DNA of 64,000 bases. Origin: Thioalkalivibrio sp. XN279. GTDB lineage: Bacteria; Pseudomonadota; Gammaproteobacteria; Steroidobacterales; XN24. Numbering within the stretch: position 1 is the stretch's first letter; every line of letters starts with the position of its first letter. The notes below the pieces were generated by a model. The model did not search any database and was not told the DNA's origin. It saw only the letters and a list, made by a program, of their open reading frames with translations. The stretch spans positions 310,001 through 374,000 of the forward strand of contig NZ_JAANBD010000028.1 of NCBI RefSeq assembly GCF_011089885.1, given 5' to 3'. Below, one piece after another: positions 1 through 64,000 of the stretch. The position numbers were made by a program, and so were the translations under genes.

Positions 1-781
<781 letters not shown>

Positions 782-839
782 GCCTCGACCTCGGGGATAT
801 GAACTTTTTCCGGCTGCTCAGCGCGTTACCGGCAGCGAC

Positions 840-869
840 TATATAGCACGGGCCCAAGCCCGGCTGCAA
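840..869 (-). promoter_or_regulatory. Probable sigma-70 promoter of clpX
   Basis: On the minus strand, TTGCAG (864-869) and TATATA (840-845) are separated by 18 nt, leaving a leader of about 55 nt before the clpX ATG. The -35 box overlaps the T-run of the clpP terminator, so clpX could be transcribed independently of tig-clpP. This is a motif match only. Confidence 0.5.
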
Positions 870-894
870 AAAGGCGGCCCCCGGCGGAGCCGCC
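868..894 (-). terminator. Rho-independent terminator after clpP
   Basis: On the minus strand GGCGGC (889-894) pairs with GCCGCC (873-878) around a GC-rich loop, and five T follow (868-872). It sits 33 nt after the clpP stop and before clpX, so it probably attenuates read-through from tig-clpP. A second hairpin, CTGAGGCCG with CGGCCTCAG, overlaps the clpP stop codon itself. Confidence 0.6.
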
Positions 895-927
895 CCCAGG
901 GGCATCCTGAGGCCGGTCCGGGCGGCC

Positions 928-1560
928 TCAGCTGCCCTTCTCGCCCTGCAGCGGCAGCGCCTCGCCGCGGCGGGTCAGGACGCGATCGACCAGGCCGTAG
1001 TTCACCGCCTCCTCGCCGCCGATGAAGAAATCGCGGTCGGTGTCCTGCGCCACCTTTTCCTTGGTCTGGCCGGTATGGTGGGCCAGGATCTCGTTCAGGC
1101 GGTCGCGGATTTTCAGCACCTCGCGGGCGTGGATGTCGATGTCCGAGGCCTGGCCCTGGAAGCCGCCGAGGGGCTGGTGAATCATCATGCGCGAGTGCGG
1201 CAGGCAGAAGCGCTTGCCCTTGGCGCCGCCCGCCAGCAGCACGGCGCCCATGCTGGCGGCCTGGCCGCAGCAGATGGTCGACACGTCGGGCTTGATGAAC
1301 TGCATGGTGTCGTAGATCGACATGCCCGCGGTCACCACGCCGCCCGGCGAGTTGATGTAGAGGTGGATGTCCTTGTCCGGGTTCTCCGACTCCAGGAACA
1401 GCAGCTGCGCCACGATGAGGTTGGCCATGTGGTCCTCGATCGGGCCCACCACGAAGATCACCCGCTCCTTGAGGAGGCGCGAGTAGATGTCGTAGGCGCG
1501 CTCGCCCCGGGCGGTCTGCTCGACCACCATCGGCACCAGGTTCATCGCCGTCGTCGTCAT
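928..1560 (-). CDS. clpP: ATP-dependent Clp protease proteolytic subunit
   Basis: ClpP is the serine peptidase of the ClpXP/ClpAP complexes: two stacked heptameric rings in the cytoplasm. At 210 aa it has the usual length. The catalytic triad is visible: Ser103 in GQAASMGA, His128 in MMIHQPLGG and Asp177 in DTDRDFF, the same spacing as in E. coli. The oligomerisation motif SPGG is at about residues 71-74. Its ATG overlaps the tig stop by 4 nt (ATGA), so the two are translationally coupled, and clpX follows downstream. Confidence 0.98.
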
Positions 1561-2870
1561 GCGCCTTCCTCCTGGTTCATGAGCTGGTTGAAGCTGACCG
1601 GCTTGTCGGACACCTTGGCGCGCTGCAGCAGCCAGTCGACGACCTGCTCCTCCAGGACCGCAGTCTCGACCTGGCTCATGAGCTCGCGGTTGGCGCGATA
1701 GACGCGAGCCACCGCCTCCGGGTCGCCGTAGTTCTCGCCGATTTCCTTCAGGCGTTCGTCCACCTTGGCGGGGTCGACGCGAATCTCGTTGCTGCGCACG
1801 ATCTCGCCGATGAGCAGCCCCAGGGCCACGCGGAAACGGGCCGGGCCCTCGAAAGGTTCGCGCGGCGGCAGCTCGGCCTGGCCTGGCTCGGCATTGGGGT
1901 TCATGCGCCGCGCCATGTCACGCCGCAGCGCCTCGATCTCCTGCTCGATGAGCGCGCCGGGGACCTCGAACTCGTTAGCCGCCACCAGCTTGTCGAGCAA
2001 TTGGCGCTTGACGATGTCGCGCACCCGCCCCGCCATCTCGTCGCGCATGTTCTGCTCGACATCCTGGCGCAGTTTCTCCACGCCGCCTGCCTCGATGCCG
2101 AAGGACTGCGCGAACAGCTCGTCCACGACAGGCAGGTGGTTCTCCTCGACCTTGCGGCAGGTGACCTTGAACTCGGCCTTCTTGCCGGCGACGTCCGCGC
2201 TGCCGTAGTCCTCGGGGAACCCGACCTCCACGGTGCGTTCCTCGCCGGGCGCCAGGCCCTTCAGCCCCGCCTCGAAGTCCGGCAGCATGCGGCCTTCACC
2301 GAGCACCACCGGGACCTCGTTCCCGGCGCCGCCGCGGAACTCCTCGCCGTCGATGGTGCCCTTGAAATCGATGGTGATGCGGTCGCCGTCCGCAGCAGCC
2401 CGCTCCACGGCGTGCCAGTGCGAGCGCTGCGCACGCAGCTTCTCGATCATCTCGTCGACTTCTTTCTCGCCGATCTCGGCGACGGGCTGCTCGACCTCGA
2501 TGCCCTCGTGGCCCTTCAGCTCGATCTCCGGGAAGACCTCGAACACGGCGGTGAAGCTGAGCGGCTCGCCCTTGGGCGCACTGTGGCTCTCGATGCGTGG
2601 CGTACCTACCGGGCGGAGCTTCTGCTCGGTGATGGCCTCGATCCAGCTGTCACGGATCACCTCGGTGACCACGTCCTCGCGCACCTGGGCGCCATACTGC
2701 TGGCGCACCACCTTGAGCGGCGCCTTGCCGGGGCGGAAGCCCTTGATCTTGGCGCGCCGGCCCATGTCCTGCAGCCGCTTGTCGACTTCGCCCTCGATCC
2801 GGTCTGCCGGCACCTCGACCTTCATGCGTCGCTCGAGACCCTCGGTGGATTCCACGGAAACCGTCACCAT
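1557..2870 (-). CDS. tig: Trigger factor (ribosome-associated chaperone)
   Basis: Trigger factor binds ribosomal protein L23 at the exit tunnel and shields nascent chains. The 437-aa product has the N-terminal ribosome-binding domain with signature GFRPGKAPL (residues 44-52), then an FKBP-type peptidyl-prolyl isomerase domain (about 150-240), then the helical C-terminal chaperone domain; length is normal. A GAGGA ribosome-binding site precedes the ATG. It follows tRNA-Leu(UAG) by 30 nt on the same strand and overlaps clpP by 4 nt. The tig-clpP-clpX order is the common gammaproteobacterial one. Confidence 0.97.
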
Positions 2871-2900
2871 GTCATTCCTCTTCCATCAATGCTGTGAAAC

Positions 2901-2989
2901 TGGTGCGAAAGGAGAGACTCGAACTCTCACGGGGGATCAACCCCACCGGGACCTAAACCCGGCGCGTCTACCAGTTCCGCCACTTTCGC
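2901..2989 (-). tRNA. tRNA-Leu(UAG)
   Basis: The minus strand folds into a class II tRNA with a GCGAAAG/CTTTCGC acceptor stem, encoded CCA (2901-2903), a long variable arm, T loop TTCGAGT and anticodon stem CCGGG/CCCGG around loop TTTAGGT. The anticodon is TAG, which reads CUA and, by wobble, other CUN Leu codons. It lies just upstream of tig and may be co-transcribed with it. Confidence 0.96.
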
Positions 2990-3036
2990 GCATGCGCCGG
3001 TACCGCCGGATCCGGCCAGCGCCAGACAAGCCGCGA

Positions 3037-3042
3037 ATTATA
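3037..3042 (-). promoter_or_regulatory. Consensus -10 box upstream of tRNA-Leu/tig
   Basis: A perfect TATAAT on the minus strand lies 48 nt before the 5' end of tRNA-Leu. No convincing -35 hexamer is placed 16-18 nt upstream, so this is a partial promoter call. Confidence 0.4.
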
Positions 3043-3121
3043 ACTGATAACCAGCGATTCAGTCGCCGGGCCGGCGACGGCGGCCGTCGCCCGGGCCGGT
3101 CACGGGCCGATGCCACCAGGC

Positions 3122-3150
3122 TTGACGCAGAGTACTCTGCATTATAGAGT
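3122..3150 (+). promoter_or_regulatory. Promoter of the membrane protein/winged-helix operon
   Basis: TTGACG (3122-3127) and TAGAGT (3145-3150) are 17 nt apart, about 58 nt before the ATG at 3209. An alternative -10, TATAGA (3143-3148), gives a 15-nt spacer. The spacer is almost entirely filled by a 14-bp palindrome, the usual position for a repressor site. Confidence 0.5.
3127..3140. promoter_or_regulatory. Palindromic operator candidate
   Basis: GCAGAGTACTCTGC is a perfect 14-bp palindrome between the -35 and -10 boxes of the promoter for the genes at 3209 and 3763. Since the second gene encodes a winged-helix DNA-binding protein, autorepression through this site is the simplest reading; it is inferred, not shown. 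Confidence 0.45.
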
Positions 3151-3208
3151 TCTGGCCCTCTCTGGAATACAAGCCCATCCCGGCAATCACCGCCTACTGG
3201 AGCCACAG

Positions 3209-3766
3209 ATGCATACGCCCGACCGCCTGAAACAGGACCTCGACTTCGTCAGCAACGCCGTGCGCCGTGCCGAGAGCGATCAAGGCTACGCCCTGATTTA
3301 TTTCCTTTGGGCAGCACTCATTGCTGTTGGCTTCGCGCTGCCTGATTTCGCCCCCGGGCTCGCCCTGCCGTACTGGCTTGTGGCCGGGATCGGCGGCGGC
3401 GTCTTTTCCGCCTGGTATGGCGGCCGGCGCGCCAGCAAGGAAGGCGTGAAAGATCCTCAGCTCGGCCGGCGCTATGCCCTGCACTGGCTCTTGTCGGGCA
3501 TGGGGATCGGGCTCGTCATCGTAATGGGCACGACCGGCGCACTGCCGATCCAGCAGATGGCCGGGCTTATCCTCCTGACCACGGGCATGGCCTATGCGCT
3601 GGCCGGCGTTCATCTCAATCCGCCCCTGTTGCCGAGCGGCTTCATCATGCTGCTGGCGTCAGCCGTGGTGCTGTTCATCCCGCTGCCCTACGTGTGGACC
3701 GCGACCGGCCTCGCGGTTGCAGCCGCCCTGCTGGCTGCCGGCATACGCGCAGCACGCCAGCGATGA
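3209..3766 (+). CDS. Small polytopic membrane protein, function unknown
   Basis: A 185-aa protein with a short polar N-terminus (MHTPDRLKQ, about 30 residues) followed by four or five hydrophobic segments separated by short basic loops (GGRRASKEG, and RAARQR at the end), consistent with an inner-membrane protein. The ATG at 3209 was chosen over an upstream in-frame one because a GGAG lies 7 nt before it and the promoter is at 3122-3150. Its stop overlaps the ATG of the following winged-helix regulator (ATGA), so the two are co-translated. This pairing is seen in many bacteria, but I cannot assign a substrate or role. Confidence 0.8.
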   Translation: MHTPDRLKQDLDFVSNAVRRAESDQGYALIYFLWAALIAVGFALPDFAPGLALPYWLVAGIGGGVFSAWYGGRRASKEGVKDPQLGRRYALHWLLSGMGIGLVIVMGTTGALPIQQMAGLILLTTGMAYALAGVHLNPPLLPSGFIMLLASAVVLFIPLPYVWTATGLAVAAALLAAGIRAARQR

Positions 3767-4095
3767 ATCCACGCGAGTCAGAGGTACAGGCAGGGTTGTC
3801 AGGCCTGGATCCCGTGCTCGAGCACCGGGCGCGCCTGGCCGTCTGCGTGCTGCTATCCCGGCACGGCGAAATGAGCTTCGCCCGCTTCAAGAGCCTGCTC
3901 GAACTGACCGACGGCAATCTCGGCGCACAGATGCGCAAGCTGGAAGAGGCCGGCTATATCGAGCTCCGGCGGGAATTCGAGGGACGCAAGCCCGTGACCT
4001 GGTACCGCCTCACCGACGCCGGACGACAGGCCCTCAAGCTGCATCTCGGCGCGATGCGGGCCCTGCTGTCCGCGGCGGGCGCCAGAACGGACTGA
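3763..4095 (+). CDS. Winged-helix (MarR/HTH_34-like) transcriptional regulator
   Basis: A 110-aa protein that is essentially one winged-helix domain. The stretch MSFARFKSLLELTDGNLG matches the recognition-helix region of the HTH_34/MarR-like group, followed by the wing EFEGRKPVTWYRLTDAG. It lacks long dimerisation arms, as usual for this small group. The ATG overlaps the stop of the upstream membrane protein gene. The family usually binds palindromes, and one lies in this operon's own promoter (3127-3140). A strong terminator follows at 4122-4160. Confidence 0.85.
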   Translation: MNPRESEVQAGLSGLDPVLEHRARLAVCVLLSRHGEMSFARFKSLLELTDGNLGAQMRKLEEAGYIELRREFEGRKPVTWYRLTDAGRQALKLHLGAMRALLSAAGARTD

Positions 4096-4121
4096 GCGCA
4101 AGGGCAACAAGCTGCGGGCAC

Positions 4122-4160
4122 AAAAAAAGACACCGCCTCACGGCGGTGTCTTCCATTTTT
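4122..4160. terminator. Bidirectional rho-independent terminator
   Basis: A perfect 9-bp stem GACACCGCC/GGCGGTGTC (4129-4137, 4142-4150) with loop TCAC has seven A on the left (4122-4128) and a T-rich run on the right. It can therefore stop the winged-helix operon on the plus strand and the tRNA array on the minus strand. Confidence 0.85.
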
Positions 4161-4236
4161 TGGTGGGCCGCGAAGGAATCGAACCTTCAACCTGCGGATT
4201 AAGAGTCCGTTGCTCTGCCAATTGAGCTAGCGGCCC
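4161..4236 (-). tRNA. tRNA-Lys(CUU)
   Basis: Minus-strand cloverleaf with acceptor GGGCCGC/GCGGCCC, encoded CCA (4161-4163), D arm GCTCAATTGGCAGAGC, T loop TTCGATT and anticodon loop CTCTTAA, so the anticodon is CTT (reads AAG). Last member of the Pro-Arg-His-Lys array; the terminator follows directly. Confidence 0.95.
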
Positions 4237-4324
4237 GGATCGCTTGCCCCGTCCGACGAGGCAGGGGCGGAATTTTGGCGATGCGGGAGGCCTTTGTAAA
4301 GGCTTGCTCCCGTGCGCCGGAAAA

Positions 4325-4401
4325 TGGGGTGGACGATGGGACTCGAACCCACGACGACCGGGATCACAACCCGGGGCTCTACCAACTGAGCTACGTCCAC
4401 C
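4325..4401 (-). tRNA. tRNA-His(GUG)
   Basis: Minus-strand cloverleaf with anticodon loop TTGTGAT (anticodon GTG), acceptor GTGGACG/CGTCCAC, encoded CCA (4325-4327), and the His-specific extra G at -1 (complement of 4401) opposite discriminator C73 (complement of 4328). Third tRNA of the array. Confidence 0.96.
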
Positions 4402-4439
4402 ATCGAACGGCGGGGCATTTTACCCCGAATCACGGAAAT

Positions 4440-4743
4440 TGGCGCGCCCGGCAGGACTCGAACCTGCAACCCTCGGCTTAGCTTACCAACTACCGCTTTC
4501 GCGGCCCCGCAATACAGCGAGTTTGTGGTCTGGACTATCCCTTCGCCATCTCAGGCGCCGCACGTCTAGTCTCTACGGAGCCCCGCGTCGATCAGGTTGA
4601 TATCGGCAGGTTTCCACGGGATTGCCATCAGCATGACCTGTTAAGGTTTCCCCGTTACGGTGCGGTCCACTGGGGCGGTTCCGTTTTCCGCTCCAGGCTC
4701 CTCACTCAAAGGCCGATGCTCTGTCCGGTTGAGCTACGGGCGC
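4440..4743 (-). tRNA. tRNA-Arg(UCU), split by a group I intron
   Basis: The 5' exon (4743-4709, 35 nt) and 3' exon (4481-4440, 42 nt, with CCA) join into a standard tRNA-Arg: acceptor GCGCCCG/CGGGCGC, D arm AGCTC...AGAGC, anticodon stem TCGGC/GCCGA, loop CTTCTAA and T loop TTCGAGT. The spliced anticodon is TCT (reads AGA), and the loop matches E. coli tRNA-Arg(UCU) as I recall it. The break falls between anticodon positions 34 and 35, so a scanner that does not model introns will miss this gene. It lies between tRNA-Pro and tRNA-His, comparable to the argX-hisR-leuT-proM array of E. coli. Confidence 0.93.
4482..4708 (-). ncRNA. Group I intron (IC3-like) in the tRNA-Arg(UCU) anticodon loop
   Basis: The 227-nt intron has the diagnostic parts. 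P1: exon CCUU (4712-4709) pairs with internal guide GAGG (4703-4700), giving a U-G wobble exactly at the 5' splice site after U34. The last intron base is G (complement of 4482), the omega G. The catalytic core shows AGAGACTAGACG (complement of 4563-4574) and GAAGGGATAGTCCAG (complement of 4530-4544), whose AGACTA/TAGTC parts form the P7 guanosine site. These are nearly the same as in the Azoarcus tRNA-Ile intron as I remember it. There is no room for a homing endonuclease ORF. Self-splicing is expected, not proven. Confidence 0.9.
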
Positions 4744-4782
4744 ATGATCCGAATCTTCCAACATCCTCCCTGGCACGTTGAC

Positions 4783-4859
4783 TGGTCGGGGCAGAGGGAT
4801 TCGAACCCCCGACCTTCTGCTCCCAAAGCAGACGCGCTACCAGACTGCGCTATGCCCCG
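4783..4859 (-). tRNA. tRNA-Pro(UGG)
   Basis: Minus-strand cloverleaf with acceptor CGGGGCA/TGCCCCG, encoded CCA (4783-4785), anticodon loop TTTGGGA (anticodon TGG) and T loop TTCGAAT. First tRNA of the array, starting 24 nt after a well-formed promoter. Confidence 0.96.
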
Positions 4860-4882
4860 GCACGTGACCGGAAGGGCTGCGA

Positions 4883-4911
4883 ATGATACGCCCAGCCCCG
4901 GGGCCGGTCAA
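4883..4911 (-). promoter_or_regulatory. Sigma-70 promoter of the tRNA array with GC-rich discriminator
   Basis: On the minus strand TTGACC (4906-4911) and TATCAT (4883-4888) are 17 nt apart, followed by a GC-rich stretch with GCAGCCC before tRNA-Pro. A strong core promoter with a GC-rich discriminator is typical of stable-RNA genes under stringent (ppGpp) control; the control itself is inferred. Confidence 0.75.
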
Positions 4912-4993
4912 CGCGCGAAAGGGCAGTTTTTCTTGTCCGCTCCGATGCTTGCGTGAGACACTAGCGGCTTGTTTCCGGCCGGGTGCAGCCACC

Positions 4994-5848
4994 GTGACGG
5001 CACAGATCATCGACGGGCGGCAGGTCGCCGCCGACATCCAGCGAGACCTTCGCGCCCGCATCGAAAACCGCGTTGCAGCCGGCCGCCGCCGTCCCGGGCT
5101 CGCGGTGGTGATGGTCGGCGAGGATCCTGCCTCCGCCATTTACGTGCGCAACAAGCGCAAGGCCTGCGAGGACGCCGGCATCCGCTCGGTGGCCCACGAC
5201 CTGCCCGCTGACACCACGCAGGACACCCTGGACGCGCTCATCGCCGCGCTAAACACCGATCCCGTGATCGACGGCATCCTGGTGCAACTGCCCCTGCCCG
5301 CCCAGCTCGACGCGCGGCGCGTCATCGAGGCCATCGACCCGGCCAAGGACGTCGACGGCTTCCACCCCTACAACATCGGCCGCCTCGCCCAGCGCATCCC
5401 CCTCCTCCGGCCCTGCACCCCGGCAGGCGTGATGGCGCTGCTGGCGCACTACGACATCCCGGTGCGCACCCGGCGCGCGGTCGTCGTGGGCGCCTCCAAC
5501 ATCGTCGGCCGCCCCATGGCGCTCGAGCTGCTGCTGGCCGGCGCCACCACCACGGTCTGCCATCGCTTCACCCAGGACCTGGCCGCGGAGCTGGCCGACG
5601 CGGACATCGTGGTCGTGGCCGTGGGCAAGCCGGCCCTGGTCAAGGGCGCATGGATCAAGCCCGGCGCCGTGGTCGTGGACGTCGGCATGAACCGGCTGTC
5701 CGACGGCAAGCTGTGCGGCGACGTGGAGTTCGATGCCGCCGCCGAGCGGGCGGGCTGGATCACCCCCGTGCCGGGCGGTGTCGGCCCGATGACGGTGGCC
5801 ATGCTGCTGAAGAACACGCTGGACGCGGCGGAGCGGCGCGACTTCTAG
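4994..5848 (+). CDS. folD: Methylenetetrahydrofolate dehydrogenase/cyclohydrolase
   Basis: FolD interconverts 5,10-methylene-, methenyl- and 10-formyl-tetrahydrofolate with NADP and supplies one-carbon units. The 284-aa product has the N-terminal catalytic domain ([17 protein letters not shown], with Tyr and Lys in the active site), then [10 protein letters not shown], then the Rossmann part with [14 protein letters not shown] and the C-terminal [18 protein letters not shown] start at 4994 gives the family's usual N-terminus TAQIIDGR; the longer ATG extension upstream is low-complexity and not conserved. It is transcribed away from the tRNA array and converges on the DUF4382 gene. Confidence 0.97.
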
Positions 5849-5865
5849 CAAGGGTTTGCGCCACG

Positions 5866-5894
5866 AAAAAGCCCCGCCGGCGAACCGGCGGGGC
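5866..5894. terminator. Terminator between folD and the DUF4382 gene
   Basis: A 10-bp perfect stem GCCCCGCCGG/CCGGCGGGGC (5871-5880, 5885-5894) closed by CGAA. Five A at 5866-5870 give a U-run on the minus strand, so it best fits the DUF4382 transcript; the plus-strand tail is only CTCCTCT-like, so folD may use it less efficiently. Confidence 0.8.
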
Positions 5895-5956
5895 CTCCTC
5901 TGCGCAACGGACGTGGGGGGCATCGTCCGTCACTTCGGAACGCTCAGGCGCCAGCT

Positions 5957-6922
5957 TTAATCCGCCGGCAGCACATCAACCGTGGTCGCGCCCGGAGCTT
6001 CCACGGGGACGTTCTCAAATGTCGTCCAGCGCATCGTGCCGAAGCCTTCCCCGTCTTCCGCCGTCGGGTCGTACTCGCTGGCTTCCGGTGAAACGTCGAC
6101 CACGTAGTCGCAGGTGAACGCCACGGTGTACTCGCCTTCCTCCAGGAAGGGGATCACGTAGGAGGCCAGCGTGCCGTCGATCTCGTCGGCCTCGAGCAGC
6201 TTGTAGACCAGCGGGTCGTCGCCGTCGGCCGGATCGCCATCCATGTCGTCCGGGTTCGCTGCGCCACCCTCGAACACGTACACGCCGCCGCTGCAGGTTT
6301 CGGCCTCCTGCAACTCGGCCAGGTACGCCAGGTCCACGGTGCCCACGACGCGGCCGACCAGCAGGCTGTCAACCATCCGCAGGGCCGGCTTGAGGATGTA
6401 GTTCGGCGCCAGGCCCGGGGGCGCGATGACGGACTTGCGCAGGTCGAAATCGATCACGATCTCGGTCGTGCCCTGCTGCGAGACAATGAACGGCCGCACC
6501 AGCTTCAGGCCGCTCTCCGACCCGCTCGGGATCCACAGCGGGAATCGTTCACCCGTTGTTTCCAGCCGGATGTAGGAACCGTCCTGCAGGTCCTGCTCGG
6601 CGAGAACTTTCAGGCGGATCCAGTTGTACTGGCCGGCGCCCAGCTCGAAATCTTCAAGCAGCGCCTCGGTCGTGCCGTCCTGCAGCTGCAGCAGGTCTAT
6701 CGACCTGGGCTCGTCATAGTCGACGCTGATCGGCTCGCCGCCAGCCGGCTTCAACTCGAGGCCAGTGAACACCACCACGACCTCCGCGGCATCATCCACG
6801 GGAGAGTCGGTCAACTGCACGGTGAGGAGACCGTTCCCGTCGTCCGAGCCGCCGCACCCCGCAAGCGCCAGCGCACCGGCGGCGAGGACCGACAGCCCAA
6901 GGGTTGTCTTTAGAGTTAACAT
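5957..6922 (-). CDS. DUF4382 domain lipoprotein, putative member of the ECF regulon
   Basis: A 321-aa exported lipoprotein: basic N-terminus, hydrophobic core and lipobox LAGC (Cys near residue 23), followed by a Gly/Asp-rich linker. The region from about residue 32 (LLTVQLTDSPVDDA...VVVVFTGLELKPAG) is characteristic of DUF4382, a family of secreted beta-sandwich proteins of unknown role. The C-terminal third is very acidic and may bind cations. It reads toward a terminator at 5866-5894 and away from the ECF sigma gene; both carry identical promoter boxes (7018-7045 and 7069-7096). A GGAG ribosome-binding site lies before the ATG. Confidence 0.88.
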   Translation of the reverse strand: MLTLKTTLGLSVLAAGALALAGCGGSDDGNGLLTVQLTDSPVDDAAEVVVVFTGLELKPAGGEPISVDYDEPRSIDLLQLQDGTTEALLEDFELGAGQYNWIRLKVLAEQDLQDGSYIRLETTGERFPLWIPSGSESGLKLVRPFIVSQQGTTEIVIDFDLRKSVIAPPGLAPNYILKPALRMVDSLLVGRVVGTVDLAYLAELQEAETCSGGVYVFEGGAANPDDMDGDPADGDDPLVYKLLEADEIDGTLASYVIPFLEEGEYTVAFTCDYVVDVSPEASEYDPTAEDGEGFGTMRWTTFENVPVEAPGATTVDVLPAD

Positions 6923-7017
6923 GAATCGTCTCCTTTCATCAGCAAGAATTCAGGTATCGGGTCGCTCCCCGCAGGGAAGCCCGCGAACCGGAGCAAAGCA
7001 CATGCTCCTTGTGTCTT

Positions 7018-7045
7018 TACACGAAGCAACCGGGGTTTTGGTTCC
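7018..7045 (-). promoter_or_regulatory. ECF-type promoter driving the DUF4382 lipoprotein gene
   Basis: On the minus strand GGAACC (7040-7045) and CGTGTA (7018-7023) are 16 nt apart, fitting the GGAAC/CGT pattern of many group IV sigma factors. The same boxes and spacing occur on the opposite strand at 7069-7096 for the sigma gene. Confidence 0.7.
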
Positions 7046-7068
7046 CTATGGCGGCGTGCCAGTCCACC

Positions 7069-7096
7069 GGAACCCTCCGGCAGCGCCGTTCGTGTA
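7069..7096 (+). promoter_or_regulatory. ECF-type promoter driving the sigma factor operon
   Basis: GGAACC (7069-7074) and CGTGTA (7091-7096) are 16 nt apart. The -10 box ends only 7 nt before the ATG at 7104, so the transcript would be nearly leaderless, or translation may begin further in. The match to the divergent copy is exact in both boxes. Confidence 0.65.
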
Positions 7097-7103
7097 GGGT
7101 CTG

Positions 7104-7718
7104 ATGTCCCCGCCAACTTCGCGCTCCCCGGACGACCATGCGCGCGCACGTGCGTTCAAGGAGTTGCTCGAGCCGCTGATCCCCGTCTTTTACCGTAATG
7201 CTTTCCGCTGGACGACCACGCAGGATCGCGCCGAGGACCTGGTGCAGGAACTGCTGGTCAGGCTTTATCCCCGCATGGACGAACTGGCAGGGCTCGATCG
7301 CGTGCAGCCCTGGGCGCTGAAGGTGATGTATCGCATTTTCGTCGACCAGCACCGGCGCGAAATGAACTCCCCGGTACGTTCGCTCGACGCCCTGCCCGGC
7401 AACCGGAACGATCCGTCCGAATCTCCGCTGGAACGCTGCGCCGCCGACGGGCCGGGACCGCCCGAACTGGTGGAGCGCGAGCTGACCGGGGAGCGCGTCG
7501 CGACGGCTTGGGCGCGGCTCGGCGAGGACCAGCGCGTGGTGGTGGCCATGCACGACATCGAGGGTTACGGCCTGGAAGAACTGGCCGTGTTGCTGGATGT
7601 CCCCGTCGGCACCCTCAAGTCCCGGCTGCACCGCGCCCGCGGCCGTCTGCGCGAGCTGTTGGCCGGGGAACCTTTTGCCGCGCCCGTTCGTGATCAAGGG
7701 CAAGAGGAAGCGAAATGA
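7104..7718 (+). CDS. ECF-family RNA polymerase sigma factor
   Basis: A 204-aa group IV sigma factor. Region 2 is at about residues 20-95 (AFRWTTTQDRAEDLVQELLVRLY for 2.1-2.2; WALKVMYRIFVDQHRR for 2.3-2.4) and region 4 at about 138-190 (DQRVVVAMHDIEGYGLEELAVLLDVPVGTLKSRLHRARGRLRE is the usual helix-turn-helix, quoted here in outline). The linker is long and rich in Pro and acidic residues. The stop overlaps the anti-sigma gene (ATGA). The exact ECF group and its signal are unknown. Confidence 0.93.
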   Translation: MSPPTSRSPDDHARARAFKELLEPLIPVFYRNAFRWTTTQDRAEDLVQELLVRLYPRMDELAGLDRVQPWALKVMYRIFVDQHRREMNSPVRSLDALPGNRNDPSESPLERCAADGPGPPELVERELTGERVATAWARLGEDQRVVVAMHDIEGYGLEELAVLLDVPVGTLKSRLHRARGRLRELLAGEPFAAPVRDQGQEEAK

Positions 7719-8458
7719 GCCAAATGCCGGATTGCAAAACCCTGCGCTCGAAGCTGGACGACCTGCTGGACGGCGCCTTGCCGCGGCCGGAAGCGGAAGC
7801 TCTCGAGCGGCACATTGCGGGCTGCCCTGCCTGTGAAGCGACGCGCGCGGATGCCGAGGGCCTGCGCGCTGCGTTGCGCGCCATGCCCGTGCCAGGGATG
7901 CGTCCCGGCTTTGCCCAGGCTGCGCTGGCGGCCGCTGTCGCGCAGGACGCCGGGCGGAAACAGGCCGCCGTCCCGGCACCGCGCGAAGCGCGCCGCCGTA
8001 CACGCCGTTTCGGTTTCATGCCATGGCCGGCCTCACCGGCCTGGCCCTGGCTCGGGGCCGCCGCCGGCGCCGTCGCCGCAGGCCTCCTGGTGGTGGCGCT
8101 ATGGGGCCTGCCGCAGGATGCCGTGACGCCGGTGGACTCAGTCCCCCAAGCGGCAGAGCTGACACTGGCCCTGTATGAGCCGCGTGACATCGCCATAGCG
8201 ATCGATGCCGAACAAGCCATGCCGGGCGCCCGCCTGACTGTGCGCCTCGCGGGCGGGATCGAGCTGGTAGGCTTCGGCGATACGCGCGAGCTGAGCTGGG
8301 AGACGGACCTGGACCAGGGCACCAACATGCTGTCGCTGCCGGTGCTCGCCCATTCACTCGAGCAGGGCCGGCTGACCGCGCTGGTCGAGCATGGAGAACG
8401 CAGGCAACAGATCGAGCTGGCCATCCGGACGGATGCGCCCGAAAGTGAGAAGCCATGA
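7715..8458 (+). CDS. Zinc-finger anti-sigma factor, single-pass membrane protein
   Basis: A 247-aa protein with an N-terminal anti-sigma domain of the ZAS type: His33, Cys37 and Cys40 form the HX3CX2C motif. A Pro-rich cytoplasmic linker with a basic stretch (REARRRTRR) leads to one transmembrane helix at about 112-132, then a periplasmic domain of about 115 residues. It presumably sequesters the sigma factor encoded just upstream (4-nt overlap) until an envelope signal acts on the periplasmic part. It also overlaps the next gene by 4 nt, so three genes form one translationally coupled operon. Confidence 0.9.
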   Translation: MSQMPDCKTLRSKLDDLLDGALPRPEAEALERHIAGCPACEATRADAEGLRAALRAMPVPGMRPGFAQAALAAAVAQDAGRKQAAVPAPREARRRTRRFGFMPWPASPAWPWLGAAAGAVAAGLLVVALWGLPQDAVTPVDSVPQAAELTLALYEPRDIAIAIDAEQAMPGARLTVRLAGGIELVGFGDTRELSWETDLDQGTNMLSLPVLAHSLEQGRLTALVEHGERRQQIELAIRTDAPESEKP

Positions 8459-8910
8459 AACGCGATTTCTTGTTGTTGGCCGGCGTGTTGCTGGCGTTGG
8501 GACACGCTCCGGGCGCGATGGCGGATGAGCGTCCCGCCGCAGCGGAAGCGCCTGCTGCACCGCCGCCGCTGGACGTGACCATGCGCGTGATCGACAACCC
8601 GGACGCCGTGGCGCCTGAGGCCATCACGCGGCGCATCGCGCTGCCGCCTGTGCCGCCACGCACCGAGACGCAGGAGCGCGGCAGCGAGCGCGAACGCGCT
8701 CAGGCGCCCACAGGCGAGGCGGAACGCAACGAGATCGCACAGGAGGCGCGCGAACGCCAGCACGAGGTCGGCCAGGACGCAGCAGATCGCGCTCGCGAAA
8801 TGGCGGAGCAGGCGGCGGAACAGCGCGAGGAATTCGGCCGCTCGCGCGCCGAGGAGATCCGTCCCGAACGGCCTGAGCCACCCGAACCGCCGCGCCCGCC
8901 GCGACCATAG
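8455..8910 (+). CDS. Small secreted, highly charged helical protein of the sigma operon
   Basis: A 151-aa protein with a signal peptide (basic MKR, hydrophobic LLLAGVLLALG, likely cleavage after AMA near residue 22). The mature part has no hydrophobic core: an Ala/Pro segment, a long Glu/Arg/Ala-rich stretch (about 75-130) likely to form an amphipathic helix or coiled coil, then a Pro-rich tail (PERPEPPEPPRPPRP). The ATG overlaps the anti-sigma stop. I do not recognise a family. A periplasmic partner or stress-binding protein for the upstream anti-sigma factor is plausible but unproven. Confidence 0.75.
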   Translation: MKRDFLLLAGVLLALGHAPGAMADERPAAAEAPAAPPPLDVTMRVIDNPDAVAPEAITRRIALPPVPPRTETQERGSERERAQAPTGEAERNEIAQEARERQHEVGQDAADRAREMAEQAAEQREEFGRSRAEEIRPERPEPPEPPRPPRP

Positions 8911-9015
8911 TTGCCCCCCGGCACGCCGCCGCCCCACCTCGCCTGCGGGATGGGCCAGGGTCGGCGGCGCGCTTGCTATGATCCATCGCATGGACCGCCA
9001 GGGACGAAGACGCTG

Positions 9016-10308
9016 ATGCACCGGCTCACCCGCATGGGCCTGGTCGCACTGGTGTCGATGGGCGCGCTGGTGCTCCATGCGGGTTCCGCGCGCGCCGAGG
9101 AAGACCCTGGTGCCCGGGCGCTCTTTGCCGCCGGGGCCGCCGCGGCCGAGGAAGCCGACTACGCTGCGGCGCTGCAGTCTTTTCTCGCTGCCCGCGATGC
9201 AGGGCTCGACGGACCCGCCGTCCACTACAACATTGGCGTCTGCGCCTGGAACCTGGGAAACCTGGACCTGGCCGAGCAAGCATTTCTCGAGACTGCGCGC
9301 GAACCCGCGATGGCGGCCCTCGCCCACTACAACCTCGGCCTGGTGAGCCGTCGCCGCGGCGACACCGAGGCTGCACGGGAATGGTTTACCCGCGCGCTCG
9401 ACGCGGCCGGGGAAGACGATGCCGTACGGCAACTTGCTGCAGCCGGTCTTGCCGCGCTGCCGCCCGTCCTGACAGGCGCCAATGCAGTCCCCACACCAGG
9501 GCGCGCCACGGCCGTGTTCCTGTCCGCTGCGGCCGGGTACGACGACAACGTGGCGCTGCTGGCGGATGGCGAGCTGCTGGGCGTAAGCGAGCTGGACAGC
9601 CCGTACGCCGAGCTCCAGGCCGCCGTGGCTGCGCCGCTGCCCGCCGACCTGAGCCTGCAGGCGGGCGCCTTCCTCGTCGATTACGCCGACCTGCCCGAGC
9701 TCGACCAGCGCGGCGCCCAGGTCGAGCTGTTGTACACGCCCCGCGTCGCTGCATGGCGACTGGAGCTCGGAGGGCGCTACAGCCTGAGCCAGCTCGACGG
9801 CGAACGCTTCGAGGACCAGCGCAGCCTGCTGGTGGGTGCCAACCGACCAATCGCCCGGAACTGGCAGCTCCGGCTCAGGCTGCGCTACGCGGACATCGAG
9901 GGCCGGGCGCCTTACGAGGGCCTGACCGGTGACCGGGTCGAGGCGGCGCTGCGGCTGCGGCGTGCGGCCGGTCCCAACCGCTTCCAGGCCGAATATCGCT
10001 TCGAGACCAACGACCGGGCCTCCGACGACCTGTCACCCGAGCGCCACCGCGTCGATCTCGAGTGGCGCCGCGACCTCGCTCGCGGGCTCCATGCCAACCT
10101 GGCGCTCGGCTGGCGCCACAGCCGCTACGAGACGCCCCAGGTCTCCTGGACCGAGCGCCGCACGAATGCCGGCGCCGGCGTGGGCGGACCGATCTACGGC
10201 GCCTGGGAATGGCTGCTGCGCTACGACTGGGCCGATAACAGCGCTTCACTCGCCGAGTTCGAGTACGACCGCAATCGCGCCTTCCTCGGGGTGCAGGCCG
10301 TCTTCTAG
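9016..10308 (+). CDS. TPR-containing protein with C-terminal outer-membrane beta-barrel
   Basis: A 430-aa protein with a signal peptide ending near AGSARA (residue 27). Three TPR-like repeats follow (about 33-150: [57 protein letters not shown]). From about 175 to the end there are alternating amphipathic strands rich in aromatic and charged residues, and the last residue is Phe, as in BAM-inserted barrels. The layout recalls Slam/DUF560-type proteins, but homology is not certain. The ATG at 9016 was chosen over an upstream one because the signal peptide starts there; a TATGAT box lies about 40 nt upstream. Its TAG overlaps the cysS TAG on the other strand. Confidence 0.8.
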
Positions 10309-11795
10309 CTTCGCCGCCAGGTGGTCCCGCCCGGACCGTCTTCGAGGATGATGCCTGCCGCGGCGAGTTCATCACGGATCCGGTCCGCCGCGGCGAAGTC
10401 CTTGCGCTTGCGCGCCTGCATGCGGTCTTCGATGCGCGCCTCGATCTCGTGTTCGCAGAGCGGCATAGATGCGCCCGTCGAGCCCTGCTGCGCAGCAGTA
10501 TCCAGCGCCGCAGCGCCCTCGGACTTCACCTCGGCATGCTGCGGCAGCGGCTGGCCGTCGGCGCCAAAACCGCGCCCGCCGCTCTTCAACCAGGCGTCGG
10601 GATCGGTCTGCAGCAGGCCGAGCACGCCGCCGATGCTGCGCAACGTCGCAGCAAGTCGCTCCGCAGCCGCTTCGTCGCCGCCGGACTTCGCGGTATTGAG
10701 CTGGCCCGCCAGCTGCTGGAACAACGCCAGCGCTTCAGCCGTATTGAAGTCGTCGTCCATCACATCGCGAAAGCGCGCCACCCAGCTCTCGTCGGGCTCG
10801 CCAGCAGGCTCGACGCCGCGCAGGGCGGTGTAGAGCCGACGCAGCGCCGCAACGGCCTGGTCGAGGTTCTGCTCGGTGTAGTTCAGCGGGCTGCGGTAGT
10901 GGCTGGAGAGCACGAAGTAGCGGATGGCCTCGGCCGGGTAGCGCTCCAGCACCTCGCGGATGGTGAAGAAGTTGCCCAGCGACTTGGACATCTTCTCTTC
11001 GTCCACGCGCACGAAGCCGTTGTGCATCCAGTAATTGACGAACTTGCCGCCGGTGGCGCCGCAGCTCTGCGCGATCTCGTTCTCGTGGTGCGGGAACTTC
11101 AGATCGAGGCCGCCGCCGTGGATGTCGAAGTGCTCACCGAGGATCTCGGTCGACATCACCGAGCACTCGATGTGCCACCCCGGCCGTCCGCGGCCCCACG
11201 GCGACTCCCACGCCGGCTCGCCCGGCTTCGCCGCCTTCCACAGCACGAAGTCCAGCGGATCGCCCTTGGCCTCGTCGACCTCGACGCGCGCGCCGGCGCG
11301 CAGGTCGGCCAGGCGCTTGCCGGAGAGCTTGCCATACTCCGGAAAGCTGGCCACGCGGTAGTACACGTCGCCGTTGTCAGCGGCGTAGGCATGCCCGCGC
11401 TCGATGAGCGCCTGGATCATGTCCTGGATCTTGCGGTTGTCGGTGTATTCCGTGGCGCGCGGCTCGTGGTCGGCCGGACCGATGCCGAGTGCGGCGAAGT
11501 CCTCGTTCATGGCGTCGATGTAGCGCTGCGTCAGCGACTGCAGCGTCTCGCCCGCCTCCGCCGCGCGCTTGATGATCTTGTCGTCGATATCGGTGATGTT
11601 GCGCACGAAGGTCACGTCATAACCCGACCAGCGCAGGTAGCGCGCCACCACGTCGAACACCACGTGTGCGCGCGCATGCCCGATATGGCAGTAGTCGTAC
11701 ACCGTCATGCCGCAGGCGTACATGCGCACCTTGCCGGGCTCGATGGGCTGGAACGTTTCCTTGGTGCCGGTGAGGGAGTTGTGGATCTGCAGCAT
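10305..11795 (-). CDS. cysS: Cysteinyl-tRNA synthetase
   Basis: Class Ia synthetase that charges tRNA-Cys. The 496-aa product has the HIGH motif as HIGHAR preceded by the zinc-binding Cys ([11 protein letters not shown]), further zinc ligands in GWHIECS and HHENE, and the KMSKS loop ([10 protein letters not shown]). The C-terminal domain carries [18 protein letters not shown], typical of CysRS. The ATG at 11795 begins the conserved LQIHNSLTG; longer in-frame extensions upstream lie inside gltX and are not real. It follows gltX by 11 nt. Its stop shares the tetranucleotide CTAG with the stop of the convergent TPR gene. Confidence 0.98.
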
Positions 11796-11806
11796 GGGTG
11801 GACCTG

Positions 11807-13198
11807 TCAGCTCTGGGCGTGCCGCGCCAGGCGGGCACGAATCACTTCGCGGGGCATGACTGCGAACAGCGTGCCCAGCTCCGGCCCCTCGGCCCGGCCA
11901 GTCAGCGCCATGCGCAGCGGCTTGAAGAAATGCTTGCCGGACGCACCGGTGGCCTCCCTGACCGGACCGGCGAGCGCCTTGTGGTCCGTGGCGCCGGCAT
12001 CGAAGGCGGCCAGGGCGGCGGCGAAGACGGCCGGCGGCGCGCCGGTATCGGGCCACGGCTCGACCTCGGTCGCGCCGAACAGGAGCTGCGCCCAGGCGGC
12101 AACCTCGGCCGGGGATTCCACGTTGTGGCACACGGCGGCGAGGAAGGCCTCGCGCTGTTCCGGCGGGACCGCGGCCATGGCCTCCGGGCCGGCCCAGCTT
12201 GCCAGCGCGGCGTCATCGAGCGCATCCAGCGCCAGGCGCTGCCAGTGCCCCACGTGCGCCGGGTCGAAACGCTGCCCCGACGTCGTCAGCTGTGCCGGAT
12301 CGAAGCCCTGCGCCAGCTCATGCATGGACATCAGCCCGTGCGCTTCCCAGGGATGGCCGAGGCGGGCCAGCGTGTTGGCCAGGGCCAGCGGCAGCACGCC
12401 CGCAGCGCGGAATTCGCCGGCGCTGGTCGCGCCGCTGCGCTTGGAGAGCTTGACGCCGTCGGGGCCGGCGAGCAGCGGCATGTGGCCGTAGCGCGGCGCC
12501 GGCAGCTCGAGTGCCCGCAGGATCGCCAGCTGGCGCGCCGTATTGACGAGATGGTCTTCGCCGCGCAGCACGTGGGTGACGCCCATGAGCGCGTCGTCCA
12601 GCGCATTGGCGAACAGGAAACCCGGCATGCCGCCGCTGCGCGCCAGCACGAAATCGCTGATCTCGCTGGCCGGGAGGGCGCGCGGGCCGCGTACCAGGTC
12701 GTGCCACGCGACCTCACCCGTGGTCGGCGCGGTAAAGCGGATGGCAGGCATCTGTCCCGCCTCGCGCCGCCGCAAGATCTCGGCCTGGGGCAGCGCCGCC
12801 CACTCGCGATCGTAGCGCGGCGGCAATCCCTGTCGGCGCAGTTCGTCGCGACGCGCACGCAACTCGGCGTCGGTGCGATAGCAGGTGTAGGCATGGCCGG
12901 TTTCGGCAAGGCGGCCGAGGTACTCGCGGTAGATCTCGCCGCGCTCGGACTGGCGGAACGGCCCGCCGACGCCGTCCCGGTCCGGGCCCGCGTCCCAGTC
13001 GAGACCCAACCAGGCGAGATCCGCGAGCTGGCGCTCGAGGTCGCCCTCGCCTTCGCGCGCAGCGTCCGTGTCCTCGGCGCGCAACAGGAAGCGACCGCCC
13101 GTGCCGCGCGCCAGGCACCAGTTGAACAGCGCCGTGCGCAGGTTGCCTGCGTGCAGGCGACCGGTGGGGCTGGGAGCAAAGCGCGTGACGACCGACAT
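11807..13198 (-). CDS. gltX: Glutamyl-tRNA synthetase
   Basis: A 463-aa class Ib synthetase. The N-terminal signature [14 protein letters not shown] contains the HIGH-equivalent HAGN; the KMSKS equivalent is KLSKR. The four-ligand zinc site found in E. coli GluRS is not evident. Together with cysS and the cyclophilin it stands where pseudomonads, as I recall, carry glnS; whether this enzyme also charges tRNA-Gln for amidation cannot be told from sequence alone. It is transcribed toward cysS (11-nt gap) and away from the cyclophilin gene. Confidence 0.93.
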
Positions 13199-13277
13199 AA
13201 GCCCGCAATCTTAACAGGGAGACGCTGCTAGAATGGGGTCTGACCCCCGTAAGGGTCGGATCCCAAAGGAGTTGAAC

Positions 13278-13853
13278 ATGCGTCCGATGATTTCCGCGCT
13301 CGCCCTTGCCCTGCTCTCCGCCCCGGCGGGCGCCGACGATCCCGGCAGCAAGGCGCCGCGCGTCGAGCTGGTCACCACCCACGGCACCATGGTGCTGGAG
13401 CTCGACCTGGCGAAGGCCCCCGTCACTGCCGGCAATTTCCTGCAATACGTGCGCGACGGCCACTACGACGGCCTCATCTTTCACCGCGTCATCAGCGGTT
13501 TCATGATCCAGGGCGGCGGCTACGACACCGAGTTCGGCGAGCGCGAAACCCGCGCACCGATCGAGAACGAGTCGCGCAACGGCCTGTCCAACGAGCGCGG
13601 CACCATCGCCATGGCGCGCACCAACGACCCGCATTCCGCCTCGGCGCAGTTCTTCATCAACCTGGTCGACAATAACGGCCTCGACGGCGCCCCGGGCCGG
13701 TGGGGTTACGCCGTCTTCGGACGCCTTGTCGAGGGACTCGACGTGCTGGACAAGATCGGCTCCCTGCCGACCGGCCGCGGCGGGCCCTTCCCCACCGATG
13801 TCCCGCAGGCGCCGGTGGTGATCCAGAAAGCCCGCGTGCTCGACGAAGACTGA
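13278..13853 (+). CDS. Periplasmic cyclophilin-type peptidyl-prolyl isomerase
   Basis: A 191-aa protein with a signal peptide (MRPMISALALALLSAPAGA) followed by a bacterial cyclophilin domain: FHRVISGFMIQGG, ARTNDPHSASAQFFINL and the GRLVEGLDVLDKI end. The catalytic Arg of FHR and the FFINL core are present. AAAGGAG precedes the ATG at 13278, which selects it over an in-frame ATG 15 codons upstream. The signal peptide makes it PpiA-like in location, although the position beside lpxH and cysS is where cytoplasmic PpiB lies in some relatives. lpxH follows after 11 nt, so the two probably share a transcript. Confidence 0.92.
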   Translation: MRPMISALALALLSAPAGADDPGSKAPRVELVTTHGTMVLELDLAKAPVTAGNFLQYVRDGHYDGLIFHRVISGFMIQGGGYDTEFGERETRAPIENESRNGLSNERGTIAMARTNDPHSASAQFFINLVDNNGLDGAPGRWGYAVFGRLVEGLDVLDKIGSLPTGRGGPFPTDVPQAPVVIQKARVLDED

Positions 13854-13864
13854 GCGACCGGCCC

Positions 13865-14587
13865 ATGGCGACGCTGTTCATTTCCGACCTGCATCTCGAC
13901 CCGGCCCGCCCGGACATCACGACGCAGGCGCTGGACTTCCTCCACAGCGAAGCCCACGAGGCCGACGCCCTCTACATCCTCGGCGACCTGTTCGAAGCCT
14001 GGGTCGGCGACGACGACCCGGAGCCGGAGAAGCGCCGTGTCATCGCGGCGCTGCGCAAGCTGAGCGACGCCGGGCTGCCGCTGTATTTCATGCACGGCAA
14101 CCGGGATTTCCTCGTCGGCGCGCGCTTTGCCGCAGAAAGCGGCTGCACGCTGCTCGAGGACCCGACGACCATCGAGCTGCACGGCACGCGCGTGCTCCTG
14201 ATGCATGGCGACACGCTGTGCACCGACGACCACGAGTACCAGGCATTTCGCGCCATGGTGCGCAACCCGGCGTGGCAGCAGGCCATGCTGGCGCGCCCGC
14301 TGCCCGAGCGCCTGGCGCTGGCGCAGCAGCTGCGCGAGACCAGCGCCGCGTCCATGGCCGGCAAGCCGATGGAGATCATGGACGTCAACCAGGGCGCGGT
14401 CGAGGCCGCCATGCGCCAGCACGGGGTCTACACGCTGCTGCACGGCCACACCCACCGCCCTGCCGTGCACCAGTTCGAGCTCGATGGCCACGAGGCCGTG
14501 CGCATCGTGCTCGGTGACTGGTACACGCAGGGCAGCGTGCTGAGCTGGGACGCCGGCGGTTTCGTCCTCAGGACCCTGCCGCGCTGA
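13865..14587 (+). CDS. lpxH: UDP-2,3-diacylglucosamine diphosphatase
   Basis: LpxH hydrolyses UDP-2,3-diacylglucosamine to lipid X and UMP on the inner face of the inner membrane, the fourth step of lipid A synthesis. The 240-aa product has all metallophosphatase metal ligands at the E. coli positions: Asp8 and His10 (SDLHLD), Asp41 (GDLFEAW), Asn79 (HGNRDF), His114 (LMHGD), and His195 and His197 (HGHTHRP). It lies 11 nt after the cyclophilin gene. It demonstrates a lipid A-containing outer membrane. Confidence 0.97.
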   Translation: MATLFISDLHLDPARPDITTQALDFLHSEAHEADALYILGDLFEAWVGDDDPEPEKRRVIAALRKLSDAGLPLYFMHGNRDFLVGARFAAESGCTLLEDPTTIELHGTRVLLMHGDTLCTDDHEYQAFRAMVRNPAWQQAMLARPLPERLALAQQLRETSAASMAGKPMEIMDVNQGAVEAAMRQHGVYTLLHGHTHRPAVHQFELDGHEAVRIVLGDWYTQGSVLSWDAGGFVLRTLPR

Positions 14588-14635
14588 AACCCTGACCCGC
14601 GCGGGCTGACCTTGGCCCGGGAACCCGCCCGCACC

Positions 14636-14699
14636 GGGACCGTGCCATGCGTCCCTCTCGGTTAATGGAGATGCCCTCGAGTGACGCATGGCAGGTCCC
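14636..14699 (-). repeat. Long-arm hairpin A1 of the covarying-hairpin family
   Basis: Arms TGCCATGCGTC (14643-14653) and GACGCATGGCA (14683-14693) pair perfectly and extend by GGGACC/GGTCCC after one bulged G, giving 17 bp. Read on the minus strand, the 29-nt loop starts with AC and ends AGG, and contains CGAG near the start and CCGAG near the end, like the other three members. Its centre (GCATCTCCATTAA) differs from theirs, so it is a divergent member. Confidence 0.7.
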
Positions 14700-14912
14700 C
14701 GGTGCTGCGCCAGTCACGGGTCTTCCCGCCGCGGCGCGCAGCCAGGGCCTCAGCGCGGCATGTCTTTCCGGTGTCAGCCAGATCCGGCGCCGACCTGGCC
14801 ACGATGGCCTCCGCCACCCCCACCGAGCGACGTGCCGACCCGTCAGCTCCAACCTCGGAGTCCCCGCGCCCCACCGCAACCTGGCCCCCGAAACAAGGCA
14901 GCGGGGCTGGGA

Positions 14913-14967
14913 CGTGCAACGCGCACTGAACGAGATAAAGATTTCCGAGTGAAGGGCGCGTTGCGCG
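14913..14967 (+). repeat. Long-arm hairpin A2 of the covarying-hairpin family
   Basis: Arms GCAACGCGC (14916-14924) and GCGCGTTGC (14956-14964) pair perfectly and extend to 12 bp with one T-G wobble. The 31-nt loop (14925-14955) starts ACTGAA, contains CGAGATAAAGATTTC followed by CGAG, and ends AGG. The CGAG[A/C]TAAAGATTTC core recurs at 39319-39374 (minus) and 39551-39609 (plus) inside stems of unrelated sequence. Confidence 0.8.
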
Positions 14968-15017
14968 GTCCGGCCCCGCGGTCAGGTCTTCAAGGGAACG
15001 GGGGCCGATGCCGTCGT

Positions 15018-15641
15018 TCAGGCCGGCGGCCCGCTGTGGAAGCGCAGCTCTGTATCCGGCTCGGTCGCGAGCCTGTTCTCCACCGTGCGAATCGCGTCGA
15101 TGCGCGCTTCCAGCTCGTCTCCCGCGAAACCCCGCGCCAGCTCCAGGTAGTGCTGGAAGTGGCGTGCCTCGGAGGCGAGCAGGCCGCCGTAGAAGCGGCC
15201 CAGCTCGTCGTCTAGGCGCGGCGTCAACAGGGCGAAGCGCTCGCATGAGCGGGCCTCGATGAAGGCGCCGACGATGAGGCGGTCCACCAGGCGGCCCGGC
15301 TCGTTGCGCCGCACGATCTCCGCCAGGCCGGCGGCGTAACGCGAGGCCGGGACGCGCTGCCACTCGATGCCGCGCAGCCGCATGTGGCGGCGCACCTGCT
15401 CGAAATGCCGCAGTTCTTCGCGCGCGAGGCGTGACAGGCGCTCGGTGAGCTGTTCGTGCTCCTCGTAGCGAAACAGCATCGCGAGGGCCGTGGAGGCCGC
15501 CTTCTTCTCGCAGTTGGCGTGGTCTATGAGCATGAGCGGCAACGCCGCGGGATCGGCCGCGGCGTCCACCCAAGCCTCCGGCGTGGCCGCGCCGAGAAAT
15601 TCCGCCAGTTCCGCGGTCACGATGTCGTGCGAGTCAGCCAC
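15018..15641 (-). CDS. miaE: tRNA-(ms2io6A37) hydroxylase
   Basis: MiaE hydroxylates the isopentenyl side chain of ms2i6A37 in tRNAs that read U-starting codons, using a non-heme di-iron centre. The 207-aa product has the ferritin-like four-helix iron ligands: DHANCEKKA, REELRHFEQV, EARSCERF and SEARHFQHY supply the Glu and Glu-x-x-His residues. Length is normal for the family. It is the last gene of the long minus-strand run, 15 nt after the DUF3422 gene, and converges on lpxH. Confidence 0.93.
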   Translation of the reverse strand: MADSHDIVTAELAEFLGAATPEAWVDAAADPAALPLMLIDHANCEKKAASTALAMLFRYEEHEQLTERLSRLAREELRHFEQVRRHMRLRGIEWQRVPASRYAAGLAEIVRRNEPGRLVDRLIVGAFIEARSCERFALLTPRLDDELGRFYGGLLASEARHFQHYLELARGFAGDELEARIDAIRTVENRLATEPDTELRFHSGPPA

Positions 15642-15656
15642 AGCGGACGGTCCCCG

Positions 15657-16973
15657 TCAGGTGTCCTGGATACGCAGGCGGCGCCGGCGCACCAGCCACC
15701 ACACGGCCAGCGCCGTGGGCACCACCAGGAGCGCCGTGACCGACTCCACCGGCAGCGGCAGGCCGCTCTTGGCCAGGCCCTTGAGGGCGTAGTTGATCAG
15801 GCCCACGAGGTAATAGCTGATTGCCGCCACGGACAGCCCTTCCACGGTCTGCTGCAGGCGCAGCTGCTGCCAGGCGCGCCGGTTGAGCGAGTTGAGCATG
15901 TCCCGGTTCTGCTCCTCGATGGTGGTCTCGATGCGCGCACGCAGCGCCTCCGTGGCACGCGCCACGCGCAGCGACAAATCCTGCAGGTGCGCGTCCACCG
16001 AAACGCAGGTGTCCAGCGCCGGGCGCATGCGCCGCTCGAGGAACTTGGTGAGTGATGAGCGGCCGGAGTACTTGCGCTCGCGCAGGTCGTCGAGGTGCCG
16101 CTGCACCAGCGCCATGTAGGCTCGCGTCGCCGAGAAGCGATAGTTCGTGTCCGAGCGCATGTGCTCGATGGCCTGCGAGATGACGGACAGCTCCTTGAGC
16201 AGCTGCTGCTCGGCGGCGGCCCCGTCGGCCCGCGCCAGCCGGTCGATGAGCTCCGCCAGCTCCATGTCGAGCAGCCTGGCGCGCGGCCAGATGCGCTTGG
16301 CTTCCGGGTAGCCGAGCAGCGCGAACACGCGGTAGGTCTCGATCTCCAGCAGCCGCTGCAGGGTGCGCCCGGCCTGGAAGTCGTTCAACCCGGCGTTGAA
16401 TATGAGGTAGCGGCTGAAGCCGTCGGCGTGCAGCTTGAGAGTGGTCCAGACGGCGGCACGGTCGTCGACGATCAGGCTGCCGATGAGCAGCTCGTTGTCG
16501 AACAGCGCCGCGAGCTGCGGAGAGAATGGATCGGGCGGCTCCGCGGCGACGACACCCACATGGGTGGCGACCAGCAGCTCGCCCGGCAGGGTCTCGAGCC
16601 AGCCCGGCGGCAGCACCTCGAGGGCGGTGGGCGCAAAGGGCGAGTCCTCGCCGCCGGGGCGCAGGAAAGTGTAGGTGCAGAACTCGGTGTGGCGCTCCCA
16701 GCGCACGGTGAAGCCCGGAAAGTCGGCGTACCACGCCATGGTGTCGGGGCCCGGCGGCGTGACACCATGCACGGCGGCCAGCGCCTCCAGGCAGGCGCGG
16801 TGCGCCACTGCGGCGCCGGGATCCGCAGGCATCACCAGGTGACTGACGCGGACGGGAGGCTGCACGGTGGGGAACGGGCGCGCGTGCGGCTCCGCGTACA
16901 GCTCGCCACGCAACGGATGGAGGCGAGGCAGCCCGCGTGCCGGCGCAGGCTCGGGACCCTGGTTACTGTGCAT
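15657..16973 (-). CDS. DUF3422 family protein with two C-terminal membrane segments
   Basis: A 438-aa protein matching the DUF3422 layout: an N-terminal globular part starting with the HPLRGELYAEPHARPF motif, a central helical region with long charged helices (about 215-375, probable coiled coil), and two hydrophobic segments near the C-terminus (VAAISYYLVGLINYALKG; VTALLVVPTALAVWWLV) followed by a basic tail. Function is unknown; the domain is common in Proteobacteria. It lies 16 nt after the receiver-kinase gene and 15 nt before miaE, suggesting one transcript. Confidence 0.88.
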   Translation of the reverse strand: MHSNQGPEPAPARGLPRLHPLRGELYAEPHARPFPTVQPPVRVSHLVMPADPGAAVAHRACLEALAAVHGVTPPGPDTMAWYADFPGFTVRWERHTEFCTYTFLRPGGEDSPFAPTALEVLPPGWLETLPGELLVATHVGVVAAEPPDPFSPQLAALFDNELLIGSLIVDDRAAVWTTLKLHADGFSRYLIFNAGLNDFQAGRTLQRLLEIETYRVFALLGYPEAKRIWPRARLLDMELAELIDRLARADGAAAEQQLLKELSVISQAIEHMRSDTNYRFSATRAYMALVQRHLDDLRERKYSGRSSLTKFLERRMRPALDTCVSVDAHLQDLSLRVARATEALRARIETTIEEQNRDMLNSLNRRAWQQLRLQQTVEGLSVAAISYYLVGLINYALKGLAKSGLPLPVESVTALLVVPTALAVWWLVRRRRLRIQDT

Positions 16974-16989
16974 GAAGGGCCTCCCTCTC

Positions 16990-18246
16990 CTAGGGTCGTT
17001 GCAGCGCTTCCGCCAACAGGCGCCCGTTCAGCGCTTCCACCTCCGCGAGCACCGTCTCGGCGGAAGCGAATCGCGCCGCCGGAGATTTCGCCATCATGCC
17101 CTCGAGCAGCGGCTGGCAGTCGGCCAGGGCCTCGGGCAGCACCGGCAGCGGTGCATGCGCATGCTTGCGAATCACCGCCAGCGGCGAGCCCGCCAGGTAG
17201 GGCTTGCGCCCGGTGAGCATCTCGTGGAACACCACGCCCAGGCTGTAGATGTCCGAGCGCTCGTCGACCTCGGCGCCCTCGCCCTGCTCCGGGCTCATGT
17301 AATACGGCGTGCCGCAGATCTCGCCGAGGCCGCTCAGCTCGATCGTCGCGTCGCGCAGCTTGGCCACGCCGAAATCGATCAGCGCCAGGCTGCCGTCGTC
17401 GCGGAACATGATGTTGGCGGGCTTGAGGTCGCGATGCAGCACGCCGACCTTGTGGATCGCCGCCAGCGCGTGCGTGATCTGCATCATGATCTCCAGCGCC
17501 TGGCCCAGCGGCAAGCCGTTGCCGATGCGCTCGCCGAGCTGTCCGCCGGCGAAATACTCCATGGCGATATAGGCCAACTCGTCGGCGATGCCGAGCTCGT
17601 GGATGTTCACCACGTTGGGATGGCGGATGCCCGACACCAGCTCGTACTCCTGCAGGAAGCGTTGCAGCGGCCCGAAGCGCTCGACCTCGTCCGGCACCTG
17701 GCGAAACACCTTTACCACCACCAGCCGCTCGGTGCTGAGCTTCTCCATCAGGTACACCGCGGCCGTGGAGCCCGTGCCCAGCGACCTGAGGAAGCGATGG
17801 CCCTTGAGATTGAACTGGCTGTCGCTGCCGGGTCGCAGCGCCTGGGCCCGTGGCTTCGGCGCGCGTCCCGGCCGATCCAGCGCCTGGGTCGTGACGCGGC
17901 GAATATGCGCGTGGTCCGTGGGCCCCTTGGGCAGGTAGTCGTCAGCGCCGGAGCGCAGGGCCTGCTCGATGGCCGTCTTGTCGCCCTGGGGCGTGAGAAA
18001 GATCACCGGCGGACAGCCGGGGCGACGCTTGAGTTCCTCGAGGATGTCGATGCCGTCCTGCTCGCCGAGCTGGTGGTCGAGGAACAACAGGTCCCACTGG
18101 GCAGGCTCGAAGCCCGCCGGCAGCAGGTTGTCCTCCAGGGGGTTGTGGCCCACGATCTCGGCGTCGGGGAACGCCGCCGCGAGATGATGCCCGAGCCAGG
18201 CCCGGTAGTCGCGGTGGTCGTCGATGATCAGGACGCGCAGCGCCAC
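16990..18246 (-). CDS. Response-regulator receiver fused to a Ser/Thr protein kinase
   Basis: A 418-aa cytoplasmic fusion. Residues 1-125 are a CheY-like receiver with acidic pocket Asp9-Asp10, phosphoacceptor Asp57 (LFLDHQLG) and Lys107 (DDYLPKG), so phosphorylation should be possible. After a Pro/Arg linker, residues 150-410 form a Hanks-type kinase: glycine loop GTGSTAAVY (157-165), Lys179 in VVVKVF, HRDLKPAN (271-278), DFG (291-293) and APE-like SPEQ. The kinase looks active. No histidine kinase is adjacent; the gene lies 6 nt after purF. This arrangement suggests a two-component input gating Ser/Thr phosphorylation, with unknown substrates. Confidence 0.92.
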   Translation of the reverse strand: MALRVLIIDDHRDYRAWLGHHLAAAFPDAEIVGHNPLEDNLLPAGFEPAQWDLLFLDHQLGEQDGIDILEELKRRPGCPPVIFLTPQGDKTAIEQALRSGADDYLPKGPTDHAHIRRVTTQALDRPGRAPKPRAQALRPGSDSQFNLKGHRFLRSLGTGSTAAVYLMEKLSTERLVVVKVFRQVPDEVERFGPLQRFLQEYELVSGIRHPNVVNIHELGIADELAYIAMEYFAGGQLGERIGNGLPLGQALEIMMQITHALAAIHKVGVLHRDLKPANIMFRDDGSLALIDFGVAKLRDATIELSGLGEICGTPYYMSPEQGEGAEVDERSDIYSLGVVFHEMLTGRKPYLAGSPLAVIRKHAHAPLPVLPEALADCQPLLEGMMAKSPAARFASAETVLAEVEALNGRLLAEALQRP

Positions 18247-18252
18247 GACACC

Positions 18253-19761
18253 TCAGAGCACTTCCACGGCCACGGGGGCGCCGGCATGGCGGCCGTCGCG
18301 CTTCACCTTGACCTCGTCGGCGCGCGCCGCCTCGATGCGGCGCAGGTACTCGGCCGTGATGTCGCCGGTGACGTAATCCCCGGAGAAGCAGGACGTATCG
18401 AACTCGCGGATGTTGGCATTGTCGTGCTGCACGGCGCGCACCAGGTCGTCCAGCGTCTGGTAGATGAGCCAGTCGGCGCCGATCAGCTTCTCGACCTCTT
18501 TTTCGCTGCGGCCGTGCGCGATCAGCTCCGAGGCCGCAGGCATGTCGATGCCGTAGACATTCGGGTAACGCACCGGCGGTGACGCGGAAGCGAAATACAC
18601 CTTGCGTGCACCGGCCTCCCGCGCCATCTCGATGATCTGGCGCGACGTCGTGCCGCGCACGATGGAGTCATCGACGATGAGCACGTTTTTCTTGCGGAAC
18701 TCCAGGTCGATAGCGTTGAGCTTGCGGCGCACCGACTTCTCGCGCAGCGTCTGCCCCGGCATGATGAAGGTGCGACCGATGTAACGGTTCTTGATGAAGC
18801 CCTCGCGATACTTCACGCCGAGGCGGTGCGCCAGCGGCAGGGCGCAGGTGCGGCTGGTGTCGGGCACCGGGATGACCACGTCGATGTCATGCTCCGGGCG
18901 CAGCTTGAGGATGCGGTCCGCCAGCGCCTCGCCCATGCGCAGCCGCGACTTGTACACGGAGATGTTGTCGATGATCGAGTCGGGCCGGGCAAAGTAGACG
19001 TATTCGAAGATACAGGGGCTGTGCCGCTCGGCCGGCACGCACTGGCGCGTGTGCAGCGCGCCGCTGACGTCGATGAACACCGCCTCTCCCGGTTGCACGT
19101 CGCGCAGGAGATCAAAGCCGGCGATGTCCAGCGCCACGCTTTCCGACGCCAGCATGTGCTCGCGCTTGCCGTCGATGTCCCGGTAACCGATCACCAGCGG
19201 CCGGATACCGCAGGGATCACGCAGCCCGACGATGCCGGTGTTCATGATCAGGGCCACGATCGCGTAACCACCGCGGCAACGCCGGTAGATCCCCTCGGCC
19301 GCACGGAACACCTGGTCGGGCTGCGGAACCTCGCCATCCAGCTGCTCGAGCTCGTGGGCGAAGACGTTCAGCAGCACCTCGGAATCGGAAGTGGTGTTGA
19401 GGTAGCGGTGGTCTTCGCGGATGACCAGCTCGGCGAGTTCGTCGGCGTTGGTCAGATTGCCGTTGTGCGCCAGGCAGATGCCGTAGGGCGAGTTGGTGTA
19501 GAACGGCTGGGCCTCGTCGCGGCTCGAGGTGCCCGCGGTCGGGTAACGGCAGTGGCCGATGCCCAGCGGGCCGCTCAGCTTGATCATGTGGCGGCGCTGG
19601 AACACGTCGCGCACCAGGCCGTTGTTCTTGCGGATATGGATGCGCTCGTCCGCGGTGACGATGCCCGCTGCGTCCTGGCCGCGATGTTGCAACACCGTAA
19701 GCGCGTCGTAGAGCAACTGGTTGACCGCGCCGGCGCCCACGATTCCAACGATTCCGCACAT
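18253..19761 (-). CDS. purF: Amidophosphoribosyltransferase
   Basis: PurF makes 5-phosphoribosylamine from PRPP and glutamine, the committed step of purine synthesis. The 502-aa product starts MCGIVGIVG, where Cys2 becomes the N-terminal nucleophile of the Ntn glutaminase domain; the phosphoribosyltransferase half contains the PRPP loop [13 protein letters not shown]. The ATG at 19761 is fixed by the need for Cys2; longer reading is spurious. It follows cvpA by 7 nt, the classical cvpA-purF arrangement. No PurR site was identified. Confidence 0.98.
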
Positions 19762-19768
19762 CAGTCCG

Positions 19769-20263
19769 TCACTCCGCCAGTATTTCGCCGAGCTCGTCCA
19801 GCCCGGCATCCAGGTACTCCCGCAACCAGTCCGTCAACTCGGTCGTGCGCGGCACGATGAGCGACTCCTGCCACCAGGCCTCGCGATCCATCTCCAGCAA
19901 CTGCAACACGATCACCAGCAGGCCGACCACCAGCACGCCGCGCCCGGCGCCGAAGACCATGCCCAGCACCCGGTCCGTGCTGGTGAGGCCGCTGCTCTGG
20001 ATCAGCATCCCGACGAGCTTGGAAAACAGGGCGCCCGCCAGCATCACGCCGACGAACAGGATGACGCGCGCGGCCCAGAGCTTCAGCGCCGGCGAGCTCA
20101 CGCTGGCGAGCAGCGGGTCCAGGATGCCGGAGAAGCGCCAGGCCACCCACAGCGCGAGCACCCAGGTGATCAGCGACAGGGCCTCCTTGAAGAAGCCGCG
20201 GAAAAAGCCGATGCCCATGGAAACCAAGAAAGCACCGAGCAGGATGTAGTCGACGATGACCAT
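19769..20263 (-). CDS. cvpA: CvpA family membrane protein
   Basis: A 164-aa inner-membrane protein with four hydrophobic segments, starting with [28 protein letters not shown], the family signature region. CvpA was first named for colicin V production; in several Gammaproteobacteria it contributes to envelope or bile stress tolerance, mechanism unknown. It lies between the SPOR gene and purF, as in E. coli. Confidence 0.92.
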
Positions 20264-20279
20264 GCGCGACCCGCCCCTC

Positions 20280-20933
20280 TTAATCTTGCGCGCGGACGAC
20301 GCGCGCTCCGGTGTGGCCCGCGGCGCGCAGCCGCGTCATCAGTTGCTCAGCTGCCGCCCGCTCGGGCACCGGGCCGACTCTCACCCGGTGCATGGTACCG
20401 GCGTCGGTTGCCACGCGCGACACAAAAGCGTCGAAGCCCTGCCCGGCGAGGCGCTCGCGCAGGTTCTCGGCGTTGGCGGCCTGGGAGAAACTTCCGACCT
20501 GCACGGTCCAGCTGTCCTCCGCCGGCGCCTGCGGCGTCGGCTGGGATCGTGGCTCGGATTGCGGTGCGGGTTGCGGAGAGGGACGCGGCGGCGGCTGGCT
20601 CGGCTGCGCATCGGACCGGTCCGGGCGGGTGGCCGGCTGTTGCGGCTCTGACAGTGCCGGCCGTTGGATTACGCCCGCCGGGGCAGCCGGCTCCGGGCCC
20701 TCTGCCCCTGGCGCCTCGGCCTCGCTGCCGCCGATCTGCACCGGCCGGCCCGCAGCCGGGTCCAGCGGAATGCTGTAGCTGCGCGTGGCCCCGTCGCTGC
20801 GCGGCAGCTCGAGCTTCTGCTCGACCGCGCGCGGCGATTGCGCCGGGCCATCGAGCAACCAGGGAATGACGATGATGCCGAGCGCCACGATGACCGTGGC
20901 GCCGACGATGCGCTCCTTCAACTGCCGTTTCAT
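20280..20933 (-). CDS. SPOR domain membrane protein (DedD-like)
   Basis: A 217-aa bitopic protein: short cytoplasmic MKRQLKER, one transmembrane helix (about 9-28), a long Pro/Gln/Ala-rich periplasmic linker (about 70-140) and a C-terminal SPOR domain (about 143-217, WTVQVGSFSQAANAENLRERL). SPOR domains bind denuded septal glycan and localise proteins to the division site. Its position between folC and cvpA is that of dedD. It is likely part of the accD-folC-dedD-cvpA-purF transcript. Confidence 0.9.
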   Translation of the reverse strand: MKRQLKERIVGATVIVALGIIVIPWLLDGPAQSPRAVEQKLELPRSDGATRSYSIPLDPAAGRPVQIGGSEAEAPGAEGPEPAAPAGVIQRPALSEPQQPATRPDRSDAQPSQPPPRPSPQPAPQSEPRSQPTPQAPAEDSWTVQVGSFSQAANAENLRERLAGQGFDAFVSRVATDAGTMHRVRVGPVPERAAAEQLMTRLRAAGHTGARVVRAQD

Positions 20934-20960
20934 ATAGCCAGGTTCGTGACGCGGCCGGCG

Positions 20961-22232
20961 CTATCGTGTATGGGGTGCGCAGTATAACCCAAGCCACTCC
21001 ATGGCCGGGCCCACGGTGTGGAAAGACCCGCATACCACCACGCGGTCGCCCGGGCGGGCCGCCGCCGCCGCCGCCGCGCAGGCCTCCGCAACCGATGCCG
21101 CGCGGGTCGCGGGGCTGCGCAAGGCGCCGGCGATGCGCGTCTCCAGCGCCTCCGCCGCAAGCCCGCGCGGGGGTTCGAGGGCGGCGATGAACCAGCCGTC
21201 CACCGCGTTGCTGAGCGCGTCCGCCACGGCATGCGCATCCTTGTCCTCCAGCATGCCGAGCACGCACCAGGTCCGGCCGCGCGCCGGCGCGGCCGCGAGC
21301 GCCTGCGCCAGCACCCGCGCGGCATCCGGGTTGTGTGCCACGTCGAGCCACCACTCGACCTCGCCGGGGATGCGCTGCATGCGGCCCGCCAGGCGGATGC
21401 GCCGCAGCGCCCGCGCCGCGGCAGCGGGGGACAGCGCCGCCGTCTCCAGCGCCAGGAAGGCGGCGATGGCGCAGGCAGCGTTGTCTTTCAATGCGGACGC
21501 CGGCAGCGTCGCGCCCGGCAACCCGGGCAACATGCGCGCGCCATCCTGCCAGCACCAGCCCGCCGGACTCTCGACCCAGTCGAAATCCACGCCGAGCCGC
21601 AGCGCGCCTGGGCCGGCGGCCGCCAGCAGCGATGCCGGCGGCGCGCGGTCGCCGATGACGGCCGGCTTGCCGGGCCGGAAAATCCCGCCCTTCTCGCGGC
21701 CGATGCTCTCGCGATCCGGGCCGAGCCATTCCGTGTGATCGAGCCCGACCGAGGTGACGATGGCGGCGTCCGGCTCAACCGCGTTCACGGCATCGAGGCG
21801 TCCGCCCAGGCCCACCTCGAGCACGGCCGTGTGCACGCCACGCCGGCGGAATATCTCCAGCGCAGCCGCGGTGCCGAATTCGAAGTAAGTCAGCGAGATT
21901 GCGCCGCGGGCAGCATCGACGGCCTCGAAGGCGCTCACCAGCGCCTCGTCATCCACCTCCACGCCGTCGATGCGCACGCGTTCGTTGTAGCGCAACAGGT
22001 GCGGCGAGGTGTACGCGCCGGTGCATCGGCCCGCCTCCAGGCTGAGCGCTTCCAGTGTCGCCACGCAGCTGCCCTTGCCGTTGGTGCCGCCGACGGTGAA
22101 CACGCGCTCGCACGGGCGCAGCAGGCCCATGCGCTCGAGGACGGCGTGGATACGCTCCAGCCCCAGCTCGATTTCCGCGGGATGCAGGCGCTCCTGCCAG
22201 GCCAGCCATGCGGCGAGCGTGCGGCGGGACAA
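20961..22232 (-). CDS. folC: Bifunctional folylpolyglutamate/dihydrofolate synthase
   Basis: FolC adds L-glutamate to dihydropteroate and then further glutamates to tetrahydrofolate, using ATP. The 423-aa product has the P-loop TVGGTNGKGS (about 47-56), the Mur-ligase-like central domain with GLDHTEWLG, and the C-terminal domain with DVAHNPDA. It lies 7 nt after accD and ends 27 nt before the SPOR gene, an operon order shared with E. coli and Pseudomonas. Confidence 0.96.
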   Translation of the reverse strand: MSRRTLAAWLAWQERLHPAEIELGLERIHAVLERMGLLRPCERVFTVGGTNGKGSCVATLEALSLEAGRCTGAYTSPHLLRYNERVRIDGVEVDDEALVSAFEAVDAARGAISLTYFEFGTAAALEIFRRRGVHTAVLEVGLGGRLDAVNAVEPDAAIVTSVGLDHTEWLGPDRESIGREKGGIFRPGKPAVIGDRAPPASLLAAAGPGALRLGVDFDWVESPAGWCWQDGARMLPGLPGATLPASALKDNAACAIAAFLALETAALSPAAAARALRRIRLAGRMQRIPGEVEWWLDVAHNPDAARVLAQALAAAPARGRTWCVLGMLEDKDAHAVADALSNAVDGWFIAALEPPRGLAAEALETRIAGALRSPATRAASVAEACAAAAAAARPGDRVVVCGSFHTVGPAMEWLGLYCAPHTR

Positions 22233-22239
22233 GCGCAGC

Positions 22240-23118
22240 CTATTCCGTCGCTTCCAGCGCGCGCCCCGTGAGCATGGACAGCAGCCGCGCGATGGTGGGG
22301 CGCAGCTCGCGCCGGTCCACGATCATGTCAAGGGCGCCGTGCTCGAGCAGGAACTCGCTGCGCTGGAAGCCTTCCGGCAGCGTCTCGCCGACGGTCTGCT
22401 GGATCACGCGCGGGCCGGCAAAGCCGATCAGCGCCCGCGGCTCGGCGATATTGACGTCGCCCAGCATCGCGAGGCTGGCGGACACGCCGCCCGTGGTCGG
22501 GTCGGTCATGACCGAGACATAGGGCTGGCCCGCGTTCGACAGCCGGCGCAGCGCCGCCGCGGTCTTGCTCATCTGCAACAGGGAGTACAGACCTTCCTGC
22601 ATGCGCGCGCCGCCGCTGGCTGAGAAGCACACCAGCGGCATGCGCTCATCCACCGCGGCATCCGCGGCACGCCGGAAGCGCTCGCCGACCACCGACCCCA
22701 TGGAGCCGCCCATGAAGCGGAACTCGAAGGCGCAGGCCGCCAGCCTGAGCCCCATCAGCGTCCCGGTCATGGCCACCAGCGCGTCCTGCTCCTCGGTCGC
22801 CTTCTGCGCCTGCGTGAGGCGATCACGGTAGCGCTTGCTGTCGCGGAACTTCAGCGGATCTTCCGGCTGCAGCGACTGGCCGAGTTCGCGCCCCGAGCCG
22901 GGGTCGAGGAAAAACTTGAGGCGGGTGCGCCCGCCGATGCGCATGTGGTGGTCGCATTTCGGGCAGACGTGCAGGCTGCGCTCGACCTCGGGCCGGTAGA
23001 GCACCGCGTCGCAGGCCGGGCACTTGGTCCACAAGCCCTCCGGCACGGAACGGCTGCGGCCCTGGGTCCCGCCCTGGGTCTTGATCCGCGACGGCATCAG
23101 CTTGTCGAACCAGTTCAT
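22240..23118 (-). CDS. accD: Acetyl-CoA carboxylase carboxyltransferase subunit beta
   Basis: AccD is the beta half of the carboxyltransferase that moves CO2 from carboxybiotin to acetyl-CoA. The 292-aa product starts [14 protein letters not shown] and has the C4 zinc finger at Cys33, Cys36, Cys52 and Cys55, then the crotonase-like fold with GGARMQEG and [14 protein letters not shown] long in-frame extension upstream would lie in truA antisense-like sequence and is rejected. It is separated from truA by 88 nt; trpF, which often lies here in relatives, is absent. Confidence 0.97.
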
Positions 23119-23206
23119 GCCTTCCCCCGGGGACGAGCCCCCTTTCGCGCAGCATACGCGATGCTGCACCCTTTCCTGCCTGGCTCCCGATGATAAACGA
23201 ATCCGC

Positions 23207-24010
23207 TCATGCCAGCGGTCCGGGGCGTTCCGCCGCCGGCTGCGGCAGCAGCGCGCCGTAGTCCACCGCCACCATGTAGAGCCCTGCAGCGGGCGCCGTG
23301 GCGCCGCCCTGGCAGCGGTCGCGTCCCGCCAGCACCTCGGCCACCCATGCTTCCGGGGCATCGCCCCGGCCCACCGCCGCCAAGGTGCCGACGATGTTGC
23401 GCACCATGTGGTGCAGGAAGGCGTTCGCCGTGACGTCCACGCGAATGAAGTCGCCCATGCGTTGCACGGCCAGCGCCGTGAGGCGGCGCATCGGCGTGCG
23501 CGACTGGCACTCCGCGGCGCGGAACGCGGAGAAGTCGTGTTCGCCGAGCAGCGCCTGGCCGGCGCGATGCATCCGTGCGGCATCCAGCGGCCGATGCACC
23601 CACCAGGCACGGTCGCGCCACAGGGCAGGGCGCGTCTCGCGGTTCAGCACCAGGTAGCTGTAGCTGCGCGCCACGGCTGAGAAGCGCGCATGAAAGCCCT
23701 CCGGCGCCGGCTGCGCCCAGCGCAGTGCAATGCCAGGCGGCAGCGCGGTGTTCGCCCCCAGCACCCAGGCACGCATCGGGCGTTCCGCTCGCGTGTCGAA
23801 ATGCGCTACCTGGCCGGTGGCGTGCACCCCCGCATCGGTGCGCCCGGCGCCCGTCACGGCCACCGCCTCGTCCGCCACGCGCGACAAGGCGACCTGCAGC
23901 GCATCCTGCACGCTGGGACCGTCCTTCTGCGACTGCCAGCCCAGCAGCCCGCAACCGTCGTACTCCACCCCCACGACGACCCGCCGGCAACCCGCGGCCG
24001 GATCGTTCAC
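23207..24010 (-). CDS. truA: tRNA pseudouridine(38-40) synthase
   Basis: TruA converts U38-40 of the anticodon stem to pseudouridine. The 267-aa product has the catalytic Asp59 in [11 protein letters not shown], the early motif [12 protein letters not shown] and the C-terminal [19 protein letters not shown] start at 24010 gives the conserved beginning and overlaps the stop of the CbiQ-like gene (GTGA). Position between fimV and accD is conserved in gammaproteobacteria. Confidence 0.95.
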
Positions 24011-24717
24011 AGCTGTCCTCCCGCCAGGCACGCCGTCACCCCGGCCGCCAGCAGCAACCAGTCGCGCGCACCGGGGCCGGCCAGCGCCGGCAGTCGCGCC
24101 GTGTCCGGCGGCATCATGGCCGCCGCCTCGACGTCCCGTACCAGGGCCGCGGCGGCATCGCCCCATCCGGCCAGGCCGGGGCGCCGGCCCGTCGCCGCAC
24201 CCGCCACCCGCTCGGCCGTGAGAGGGACGGCCTCGAGGGTCAGCGCGAGCCGTCGCGCAAACACCTCGACGTCGAGGCCCAGCCATCCGAGCGGACGCAG
24301 CAGCATGACCAGCCCGGCGGCCATGCAGGCGGTGCCGGTACGACGGCGCAGCAGTTCCACAGCGGCCACCAGCACGACCAGCACGCCGCTGCGGCGCAGC
24401 GCGATGTCCAGTTCACTCCATGTCGGCCACCAGGCGCTGCGGGCGGCAGGACCCGGCTCGGGCGCCACCCACAGGTAGATCACCACGATGGAGAGCAGCA
24501 ACCAGCGAATGCGGCGCAGGGCCCTGAAGATGCCGACGAGGGTGTCACGCCCATGGGCTGCGGCCGCCAACAGCACCACCCCGAGAGCGAGCCCCAGCGC
24601 GGCAAGCGAATAACGAAACAGCATGGCGGCAAGCACCAGCAGCAGCAGGATGCGAAACGCCGGATGAAGCCCGGTCGGGGCCTCATCCGGCGCTGCCACG
24701 CCGGGCGCGGGACGCAT
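24007..24717 (-). CDS. CbiQ/EcfT-like membrane protein
   Basis: A 236-aa membrane protein with hydrophobic segments near residues 22-58, 72-85, 110-125 and at the C-terminus. The segment MAAGLVMLLRPLGWLGLDV followed by a helix ending in LEAVPLTAERV is the pattern of the CbiQ/EcfT transmembrane subunit of energy-coupling-factor transporters. No ECF ATPase or S component is adjacent, so a transport role is doubtful. It lies between fimV (3-nt gap) and truA (4-nt overlap), hence translated with them. Assignment is moderate. Confidence 0.65.
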   Translation of the reverse strand: MRPAPGVAAPDEAPTGLHPAFRILLLLVLAAMLFRYSLAALGLALGVVLLAAAAHGRDTLVGIFRALRRIRWLLLSIVVIYLWVAPEPGPAARSAWWPTWSELDIALRRSGVLVVLVAAVELLRRRTGTACMAAGLVMLLRPLGWLGLDVEVFARRLALTLEAVPLTAERVAGAATGRRPGLAGWGDAAAALVRDVEAAAMMPPDTARLPALAGPGARDWLLLAAGVTACLAGGQL

Positions 24718-24720
24718 GGC

Positions 24721-27597
24721 TCAGCCGAGGCTGTCGAGAAGCTCGCGAGCTTCCTGCTGCTGCGTCTCGTCACCCTCGGCGGCGACTTCCTCGAGGATGC
24801 TGCGCGCCCCGTCGGGATCGCCCATGTCGATGTAGGCGCGGGCGAGGTCCAGCTTCGTGCCGACCTCGTCCATCTCCTCCAACACGCCGGCGTCACCGGC
24901 AGGCGCGGACGTTTCGTCTTCGTCTTCGCTCGCACCGGAGAACCCGACAGCCACCTTGGTGGCATCGCCCTCGTCCGGCACCTCCCGCTCCGCGCCGACT
25001 TCGGCCTCGAGCACCTGGGTCAGGTCGTCGAGATCGAGATCCTCGTCCTCCATCGCTTGCTCTATGGTCTCGTCGTCGCGGCTGTCCACCTTGCGCACCA
25101 GCGTCCGATCCGACTCCTCTTCCTCCAGCTCGGACTCGAGGCCCAGGACCGTGGGCTCGTCTTCCTCGGGCAACCGCGGGCCAGGCTCGACCACTGTGCC
25201 CTCGCCCTCCTCGACCTCGAAGCCGGCCTCACCGGACAACGTCGGCTCGTCGGAGTCCAGCTCGAAGCCCTCGCCGCGCTGGGTCGGGTCTTCGCTGCCG
25301 CGCGGCAGCAGGGAAGCATCCATCATCATGGTGCCGCCGTCGTCTTCCTCGGCCTCGGGCGGCTCCAGGAAGGGTTCTTCTTCGCCTGCCTCCTCCGGAA
25401 ACTCGGGGGCGCGCTCGGCGAGGTCCTTCAGGGCGTATTCGCCCGACTCGCCGATGTCGAGGTCGATGCCGAGTTCGTCCAGGTCCAGCTCAGCCGTCTG
25501 CTCGACCTTGGCCGGGGAGAGCGCGCGCTGTTCCTGCGTGTCCTCCGGCGCGGGCACGACCGGCTCATACGCGCCGCTCTGATCGGCCTCGGGCGTGCCG
25601 ACGTCGAAGTCCAGCCAGCTGCCCGAGGCCGCGGTATCGACTTCCTCGGCCCCCTCGGCGCCGAGATCGATGTCGACCGCGACGTCCGCGCCGCCCTCGA
25701 AGAGCGCCTCCCCGGGGCAGATCTGCCTGCCCATGATGGCGATCTTCGACCAGTCCGCCTCGGCCTCAGCACCGCCCGTCTCGCGGATGGATTTCGCCTG
25801 GGAGAGGAACTCCTTCGCGTTGCCCCAGACGAAGCAGATGTCCACCAGCTTGCGCCTGAGGTCATAGCGATCGGGCTCGTGCGCGATGGCCTTCTTCATG
25901 ATCTCGGCGGCCTGGTCGTAGAGACCGTAAGCCATGTGGAAGTCCGCCTCGGCCAGCGGGTCGGACTGGTCGAGGTTGATGCCCGTCTCGCTGGCGATCG
26001 TGTCCTCGAAGGGATACTGGTAGTCCTCGCCGGTCTCGGGCGTGGCCGCCGCCTTGCGTTGCGGCTGTTCGGTCTCAGCGCGGCGCGGCTCGGGCCGCGA
26101 CTCGCGGGCAGATTCCTCCACCTCGATCTCGGCTTCCTTCACCGGCTTGCGCGGCGTGACCTTCGGCGCCGCGACGGCTGCTGCGGCGCCACCCGCTGCG
26201 AGCTGGCTGCCGGTCGGCTCGAGCGCACCCCAGGTGCCGGTCTCGGCCAGCTCCTCCTCGATGCTGCGCTCTTCCTCCTGGCGCTTGCGCAGGAAAATGG
26301 CGATGGCGCCGACGACCAGCACGACGGCAAGAACCAGCCACAGCCAGAGGCTCCCCAGCCAGCCGAGGATGCGCTCGCCAAACGAAGGGGGCTGCTGTAC
26401 CGGGGCTGGCGGCGTCACCGCAGGTGCGGCGGGCTCCGCTGCAGGGGTCTCAGCGGGGGTGGCGCCCGGCGCCTCGGGCTCGGTCGTGGCCTCACCGGCC
26501 TCACCTGCCGCGGCGGGCGCGGCCGCCCCGTCCACGGCGGCACCTGATTCGAGTTCGGCCAGGCGCGCCTGCAACGCCGCAATCTCGGCGTCCTTCAGTT
26601 CCATCAGGCGGCGGGTTTCCGCCAGCTCGCCACGCAAGGCATCCACTGCTTCCAGCACCGGGTCCGTGGTCGAGCCCGGGGCCGCGGCAGGCAGGCCGGT
26701 CGGGGCTGTCGCCGCCGGCGTCTCGGCCGGACCCGGCGCCGGTTCCGGCGCGGTCTCAGTGGGGGGCGCCAGCTCGAGACGGCGCTCCGGCGCCGGCGCG
26801 GCGGCCGCCGTGCTCCAGGCCTGGTTCTGGCGCCGCACCTCGGCATTCGCCTGGGTGGTCGTGGTCGCTGCCATGCGATCGCGGCTCGGCACGCGCAGGA
26901 TGGCGCCGGCGCGCAGTCGATTGATGTTGCCGTCGAAGGCTTCGGGGTTGGCCTCGAACAACGCCACCATCACCTGGTTGGTGGTGAACGAGGCGTCAGG
27001 CCGCACGCGCTGCGCGATGCCCCACAGCGTCTCGTTGCGCTGCACCGGGCCGTACTGCGTGTCGTAATCGTAGTCGCGGGCGACCGGGGCGGGCGCGGCC
27101 ACGGGCGGCGGCTCCGGCGCAGGCCGGGACACGGCTTCCGGGGCCGGGCGCGGCGCCTCGACTGCCGGGGCCGGCGCAGCCTGCGGCTCCGGGGCCGGCA
27201 GGAACACCGGCGGGTCGAGCAGCACGGTGTACTCGCGCAGGATCTGGCCGCCGTTCCAGCTGGCCTCCACGAGGAAGGTCAGGAAGGGCTCCACCACGGG
27301 CCGCGAGGTACTGACGACGATGGTCGCGGCGCTCGGACCGCTGGCGCGCACGTCGAACTGGATGTCGTCGAAATACGCAGGTCGCGCCAGGCCGTAGCGC
27401 GCGAAAGCCTCGGGCGACGCCATGGCGACGCGCAGCGACTCACGCTCCTCCGGGGACGAGATACTGAGGCTGATCTCGGCATCCAGCGGCTGGTTGAGAT
27501 AAGAGTTGAGACGGATCTCGCCGAGGCCGAGCGAGAGGGCCGCACCTGGTGCGAGTACGAGGGAAAGCACCCCAAGAAAGATCAGCTTGCGCGACAT
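24721..27597 (-). CDS. fimV: FimV, peptidoglycan-binding pilus and polarity hub
   Basis: A 958-aa inner-membrane protein. The signal peptide (MSRKLIFLGVLSLVLAPGAALS) leads into the conserved FimV N-terminal domain (LGEIRLNSYLNQPLDAEI...), then a LysM-like domain (about 185-240: QYGPVQRNETLWGIAQRVRP), a coiled-coil stretch (about 310-350), a Pro/Ala linker, a transmembrane helix (about 420-440) and a long acidic cytoplasmic part ending in the FimV C-terminal TPR motif (ARAYIDMGDPDGARSILEEV). In Pseudomonas FimV organises type IV pilus secretins and polar cAMP and c-di-GMP signalling; the FimX-like protein at 37209 may act in the same system. The ATG at 27597 is set by the signal peptide. Confidence 0.94.
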   Translation of the reverse strand: MSRKLIFLGVLSLVLAPGAALSLGLGEIRLNSYLNQPLDAEISLSISSPEERESLRVAMASPEAFARYGLARPAYFDDIQFDVRASGPSAATIVVSTSRPVVEPFLTFLVEASWNGGQILREYTVLLDPPVFLPAPEPQAAPAPAVEAPRPAPEAVSRPAPEPPPVAAPAPVARDYDYDTQYGPVQRNETLWGIAQRVRPDASFTTNQVMVALFEANPEAFDGNINRLRAGAILRVPSRDRMAATTTTQANAEVRRQNQAWSTAAAAPAPERRLELAPPTETAPEPAPGPAETPAATAPTGLPAAAPGSTTDPVLEAVDALRGELAETRRLMELKDAEIAALQARLAELESGAAVDGAAAPAAAGEAGEATTEPEAPGATPAETPAAEPAAPAVTPPAPVQQPPSFGERILGWLGSLWLWLVLAVVLVVGAIAIFLRKRQEEERSIEEELAETGTWGALEPTGSQLAAGGAAAAVAAPKVTPRKPVKEAEIEVEESARESRPEPRRAETEQPQRKAAATPETGEDYQYPFEDTIASETGINLDQSDPLAEADFHMAYGLYDQAAEIMKKAIAHEPDRYDLRRKLVDICFVWGNAKEFLSQAKSIRETGGAEAEADWSKIAIMGRQICPGEALFEGGADVAVDIDLGAEGAEEVDTAASGSWLDFDVGTPEADQSGAYEPVVPAPEDTQEQRALSPAKVEQTAELDLDELGIDLDIGESGEYALKDLAERAPEFPEEAGEEEPFLEPPEAEEDDGGTMMMDASLLPRGSEDPTQRGEGFELDSDEPTLSGEAGFEVEEGEGTVVEPGPRLPEEDEPTVLGLESELEEEESDRTLVRKVDSRDDETIEQAMEDEDLDLDDLTQVLEAEVGAEREVPDEGDATKVAVGFSGASEDEDETSAPAGDAGVLEEMDEVGTKLDLARAYIDMGDPDGARSILEEVAAEGDETQQQEARELLDSLG

Positions 27598-27700
27598 TAT
27601 CACTCCCTGGCTGCGACCTTGCGCAGGCACGCACCGACCCTAGCCCGGCCGGTACGCGCTGTCGACGGATGGCATTTCACATAATGAGCCGAATATAGAC

Positions 27701-28729
27701 TCACAAGTATTTTTTTACAAAAGTTTCAGCGATCTGGACGCTGTTCAGGGCCGCGCCCTTGCGAATGTTGTCGGCTACGATCCACAGGCTCAATCCCCTC
27801 GGGTGCGATATGTCTTCCCGGATCCGCCCCACGAACACCGGGTCGGCACCGCTCGCGTCCGTGGCCGCCGTCGGGTAGCCGCCCGGCTGGCGCCGGTCCA
27901 CCACCGTGACGCCTGGAGCCTTTCGTAACAGGCTTCGCGCCTGCGTCGCCGTGATCTTGTCCACGGTTTCCAAGTGTACCGCCTCGGAGTGACCGAAGAA
28001 CACCGGGATGCGGACCGCGGTCGCGTTCACGCCGATGCCCGGGTCGGCGAAGATCTTGCGGGTCTCCCAGCACATCTTCATTTCTTCGCGCGTGTAGCCG
28101 TTGTCCTCGAACACGTCGATCTGCGGCAGGGCGTTGAAGGCCAGCTGGCGCGGCGTCAGCATCTTGCCGAGCGGCCGGCCGTTCATGAGTTCCGCCGTCT
28201 GGCGCGCCAGTTCCTCGACCATGCTGCGGCCGGCGCCCGAAACCGACTGGTAGGTGGCGACGTTGATCCGCGTGATACCGACCGCGTCGTAGATGGGCTT
28301 GAGCGCCACCACCATCTGGATGGTGGAACAGTTGGGGTTGGCGATGATGTTGCGCGCCCGGGCGCCGTCGAGCGCGCCGGGGTTCACCTCGGGCACCACC
28401 AGCGGCACGTCGTCGTCGTAGCGGAAGCACGAGGTGTTGTCGATCACCATGGCGCCGGCCGCGGCCGCGCGCGGCGCATGCTCACGCGACACCGAGCCGC
28501 CGGCCGAGAACAACGCCACGTCCACGCCCTTGAAGTCGAAGGCCGCGAGTTCCTTGACCAGGTGCGACTTGCCGCCGAAAGCGACGCGCGTGCCGGCCGA
28601 GCGCTCGCTGGCCAGCAGGTGCAGCTCACGCACCGGGAACTTGCGCTCCGCCAGGCAAGCCAGCATCGCCTCGCCCACCAGGCCGGTGGCGCCGACCACC
28701 GCCACGGAAAATCCCTGCTTGCCACTCAT
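27701..28729 (-). CDS. asd: Aspartate-semialdehyde dehydrogenase
   Basis: Asd reduces aspartyl phosphate to the semialdehyde in lysine, threonine, methionine and diaminopimelate synthesis. The 342-aa product has the NADP loop VVGATGLVGEAML, the catalytic Cys134 in NPNCSTIQ and the substrate-binding region RIPVFFGHSEAVHLE. The ATG at 28729 gives the conserved beginning. It belongs to the short (USG-like or archaeal/Gram-positive-type) Asd group. It lies 23 nt after the MFS gene and 103 nt before fimV, as in pseudomonads. Confidence 0.96.
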   Translation of the reverse strand: MSGKQGFSVAVVGATGLVGEAMLACLAERKFPVRELHLLASERSAGTRVAFGGKSHLVKELAAFDFKGVDVALFSAGGSVSREHAPRAAAAGAMVIDNTSCFRYDDDVPLVVPEVNPGALDGARARNIIANPNCSTIQMVVALKPIYDAVGITRINVATYQSVSGAGRSMVEELARQTAELMNGRPLGKMLTPRQLAFNALPQIDVFEDNGYTREEMKMCWETRKIFADPGIGVNATAVRIPVFFGHSEAVHLETVDKITATQARSLLRKAPGVTVVDRRQPGGYPTAATDASGADPVFVGRIREDISHPRGLSLWIVADNIRKGAALNSVQIAETFVKKYL

Positions 28730-28752
28730 GTATGTTGCCGTCCTGCCTGTCG

Positions 28753-29976
28753 TCACTTGCCCGTTGCGCCACCGGCCTCGATGGGTCCCGCGGCCTCCTC
28801 GTTGCGCGCCAGCCCGCGCCACGCCACCGCCGCGGCAATGCCGGCAAGCACGGCGGCGCCCGTCCACGTCAGCGCCGGGCCGCCGGCCGCCCAGGCGTAA
28901 CCGCTCGCCAGGCTGCCCAGCGCGCCACCGACCCCGAAACCAAGCGCACTGTACAACGCCTGCCCCCTGCCTTGCAGCCTGCCGGGGAAAGCCCGGTGCA
29001 CCAGCAGCACGGCGACGGCATGAAACAGACCGAAGGCCGCCATGTGCAGCGTCTGCGCCAGCACCAGCACGGGCAGCCAGGCCGCACCCCAGGCTGTCAG
29101 CAGCCAGCGCAACGCGCTCACCGCAAGCGCCCCCACCAGCAGCAGCCGCGAGCCGTAACGCTCGATGAGGCGCGGCGCGAAGATGAACATCAGCACCTCG
29201 GCGGCCACGCCCCAGGCCCACAACAGGCCGGCGGCGCCGGTGCTGTAGCCGAGGCGATCCAGGTAGATGGTGAAGAAGACGTAGTAGGGCCCGAAAGCGG
29301 CCTGCTGCAGGATGCACACCAGCAACAGCGCGAGCACCCACGGGCGGCGCAACGCCGCGCCGAGCCGCTGCGGCGCATGCTCCGCCGGCGCGGCCGGCGC
29401 CGGCGGCACCACCCAGACGGCGAGCGCCGTGACGGCGACCACCGCCACCAGGACCAGCGGCACCCGCGCCACGCCTGCCCCGGAAAACGCCAGCCCGCCG
29501 AGCACCACGGCGACGATGAAACCGACCGAGCCCCAAAGCCGGACCAGCCCGTAGCGCTGCGGTCGCGTGCCGAGATGGCTGAGCGTGGTGGCCTCGAACT
29601 GCGGCAACAGGCCGCTCCACGGCAGGGCAAAAGCCGCCAGTCCCAGCGCCACTGCGGCGTAACCCGAGGCGCCCCAGAGGAGCGCGGCGCCGCCGGTCGC
29701 CAGCAGCGCGCCCGCACGCAGCGTCAGGTCGCGCCGCCCGGTATGGTCCGCCGCCCAGCCCCAGAAGCCGGGCGCCAGGATGCGCATCGCCATGGGAATG
29801 GCCATCAGCTGGCCGATGGCGATGGCGCCGAAGCCCTCGTGCTGCAGGTAGAAGGAAAAGAACGGCACCAGCACGCCGATGGCGCCGAAATAGCACAGGT
29901 AAAACGCCGACAGCCGCGGGTACAGTCCGACGGGCGACCCTGCCGCGCGGGGACCGCCGGGCTCAGCCCGGGGCAT
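28753..29976 (-). CDS. MFS transporter of the MFS_1-like (HcaT/LacY-type) group
   Basis: A 407-aa inner-membrane carrier with about 12 hydrophobic segments. The start of the core, [27 protein letters not shown], and the loop [13 protein letters not shown] place it in the MFS_1_like family (HcaT/YcaD neighbours), whose substrates are mostly unknown. It sits between aroC and asd, overlapping the aroC end by 14 nt, so it is probably co-transcribed. The substrate cannot be inferred. Confidence 0.9.
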
Positions 29977-31063
29977 CCGGGATCAGCGGCGCACCTGGAA
30001 CCACGCCCGCGTTCTGGCCGCGGTCCCTGAGCAGGTGATCGATGAGGACCAGGGCGAGCATGGCCTCTGCAATCGGCGTGGCGCGCACGCCCACGCAGGG
30101 GTCGTGGCGGCCGGTGGTGATGACCTCCGCCGGTTCGCCGCGCACGTTCACGGTGCGCCCGGGCAGGCGCAGGCTGGAGGTCGGCTTCAGTGCGATGCTG
30201 ACGCGGATGGCCTGGCCCGACGAGATGCCGCCCAGGGTGCCGCCGGCGTGGTTGGAGAGGAACCCTTCCGGCGTCATCTCGTCACGGTGCTCGGTGCCCT
30301 TCTGCTCCACCACTGCGAAACCGTCGCCGATCTCCACCGCCTTCACGGCATTGATGCCCATCATGGCGTGGGCGATGTCGGCGTCGAGCTTGTCGAACAC
30401 CGGCTCGCCGAGGCCGGGCGGCACGCCGGTGGCGACGACGTTGACGCGGGCGCCGATGGAGTCGCCCGACTTGCGTAGCCGGTCCATGTAGGCCTCGAGC
30501 TCGGGCACGCGCGCCGGGTCCGGGCAGAAGAAAGGGTTGTCGTCCACGGTGTCGAGATCGATCGGCTCCATGCGGATGGGGCCGAGCTGCGCCAGCCAGC
30601 CGCGGATGTCGATGCCGAGCCGCGTGGCGAGATACTTGCGCGCCACCGCGCCCGCCGCCACGCGCATCACGGTCTCGCGCGCGCTGGAACGGCCGCCGCC
30701 GCGATGGTCGCGGAAGCCGTACTTGCGGGCCCAGGTGTAATCGGCGTGGCCGGGCCGGAACAATTCAGCGATCTTGGTGTAATCCTTCGACTTCGCGTCC
30801 TGGTTCTCCACGATCAGCCCGATGGGGGCGCCGGTGGTGCGGCCCTCGAAGATGCCGGACATGATGCGCACCCGGTCGGGCTCGCGCCGCTGGCTGACGT
30901 GGCGCGACTTGCCGCTGCGACGGCGCTCCACGTCGCGCTGGATGTCCTCCTCGTCCAGCTCCAGCCCCGGCGGGCAGCCGTCGATGATGCAGCCCAGCCC
31001 GGGGCCGTGGCTCTCGCCGAAGGTCGTGACCGTAAAGCTGCGTCCGAACGTATTACCCGACAT
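29963..31063 (-). CDS. aroC: Chorismate synthase
   Basis: AroC removes phosphate from EPSP to make chorismate, using reduced FMN. The 366-aa product has the three family signatures: [18 protein letters not shown] near the start, the [11 protein letters not shown]...[14 protein letters not shown] region, and [17 protein letters not shown]. The ATG at 31063 overlaps the prmB stop by one base (TGATG). A longer in-frame reading upstream would run antisense-like through prmB and is rejected. Confidence 0.98.
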
Positions 31064-31959
31064 CAGCCCAACTCCTCCGCGGTGAGCAGGAACACGCCGC
31101 TGCCGCCGCGCTCGAATTCCAGCCAGGTGAACGGCAGGTCCGGCCAGGCCTCCATCACCGCGGCCGCGGAATTGCCGACCTCGACCACCAGCACGCCCTC
31201 CTCGGTGAGGTGCTCGCTCGCGCCCGCGAGGATGCGGCGCACGATCGCCAGGCCGTCTTCCGCGGCGCGCAGGGCCATGTCCGGCTCGTGGCGGTATTCC
31301 GGCGGCAAGGCAGCCATCTCGGCGTCGCCCACGTAGGGCGGATTGCTGACGATCAGCTCGTAGCGCCGCCCCGCGACCGGCGCCCACAAGTCGCCCTCGA
31401 GCACCCGGACGCGCTCCTCCAGGCCGTGGCGCGCCACGTTGCGCCGCGCCAGCACGGCAGCCGCGGGGGACAGCTCGACGGCGTCCACCTCGGCCTCCGG
31501 GAAAGCCAGCGCGCAGGCCGCGGCGATGCAGCCGCTGCCGGTGCAGAGATCCAGCACGCGGCTCACGCCGTCTTCGCGCACCCAGGGCTGGAACGCCTGC
31601 TGCGCCAGCTCGGCGAAAGGCGAGCGCGGGATCAGCACCGAGGCGTCGACATGAAACGGCAGGCCGGCGAACCAGGCCTCGCCGGTCAGGTACGGCGCGG
31701 GCAGGCGCTCGTCGATGCGTCGCTGCAGCAGGGCCGCGACTGCGGCCCGCTCGGCCTTGGCCAGGCGCGCACCGTAGAGCTCGCGCGGCAGGTCGTGACC
31801 GAGGTGGAGCACGTGACGCACCAGCACCAGCGCCTCGTCCACCGGGTTGTCGGTGCCGTGGCCGTAGTGCAGTCCCGCCGCGGCGAAGCGGCTGGCGCCC
31901 CAGCGGACGAAATCCACGATGGTCTTCAGGCCCTGGTACGGCTTGTTGCTGGAACTCAC
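31063..31959 (-). CDS. prmB: Ribosomal protein L3 N5-glutamine methyltransferase
   Basis: PrmB methylates a glutamine of ribosomal protein L3. The 298-aa product has the class I methyltransferase motif [13 protein letters not shown] and the glutamine-methyltransferase signature NPPY ([10 protein letters not shown]), with the N-terminal helical domain starting [25 protein letters not shown] chose the GTG at 31959 because GGGAGC precedes it at good spacing and relatives start with SSNKP-like residues; an ATG 15 codons upstream (32004) is possible. It is divergent from the SCO gene. Confidence 0.93.
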
Positions 31960-32063
31960 GGGCGCTCCCTGTGTCAGACCGGCGACGGCGGCGCTCGCCA
32001 TCATAACCGAGCGTCGCCGCGACGCGGTCTCCGGACCGGGCTGCGAGATCGGGCTGTGAGATA

Positions 32064-32693
32064 ATGCCGCGCATGTCCAGGAACACTTTTATCGCCGCCG
32101 CCATCGTGCTGGCCGTCGCGGCCGGCGTCGCCGGCGCCTGGTTCGCCGCGCGCCTGGGCGCGCCCGAACTGCCCGAGCAGGCGCGCGTGCTGACCACCCC
32201 GCGCCCGGTGCCCGCGGTGCCCGCCACCGACCAGGCCGGGCGCCCCTTCGGCCCGGAACAATGGCGTGACCGCTGGACCATCGTGTTCTTCGGCTTTACG
32301 CATTGCCCCGACATCTGCCCGGCCACGCTGCAGGTCCTCGCCGGGACGCGCGGATTGCTCGAGGACCTCCCGCCGGAACAGCGCCCCGCAGTGGTGATGA
32401 TCTCGGTCGACCCGGGCCGCGACACCCCCGAACGGCTGGGCGAGTACGTGCCCTTCTTCCACCCGGAATTCCAGGGGATTCAAGTCGAGGCGCAGTACCT
32501 GCCCGAGATCACGCGCGTGTTCGGCGCCGCCTACGCCTACTCGCCGGCCGGCGAGGACAGTTACACCGTCGACCACACCGCTTCGCTGTTCCTGGTCGAT
32601 CCGCAGGCGCGGGTTGCCGCGGTATTCCCGACCCCGCACACGGCCGCGGGCATCGCTGCCGACCTGCGCCGCATCATCAAGCTGGAGGAATGA
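32064..32693 (+). CDS. SCO1/SenC copper metallochaperone
   Basis: A 209-aa membrane-anchored thioredoxin-fold protein: N-terminal hydrophobic anchor (about 9-30), then the SCO core with the CPDIC copper motif (Cys81, Cys85) in [13 protein letters not shown] and the third ligand His171 in [14 protein letters not shown] proteins deliver copper to, or reduce, the CuA site of cytochrome c oxidase. The next gene encodes a periplasmic PCu(A)C copper chaperone, the partner expected for CuA assembly. An alternative ATG lies at 32073. Confidence 0.94.
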
Positions 32694-32695
32694 AC

Positions 32696-33166
32696 ATGAG
32701 ACTGATGACGCTCGCGCTGGTCGCCCTGCTCGCGGCTTGCGCCCCGGATGACGCGACGCCCCCGGCCAGCCCGGCGCCGGTGGCCGGCGTGCCCGCGGGC
32801 ACGCTGGAAGTCTCCGCGGCCTGGGTACGCCAGGTGCCTCCCGCGGCGCGCATGACCGCGGGCTACCTCAAGCTGCGCAACACGGGCACGGAGCCGGCGG
32901 TCGTCGTCGGCGCCGAGAGTCCCTTGTTCGACGCCGTCGAAATCCACGGCACGGTCACCGTCGACGGCATGGCGCGCATGCGTCACCAGGAGAGCGTGAC
33001 CATCCCGCCGGGCGAAACCGTGAGCTTCGAGCCGGGCGGACTGCACCTGATGCTCATGCAGGCGGTCGAAGGCATTCCCGCCGAGGGCGAGATCCCGCTG
33101 CGCCTGATCCTGGCCGATGGCGACCGCATCGAAGTCACCGCGCCGATCGGCCAGCCGGCCGACTGA
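32696..33166 (+). CDS. PCu(A)C periplasmic copper chaperone (lipoprotein)
   Basis: A 156-aa protein with a lipobox (LLAAC, Cys about residue 15) and a cupredoxin-like PCu(A)C domain. The copper-binding residues are visible in EIHGTVTVDGMARM and in GGLHLMLM (His and Met ligands). GGAGG seven nt before the ATG at 32696 selects it over the ATG at 32690. It works with SCO to load the CuA centre of cytochrome oxidase. It is preceded by the SCO gene and followed by psd with overlapping stop and start. Confidence 0.93.
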   Translation: MRLMTLALVALLAACAPDDATPPASPAPVAGVPAGTLEVSAAWVRQVPPAARMTAGYLKLRNTGTEPAVVVGAESPLFDAVEIHGTVTVDGMARMRHQESVTIPPGETVSFEPGGLHLMLMQAVEGIPAEGEIPLRLILADGDRIEVTAPIGQPAD

Positions 33167-34014
33167 TGGGCGCGCGGCTCTTCGCGTGGCTGCAGTACCT
33201 GCTGCCCCAGCATGCGATCTCGCGCCTGGTGGGATGGCTGGGGCGGCTGGAGGTCCCGTGGGCCCGCACCGCGCTGGTGCGCGGCTTCATGGCGATGTTC
33301 CGCATCGACATGAGCGAGGCGGCCGAGCCCGACCCGCTGGCCTATGCCAGCTTCAACGCCTTTTTCACCCGCGCGCTGCAGCCTGAAGCGCGCCCCATGC
33401 CGACGGCAGCGGAGGCCCTGGCCTGTCCGGTGGACGGCCGCGTCAGCCAGTGCACGGACGTCGAGGACGGCCAGCTGTTCCAGGCCAAGGGCTTTCGCTA
33501 CGACCTCGAGCGCCTGCTGGGGGGGCCGGCGCCGGAAGCGCTGTGGGACGGCAGCTTTGCCACCCTTTACCTGGCGCCCTACGACTATCACCGCATCCAC
33601 GCGCCGGCGGACGGCCGGCTGGTGGAGATGCGCTACCTGCCGGGCGCCCTGTTCAGCGTCAACGGCGCCACGGTGAGCGCCGTGCCGCGCCTGTTCGCGC
33701 GCAACGAGCGCGTGGCGTGCCTGTTCGAGACGGATTTCGGCCCCATGGCAGTGGTCCTGGTGGGCGCATTGAACGTGGGCTCGATCGAGACCACCTGGGC
33801 CGGCGAGGTCGCGCCCGGCCCCGACCGCCAGGCCGCCTTCTGGCGCTATCCGCAGGAAGGACCGGGCTCGGTGCGGCTGGCGCGCGGCGAGGAACTCGGC
33901 CGCTTCAATTTCGGCTCCACGGTCATCGTGATCCTGCCGCAGGGCGGGCCGCGCTTCGCCCCCGCCATCAGCGCGGGGCGCAGGGTCCGGCTCGGCGAGA
34001 CGCTCGCCTCCTGA
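33166..34014 (+). CDS. psd: Phosphatidylserine decarboxylase proenzyme
   Basis: Psd makes phosphatidylethanolamine at the inner membrane. The proenzyme (282 aa) cleaves itself before Ser251 in the motif FGST (NFGSTVIV), leaving a pyruvoyl group on the alpha chain. The catalytic DYHRIHAP region and GALNVGSIET are present, and length is typical. Its ATG overlaps the stop of the PCu(A)C gene (TGATG). It converges on msrC with only 12 bp between stops and no terminator. Confidence 0.96.
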   Translation: MGARLFAWLQYLLPQHAISRLVGWLGRLEVPWARTALVRGFMAMFRIDMSEAAEPDPLAYASFNAFFTRALQPEARPMPTAAEALACPVDGRVSQCTDVEDGQLFQAKGFRYDLERLLGGPAPEALWDGSFATLYLAPYDYHRIHAPADGRLVEMRYLPGALFSVNGATVSAVPRLFARNERVACLFETDFGPMAVVLVGALNVGSIETTWAGEVAPGPDRQAAFWRYPQEGPGSVRLARGEELGRFNFGSTVIVILPQGGPRFAPAISAGRRVRLGETLAS

Positions 34015-34026
34015 GCAGCGCCGCGC

Positions 34027-34506
34027 CTACCAGCGCACGGCCGCAGCCAGGGCCTCGACGCCGGCGAGATCCGCGGCGTCGAAGCGCGCCGGCTCCGGGC
34101 TGTCGATGTCCAGCACCCCGATGATGGCGCCGGACGCGTCGCGCAGCGGCACCACGACCTCCGAGCGCGAGTCCACGTCGCAGGCGATGTGGCCCGGGAA
34201 TGCATGCACGTCTTCGACGCGCTGGCTGCGCGCCTCGGCCACGGCGGTCCCGCACACGCCCTTGCCGACCGGGATGCGCACGCACGCGGGCTTGCCCTGG
34301 AACGGTCCGAGCACCAGCACCTCGCCCTGCAGGAAATAGAACCCGGCCCAGTTGATGCGCGGCAGCGCCTGGAACACCAGCGCGGCCACATTGGCGGCGT
34401 TCGCCACGCGGTCGGGCTCGTCCGCGGTCAGGGCGCGGGCCTGGGCGGCCAGCTCACCGTAAAAGGCCGCCTTGTCGGCGTAGTCAGGGGCGCGAGATTC
34501 ATGCAT
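34027..34506 (-). CDS. msrC: Free methionine-(R)-sulfoxide reductase (GAF domain)
   Basis: A 159-aa single GAF-domain enzyme that reduces free Met-R-sulfoxide. Cys75, Cys85 (GKGVCGTA) and Cys109 (GHIACD) correspond to the three cysteines of the E. coli enzyme (84, 94, 118), and the NWAGFYF region forms the pocket. It lies 38 nt after the epmA stop, on the same strand, so it may be the last gene of the efp-epmA transcript. Confidence 0.93.
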   Translation of the reverse strand: MHESRAPDYADKAAFYGELAAQARALTADEPDRVANAANVAALVFQALPRINWAGFYFLQGEVLVLGPFQGKPACVRIPVGKGVCGTAVAEARSQRVEDVHAFPGHIACDVDSRSEVVVPLRDASGAIIGVLDIDSPEPARFDAADLAGVEALAAAVRW

Positions 34507-34544
34507 GGGTCAGTTCCTCGGGATGTCTCCGGCGTGCTGCCGGC

Positions 34545-35540
34545 TCAGGCCCGCCCCCAGCCGAAGGCAAGCACGTCGCGGATATCTTCGGCGCCGGCCA
34601 GCAGCATCACCAGCCGGTCGAACCCCAGCGCGACACCGGAGCATGCGGGCAGGCCGTGCGCCAGCGCCGCGAGCAAGCGCTCGTCCAGCGGCAGGGTCGC
34701 CAGGCCACGGCGTCGGCGGGCGTCGAGATCGGCCGCGAAGCGCGCGCGCTGCTCCGTGGCATCGGTGAGTTCGCAAAAGCCGTTGGCCAGCTCCATGCCG
34801 CCGAGGAACAGCTCGAAGCGCTCTGCCACCGGCGGGTCACCCGGGCGGATGCGCGCCAGCGCCGCGTGGCTGGCAGGGAAATCGTGGATGAAGGTCGGTT
34901 GCGCCGGATCGAGCGCCGGCTCCACCAGCAGGGCGAGCGCCAAGTCCAGCAGGGCGTCCCTGTCCTGCGCTACCCCCTGCGGGATCTGGACGGCACGCGC
35001 CTCCAGGGCGGCTGCCAGCTCGCCCGCGGCGGCGCCGAACGGATCGAGACCGGCATGGCGCCGAAACGCCTCGCGGTAACTCAGCCGCAACGCATCCTGC
35101 AACGGCAGGCGTCCCGCCGCGAGCGCCCGCACGAATGCTTCCACCTCGTCCATGAGTCGCGTCGCATCCCAGCCCACCCGGTACCATTCCAGCAGGCTGA
35201 ATTCCGGGTTGTGGCGCCGGCCGTGCTCGCCGCCGCGGAACACGCGCGCCAGCTGCCAGCAGTCGCCGCTGCCGGCCGCCAGCAGGCGCTTCATCGGGAA
35301 TTCCGGCGAGGTGTGCAGCCAGCCGTCGAGCCCGCCGCCCGGCGCGCGCGCCTGCAGGCTCTCGAGGTGCAGGTCCGTGGCCGCCGCGGTCGACAACTGG
35401 GGCGTCTCCACCTCCAGCAGGCCGCGTGCGTCGAAGAAGGCGCGCGTCTCCGCCAGCAGCCGGGCGCGCAGCCGCAGCGCCTCGAGCGACGCCGTCGGCT
35501 GCCAGCTCGGGGAATTACTTGACGCGGGAGACGTAGGCAC
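34545..35540 (-). CDS. epmA: EF-P--(R)-beta-lysine ligase
   Basis: EpmA is a lysyl-tRNA-synthetase paralogue that attaches (R)-beta-lysine to Lys34 of EF-P. The 331-aa product has class II synthetase motifs (motif 2 near [30 protein letters not shown], motif 3 [13 protein letters not shown]) but no anticodon-binding domain. A GTG at 35540 starts inside the last 26 nt of efp; the overlap ties its translation to its substrate. epmB, which makes the beta-lysine, is divergent from efp at 36134. Confidence 0.95.
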
Positions 35541-36081
35541 CGGTACGGGTGTCGACGCGAATCACCTCGCCTTCCTCGATGAACAGCGGCACGCGCACCA
35601 CTGCCCCGGTCTCCAGCTTGGCCGGCTTCTGGCCGCCCGTCGCGGTGTCGCCGCGCACGCCCGGATCGGTCTCGACGATCTTCAGCTCGACGAAGTTCGG
35701 CGGCGAGACCAGCAGGGGCTGGCCGTTCCACAGCGTGACCTGGCAGAAGTCCTGCTCCTTGAGCCAGTCCTTCGCCTCGGCCACCACCTTGGCGTCGGCG
35801 GCGTGCTGCTCGAAAGTGTCCGGCACCATGAAGTGCCAGAACTCGCCGTCGTAGTAGAGGTACTGCATGTCGGTGTCGACGACGTCGGCGCCCTCGACGC
35901 TGTCGCCGGACTTGAAGGTCTTCTCGTTGACCCGGCCGGTCTTGAGGTTGCGGAGCTTCACCCGGTTGAACGCCTGGCCCTTGCCGGGCTTGACGAACTC
36001 GTTCTCCAGGATCACACAGGGGTCGCCGTCGAGCAGCAGCTTCAGGCCGGAACGGAACTCGTTGGTACTATAGGTCGCCAT
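35515..36081 (-). CDS. efp: Translation elongation factor P
   Basis: EF-P enters the ribosomal E site and relieves stalling at polyproline. The 188-aa protein has three KOW/OB beta-barrel domains, and the modified residue Lys34 is in KPGKGQA, the form of EF-P that EpmA/EpmB act on (not the Arg32 form of pseudomonads). epmA overlaps its end, and epmB is on the other strand across a short divergent region. Several proteins here are Pro-rich (SPOR protein, 8455-8910 product, FimV) and may depend on it. Confidence 0.98.
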
Positions 36082-36133
36082 GAAATTACCCGCGGCTGGG
36101 CCATAAGTGGAAGGTGGGTTGCATAAGCAGGCA

Positions 36134-37183
36134 ATGATAACGCCCGGGACGGCAGCGCGTCACTTGGAACCCTGGCGGCGCGAGCTGGCCGAGGCCGTCA
36201 CGGATCCCGCCGAGCTGCTCCGGCTGCTCGACCTCGACCCTGCCCTGCTGCCGGCGGCGCGGCAGGCCGCGGCGCTGTTCGGGCTCAAGGTCCCGCGCGG
36301 TTTCGTCGCGCGCATGCGCCGCGGCGACCCGCGCGACCCGCTGCTGCTGCAGGTCCTGCCGCTGGGCGCGGAAACCGTGGCCCAACCCGGCTATCGCAGC
36401 GACCCGGTGGGCGACCTGGCGGCGCTGCGTGCGCCCGGCGTGCTGGCGAAATACCGCGGCCGCGCGCTGCTGATGACCACCGGCGGCTGCGCCGTCAACT
36501 GCCGCTACTGTTTCCGGCGCGAGTTTCCCTATGCAGCGGGCGCCCTGACGCCGGCCCGTCTCGATGCCGCGATGGCGGAACTGGCCGCGATGCCCGGGCT
36601 GGAGGAAGTCATTCTGTCCGGTGGCGACCCGCTGGCGCTGCCCACGGCGCGACTCGCGCGCATCACCGCGGCGCTGGCCCGCCTGGAAGAGCTGCGGCGC
36701 CTGCGCATCCACACGCGCACGCCCGTGGTGCTGCCGAGCCGCGTGGACGAACTGCTGCTGAAGTGGCTGGAGGGGCTGCGCTGGCCCGTCGTGGTGGTGG
36801 TACACGTCAACCACCCACGCGAACTCGACGACGATGTCCGCGCCGCGCTGAGGCGCCTTGCGGACGCGGGCGCCACGCTGCTCAACCAGGCGGTGCTGCT
36901 GCGCGGCATCAACGACGACGTCGACACGCTGGCAGCGCTCTCGGGCGAGCTGTTCGCGGCCGGCGTGCTGCCCTACTACCTGCACCTGCTGGACCGCGCG
37001 CGCGGCACGGCACATTTCGACACCGGCGCAAGTCATGCACTGGCGCTGCACGACGCACTGGCGGCGCGACTGCCAGGCTATCTCGTGCCGCGGCTGGTGC
37101 AGGAAGTGGAAGGCGCACCGTCAAAGACGCCGGTGGGGGCCGGCGGACGCGGGTCGCCTCCCGGAACAGCGGTGCTAGAATGA
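36134..37183 (+). CDS. epmB: EF-P beta-lysylation protein, lysine 2,3-aminomutase
   Basis: EpmB converts (S)-alpha-lysine to (R)-beta-lysine. It is a radical SAM enzyme: the CX3CX2C cluster motif is in [13 protein letters not shown], followed by ILSGGDPL. The 349-aa length fits EpmB, shorter than the catabolic aminomutases. I place the start at the ATG at 36134, after AGCAGG; an in-frame ATG nine codons upstream is less conserved. A Gly/Pro-rich tail of about 25 residues follows the conserved region. It is divergent from efp. Confidence 0.95.
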
Positions 37184-37208
37184 CGGGCCTGCACGCGAGG
37201 AATCCTGC

Positions 37209-39266
37209 TTGAGCGAAACCACCGCCGTTCCAGTCATTGTGCTCAGCCGGCACGAAGACAACGCCGAGGCCGTCAACCGGGTGCTGCGCAACAACGGGCG
37301 CGCGGCTCACGTGCAGCGCATCGACGACGCCGGCGATCTCGCCGACCACCTCGGCAGCGGGGAGTGCGAACTGGTCGTGGTGTTCTCCGCGGAGAACGAG
37401 AACCTGCTGGCGACGGCCGCAGCCGTGCTCGATGCAACCGGTATCGAAGTCCCGCTCATCAGCTGCCGCGAGGAACTGGACGAGGACGTCATCGCCGACG
37501 ACATCGGCGCCGGCGCGCATGATGCCGTGTCCCTGCGCCGCACCGACCGCCTCGGCGCCGTGCTGGAGCGCGCTCTCAAGGCCGGCCGCCTCAACCGCGC
37601 CTTGAAGGGCGCCGTGCGCAGTGCCTCGAGCTACCGTGAACAACTGCAGCAGGTGGTCGCCGGCACGGGCGACGCCATCGCCCACGTCGGCGAGGGGATC
37701 GTGCTGGACGCCAACCATGCCTGGGCCAGCCTGTTCGGCTTCGACGACGAGCAGGCCCTGCCCGGCCTGACCTTCATGGACCTGTTCTCCAGCGAGCACC
37801 AGCCCGCAATCAAGGGCGCGCTGGTCGCATGCATGCAGGGCCGCTGGCCGCCACAGGGACTCAAGGCCACGGGGATCAACCGCCAGGACCAGCCCGTATC
37901 CCTGGTACTCGAACTCGAGCCGGCGCGCTTCGACGACGAGGACTGCGTGCGCGTCCGCATCCCGGCGCGCGGGCAGGAGGACGAGGAATCGCTGGCGGAG
38001 CGGCTGCAGGCTGCGTTGCGGCTGGACCAGGCCACCGGCCTGTTCGGGCGCCGCTACCTGCTGGAAAAAATGACGGAGCGGCTGGAAGAGGACCCGCCGG
38101 CCGGCGTGCAGGCGCTGGTGCTGTTCCGGGTGGACGACTTCTACGGCCTGCACCGCCAGGTCGGCGCCCACGGACTCGAGCTCGTCCTTGCCGGCGTGGC
38201 GGACGTGCTGCGCGACGCCGTCCAGTCACGCGACCTATACGGCCGCCTGGCGACCAACGAGTTCGGCGCACTGGCGGCGCGCGGCACGCGGCGCGACCTC
38301 AAGGCCTGGGCTGCGAGCGTCGTCTCACGCGTGGCGCGCACATTGTTCGAGGCCGGCGGCAAGTCGGTCTCGCTTTCCATCAGCGCCGGCATCGCGATCG
38401 CCGACCGCCGCGGCATCAACGCCGACGACCTGTATGCGGAAGCGAGCGAGGCCCTGGCGCGGGCGACGGAACTGGCGGGCGGCCAGGTGGGCATGAGCCA
38501 GCAGGCCGAGGATTCGAGCCGCATCGAGGAACAGGACCAGCTCTGGCTCAGCCGCATCAAGCGCGCGCTCATCGAGAACCGCTTCCGCCTCGCGGACCAG
38601 CCCATCGCCAGCCTCAGCGGCGAAGACCGCGACCTGCACGATCTCTTCGTGCGCATGATCGACGAGCAGGGCGAGGAAGTGATGCCCGCGCAGTTCATGC
38701 GTGCGGCCGAACGCAACAAGGTGATCAAGAACATCGACCGCTGGGTGATCGGCGCCGCCTTCTCTTTCTGCATGGCCCACCCTGGAGCGACTGCGCTGGT
38801 ACGGCTGTCGAAGGACACCATGCTGGACGCCATGCTGCCGGCCTGGCTGGAAACCTGCCGCAAGAACACGAAACTGCCCGAAGGCGTGGTGGTGTTCCAG
38901 GTGACGGAAGAAGTCGCTGCGAGCCACCTGAAGCAGACGCTCGACATGGTGAACCGCCTGAAGAAAATCGGCTTCGGCTTTTCGCTCGAGGCGTTCACGG
39001 CCGGGCCGAGCTCGGTGCAACTGCTCAGCCACCTGCCGATGGACTACCTGAAGATCGACGGTTCGCTGATGCAGGGCCTGGCCGGGGACGAGCCCCTGCA
39101 GGAACGGGTCAAGGCCATCGTGGACCAGGCACGCACGCGCGACATCCGCACCATCGCCGAGCGCGTCGAGGACGCCAACACCATGGCGGTACTGTGGCAA
39201 CTGGGCGTGCACTACATCCAGGGCTACCAGATCCGCGAGCCTGAGGTCGTGCTCTCCGGCGGCTAG
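37209..39266 (+). CDS. FimX-like protein: REC-PAS-GGDEF-EAL, all degenerate
   Basis: A 685-aa protein with the FimX layout and size: receiver-like domain (8-125) without a phosphoacceptor Asp, PAS domain (about 140-255), GGDEF domain (265-430) whose signature is ATNEF (348-352), and an EAL domain (445-685) in which EAL is replaced by DLFVR and ELTE by VTEE, though DYLKIDGSLM and QGYQIREP remain. It should not make or cleave c-di-GMP but may bind it. In Pseudomonas and Xanthomonas FimX controls type IV pilus assembly. A TTG start at 37209 is supported by AGGA upstream. The encoded FimV is in the same window. Confidence 0.87.
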   Translation: MSETTAVPVIVLSRHEDNAEAVNRVLRNNGRAAHVQRIDDAGDLADHLGSGECELVVVFSAENENLLATAAAVLDATGIEVPLISCREELDEDVIADDIGAGAHDAVSLRRTDRLGAVLERALKAGRLNRALKGAVRSASSYREQLQQVVAGTGDAIAHVGEGIVLDANHAWASLFGFDDEQALPGLTFMDLFSSEHQPAIKGALVACMQGRWPPQGLKATGINRQDQPVSLVLELEPARFDDEDCVRVRIPARGQEDEESLAERLQAALRLDQATGLFGRRYLLEKMTERLEEDPPAGVQALVLFRVDDFYGLHRQVGAHGLELVLAGVADVLRDAVQSRDLYGRLATNEFGALAARGTRRDLKAWAASVVSRVARTLFEAGGKSVSLSISAGIAIADRRGINADDLYAEASEALARATELAGGQVGMSQQAEDSSRIEEQDQLWLSRIKRALIENRFRLADQPIASLSGEDRDLHDLFVRMIDEQGEEVMPAQFMRAAERNKVIKNIDRWVIGAAFSFCMAHPGATALVRLSKDTMLDAMLPAWLETCRKNTKLPEGVVVFQVTEEVAASHLKQTLDMVNRLKKIGFGFSLEAFTAGPSSVQLLSHLPMDYLKIDGSLMQGLAGDEPLQERVKAIVDQARTRDIRTIAERVEDANTMAVLWQLGVHYIQGYQIREPEVVLSGG

Positions 39267-39318
39267 CTCCCCGTTGGCGGTTGCGTCGCGCCGGCAGTAT
39301 CCGGGCGGGCCGCCGCGC

Positions 39319-39374
39319 CGTCACAGGCTCCCCTCGCTCGGGAAATCTTTATCTCGCTCGGTGAGCCTGTGACG
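39319..39374 (-). repeat. Long-arm hairpin B1 of the covarying-hairpin family
   Basis: Arms CGTCACAGGCTC (39319-39330) and GAGCCTGTGACG (39363-39374) form a perfect 12-bp stem. On the minus strand the 32-nt loop starts ACCGAG, contains CGAGATAAAGATTTC followed by CCGAG, and ends GGG. The core is the same as in hairpins A2 and B2 while the stem is unrelated. Confidence 0.82.
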
Positions 39375-39526
39375 TCACGGCTCTGCCGCTGTCATCGCGG
39401 CCTCCGCCCTGCAGACCAGCCATCCCGCCTGCAAGCCGCCATCGAGGCACGATCGTGGGACCACGGCTTACCGGCCTCACGCGGCGAGGGCGGACCAGCG
39501 CGGTTTGGCACAGGCACGAGTCGGCA

Positions 39527-39547
39527 CGGCCACTGGCGCAGTGGCCG
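39527..39547. repeat. Compact palindromic hairpin
   Basis: CGGCCACTG (39527-39535) and CAGTGGCCG (39539-39547) pair perfectly around GCG, three bases before long-arm hairpin B2. It lacks a T-run on either side, so a terminator role is uncertain. Confidence 0.6.
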
Positions 39548-39550
39548 GGA

Positions 39551-39609
39551 CATGACAGGGTCCACTGGGCGAGCTAAAGATTTCGCCGAGCCCAGGGGAC
39601 CCTGTCATG
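39551..39609 (+). repeat. Long-arm hairpin B2 of the covarying-hairpin family
   Basis: Arms CATGACAGGGTCC (39551-39563) and GGACCCTGTCATG (39597-39609) form a perfect 13-bp stem. The 33-nt loop starts ACTGGG, contains CGAGCTAAAGATTTC followed by GCCGAG, and ends AGG; inside it CTGGGC and GCCCAG can pair further. The best-formed of the four members. Confidence 0.85.
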
Positions 39610-39613
39610 GCGC

Positions 39614-39637
39614 GGCCACGGTCGGTACACCGTGGCC
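39614..39637. terminator. Hairpin after parC, possible factor-assisted terminator
   Basis: GGCCACGGT (39614-39622) and ACCGTGGCC (39629-39637) form a 9-bp perfect stem with a 6-nt loop, 10 nt beyond the parC stop. No U-run follows, so intrinsic termination would be weak. Confidence 0.4.
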
Positions 39638-39647
39638 AACGCGGAGG

Positions 39648-41893
<2,246 letters not shown>

Positions 41894-41897
<4 letters not shown>

Positions 41898-43786
41898 GGC
41901 GTCACCTCCGCGAGGTTGCCCTTGGCCTGCAGCCACTCACGGCGGTCCGCCGAGCGCTTCTTCGCCAGCAGCATGTCCATCAGCTCATGCGTCCGGTCGC
42001 CGGCATCCAGCGTCAGCTGCACCAGCCGGCGCGTCTCGGGCGCCATGGTGGTCTCGCGCAGCTGGATGGCGCTCATCTCGCCCAGGCCCTTGAAGCGGGT
42101 GACCGTGACCTTGCCCTTGATGCTCTCGGCCTCGATCCGGTGCAGCACGCCGCGCCGCTCGGCGTCGTCCAGCGCGTAATACACCTGCTTGCCGACGTCG
42201 ATGCGGAACAGCGGCGGCATGGCCACGTAGACGTGGCCGGCGTCCACCAGTGCCGGGAAATGCCTGAGGAACAGCGCGCACAGCAGGGTGGCAATGTGCA
42301 GCCCGTCGGAGTCCGCATCGGCGAGGATGCAGACGCGGTTGTAGCGCAGGCCGCGCAGGTCGCCGGAGCCCGGATCCACCCCCAGCGCGACGCTGATGTC
42401 GTGCACCTCCTGCGAGGCCAGGACCTCGGACGGGTCGACCTCCCAGGTGTTGAGGATCTTGCCGCGCAGCGGCATCACGGCCTGGAACTCGCGATCGCGC
42501 GCCTGCTTGGCCGAACCGCCGGCCGAGTCGCCCTCGACGAGGAACAGCTCGGTGCGCCCCGGGTCCTGCGAGGTGCAGTCGGCGAGCTTCCCCGGCAGGG
42601 CCGGGCCGCTGACCACGCGCTTGCGCACCACCTTGCGGCCGGCCTTGAGGCGCGTGGTCGCGTTGGCGATCGCCAGCTGGGCGATGCTCTCCCCCGCCTC
42701 GGGATGCTGGTTCAGCCAGATGGCCAGCGCGTCTTTCACCGTCCCCGAGACGAAAGCGGCGCATTCGCGCGAGGACAGCCGTTCCTTGGTCTGGCCGGAA
42801 AACTGCGGATCCTCCAGCTTCACCGACAGCACATAGGCCACCTGCGCCCAGACGTCGTCGGGGGTGAGGCGCACGCCGCGCGGCAGCAGGTTGCGGAACT
42901 CGCAGAACTCCCGCAACGCCTCGGTCAGGCCGGCGCGAAAGCCGTTGACATGCGTCCCGCCGAGTACCGTCGGAATGAGGTTCACGTAACTCTCGGCCAG
43001 GGGCTCGCCGCCCTCGGGCAGCCAGGCCAGCGCCCAGTCGGCGGCCTCGGTGCCGCCCTGGACACTGCCGACGAAGGGCTCGGCCGGGATCGCAGCCTGC
43101 CCTTCCAGCGCCTCGGCAAGGTAATCGCCCAGCCCGCCCTCGTAGCGCCAGGTCTCGGTCTCGCCCTCGGCCTCGAGATGCAGCACCACCTCCAGCCCCG
43201 GGCACAGCACGGCCTTGGCGCGCAGCAGGTGCTTCAACCTCGGCACGGAGATCTTCGGCGAGTCGAAGTACTTCTCGTCCGGCCAGAAGCGGATGGTGGT
43301 GCCGGTGTTGCTCTTGCCGACCGTGCCGACCTCCTCCAGCGCCCCGGCCGGGTCACCGCCGCGGAAGCTCATGTTGTACTCGCGCCCGCCGCGCTTGATC
43401 CACACCTCGAGGTTGCGCGACAAGGCATTCACCACCGAGACGCCCACGCCGTGCAGGCCGCCGGAGTACTGGTAGTTCTTGTTGGAGAACTTGCCGCCTG
43501 CGTGCAGGCGGGTGAGGATCAGTTCGACGCCGGGGATGCCTTCCTGGGGATGGATGTCCACCGGCATGCCGCGACCATCATCTTCGACCTGCAGCGAGCC
43601 GTCGCGAAACAGCGTCACCGTGATCTTCTTGCAGTGGCCGGCGATAGCCTCGTCCACGCTGTTGTCGATCACCTCCTGCGCGAGGTGGTTCGGGCGCGTG
43701 GTGTCGGTGTACATGCCCGGCCTGCGCCGGACCGGATCGAGCCCGCTGAGGACCTCGATCGAGGAGGCGTTGTAATCGTTGCTCAT
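41894..43786 (-). CDS. parE: DNA topoisomerase IV subunit B
   Basis: ParE is the ATPase subunit of topoisomerase IV. The 630-aa product has the GHKL ATP site ([36 protein letters not shown]), the transducer domain and the TOPRIM domain ([28 protein letters not shown], with metal-binding acidic residues). Its length fits ParE rather than the longer GyrB. The ATG at 43786 is preceded by GGGGAA. It overlaps parC by 4 nt. Confidence 0.96.
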
Positions 43787-43860
43787 GGGTTCCCCGTGCA
43801 TCCGGGCATGATCGCGCGGACGGGGGAGGATTCTAACGCATGGCGCGGGGGCTTAGAACG

Positions 43861-43900
43861 GACAAGAAAACGCGGCGGCCCCGGAACGGGTGCCGCCGCG
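43861..43900 (-). terminator. Rho-independent terminator of the rubrerythrin operon
   Basis: On the minus strand CGCGGCGGC (complement of 43892-43900) pairs with GCCGCCGCG (complement of 43871-43879) and is followed by TTTTCTT (43870-43864). It ends the rbr-FeS-DUF3501 transcript about 45 nt after the DUF3501 stop. Confidence 0.8.
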
Positions 43901-43945
43901 CAGTTCGCGCCGGGCGCGTTTGTGTCCCGGCGCAGGCGCCGGCTG

Positions 43946-44527
43946 TCAGCTCAGGTCGTTGACCAGGCTGGCACGCACGCCGTCGGGCACCGTGACGGTG
44001 ACCGACAGGTTGTCGTGGTCGACGCCCATCGCCAGGCCCACGCCGCCCTTGAGGGCCTGCACCATGTCGTCGTCGAGCTCGAAGCGCATGAAGTGCACCG
44101 AGGAGGTCTTCTCGTCGGTATCGCGCTCCAGGTCTTCGTCGGCGATGGCGTAGACCTTGTCGTGCCCGTCGACCTGCACCCAGACCTTGTCCTCGACGCC
44201 GATGAGCTTGCCCAGCTCGCGCTTGCGCACCTCGATGTCCGGGTACTCCAGCATGAAGGTGGCCTTCCAGTTGCTGCCGTCCGGGATCAGCGGGTTGTAA
44301 GCGGACAGCTCGTCCTCGATGCCCTCGGCCTCGAAGATGCGCTCGATGCGCAGCATCTCCTGCACCTGGTAGCGGATGGTGAGCTCGTCCTCGAAGTACA
44401 GGGTCGCGTTCGGGCCCAGGGCGACCTGGCGGGTTTTCTTGTGTTCCAGCACCTTGGCCCGGAAGTCGGCACGCTCGCGGGCGTACTGCTCGAGGCTCAT
44501 CAGGTCGGATGCGGTCAGCTGTGTCAT
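43946..44527 (-). CDS. DUF3501 family protein
   Basis: A 193-aa soluble protein of the DUF3501 family (start TQLTASDLMSLEQYARERADFRAKV; KKTRQVALGPNATLYFED in the middle). The family is nearly always encoded next to a rubrerythrin and a CCG-domain Fe-S protein, as here; its biochemical role is unknown. It contains no Cys, so it does not bind an Fe-S cluster itself. It lies 64 nt after the Fe-S gene and ahead of a terminator. Confidence 0.92.
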   Translation of the reverse strand: MTQLTASDLMSLEQYARERADFRAKVLEHKKTRQVALGPNATLYFEDELTIRYQVQEMLRIERIFEAEGIEDELSAYNPLIPDGSNWKATFMLEYPDIEVRKRELGKLIGVEDKVWVQVDGHDKVYAIADEDLERDTDEKTSSVHFMRFELDDDMVQALKGGVGLAMGVDHDNLSVTVTVPDGVRASLVNDLS

Positions 44528-44591
44528 TCGTGTCTCTCCGTGATTCTGTTGGCTGCGGTTCCCCCGGGGCGACCCCCCGTGATCACCAGGC

Positions 44592-45932
44592 TCAGAGGCC
44601 GTAGGCCATCTTGAGCAGCGTCATCGGGTGTTTCGCGGTGGTGCCGTCCTTCATGCCGTGCGCGATCTGGTCGCCCGCCATGGGGCAATCGCTCACGAAA
44701 TGGTCCGGCGCGGCGCCCTTGACCTTGTTCACCACGGGACGTGCGATCTTCACCGAGGTGTCGTGGAACTCCTTCTTCACCGCGTAAGTGCCGTCGTGGC
44801 CCGAGCAGCGCTCGATGGCCTCGACCTTGGTGTCGGGCACCAGCGAGAGGATGTCGCGGGTCTTGAGGCCGATGTTCTGCACCCGCAGGTGGCAAGGCAC
44901 CTGGTAGCTGACCTTGCCCAGCGGCTGGGCGAAGTCGGTCTTGAGCTTGCCGCCCTTGTGGCGCAGTGCCAGGTACTCGAAGGGATCGAACATCGCCGCG
45001 GCCACCTTCTTCACGTCCTCGCGCTCCGGGAACAGCAGCGGCAGTTCCTGCTTGAACATGAGGGCGCAGGACGGCACCGGCGCCACGATGTCCCAGCCGT
45101 CATCCACGGCCCTGGCGAGGACGGGGATGTTGGCTTCCATGGAGCGCTGCACGGCCTCGAGGTCGCCCAGCTCCATCTTCGGCATGCCGCAGCACTGCTC
45201 CTTCTCCACCAGCTTCACCGGGATGCCGTTGTGCTCGAACACCTTCACCAGGTCTTCGCCCACCTCCGGCACGTTACGGTTGCCGTAGCAGGTGGCGAAC
45301 AGGGCCACGCGGCCCTTCGTGCCCTCGACCGGCGTGGCTTGCGGGTTCTCGGCGCGGCCCTTGAGGCGGCTGCGCATGCTGCGCGAGTGGTACTTCGGCA
45401 GCGGCGCATCGCGGTGCACGCCGAGCACGCTCTCCAGCAGCTTGCGGCCGCCGGAGGTCGCGTTCACGGCGTTGACGACTTCGGCCACGACCGGGATACC
45501 GGCCAGCTTGCCGACGGCATCGGTCGAGGTGAGGATCCGGTCGCGGCGGCTGGCGCCTTCCTTCTTGAAGCGCACCGCCTTGGCCCGCAGCATGAGGTGC
45601 GGAAAATCGATATTCCACTCGTGCGGCGGCACGTAGGGACATTTCGACATGTAGCACATGTCGCACAGGTAGCAGTGATCGACCACCTGCCAGTAGACCT
45701 CGTGCCCGATCCCGTCGACCTCGCCCGTGTCGGACTCGTCGATGGCATCGAACAGCAGCGGGAAAGAGTTGCACAGGCTGAAGCAGCGCCGACACCCGTG
45801 ACAGATGTCGAACACGCGCTCCATCTCGCCGAAAAGCTTTTCCTCGTCCCAGAATTCCGGGGACTTCCATGCAACCGGGTGCCGCGTGGGCGCCTCCAGG
45901 CTACCTTCGCGGCGGGGGGTATCGAGCGACAT
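44592..45932 (-). CDS. GlpC/HdrB-like Fe-S protein with two CCG domains
   Basis: A 446-aa cytoplasmic protein. The N-terminal half carries two ferredoxin-type motifs: CHGCRRCFSLC (about 44-54) and CYLCDMCYMSKC (about 88-99). The C-terminal half has two CCG-like domains (ATCYGN...EQCCGMPKMELG; VPCHLRVQ...CSGHDGTY), as in heterodisulfide reductase HdrB and GlpC. It is probably an electron-transfer partner for the adjacent rubrerythrin in peroxide reduction; this is inferred from the conserved rbr-FeS-DUF3501 set. The second CCG domain has CSG instead of CCG. Confidence 0.92.
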   Translation of the reverse strand: MSLDTPRREGSLEAPTRHPVAWKSPEFWDEEKLFGEMERVFDICHGCRRCFSLCNSFPLLFDAIDESDTGEVDGIGHEVYWQVVDHCYLCDMCYMSKCPYVPPHEWNIDFPHLMLRAKAVRFKKEGASRRDRILTSTDAVGKLAGIPVVAEVVNAVNATSGGRKLLESVLGVHRDAPLPKYHSRSMRSRLKGRAENPQATPVEGTKGRVALFATCYGNRNVPEVGEDLVKVFEHNGIPVKLVEKEQCCGMPKMELGDLEAVQRSMEANIPVLARAVDDGWDIVAPVPSCALMFKQELPLLFPEREDVKKVAAAMFDPFEYLALRHKGGKLKTDFAQPLGKVSYQVPCHLRVQNIGLKTRDILSLVPDTKVEAIERCSGHDGTYAVKKEFHDTSVKIARPVVNKVKGAAPDHFVSDCPMAGDQIAHGMKDGTTAKHPMTLLKMAYGL

Positions 45933-46009
45933 GTGGCGAACTCCTAGGTCTGCCCCAGTGACTACTGGCAGGGTTCAGGACCCGTAAGAGCGGGTCCGGC
46001 AGGTACGGC

Positions 46010-46040
46010 GGGACGCCGCCGGCGAGGCCGGCGGCGTCCC
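46010..46040. repeat. Strong hairpin between rubrerythrin and the Fe-S gene
   Basis: GGGACGCCGCCGGC (46010-46023) and GCCGGCGGCGTCCC (46027-46040) form a perfect 14-bp stem with loop GAG, 14 nt after the rubrerythrin stop. A second stem, GGACCCG/CGGGTCC (45978-45984, 45991-45997), follows. Without U-runs these more likely stabilise the rubrerythrin mRNA 3' end or cause partial termination, giving more rubrerythrin than Fe-S protein. Confidence 0.6.
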
Positions 46041-46054
46041 TGGCACCAGGGTGC

Positions 46055-46477
46055 TTAGCCTTCGAGGTTGTCGAGGGCCTTCTGGAAACGGTTGGCGTGG
46101 CTGCGCTCAGCCTTGGCCAGCGTCTCGAACCAGTCGGCGATCTCGTCGAAACCCTCGTCGCGGGCGGTCTTGGCCATGCCCGGGTACATGTCGGTGTACT
46201 CGTGGGTCTCGCCGGCAATCGCCGCCTTCAGGTTGTCGGAGGTGCCGCCGATCGGCAGGCCCGTGGCGGGATCACCCACCGCCTCGAGATACTCGAGGTG
46301 GCCGTGCGCATGACCGGTCTCGCCTTCGGCCGTCGAACGGAACACCGAGGCGACGTCGTTGTAGCCTTCGACATCGGCCTTCGATGCGAAGTACAGGTAA
46401 CGACGGTTGGCCTGGGACTCGCCCGAGAAAGCCTCCTTGAGATTATGCTCGGTCTTGCTGCCCTTCAGATTTGACAT
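46055..46477 (-). CDS. Rubrerythrin (ferritin-like domain only)
   Basis: A 140-aa di-iron protein that reduces hydrogen peroxide. It has the four ligand helices: Glu20 (SGESQANRR), Glu53-x-x-His56 ([10 protein letters not shown]), a Glu in [10 protein letters not shown] and AERSHANRF. The C-terminal rubredoxin domain of classical rubrerythrin is missing, so electrons must come from another protein; the Fe-S protein encoded downstream is the natural candidate. The 5' leader contains a hairpin CCCGGCC/GGCCGGG, and a 19-bp palindrome lies in the promoter region (46593-46611). Confidence 0.95.
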
Positions 46478-46592
46478 GGATCGTATCCTCCTGAGGTGAT
46501 TCCCAACCCGGCCGACGGCCGGGAAAACTCTCGCTGCAAATAGCGGTGGCGCAGGTGCTGTTGCACTGCACCGCCAATGCGACTTGGACTCA

Positions 46593-46611
46593 ATTTAGAC
46601 TTAGTCTAAAT
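46593..46611. promoter_or_regulatory. 19-bp operator candidate upstream of rubrerythrin
   Basis: ATTTAGAC and GTCTAAAT form a perfect inverted repeat around TTA, about 115 nt before the rubrerythrin ATG. A weak -10 (TAAATT, minus strand) overlaps it. The position fits a redox- or iron-responsive repressor of the Fur/PerR or Rrf2 type, but the half-site matches no consensus I can assign securely. Confidence 0.6.
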
Positions 46612-46744
46612 CACCGCTGGAAGGTTAGTCCCGGCACCGCCGAGTGTCAACTCGACATACAGCCCGGGGTGGTGCCTGCGGATTGATTACAGGCCGACGA
46701 GGCCGGTATCGTAAGCGCTCACCCCAGTCAAGGGTACCCACCCG

Positions 46745-47008
46745 ATGCCCAAGCAGAAAACCCCGCCGCCGGCCCCGGCCGAGGCGGACACCCTCGACTT
46801 TGAACAGGCGCTGGCCGCACTCGAGCAACTCGTGGGGGAGCTGGAGTCCGGCGACCAGCCGCTGGAACAGGCGCTGGCGTCGTTCGAGCGCGGGGTCGCG
46901 TTGACGCGCCGTTGCCAGGCCGCGTTGCGCGCAGCAGAACAGAAAGTGGAGATCCTGACGCGGGATTCGGCGGACGGCGGCCTGGAGCCCTTCGAGCCCG
47001 AGCAATGA
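46745..47008 (+). CDS. xseB: Exodeoxyribonuclease VII small subunit
   Basis: XseB is the helical small subunit of exonuclease VII. The 87-aa product has the family core LDFEQALAALEQLVGELESGDQPLEQAL and then SFERGVALTRRCQAAL. It overlaps ispA by 4 nt (ATGA). The xseB-ispA-dxs order is common in Proteobacteria. Confidence 0.95.
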   Translation: MPKQKTPPPAPAEADTLDFEQALAALEQLVGELESGDQPLEQALASFERGVALTRRCQAALRAAEQKVEILTRDSADGGLEPFEPEQ

Positions 47009-47895
47009 CCGACGAGCAGAAGCTCGCGGCCTGTGCCGCCCGAGTCGAGCAGGTGCTGGAGCGCTGGCTGCCGCAGGCCGCCGCGGCGCCCGGGCGCCTG
47101 CACGAGGCCATGCGCTACGCGGTGCTCGGCGGCGGCAAGCGGGTGCGACCCGGGCTGGTGTACTTCACGGGTGAAGCCCTGGGCGTCCCCATGGAGCGCC
47201 TCGACGGCCCGGCCGCGGCGGTGGAACTGATTCACGCCTACTCCCTGGTGCATGACGACCTGCCCGCCATGGACGACGACGACCTGCGTCGCGGCCGCCC
47301 GACCTGCCACCGCGCCTATGACGAGGCCACGGCGATCCTCGTCGGCGACGCGCTGCAGGTGCTGGCTTTTGAAATCCTCGCGGCAGACCCGGCGATGATC
47401 GCGGAGCCCCCCCTGCGGCTGGAGACCATCCGGCTGCTGGCACGGGCCTCGGGCACGGCGGGCATGGCCGGCGGCCAGGCCGTCGACCTCGAGGCGGCGG
47501 GGCACGAGCTCTCCGTGGCCCAGCTGGAGCAGATGCACCGCCTCAAGACCGGTGCATTGATCCACGCCAGCGTCATGATGGCCGCGGCCGGTGCGGAGAC
47601 GCTCGCGCCGGCGACGCGGGATGCCCTCGACCGCTACGGGCACGCCATCGGGCTGGCCTTCCAGGTGCAGGACGACATACTCGACGTCGAGGGCGAAACC
47701 GAGGTGCTGGGCAAGCGTGCCCAGGCGGATGCCGCTTTGCAGAAGCCCAACTATCCGGCCGTGGCCGGCCTGGAGGGCGCCAAGGCGCGGCTGCGGGAGC
47801 TCCACGACGAGGCCATCGCCGCGCTGGCCCCGCTGGGCCCCTCGGCCGACCCGCTGCGCTGGCTGTCGGGCTGGCTGACCGAACGGCGGCACTGA
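47005..47895 (+). CDS. ispA: Farnesyl diphosphate synthase
   Basis: IspA condenses IPP with DMAPP and GPP to farnesyl diphosphate. The 296-aa product has the first Asp-rich motif HDDLPAMDDDDLRRGRP and the second QDDILDVEG, plus GGGKRVRP for IPP binding and LKTGALI. The ATG at 47005 overlaps the xseB stop and begins the conserved region; a longer in-frame ORF upstream runs through xseB and is rejected. dxs follows after 89 nt. Confidence 0.96.
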   Translation: MTDEQKLAACAARVEQVLERWLPQAAAAPGRLHEAMRYAVLGGGKRVRPGLVYFTGEALGVPMERLDGPAAAVELIHAYSLVHDDLPAMDDDDLRRGRPTCHRAYDEATAILVGDALQVLAFEILAADPAMIAEPPLRLETIRLLARASGTAGMAGGQAVDLEAAGHELSVAQLEQMHRLKTGALIHASVMMAAAGAETLAPATRDALDRYGHAIGLAFQVQDDILDVEGETEVLGKRAQADAALQKPNYPAVAGLEGAKARLRELHDEAIAALAPLGPSADPLRWLSGWLTERRH

Positions 47896-47984
47896 GCAGG
47901 CCGCCGCCCCGGTTTGGACAGCGCCGGCTGTCTGGCGGATAATCCGGGCTTCCTTTCCACCTCGAACGGCACGCTGACACCGAT

Positions 47985-49874
47985 ATGGGTCTCGAGGACA
48001 AATTTCCCCTGCTCTTCAGCATCCAGGATCCAGCCGACCTCAGGGCCTTGCCGGAGGAAGCGCTGGAGGCGGTCACGCACGAGCTGCGCAGCTACCTGGT
48101 CGAGACCATGGCGCACACGGGCGGGCATTTCGCCGCCAACCTCGGCACCGTCGAGCTGGCCACCGTGCTGCATTACGTCTTCGACACCCCGCACGACAGA
48201 CTCGTGTGGGACGTGGGCCACCAGGCCTACCCGCACAAGATCCTGACCGGCCGACGCGACCGCCTCTCCACCATCCGCCAGCTCGGCGGCCTGGCGCCCT
48301 TCCCGACCCGTTTCGAGAGCGAGTACGACACCTTCGGCGTCGGCCACTCCAGCACCTCGGTGAGCGCCGCCCTCGGCATGGCGATCGCCGCCAAGCAGAA
48401 AGGCGAACGGCGTCGGGTGGTGGCCGTGATCGGCGACGGCGCGCTGACCGCCGGGCTCGCGTACGAGGCGCTGTGCCATGCCGGCAGCCTCGACGTCGAC
48501 CTGCTGGTCATCCTCAACGACAACGACATGTCGATCTCCGAGAACGTCGGCGCCATGTCGCACTACCTGGCGCGCGTGCTCTCCGGCAAGCTCTATTCGC
48601 AGATCCGCGAGGGCAGCAAGAAGCTGATCCGCCGCATGCCGACAGTGTGGGAACTGGCGCGCCGCTCGGAGGAGCACGTCAAGGGCATGGTGTTGCCCGG
48701 CACCCTGTTCGAGGAGCTCGGCCTGAATTACATCGGACCGGTCGACGGCCACGACACCGACGTGCTCCTGAAGACGCTGCGCAACGTGCGCGACCTGCCG
48801 GGTCCCCAGTTCCTGCACGTGGTCACGCGCAAGGGCAAGGGCTACGCGCCCGCGGAAGCCGATCCCATCCTGTGGCACGGCCCTGGCCCGTTCGACCCGG
48901 AGAAAGGCGAGATCCACAAGGCGCCGTCGAAGGGCAAGACCTATTCGGCGATCTTCGGCGACTGGCTGTGCGACATGGCGGCCGCCGACGAGCGTGTCGT
49001 GGGCATCACGCCGGCGATGCGCGAGGGCTCCGGCATGGTGGAGTACTCGCGCCGCTTCCCGGAACGCTATTTCGACGTCGGCATCTGCGAGCAGCACGCC
49101 GTCACGCTCGGCGCCGGCCTGGCCTGCGAGGGCCTGCGCCCCGTGGTCGCCATCTATTCCAGCTTCCTGCAGCGGGGCTACGACCAGCTGATCCACGACG
49201 TCGCGCTGCAGAACCTGCCGGTGGTGTTCGCGCTCGATCGCGGCGGCCTGGTGGGGAACGACGGCCCCACGCACCACGGCGCCTACGACCTGTCCTTCCT
49301 GCGCTGCATTCCCAACATGACGGTGATGGCGCCGGCGGACGAGAACGAGTGCCGCCAGATGCTGTACACCGGCATCACGCTGGACGGCCCGAGCGCCGTG
49401 CGCTACCCGCGCGGCACCGGACCCGGCGCCCCGATCGAGATCGAGATGAAGGCGCTGCCGCTGGGGAAAGCCGAGGTACGTCGTCGCGGCAAGGGCGTCG
49501 CCCTGCTCGCTTTCGGCGCCATGGTGCCGGTGGCCGAGCAGGTAGCAGAGAAACTCGACGCCACGGTGGTGAACATGCGTTTCGTCAAGCCGCTGGACGA
49601 GGATCTCGTGCTCACGATGGCGCGGAGTCACTCCGCGCTGGTGACGCTCGAGGACAATGCAGTGATGGGCGGCGCCGGCAGCGCCGTGGGCGAATGCCTG
49701 GCGGCGCACCGGGTGCTGGTGCCGCTGCTCAACGTCGGCATACCGGACCATTACATCGAGCACGGCTCGCGCGGCGAATGCCTCGCGGCTGCGGGCCTGG
49801 ACGCGGACTCGGTGCTCGAGGCGCTGCGCGCCTGGCGGCGCGAGCCGGAACTCCGTACCGTGGGAGAATCCTGA
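47985..49874 (+). CDS. dxs: 1-deoxy-D-xylulose-5-phosphate synthase
   Basis: Dxs condenses pyruvate and glyceraldehyde 3-phosphate, the first step of the MEP isoprenoid pathway, and needs thiamine diphosphate. The 629-aa product has GGHFAANLG with the catalytic His, the TPP motif [14 protein letters not shown]...NDN, the catalytic Glu in ICEQHAVT and the C-terminal transketolase domain. It is grouped with ispA, so both ends of isoprenoid supply are co-encoded; thiL at 53116 makes its cofactor. Confidence 0.97.
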
Positions 49875-50009
49875 GCCCGCCGCGGGGTGAATCCTGCGGC
49901 CGGGATGTGACGAAAACCCGGGCAAGCCGCCCGATCGGATCCGTTCCAGCGGCCCCAGGCCGCCCAGGGGGCGGTGCCGGAACACCAGCCCAACCGGGGA
50001 CGACCAGAC

Positions 50010-50846
50010 ATGAAAGACGTGAGCGAGGCCGGAGCCATTAACATCGATCCCATAGCCGACGTCCAGGGCAGCGCAGACCTGCGCAAGATCCCGATCAACA
50101 AGGTCGGCATCAAGGACATCTACCATCCGGTGCGCATCAAGGAGCGCACCGGCGGCGAGCAGCACACCGTCGCCAACTTCAACATGTACGTGGACCTGCC
50201 CCACAACTTCAAGGGCACGCACATGTCCCGTTTCGTGGAGATCCTCAACAACCACGAGCGGGAAATCTCCGTGAAGTCCTTCCGCGACATGATGAGCGAA
50301 CTGACCGAGCGGCTGGACGCGGAGTCCGGGCACATCGAGATGAGCTTCCCGTATTTCGTCAACAAGGCAGCGCCGGTCTCGGGCGTGCAGAGCCTGATGG
50401 ACTACAAGGCGAGCCTCATCGGCGAGCGCAGGGGCGGCGAGAGCATCATCTGGGTCAAGGTCGTGGTCCCGGTCACCAGCCTGTGCCCCTGCTCCAAGAA
50501 GATCTCCGATTACGGCGCCCACAACCAGCGTTCCCACGTCACCATCTGCGCCAAGGTCGACGGCCTGGTGTGGCTGGAGGAGCTGATCGAGCTGGCCGAG
50601 CAGGAAGCCTCCTGCGAGCTCTACGGGATCCTCAAGCGCCCGGACGAGAAGTACGTCACCGAGCGCGCCTACGACAATCCCAAGTTCGTCGAGGACCTGG
50701 TGCGCGACATCGCCGTGCGGCTGAATGCCGACGAGCGCATCCGCGCCTACACGGTGGAGTCGGAGAACTTCGAGTCCATCCACAACCACTCGGCGTACGC
50801 GCTGATCCAGCGCGACAAGGACAAGGACGGGCCGCTGCCGGTCTAG
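50010..50846 (+). CDS. folE2: GTP cyclohydrolase I, type IB
   Basis: FolE2 converts GTP to dihydroneopterin triphosphate for folate and queuosine-type precursors; unlike FolE it can use metals other than zinc. The 278-aa product has the metal Cys in [30 protein letters not shown], and EIKER-like VRIKERTGG at the start. The ATG at 50010 begins the conserved region. FolE2 is often expressed under zinc limitation through Zur; I could not identify a Zur box. Its stop shares CTAG with the stop of the convergent hotdog gene. Confidence 0.96.
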
Positions 50847-51316
50847 TTACGGGGTGTCAGCCACATGTCGATATCGGCTGCTGCCACCTCGCGGCCGTGC
50901 TCGTCCTTGAGGACCACCTCGATCACCAGGTCGTAGGCCTTGGCGGCAGACACCGGCGTCATCCGCGGCCGGGCCGAAGCGCGAATGCAGCCCTTGGCCT
51001 TCGCCAGGTAGCGCACCGTCATGCCCTTGGGAATCCAGCGCATGTCGGCAGGGATGCTGACGTCGGTGACCAGGCCGGCGCACAGCTCGGCAAGGTTGCA
51101 CAGCGCGATCGCGTGCACCGTGCCGATGTGGTTCTGCACGCTGCGCCGCTGCTTCATCTCGGCCTCGCACAAGCCGGGCTCGAGCACCTCGACGCGTGGC
51201 GCGATGGAGCCGAAATACGGCGCCTTCATGCACACCACGCGTGAGAACAGGCGTCGGCCGGTCGCGTTGGCGCCCAACCGCCGCCACAGCCTCATCGCCA
51301 GCACTTCCTTCGTCAT
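50843..51316 (-). CDS. Hotdog-fold (DUF4442-type) thioesterase-like protein
   Basis: A 157-aa protein with the hotdog pattern: [29 protein letters not shown], then [25 protein letters not shown] (the central helix with the usual Asn/His), and a C-terminal beta region. It resembles DUF4442/PaaI-like acyl-CoA thioesterases; substrate unknown. It lies 12 nt after the Ser/Thr kinase gene and converges on folE2 with overlapping stops. A possible internal ATG at 51295 would drop seven residues. Confidence 0.8.
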
Positions 51317-51328
51317 GGTCGTCTTCCC

Positions 51329-52618
51329 TCAGCGCGCCGGGTGCCCGTGCAGCCGCTGGATGAGGTTCTTGAGGAAGGTGCGGTTGAAACGCAGCTGGCA
51401 CGACGCCGACAGGGTCTCGAGCATCGTGGAACTGACCTGGAGGAGCGTCACCGGGCCGATGGCGCGTATGGTCGCCAGGCGGCGCGCGTTCGGCACCGCG
51501 CTGCTCTCGCCGAAACAGTCGCCGGCCGCGAGCCGGCCCACCTGCTTGCCGTCGCTCTCCACGGCCACTTCCCCGCTCACGATCACGTAAAAGCGGTCGT
51601 CCATGTCGCCCTGGCGCACGATGTCCTGGCGGGCGGCGTACTCGCGCCATGCCGCGGCCTTCATGAGCTCGCGGATCTCGGTGTGGGAGAAGTCGTGAAA
51701 AAAGTGCAGGCCGCGCAGCAGGCCGACGCGCTCGCGCTCGTCCATGACGTCGCGTGCGTTGCGCATCGACTGGTGCGCCTGGGTCAACGCCGCGGCGAAC
51801 TCCAGCCCGCTGGAAAAACGGTCCGTGGGCTTCTTGCGCATGGCGCGCCACACGATCTCCTCGAGGTCCTCGGGCACGTCGGTGCGTATGCGATGGATCG
51901 GCAGCGGGGTGGCGAACACGATCTGGTGCAGCAGCTTGGCCAGGTTGGAGGCCTTGAACGGGCGGCGCCCGGTGAGCAGCTCATACATCACGGCGCCGAG
52001 GGCGTAGAGATCGGAGCGCGGTGTGACCTCGTCCGCCTTGACCTGCTCGGGCGACATGTAGCTCGGCGACCCGGCAACCCCGCGGATGGCGGAGATCTCG
52101 GCGTCCTGCCACATGGCGATGCCGAAGTCGATCACGCGCACTTCGTTGTCGATGGTCAGCATGATGTTGCTGGGCTTGATGTCGCGATGGACCAGTCCCC
52201 GCGTGTGCGCGTAATGCATGGCGCGCACCGCGCTGAACATGATGCGCACGACCTCGTCGATGGGCAGCAGGTTGTCGGCCCGGCAATAGGCGGACAGGGT
52301 GCGCGCGCCGTGCACGTGCTCCATCACCACGTAGTAGCGGCCGTCTTCCTCACCGGCGTCGTAAATCGGCAGGATGTTCGGATGCTGCAGGCGCCCGACC
52401 ATCTGCGCCTCGTTGAAGAACATCTTGCGCGCCGCTTCCTGCTCGCGCGGATCGTCGCCGCTCACCTCCTGGTAGAGCTTGATGGCGACGTCGCGGCCGT
52501 AGAAGGGGTCGTGCGAAAGATAGACGGTCCCCGAGCTGCCGCGGCCGACTTCGCGAATGATGTTGTACTTGCCGATCTTCTGCGGAATCTCGGGCTTCTT
52601 TTCGCGCGTCAAGGCCAT
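51329..52618 (-). CDS. Ser/Thr protein kinase fused to a cyclic-nucleotide-binding domain
   Basis: A 429-aa cytoplasmic protein. Residues 17-285 form a Hanks-type kinase: glycine loop GRGSSGTVYL, Lys47 (VAIKLY), HRDIKPSN (144-151), DFG (164-166) and SPEQ, all intact. Residues about 300-415 match a CRP-like cNMP-binding domain; its phosphate-binding cassette reads GDCFGESSAVPNARRLAT, retaining the Glu and one Arg but deviating from the usual RAAT. This is the reverse order of eukaryotic PKG and suggests a nucleotide-gated kinase. It sits downstream of pgpA (18-nt gap) in the rib-thiL operon; substrates unknown. Confidence 0.9.
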   Translation of the reverse strand: MALTREKKPEIPQKIGKYNIIREVGRGSSGTVYLSHDPFYGRDVAIKLYQEVSGDDPREQEAARKMFFNEAQMVGRLQHPNILPIYDAGEEDGRYYVVMEHVHGARTLSAYCRADNLLPIDEVVRIMFSAVRAMHYAHTRGLVHRDIKPSNIMLTIDNEVRVIDFGIAMWQDAEISAIRGVAGSPSYMSPEQVKADEVTPRSDLYALGAVMYELLTGRRPFKASNLAKLLHQIVFATPLPIHRIRTDVPEDLEEIVWRAMRKKPTDRFSSGLEFAAALTQAHQSMRNARDVMDERERVGLLRGLHFFHDFSHTEIRELMKAAAWREYAARQDIVRQGDMDDRFYVIVSGEVAVESDGKQVGRLAAGDCFGESSAVPNARRLATIRAIGPVTLLQVSSTMLETLSASCQLRFNRTFLKNLIQRLHGHPAR

Positions 52619-52636
52619 GCCGGTGGATATCTCCTG

Positions 52637-53119
52637 TCAGTACATCCCAGCGAGGTACAGGACCGCCGCGAGCACGAGCGCGCCCCAAGCGGCCGCTGCA
52701 ATGTCGTCGAGCATAATGCCCAGCCCGCCGCCGACGGCGTGATCCAGTTGGCGAATCGGCCAGGGCTTCCAGATATCGAACAGGCGGAACACCCCAAAGC
52801 CGACCAGCGCCCAAATCCAGCCTGCCGGCAGCAGCAGCATCAGCGCCAGGTAGCCGACGATCTCGTCCCACACGATGGCAGGGTGATCATGCACGCCCAG
52901 GCGGCGGGCGCTGGCGCCGCAGATCCAGATGCCGGCGAGGGCCATCACCACCACCACGAGCACGCGCAGCTCCAGGCCCAGCGGTCGCAGCAAGGGGTCG
53001 ATCAGGACACCCACCACCGTGCCCGCAGTGCCCGGCGCCACCGGGACGAGGCCGGCGCCGAAGCCCAGCGCCAGGAAGTGCACCGGGTCGCGCAGCAGGC
53101 CGGGCGCCAGGCGCGTCAC
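52637..53119 (-). CDS. pgpA: Phosphatidylglycerophosphatase A
   Basis: PgpA dephosphorylates phosphatidylglycerophosphate to phosphatidylglycerol in the inner membrane. The 160-aa product has the conserved start FLALGFGAGLVPVAPGTAGT, the HDHPAIVWDEIVGY motif with acidic residues, and three or four membrane segments ending RLFDIWKPWPI. A GTG start at 53119 overlaps the thiL stop (GTGA). The thiL-pgpA pair is conserved in gammaproteobacteria. Confidence 0.95.
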   Translation of the reverse strand: MTRLAPGLLRDPVHFLALGFGAGLVPVAPGTAGTVVGVLIDPLLRPLGLELRVLVVVVMALAGIWICGASARRLGVHDHPAIVWDEIVGYLALMLLLPAGWIWALVGFGVFRLFDIWKPWPIRQLDHAVGGGLGIMLDDIAAAAWGALVLAAVLYLAGMY

Positions 53120-54060
53120 CGGGCCGGCTCCCGGAAGTGATCCCAGCCGCCGCCGGGCAGGGATACCGCCTGCCCGTTGCGGCGCAGTTCCACCCCGCGC
53201 CCGGCGCGGATGCGGCCGATGCACACGCCGAGCTCCGGCCAGCCGGCCATGCGCGCCGTCAGGTCGGCACGCCGCTCCGGTGGCACGGTGAAGCAGAGCT
53301 GGTAGTCGTCGCCACCGTGCAGCGCCATGTCGAGCCCGTCGTCGCCTTCGCGACCGGGTGGCAGGGGCAGCCGTTCCAGCTCCAGCACCGCGCCGGCCCC
53401 GCTGCGCGCAAGGATGTGGCCGAGGTCCTGCAGCAGGCCGTCGGAAACGTCGATCGCCGCTGTCGCCAGGCCGCGCAGGTCTCGGCCCTGCACCAGGCAG
53501 GGCCGGGGCCGCAGGAACGCGGCCGCGCCCGCCGGCTCGCCACGCTGCCAGGCCGCCAGCCCGGCTGCGCCGATACCCAGCGGGCCGGTCACCCAGATCT
53601 CGTCGCCCTCGTGCGCCCCGTCGCGGCGCAAGACCTCCGCCTCCGGGACGAAGCCGGTCAAGGCGAAACTGACGGCCAGCGGGCCGCGCACCATGTCGCC
53701 GCCGACCAGGTCCATGCCGCTCTCGGCCGCCAGTGCGCCGACCCCGTGCGCGAAGCCGTCCAGCCAGTCCTCGTCGGCGGCCGGCAGGGACAGGGACAGG
53801 AGCCCCCACGCCGGCTCCGCACCCATCGCCGCCAGGTCGGACAGGTTGACCGCGAGGCTGCGCCAGCCGATATCTTCAGCACTCATGCCGGCAGGGAAAT
53901 GCACGCCCTCGAGGCAGGTGTCGATGGTCTGGACCAGTGCCATGCCCGGCGGTGGCCGCAACACGGCAGCGTCGTCGCCCGGCCCGAGCACCACGTCGGC
54001 GCGACGGCACGGCAGGGCCCGGGTGAGCCGCGCGATGAGATCGAATTCGCCCCCGCTCAC
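53116..54060 (-). CDS. thiL: Thiamine-monophosphate kinase
   Basis: ThiL phosphorylates thiamine monophosphate to the active diphosphate. The 314-aa product has the PurM-like motifs GPGDDAAVL, TCLEGVHFP (in place of the usual DxxVEGVHF), NLSDLAAMGA, GDMVRGP and AAIDVSDGLLQDL. A GTG start at 54060 overlaps the stop of the DUF2889 gene (GTGA). Coding next to rib genes and nusB is standard (nusB-thiL-pgpA), with DUF2889 inserted between nusB and thiL here. Confidence 0.96.
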   Translation of the reverse strand: MSGGEFDLIARLTRALPCRRADVVLGPGDDAAVLRPPPGMALVQTIDTCLEGVHFPAGMSAEDIGWRSLAVNLSDLAAMGAEPAWGLLSLSLPAADEDWLDGFAHGVGALAAESGMDLVGGDMVRGPLAVSFALTGFVPEAEVLRRDGAHEGDEIWVTGPLGIGAAGLAAWQRGEPAGAAAFLRPRPCLVQGRDLRGLATAAIDVSDGLLQDLGHILARSGAGAVLELERLPLPPGREGDDGLDMALHGGDDYQLCFTVPPERRADLTARMAGWPELGVCIGRIRAGRGVELRRNGQAVSLPGGGWDHFREPAR

Positions 54061-54611
54061 TGTGCGCCGCGATACCAGCGCGGCGCAATCTCGCGCACGA
54101 TGGGTCCGTCGGTGGCCAGCGCGTGGCAGCCGTCCAGGTGCGGCGGCTTCTTCTGCATGCCCTCGGTCACCGCCTCGTCACGGCTCTTCAGCGGCATGAT
54201 GGTCTGCAGCGCCACCACGGCCAGCTCCTGCACCAGGCGGGTGAGGTGCGTGCAGCCGGCCACGCCGCCGAGCCGCTGCATCACCAGCTTGGTCCAGCCC
54301 GGCCGCAGGCGCGTCCCGACCAGGGTCTCGTAGGCCGGCTCGATGCCGCCGCAATTGGGGAAGGGATGGGCGTCGGAGGCGGCCTCGATGGCCTTGATCT
54401 CCAGCTGGTCGTCCAGGGTGATGCGCATCCACATGTCGTGCACCGGCATGCCGGGCTCGACCCGCCCGCGATAACGGCTGTCGAAGCCGTAGTCCTTGGT
54501 GTCCCTCATGCGCCCTTCGATGTCCCACAGGCCGTCGGCACGGCGGAAGCCGCGACACTCGATCTCGCGCCGGTGGATGGCTTCACGCTCGGCCGGTGCG
54601 GACAACGGCAT
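54057..54611 (-). CDS. DUF2889 family protein
   Basis: A 184-aa protein matching DUF2889: IHRREIECRGFRRADGLWDIEGRMRDTK at the start, VHDMWMRITLD, then a Cys-containing middle (FPNCGGIEPAYETLVG, GVAGCTHL). No membrane segment or signal. Two conserved Cys and several His could bind metal, but function is unknown. GGAGG before the ATG at 54611 fixes the start. It sits between nusB (10-nt gap) and thiL (4-nt overlap), an insertion in an otherwise common gene order. Confidence 0.85.
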   Translation of the reverse strand: MPLSAPAEREAIHRREIECRGFRRADGLWDIEGRMRDTKDYGFDSRYRGRVEPGMPVHDMWMRITLDDQLEIKAIEAASDAHPFPNCGGIEPAYETLVGTRLRPGWTKLVMQRLGGVAGCTHLTRLVQELAVVALQTIMPLKSRDEAVTEGMQKKPPHLDGCHALATDGPIVREIAPRWYRGAQ

Positions 54612-54621
54612 TACGGTCCTC

Positions 54622-55077
54622 CTAGGCCTCGGCGGCGCCGGTCTCCGGCGCACGGTGGCGGCGCGCTGCCCGGTCCAGCACGGCGTTGACGAAACGATGC
54701 CCGTCGGTGCCGCCGTAGCGCCGGCACAGGTCCACGGCCTCGTTGATCACCACGCGCCAGGGAATCTCGGGCTTGTGCGCCAGCTCGTACATCCCGATGA
54801 GCAATATCGCGTGCTCCACCGGGTCGAGCTGGGACACGGGCCGGTCGGAAAAGTCCCCCAGCGAGGCGTCGAGCTCGGCGGCGTGCTCCGTCGCCTGCAG
54901 CACCAGGTCCTTGAAATACGCCTCGTCGGCACCCTGCGGCATGCGCTCGGCAAGAAACTCCAGCAGCACGTCCTTGCCCAGCTGGCCGCCGATCTGCCAC
55001 TGGTAGAGCGCCTGCAAGGCCAGCTCGCGCGAGGCGCTGCGGCCCCGGCGGCGGCGACTGTTGCCGGTTTCGGCCAC
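54622..55077 (-). CDS. nusB: Transcription antitermination factor NusB
   Basis: NusB with NusE (S10) binds boxA RNA and supports rRNA antitermination. The 151-aa product has RRRGRSASRELALQALYQWQ at the start and the end motif PWRVVINEAVDLCRRYGGTDGHRFVNAVLD. A GTG start at 55077 is preceded by GGAGG located at the end of ribH; the upstream in-frame extension runs through ribH and is rejected. ribH-nusB is a conserved pair. Confidence 0.94.
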   Translation of the reverse strand: MAETGNSRRRRGRSASRELALQALYQWQIGGQLGKDVLLEFLAERMPQGADEAYFKDLVLQATEHAAELDASLGDFSDRPVSQLDPVEHAILLIGMYELAHKPEIPWRVVINEAVDLCRRYGGTDGHRFVNAVLDRAARRHRAPETGAAEA

Positions 55078-55078
55078 C

Positions 55079-55555
<477 letters not shown>

Positions 55556-55580
55556 GTCCCGTCCCTCGAGCGGTCGCTGC

Positions 55581-56709
<1,129 letters not shown>

Positions 56710-56726
<17 letters not shown>

Positions 56727-57354
56727 AACCGTATTCCTCCAGCCGCGCCCTGCTGAGGCCGCCGGGCTCGCCGACCAGCCGCTCCAGGTAGCGCGCCACG
56801 ATATCCACTTCCAGGTTCACGCGGCTGCCCGCGCGATAGCTGCCGAAGACCGTGGCCTCCAGCGTGTGCGGCACGATGTTGACGCCGAACACGGCGCCGT
56901 CGACCTCGTTCACGGTCAGGCTCACGCCGTCGACACAAATGGAGCCCTTGCGCGCCAGGTAGCGGGAGAGCTCCGCGGGCACCCGGATGCGAAAGCGCAC
57001 CGAGCGCCCGTCGTCGGCGCGGCTCTCCACCTCGCCGACACCATCCACGTGGCCGGTGACGAGGTGGCCGCCCAGCGGCTTGGCGAGCGTCAGCGCGCGC
57101 TCGAGGTTGACGCGGCTGCCCCGCTCCAGTCTGCCGAGCGTGGTGAGCGCCAGGCTTTCGCGCGACACGTCGGCGGCAAAGCCGTCCGCCGCGAGTTCCA
57201 CCGCAGTCAGGCAACAGCCGTTCACCGCGATGCTGTCGCCTATGGCCGCGGCCGCAAGATCCAGCCCGCCCGCCTGCACGCGCAGGCGCACGTCGCCCCC
57301 GCGCGGCTCGAGGGCGCTGATGCTGCCGACGGCTTCGATGATGCCGGTGAACAT
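56710..57354 (-). CDS. ribE: Riboflavin synthase subunit alpha
   Basis: Dismutates two lumazines to riboflavin. The 214-aa product shows the two tandem similar beta-barrel halves: [12 protein letters not shown] with [10 protein letters not shown] and [12 protein letters not shown] in the first, and the repeat [10 protein letters not shown] with [11 protein letters not shown] in the second. The ATG at 57354 starts with the conserved MFTGII. Lies 32 nt after ribD and overlaps ribBX by 17 nt. Confidence 0.95.
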
Positions 57355-57386
57355 GCCGGGCGAAGTCTCCTGCTGCAGGACGGGCG

Positions 57387-58511
57387 TCAGGCCGGCTCGG
57401 CGGTGATGCGGAGATCCGTCCCCACCGGCGTGACGTCGGTAAAGCGCCATTGTAACCGCTCCGACAGGTGCTTCAGTCCGGGGAGGTCGAACATGCCCCG
57501 CGCATCGCTGCCGAGCAGCGCCGGCGCCAGGTAAACCACCAGCCGGTCGACCAGGCCGGCGGCGAGAAAGGCGCCCGCCAGCCGGGCGCCGGTTTCCACC
57601 AGCACCTCGTTGCATTCCCGCTCCGCGAGCAGCTGCAGCAGGGCGTCCAGGTCGAGGCCCTTGGCCCCGCGCGGCAGTGCAACGATCTCGGCCCCGGCCG
57701 CCGCCAGGCCCTGCGCGCCCGGCGCCGCGACATCCGGCACGCACACCACGGCGTGGCCGGGCGGCGCGAGGATACGCGCCGAGAGCGGCGTCTGCATGCG
57801 TCCGTCGAGCACGACCCGCAGCGGCTGCCGCCCCCGCGTGAGCTCCGGCTCCAGCCGCACGTCCAGGCGCGGATCGTCCATGCGCACCGTGCCGCTCCCC
57901 GTCACCACTGCGCAGCTCTCGCCGCGCAGGCGCTGCACGTCAGCGCGCGCCTCGGGCCCGGTGATCCACTGGCTCTCGCCCGAGGCCATGGCGGTGCGCC
58001 CGTCCAGGCTGGCGCCCACCTTGAGCGTGACGCGCGGCCGGCCCCGCGCCATGCGACTGGCGAAGCCGGCGTTCAGTGCCCCGGCCTCTTGCGCCATGAG
58101 CCCGCTCTGCACCTCGATCCCGGCGGCGCGCAGCGCGGCGAAACCCTGCCCCGCCACGCGCGGGTTCGGGTCTTCCATGGCCGCCACCACGCGCGCCACG
58201 CGAGCGGCGATGAGTGCATCCGCACAGGGTGGCGTTCGGCCGTGGTGGCTGCAGGGCTCGAGGTTGAGATAGGCGGTTGCGCCGCGTGCGGCCGCGCCGG
58301 CGGCGGCAAGGGCCTCGATCTCGGCATGCGGGCCGCCGGTGCGGGCATGGAAGCCCTCGCCGAGCAGCGTATCGCCGCGCGCAATCACGCAGCCGACGCG
58401 CGGATTGGGCGCCGCGCTGTACAGGCCTGCGCGCGCCAGTTCCAGCGCGCGCGCCATCCAGCGGCGGTCCGTCGCGGTGAACTCCGCCAGCGTCGCGCCC
58501 GGGTCGCTCAC
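57387..58511 (-). CDS. ribD: Bifunctional riboflavin deaminase/reductase
   Basis: RibD deaminates and then reduces the pyrimidine intermediate. The 374-aa product has the N-terminal cytidine-deaminase-like zinc site (HAE in [21 protein letters not shown]) and the C-terminal reductase ([47 protein letters not shown]). A GTG start at 58511 overlaps the nrdR stop (GTGA). The ribD-ribE-ribBX-ribH order follows. Confidence 0.96.
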
Positions 58512-59008
58512 TTGCCCTCGCGCGGCAGCAGCGACATCTGTTCCTTGCCGATCGGGGCGGCGTCACGCAGGCGCTCGATCTCCTGGCGGAACTCCTCCAC
58601 GTCCTGGAAGCTGCGATACACGGAGGCGAAGCGAACGTAGGCCACCTCGTCGAGGCCGCGCAGCTCGTCCATCACCAGCTGGCCGACAAAATTCGACGGC
58701 AGCTCGCGCTCCCCGGTGGTCATGAGCCGCTGCAGGATGCGGGAAATCGCCTCCTCCACGTCCTCGGCGGACACCGGGCGCTTTTCCAGCGCGCGCATCA
58801 CGCCGGCGCGCAGCTTGCCCTCGTCGAAGGGCTCGCGCCGGTCGTCGCGCTTGACCAGGCGCGGCAGCACGAGCTCGGCGGTCTCGAAGGTGGTGAAGCG
58901 CTCCTCGCAGGCCAGGCACTGGCGCCGGCGCCGCACCTGCAGCCCGTTACCCGCCAGCCGCGAGTCGATGACCTTGGTCTCCTCGTGGCGACAGAAGGGG
59001 CAGTACAT
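58508..59008 (-). CDS. nrdR: Transcriptional repressor NrdR
   Basis: NrdR represses ribonucleotide reductase genes when bound to dATP/ATP. The 166-aa product has the zinc ribbon [17 protein letters not shown] with the second pair CLACEERF (four Cys) and the ATP-cone ([33 protein letters not shown]). Position between glyA and ribD is the gammaproteobacterial standard. Overlaps ribD by 4 nt. Confidence 0.97.
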
Positions 59009-59043
59009 GGCGGCTCCAGGCGGCGCTCAGCCGGGCCGGCGGC

Positions 59044-60297
59044 TCAGCCGTAGACCGGGAAGCGTCCGCACAGCTCGAGAACCTGGCCACGCACGCGCCG
59101 GATGGTGTCCTCGTCCTCGATGTTGTCGAGCACGTCGGCGATCCAGCCCGCCAGCGTGCGGCACTCCGCCGCGCCGAAGCCGCGCGTGGTGATGGCCGGG
59201 GTGCCCATGCGGATGCCGCTGGTGACGAAGGGCGAGCGCGGGTCGTTCGGCACGGAGTTCTTGTTCACCGTGATGTTGGCCCGGCCCAGCGCGGCATCCG
59301 CATCCTTGCCGGTGATGTTCTTGTCGATCAAGTCGAGCAGGAACAGGTGGTTGTCGGTGCCGCCCGAGACGATGCGATAACCGCGCTCCATCAGGGTCGC
59401 CGCCATGGCGCGCGCGTTGTCGACCACCTGCTGCTGGTAAGCCTTGAACTCCGGCTGCAGGGCCTCCTTGAAGGCCACCGCCTTGGCCGCGATGACGTGC
59501 ATCAGCGGACCGCCCTGGGTGCCCGGGAACACCAGCGAGTTGAGCTTCTTTTCCAGCGCCTCGTTGCTCTTCGCCAGGATGATGCCGCCGCGCGGGCCGC
59601 GCAGGGTCTTGTGGGTGGTGGAAGTCACCACGTCGGCATGGGGCACCGGGCTCGGGTACACGCCCGCGGCCACCAGGCCGGCGATGTGCGCCATGTCCGC
59701 CATGAGGAATGCGCCGACCGAGTCGGCGATCTCGCGGAAGCGCGCCCAGTCCACCACGCGGGAGTACGCCGAGAAGCCGGCGATGATCAGCTTCGGCTGG
59801 TGCTGCTTTGCGAGCGATGCCACCTGCTCGTAGTCGATTTCGCTGCCGTCGGCCGTCAGCCCGTACTGGATGGCGTGATAGACGCGGCCGGAGAAGTTGA
59901 CCTTGGCGCCGTGGGTGAGATGGCCGCCATGGGCCAGGCTCATGCCGAGAATGGTGTCGCCCGGCTCGATCATGGCCATGAAGGCCGCGACGTTGGCCTG
60001 CGAGCCCGAGTGCGGCTGCACATTGGCGTAGTCGGCGCCGAACAGCTGCTTGGCGCGCTCGATGGCGAGCTCCTCGGCCTGGTCCACGTACTCGCAGCCG
60101 CCGTAGTAGCGCTTGCCAGGGTAGCCCTCGGCGTACTTGTTGGTGAGCACCGACCCCTGCGCCTCGAGCACGCGCGGGCTGGCGTAGTTCTCGGAAGCGA
60201 TCAGCTCGACATGTTCTTCCTGGCGGCGCCGCTCGGCATCGAGCGCGGCCTGGAGTTCGTCGTCGAAACCAGCGATTTTCATGTCGGGGCTGAACAT
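59044..60297 (-). CDS. glyA: Serine hydroxymethyltransferase
   Basis: GlyA makes glycine and 5,10-methylene-tetrahydrofolate from serine, with pyridoxal phosphate. The 417-aa product has the PLP Lys in [16 protein letters not shown], the phosphate-binding HSGSQAN and the substrate region HGGHLTHG. Length matches E. coli (417). It starts the glyA-nrdR-rib operon; folD at 4994 uses its product. Confidence 0.98.
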
Positions 60298-60334
60298 GGG
60301 GGTCTCCGGGGCGGGGTCAAAGCGTCATTTTACC

Positions 60335-61318
60335 TCAGACGCTGTCGGCGAACTCCTTCACCACCCGGCTCCACGCGGCGGCGACGTTGCGCCGGTTGTA
60401 ACCCCCGCCGCCCAGGCCGAGCACGCGGCCCTGGGCGTAGCGGTCGGCCAGCCGGCACACGGCCCTGGCCGCGGCGCCGTGCGCGTCCTCGCTGAACTGC
60501 AGGTGCGTCAGCGGATCCCCGGCAATGCTGTCGGCCCCGGCGACGAGGATGAAAAACTCCGGCCTGGCATCCTCGAGGAATGCCTCCATCTCGCCCCAGG
60601 CCTCGACGAACTCCTCGTCGTCGGCGCCCGGATGGAGGGGGATGTTGAGCTTGGCGCCCTCTCCGGGCCCGATACCGGTCTCGTTGCGCGCGCCGGTGCC
60701 GGGAAACAGGAAGCGCCCGTCCTCGTGCATGTCCGCGAAGATCACGTCGGGATCCGAGGCGAAGCCGTAGTACACGCCGTCGCCGTGATGCGCGTCGATA
60801 TCGACGTAGGCAATGCGCCGGATGCCGTGCCGCTTGCGCAGGTTTTCGATCAGCACGCCGATGTCGTTGAAGACGCAGAAGCCCGAGGTCTTGTCGCGCG
60901 CCGCGTGGTGCAGGCCCGCGATGGGCACGAAGACGCGCTTCGCTTCGCCGGTCGCGAGCAACTCACCCGCCTGCAGCGTCGCGCCGACCACGTTCGCGGC
61001 CGTGTGGTAGACGCCGGGGAAGGCCGGCGTGTCGCCGTCGTCGAGGAAGCCGATGCCCTCCACCGACATGCGTTCGATGAAACTGACATGGCGGGCGGTG
61101 TGGAACAGCTCGAGCTCGGCGCGGCTGGCCGGGCGTTCCGGATCCTCGATCCACACCCGCGACTCGAGGTCGTGTTCGCGCAGGCCGCGCAGGAACACCT
61201 CATGGCGATCCTGACCGAACGGGTGCCCATTGCCGAAACCGTAGTCGGCAATCGACTCCCCGGCGAGGACCCGCACCTCGCCTTTCTTCCTGCGCTTGAG
61301 AAACACCCGGCACTCCAT
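60335..61318 (-). CDS. Histone-deacetylase-family (AcuC-like) amidohydrolase
   Basis: A 327-aa zinc-dependent deacetylase-fold protein: GNGHPFGQDRH at the start, the catalytic His pair in GLHHAARDKTSGF, zinc ligands Asp and His in DIDAHHGDGVYYGF and the third ligand in VAGADSIAGDPL, plus GGGGYNRRNVA. These residues support an active enzyme on acetyl-lysine or acetylpolyamine. I start at the ATG at 61318 because relatives begin just before the YGFGNGHP motif; longer ATG starts up to 61387 are possible. It lies 37 nt upstream of glyA. Confidence 0.9.
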   Translation of the reverse strand: MECRVFLKRRKKGEVRVLAGESIADYGFGNGHPFGQDRHEVFLRGLREHDLESRVWIEDPERPASRAELELFHTARHVSFIERMSVEGIGFLDDGDTPAFPGVYHTAANVVGATLQAGELLATGEAKRVFVPIAGLHHAARDKTSGFCVFNDIGVLIENLRKRHGIRRIAYVDIDAHHGDGVYYGFASDPDVIFADMHEDGRFLFPGTGARNETGIGPGEGAKLNIPLHPGADDEEFVEAWGEMEAFLEDARPEFFILVAGADSIAGDPLTHLQFSEDAHGAAARAVCRLADRYAQGRVLGLGGGGYNRRNVAAAWSRVVKEFADSV

Positions 61319-61427
61319 CCAGGGACCGTTTCGACCGAGCATAAACCACCGCCCGGCAAAGTGACACGCCCACGGCGGGTGGCGCATAATGCCGGCCCTT
61401 TCCCAGCAACACCCCCAAGTTCAAGCC

Positions 61428-63092
<1,665 letters not shown>

Positions 63093-63317
63093 TTTTGCGC
63101 TGTTTCCGGATTCTGTCCAATGCGTCCGGCAAGACCCGGACGGCATAGTTGTAAACGCCCCCGACTGTAGGTACTTTCCGTGACGTAGTTCGCAGTTTGA
63201 CGGCTCTGGGGAGCGTCGGCGGCGGGCAGAAATCACCCAAAAGTACGACCGGACGGCTTGGCCCGGACAACGGGCAGGGTTCGTCGGTCAAAACAACAAT
63301 TCCCTGAGGAGGGGCCG

Positions 63318-64000
63318 ATGAAACTTGCACCGCTTGCCGTAATCGTATCGGCGGCCGTGGCCACGGCGCTGTCGGGCGCACCGTTGTCACACGCCGCCAC
63401 GACTGCGTCCGTAAATGCCACCCAGATTTCCATTGCGCAGGACGAGACGCCCAAGCGGTGGTTCGTCGAGTTGAGCGGCCCGGCGACCACCCAGGGCGTG
63501 ACGCCCGGGGCGGTGAAGAATGAACAGGCCGCGTTCCGCCGCGCAGCCAAGGCTGCCGGCATCAATTTCAAGGAGCGCTTCGAATACCAGACTTTGTGGA
63601 ACGGCTTCTCCATCGAGGCCTCGTTCGCGGACGCCGGCAAGCTGCGCGCCGTTCCGGGCGTCAAGAACGTGTATCCCGTGGTCGACGTCCAGGCGCCGCC
63701 CCGACCCGATCCCGGCAGCAAGGGTGACGTCGAAGCGGCAATTTCGCTGACCGGGGTCGATATCGCGCGCTCTGAGCTCGGCCTCACTGGTGAGGGCGTC
63801 AAGGTCGCTATCATCGACACCGGCATCGATTACGACCATCCCGACCTGGGTGGTGATTTTGGCCCCGGCTTCAAAGTTGCGTACGGCTTCGATTTCGTAG
63901 GCGATGACTACGACGCCCGCTTCCCGGAGACCAGCACCCCGGCGCCCGATGACGATCCAGACGACTGCAACGGCCACGGTACCCACGTCGCCGGTATCGT
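63318..64000 (+). CDS. Secreted subtilisin-like serine peptidase (S8), N-terminal part
   Basis: The first 227 codons of a secreted protease; the gene runs past the right edge. Signal peptide (MKLAPLAVIVSAAVATALSG..., cleavage near AHA/SHAA), an I9-type propeptide region (about 45-125: RWFVELSGPATTQG...NGFSIEASFADAGKLRAVPGV), then the S8 domain with the catalytic Asp167 (IIDTGIDYDHPDLGG) and His220 (NGHGTHVAGI). The Ser lies outside the window. Domain order matches Vpr-like subtilases of Gram-negatives. GAGGAGGGG precedes the ATG. Confidence 0.94.
   Translation, partial: MKLAPLAVIVSAAVATALSGAPLSHAATTASVNATQISIAQDETPKRWFVELSGPATTQGVTPGAVKNEQAAFRRAAKAAGINFKERFEYQTLWNGFSIEASFADAGKLRAVPGVKNVYPVVDVQAPPRPDPGSKGDVEAAISLTGVDIARSELGLTGEGVKVAIIDTGIDYDHPDLGGDFGPGFKVAYGFDFVGDDYDARFPETSTPAPDDDPDDCNGHGTHVAGI

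Follow-up and report, generated by a model that had tools for sequence, protein, structure and literature searches.

Group I introns of the IC3 type are found in the anticodon loops of bacterial tRNA genes, such as tRNA-Leu(UAA), the tRNA-Ile(CAU) of Azoarcus, and the tRNA-Arg(CCU) of Agrobacterium. Homing elements may go through a cyclic process of gain, decay, and loss, the Goddard-Burt cycle, of which yeast mitochondria offer the best-known examples. A group I intron in the anticodon loop of the cyanobacterial tRNA-fMet encodes the small PD-(D/E)XK endonuclease I-Ssp6803I, whose enzyme class is listed in PMC3943268. According to a 2014 review, the phage introns known up to that time were all located in protein-coding genes (PMC3984707).

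The locus described here lies in a stretch of 64,000 nucleotides from Thioalkalivibrio sp. XN279, referred to as the window, in which a tRNA-Arg(UCU) gene is interrupted. The element is very probably a decayed and immobile self-splicing intron of the IC3 type, located in the sole tRNA-Arg(UCU) gene of its genome and derived from a mobile homing intron that crosses phyla, and it would still be spliced, given that the decoding of AGA depends on this. No earlier report of a group I intron in tRNA-Arg(UCU) was found in the literature searched, from which subscription papers were mostly absent, and a prior description is possible.

The interrupted gene and its array

In the intron mode of ARAGORN, window positions 4440-4743 of the minus strand are called as a tRNA-Arg(tct) with a mature length of 77 nt and a 227-nt intron after tRNA nucleotide 35 of the program's own count, which is the canonical position 34/35 in the anticodon loop. 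This agrees with the sequence-only reading made earlier of the same DNA, which had placed 227 nt between positions 34 and 35, while no tRNA is called at 4440-4743 when the intron mode is not used. The spliced exons give a perfect cloverleaf and match the uninterrupted tRNA-Arg(UCU) of most of the other members of the order that were searched, with the 42 nt of the 3' exon being identical, or nearly so, to those of the intronless relatives. The array in which the gene sits, also recognized in that reading, is common to the relatives: the 24 intronless tRNA-Arg(UCU) loci that were read all adjoin a tRNA-Pro, and their usual setting is the same Pro-Arg-His-Lys(-Leu) array as that of the window (Table 1). 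In one family of the same order (f16), the tRNA-Lys(CUU) of this array is interrupted by another group I intron, which is recognized by RF00028, has 216-217 nt, and is inserted at approximately 37/38 (L016:1694-1986 and L015:2571-2864).

Table 1. Coordinates of the intron, its exons, and the neighbouring tRNA genes in the window
Feature	Position	Strand	Evidence
tRNA-Lys(CUU), downstream neighbour	4161..4236	-	ARAGORN
tRNA-His(GUG), downstream neighbour	4325..4400	-	ARAGORN
3' exon of tRNA-Arg(UCU), from C35-U36, with encoded CCA at end	4440..4481	-	ARAGORN intron mode
Omega G, last intron base	4482..4482	-	G in all 27 relatives
Group I intron, IC3-type, 227 nt	4482..4708	-	ARAGORN intron mode, tRNA-intron profile, covariation
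P9 hairpin, GAAA loop	4493..4504	-	100% paired, 4/4 pairs compensated
P8 hairpin	4544..4557	-	100% paired, 3/4 pairs compensated
P7 5' strand GACTA (3' strand TAGTC 4537-4533), guanosine-binding helix	4567..4571	-	Invariant 23/23
P6 5' strand and loop, site of the endonuclease gene in related introns	4581..4615	-	
P4 5' strand (3' strand 4621-4616)	4650..4655	-	99.3% paired
P3 5' strand (3' strand 4563-4558), pseudoknotted with P7	4660..4665	-	100% paired, 5/6 compensated
P2 5' strand (3' strand 4678-4670)	4688..4696	-	8/9 pairs compensated
Guide GAG, pairs with C32-U33-U34 (U34-G wobble, 5' splice site)	4698..4700	-	Conserved, 27 relatives
5' exon of tRNA-Arg(UCU), last base U34 (4709)	4709..4743	-	ARAGORN intron mode; matches intronless relatives
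tRNA-Pro(UGG), upstream neighbour in conserved array	4783..4859	-	ARAGORN

When the tRNA hits of the genome, which is 99.9% complete, were typed, the tRNA-Arg set was found to comprise ACG, CCG, CCU, and the single, intron-bearing UCU, and no second tRNA-Arg(UCU) gene was found. This is in line with the earlier proposal that the reading of AGA depends on splicing if there is no second copy. It might be argued that the insertion is dead, with the tRNA gene reduced to a pseudogene and AGA read by other means, and the rarity of this codon (23 among the approximately 17,200 codons in a rough set of ORFs) would favour this. AGA is nevertheless present, the anticodon CCU is unable to read it under the wobble rules, and the sole UCU gene, the intact cloverleaf formed by its exons, and the compensatory changes that keep the helices of the intron family leave such an interpretation highly improbable.

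Fold and splice sites of the intron

The intron contains the core segments AGAGACTAGACG and ATAGTCCAG and, as had been proposed, these form P7, whose pairing GACUA/UAGUC is unchanged in the 23 relatives that were aligned for the analysis of covariation in helices P2, P3, P4, P5, P5a, P6, P7, P8, and P9. Compensatory change was found in 25 of the 42 pairs of this P2-P9 model, in which 99.1% of the cells are paired, against 83.2% in the shuffled and 30-45% in the slid versions, and the cells changed on both sides number 158, against 46.6 in the shuffles; as this model was outlined manually on the window sequence, it is favoured in the comparison with the slid versions, although not in that with the shuffles. 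None of the sequences lacks the pairing of P3, the helix whose pseudoknot with P7 is diagnostic. The single-sequence folding of the window intron gives a z of -0.9 and is uninformative.

When searched with nhmmer, a profile built on the introns of other tRNAs (82 sequences) has the window intron as its only match in the window (E 1e-22), and recovers it at E 8e-5 when the motif used for selection is masked; the score of 75.1 bits compares with a maximum of 22.8 in 200 shuffles in which the motif is kept. From the covariation, with its P3 pseudoknot, and this profile match, the element is identified as a group I intron, which upholds the sequence-only reading, and its similarity to the other bacterial tRNA introns of the profile assigns it to the IC3 type. 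On the other hand, the match to the Rfam model RF00028 on which that reading had staked this identity failed, even at E up to 10. The same model misses eight other loci that hold relatives of the window intron, whereas the introns of tRNA-Ile, tRNA-Lys(CUU), tRNA-Leu, and tRNA-Arg(CCU), used as controls, score 34-81 bits. Given this, the failure is judged to be a limit of the model, which is blind to the whole family of tRNA-Arg(UCU) introns.

At the 5' splice site, a U-G wobble in a helix of CCUU with GAGG had been suggested. The wobble is retained by 27 relatives, but the register is not: CCUU and GAGG can pair in the window, although this pairing is not kept across these relatives, and the conserved helix, CUU with GAG, lies three bases further 3'. 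The GGAGC that contains this GAG is kept among the same relatives, the conservation of CUU/GAG having been scored in 26 of the 27 by script and in the last (L035) by eye. The terminal omega G that had been predicted is equally constant, and the AG at 4702-4701 can pair with C35-U36 as P10. Based on this conserved anatomy and the established chemistry of group I introns, both transesterification steps may be proposed: the pairing of C32-U33-U34 with the guide would mark the 5' splice site by the resulting U-G wobble, a guanosine occupying P7 would cut after U34, and U34 would then attack after the omega G, being joined to C35-U36 with the release of the intron.

Introns of the archaeal or eukaryotic kind, which are spliced by proteins with no ribozyme, have their usual site at 37/38. 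The window intron shares with them its place in the anticodon loop and nothing else, and its position at 34/35, together with a group I architecture that includes the P3/P7 pseudoknot, the U-G wobble, and the omega G, makes an origin of this kind exceedingly improbable.

The endonuclease, distribution, and descent of the family

The P6 loop of the window intron has approximately 30 nt, with no detectable remnant of an endonuclease gene; no ORF was found in the intron, as the sequence-only reading had it, and no match to a PF11645 protein anywhere in the genome. The same loop holds an ORF of 142 codons in a related intron (genome G015), which matches PF11645 at E 7e-40, and a profile of seven endonuclease sequences reaches 2ost, which we take to be I-Ssp6803I, at E 2e-5. 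FDL...QVK is invariant in the seven aligned copies, which thus contain the motif D...QxK, and from its sequence the ORF of the relatives is identified as a PD-(D/E)XK endonuclease of the I-Ssp6803I type. Among the 63 introns examined at this same site, 20 have an intact endonuclease ORF (PF11645), 10 have remnants, including that of a sister species (G002), and 33, including that of the window, have no detectable trace, so that, with the empty sites, the alleles of a single site form a series of armed, broken, and bare introns. The intact copies have a median dN/dS of 0.14 in a simple pairwise count, which indicates that they evolve under purifying selection.

The endonuclease in the P6 loop of the related introns would cut the intronless tRNA-Arg(UCU), and the repair of the break would copy the intron into the gene. 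In the genus of the window, the site would have been occupied in this manner, with the subsequent loss of the endonuclease gene, and the remaining ribozyme would be incapable of moving by itself, while having to splice for AGA to be read. We infer the cleavage and the mobility from the relatives, and the loss as well, given that the window copy has no detectable trace of its own. No endonuclease match that would point to plasmids as the vehicle was found among the plasmids searched.

A model of the 3' half of the intron (R1), which splits the tRNA-Arg(UCU) family from other tRNA introns, has matches of at least 91 bits in 39 of the 396 genomes of the order, in five families, with every weaker match being at or below 73 bits. 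Approximately 83 further genomes of the order (for example, in families f11 and f12) have matches of 33-73 bits, at times two per genome, which are probably group I introns of other tRNA genes. About 20 loci of at least 80 bits were found among 369 sampled genomes of the class, and introns at the same site are also present in the Bacillota (Melghirimyces, Ferdinandcohnia, Bacillus, Alkalicoccobacillus, and Exiguobacterium), in the Gammaproteobacteria, Bacteroidota, and Acidobacteriota, and in phage contigs. The class is identified as Gammaproteobacteria from the intron cores: that of one genome of the class is identical to the core of a locus named Arenicellales, and that of another to the core of a locus named Gammaproteobacteria. 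By sequence comparison, the family thus spans at least four phyla as well as phage contigs, and the intron, which the sequence-only reading had considered less usual in the tRNA-Arg(UCU) of a gammaproteobacterium, is not an isolated oddity.

The sequence-only reading had also considered the intron to be probably inherited vertically, which holds within the genus, where all three species have it and the trees of the intron and of rpoB agree, whereas at higher ranks it does not hold. No intron was found in the other members of the family that were searched, four in number, and, in a tree of 189 columns whose bootstrap had not settled, the introns of the genus nest in a supported clade (98/99) in which another family, f7, predominates, accompanied by f10 and some of f6, among relatives with intact endonucleases. 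An ancient and strictly vertical feature of the order, with many losses by precise deletion and no part played by mobility in its distribution, would also produce the agreement of the trees within the genus, and it would be consistent with the single site and single syntenic array of all the copies. However, approximately nine-tenths of the genomes of the order, which, like the others compared, are mostly metagenome assemblies, have no intron, and a topology that unites five f6 introns in a single clade is rejected (p-AU 0.005), even though their hosts form one rpoB clade (97). In addition, G015 has the intron while its congeners G028 and G040 do not, and the purifying selection on the intact endonucleases also speaks against such a history, which is considered unlikely. 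Misbinning of the G015 contig was set aside, given that the intron has a native upstream flank, 92.9% identical to that of the intronless G028. This same genome has a second, intronless tRNA-Arg(UCU) (L197, G015:C32:3000-6000, at 1175-1331), preceded by a truncated tRNA-Pro, in a foreign context, as if it were the remnant of an integrated element.

In a scan of viral contigs, the matches listed include the same intron in the tRNA-Arg(UCU) of contigs with phage genes, such as those for RNA and DNA polymerase and exonuclease (L385) or terminase (L336). An HNH endonuclease is found inside the intron in two cases (L348 and L357), while L336 has a PF11645 protein directly downstream of the interrupted tRNA, outside the intron, and a relative of PF11645 directly follows an intact tRNA-Arg(UCU) in the Acinetobacter phage Herod (L409) and the Synechococcus phage Sf-FR1 (L408). 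In these two phages, the free-standing endonuclease is placed as if guarding its target site. At least 120 viral contigs (L288-L407) have the IC3 core motif, which was located in tRNA genes by the intron mode of ARAGORN in 101 of the 120 among the matches listed; tRNA-Leu(UAA) is the commonest host in the viral contigs listed, and one is called Tyr(ata). The 484-kb uncultured phage LR756508 has two adjoining intron-bearing tRNAs (L410:1360-2010), a Lys(UUU) with an intron of the IC3 tRNA type at 34/35 and an Arg(UCU) with a 175-nt intron. In the Microcoleus phage My-WqHQDG (L413), the annotated 286-nt tRNA-Arg is a tRNA-Arg(CCU) interrupted by a group I-like intron of 213 nt, and it adjoins a PD-(D/E)XK gene.

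A tentative reading, somewhat less probable than its contrary, is that the intron is part of a single homing lineage which passes back and forth among phages and bacteria from several phyla by way of the anticodon region of tRNA-Arg(UCU), which is nearly invariant. As part of this, and with equal reserve, the phages might hold other stages of that lineage, that is, an intronless tRNA-Arg(UCU) with an adjoining free-standing PF11645 endonuclease, an interrupted tRNA whose intron does not include the endonuclease, which lies outside it, and an intron that itself encloses an HNH endonuclease. If so, an assembly line for mobile tRNA introns would be visible. With phages that have the same intron, or a free-standing endonuclease beside the tRNA, both phage transfer and the way in which mobile introns arise can be tested.

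Comparison with known systems

The intron form of this gene is missed by both default ARAGORN and RF00028, so that the tRNA gene that reads AGA is hidden in many bacteria, and genomes can wrongly appear to be without tRNA-Arg(UCU). Given that empty, endonuclease-bearing, decaying, and stripped alleles are all found at one site in one order, it can be measured how fast a homing element is gained, decays, and is lost in an essential gene.

The IC3 introns of tRNA-Leu(UAA), Azoarcus tRNA-Ile(CAU), and Agrobacterium tRNA-Arg(CCU) have the same core motifs and helices as that of the window, with a similar length and a site in the anticodon loop, which is also 34/35 in the tRNA-Leu(UAA) introns found in this analysis. 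The present family differs in its host, tRNA-Arg(UCU), in the 24-nt spacing between the two core motifs, which is fixed in nearly all its members, in its separation by R1 in the order search, and in being unseen by RF00028. The tRNA-fMet intron with I-Ssp6803I likewise combines a small PD-(D/E)XK endonuclease with an anticodon-loop group I intron, as do the relatives of the window intron, although the tRNA here is another, the endonuclease sequences of the relatives are only distantly related, and the window's copy would have lost the gene. Finally, the intact, internally deleted, minimal, and empty alleles found at one site in one bacterial order resemble those of the Goddard-Burt cycle, but, in contrast with the yeast cases, the element here has as its target a bacterial tRNA gene with no second copy, and copies of the intron would thus persist only if they splice.
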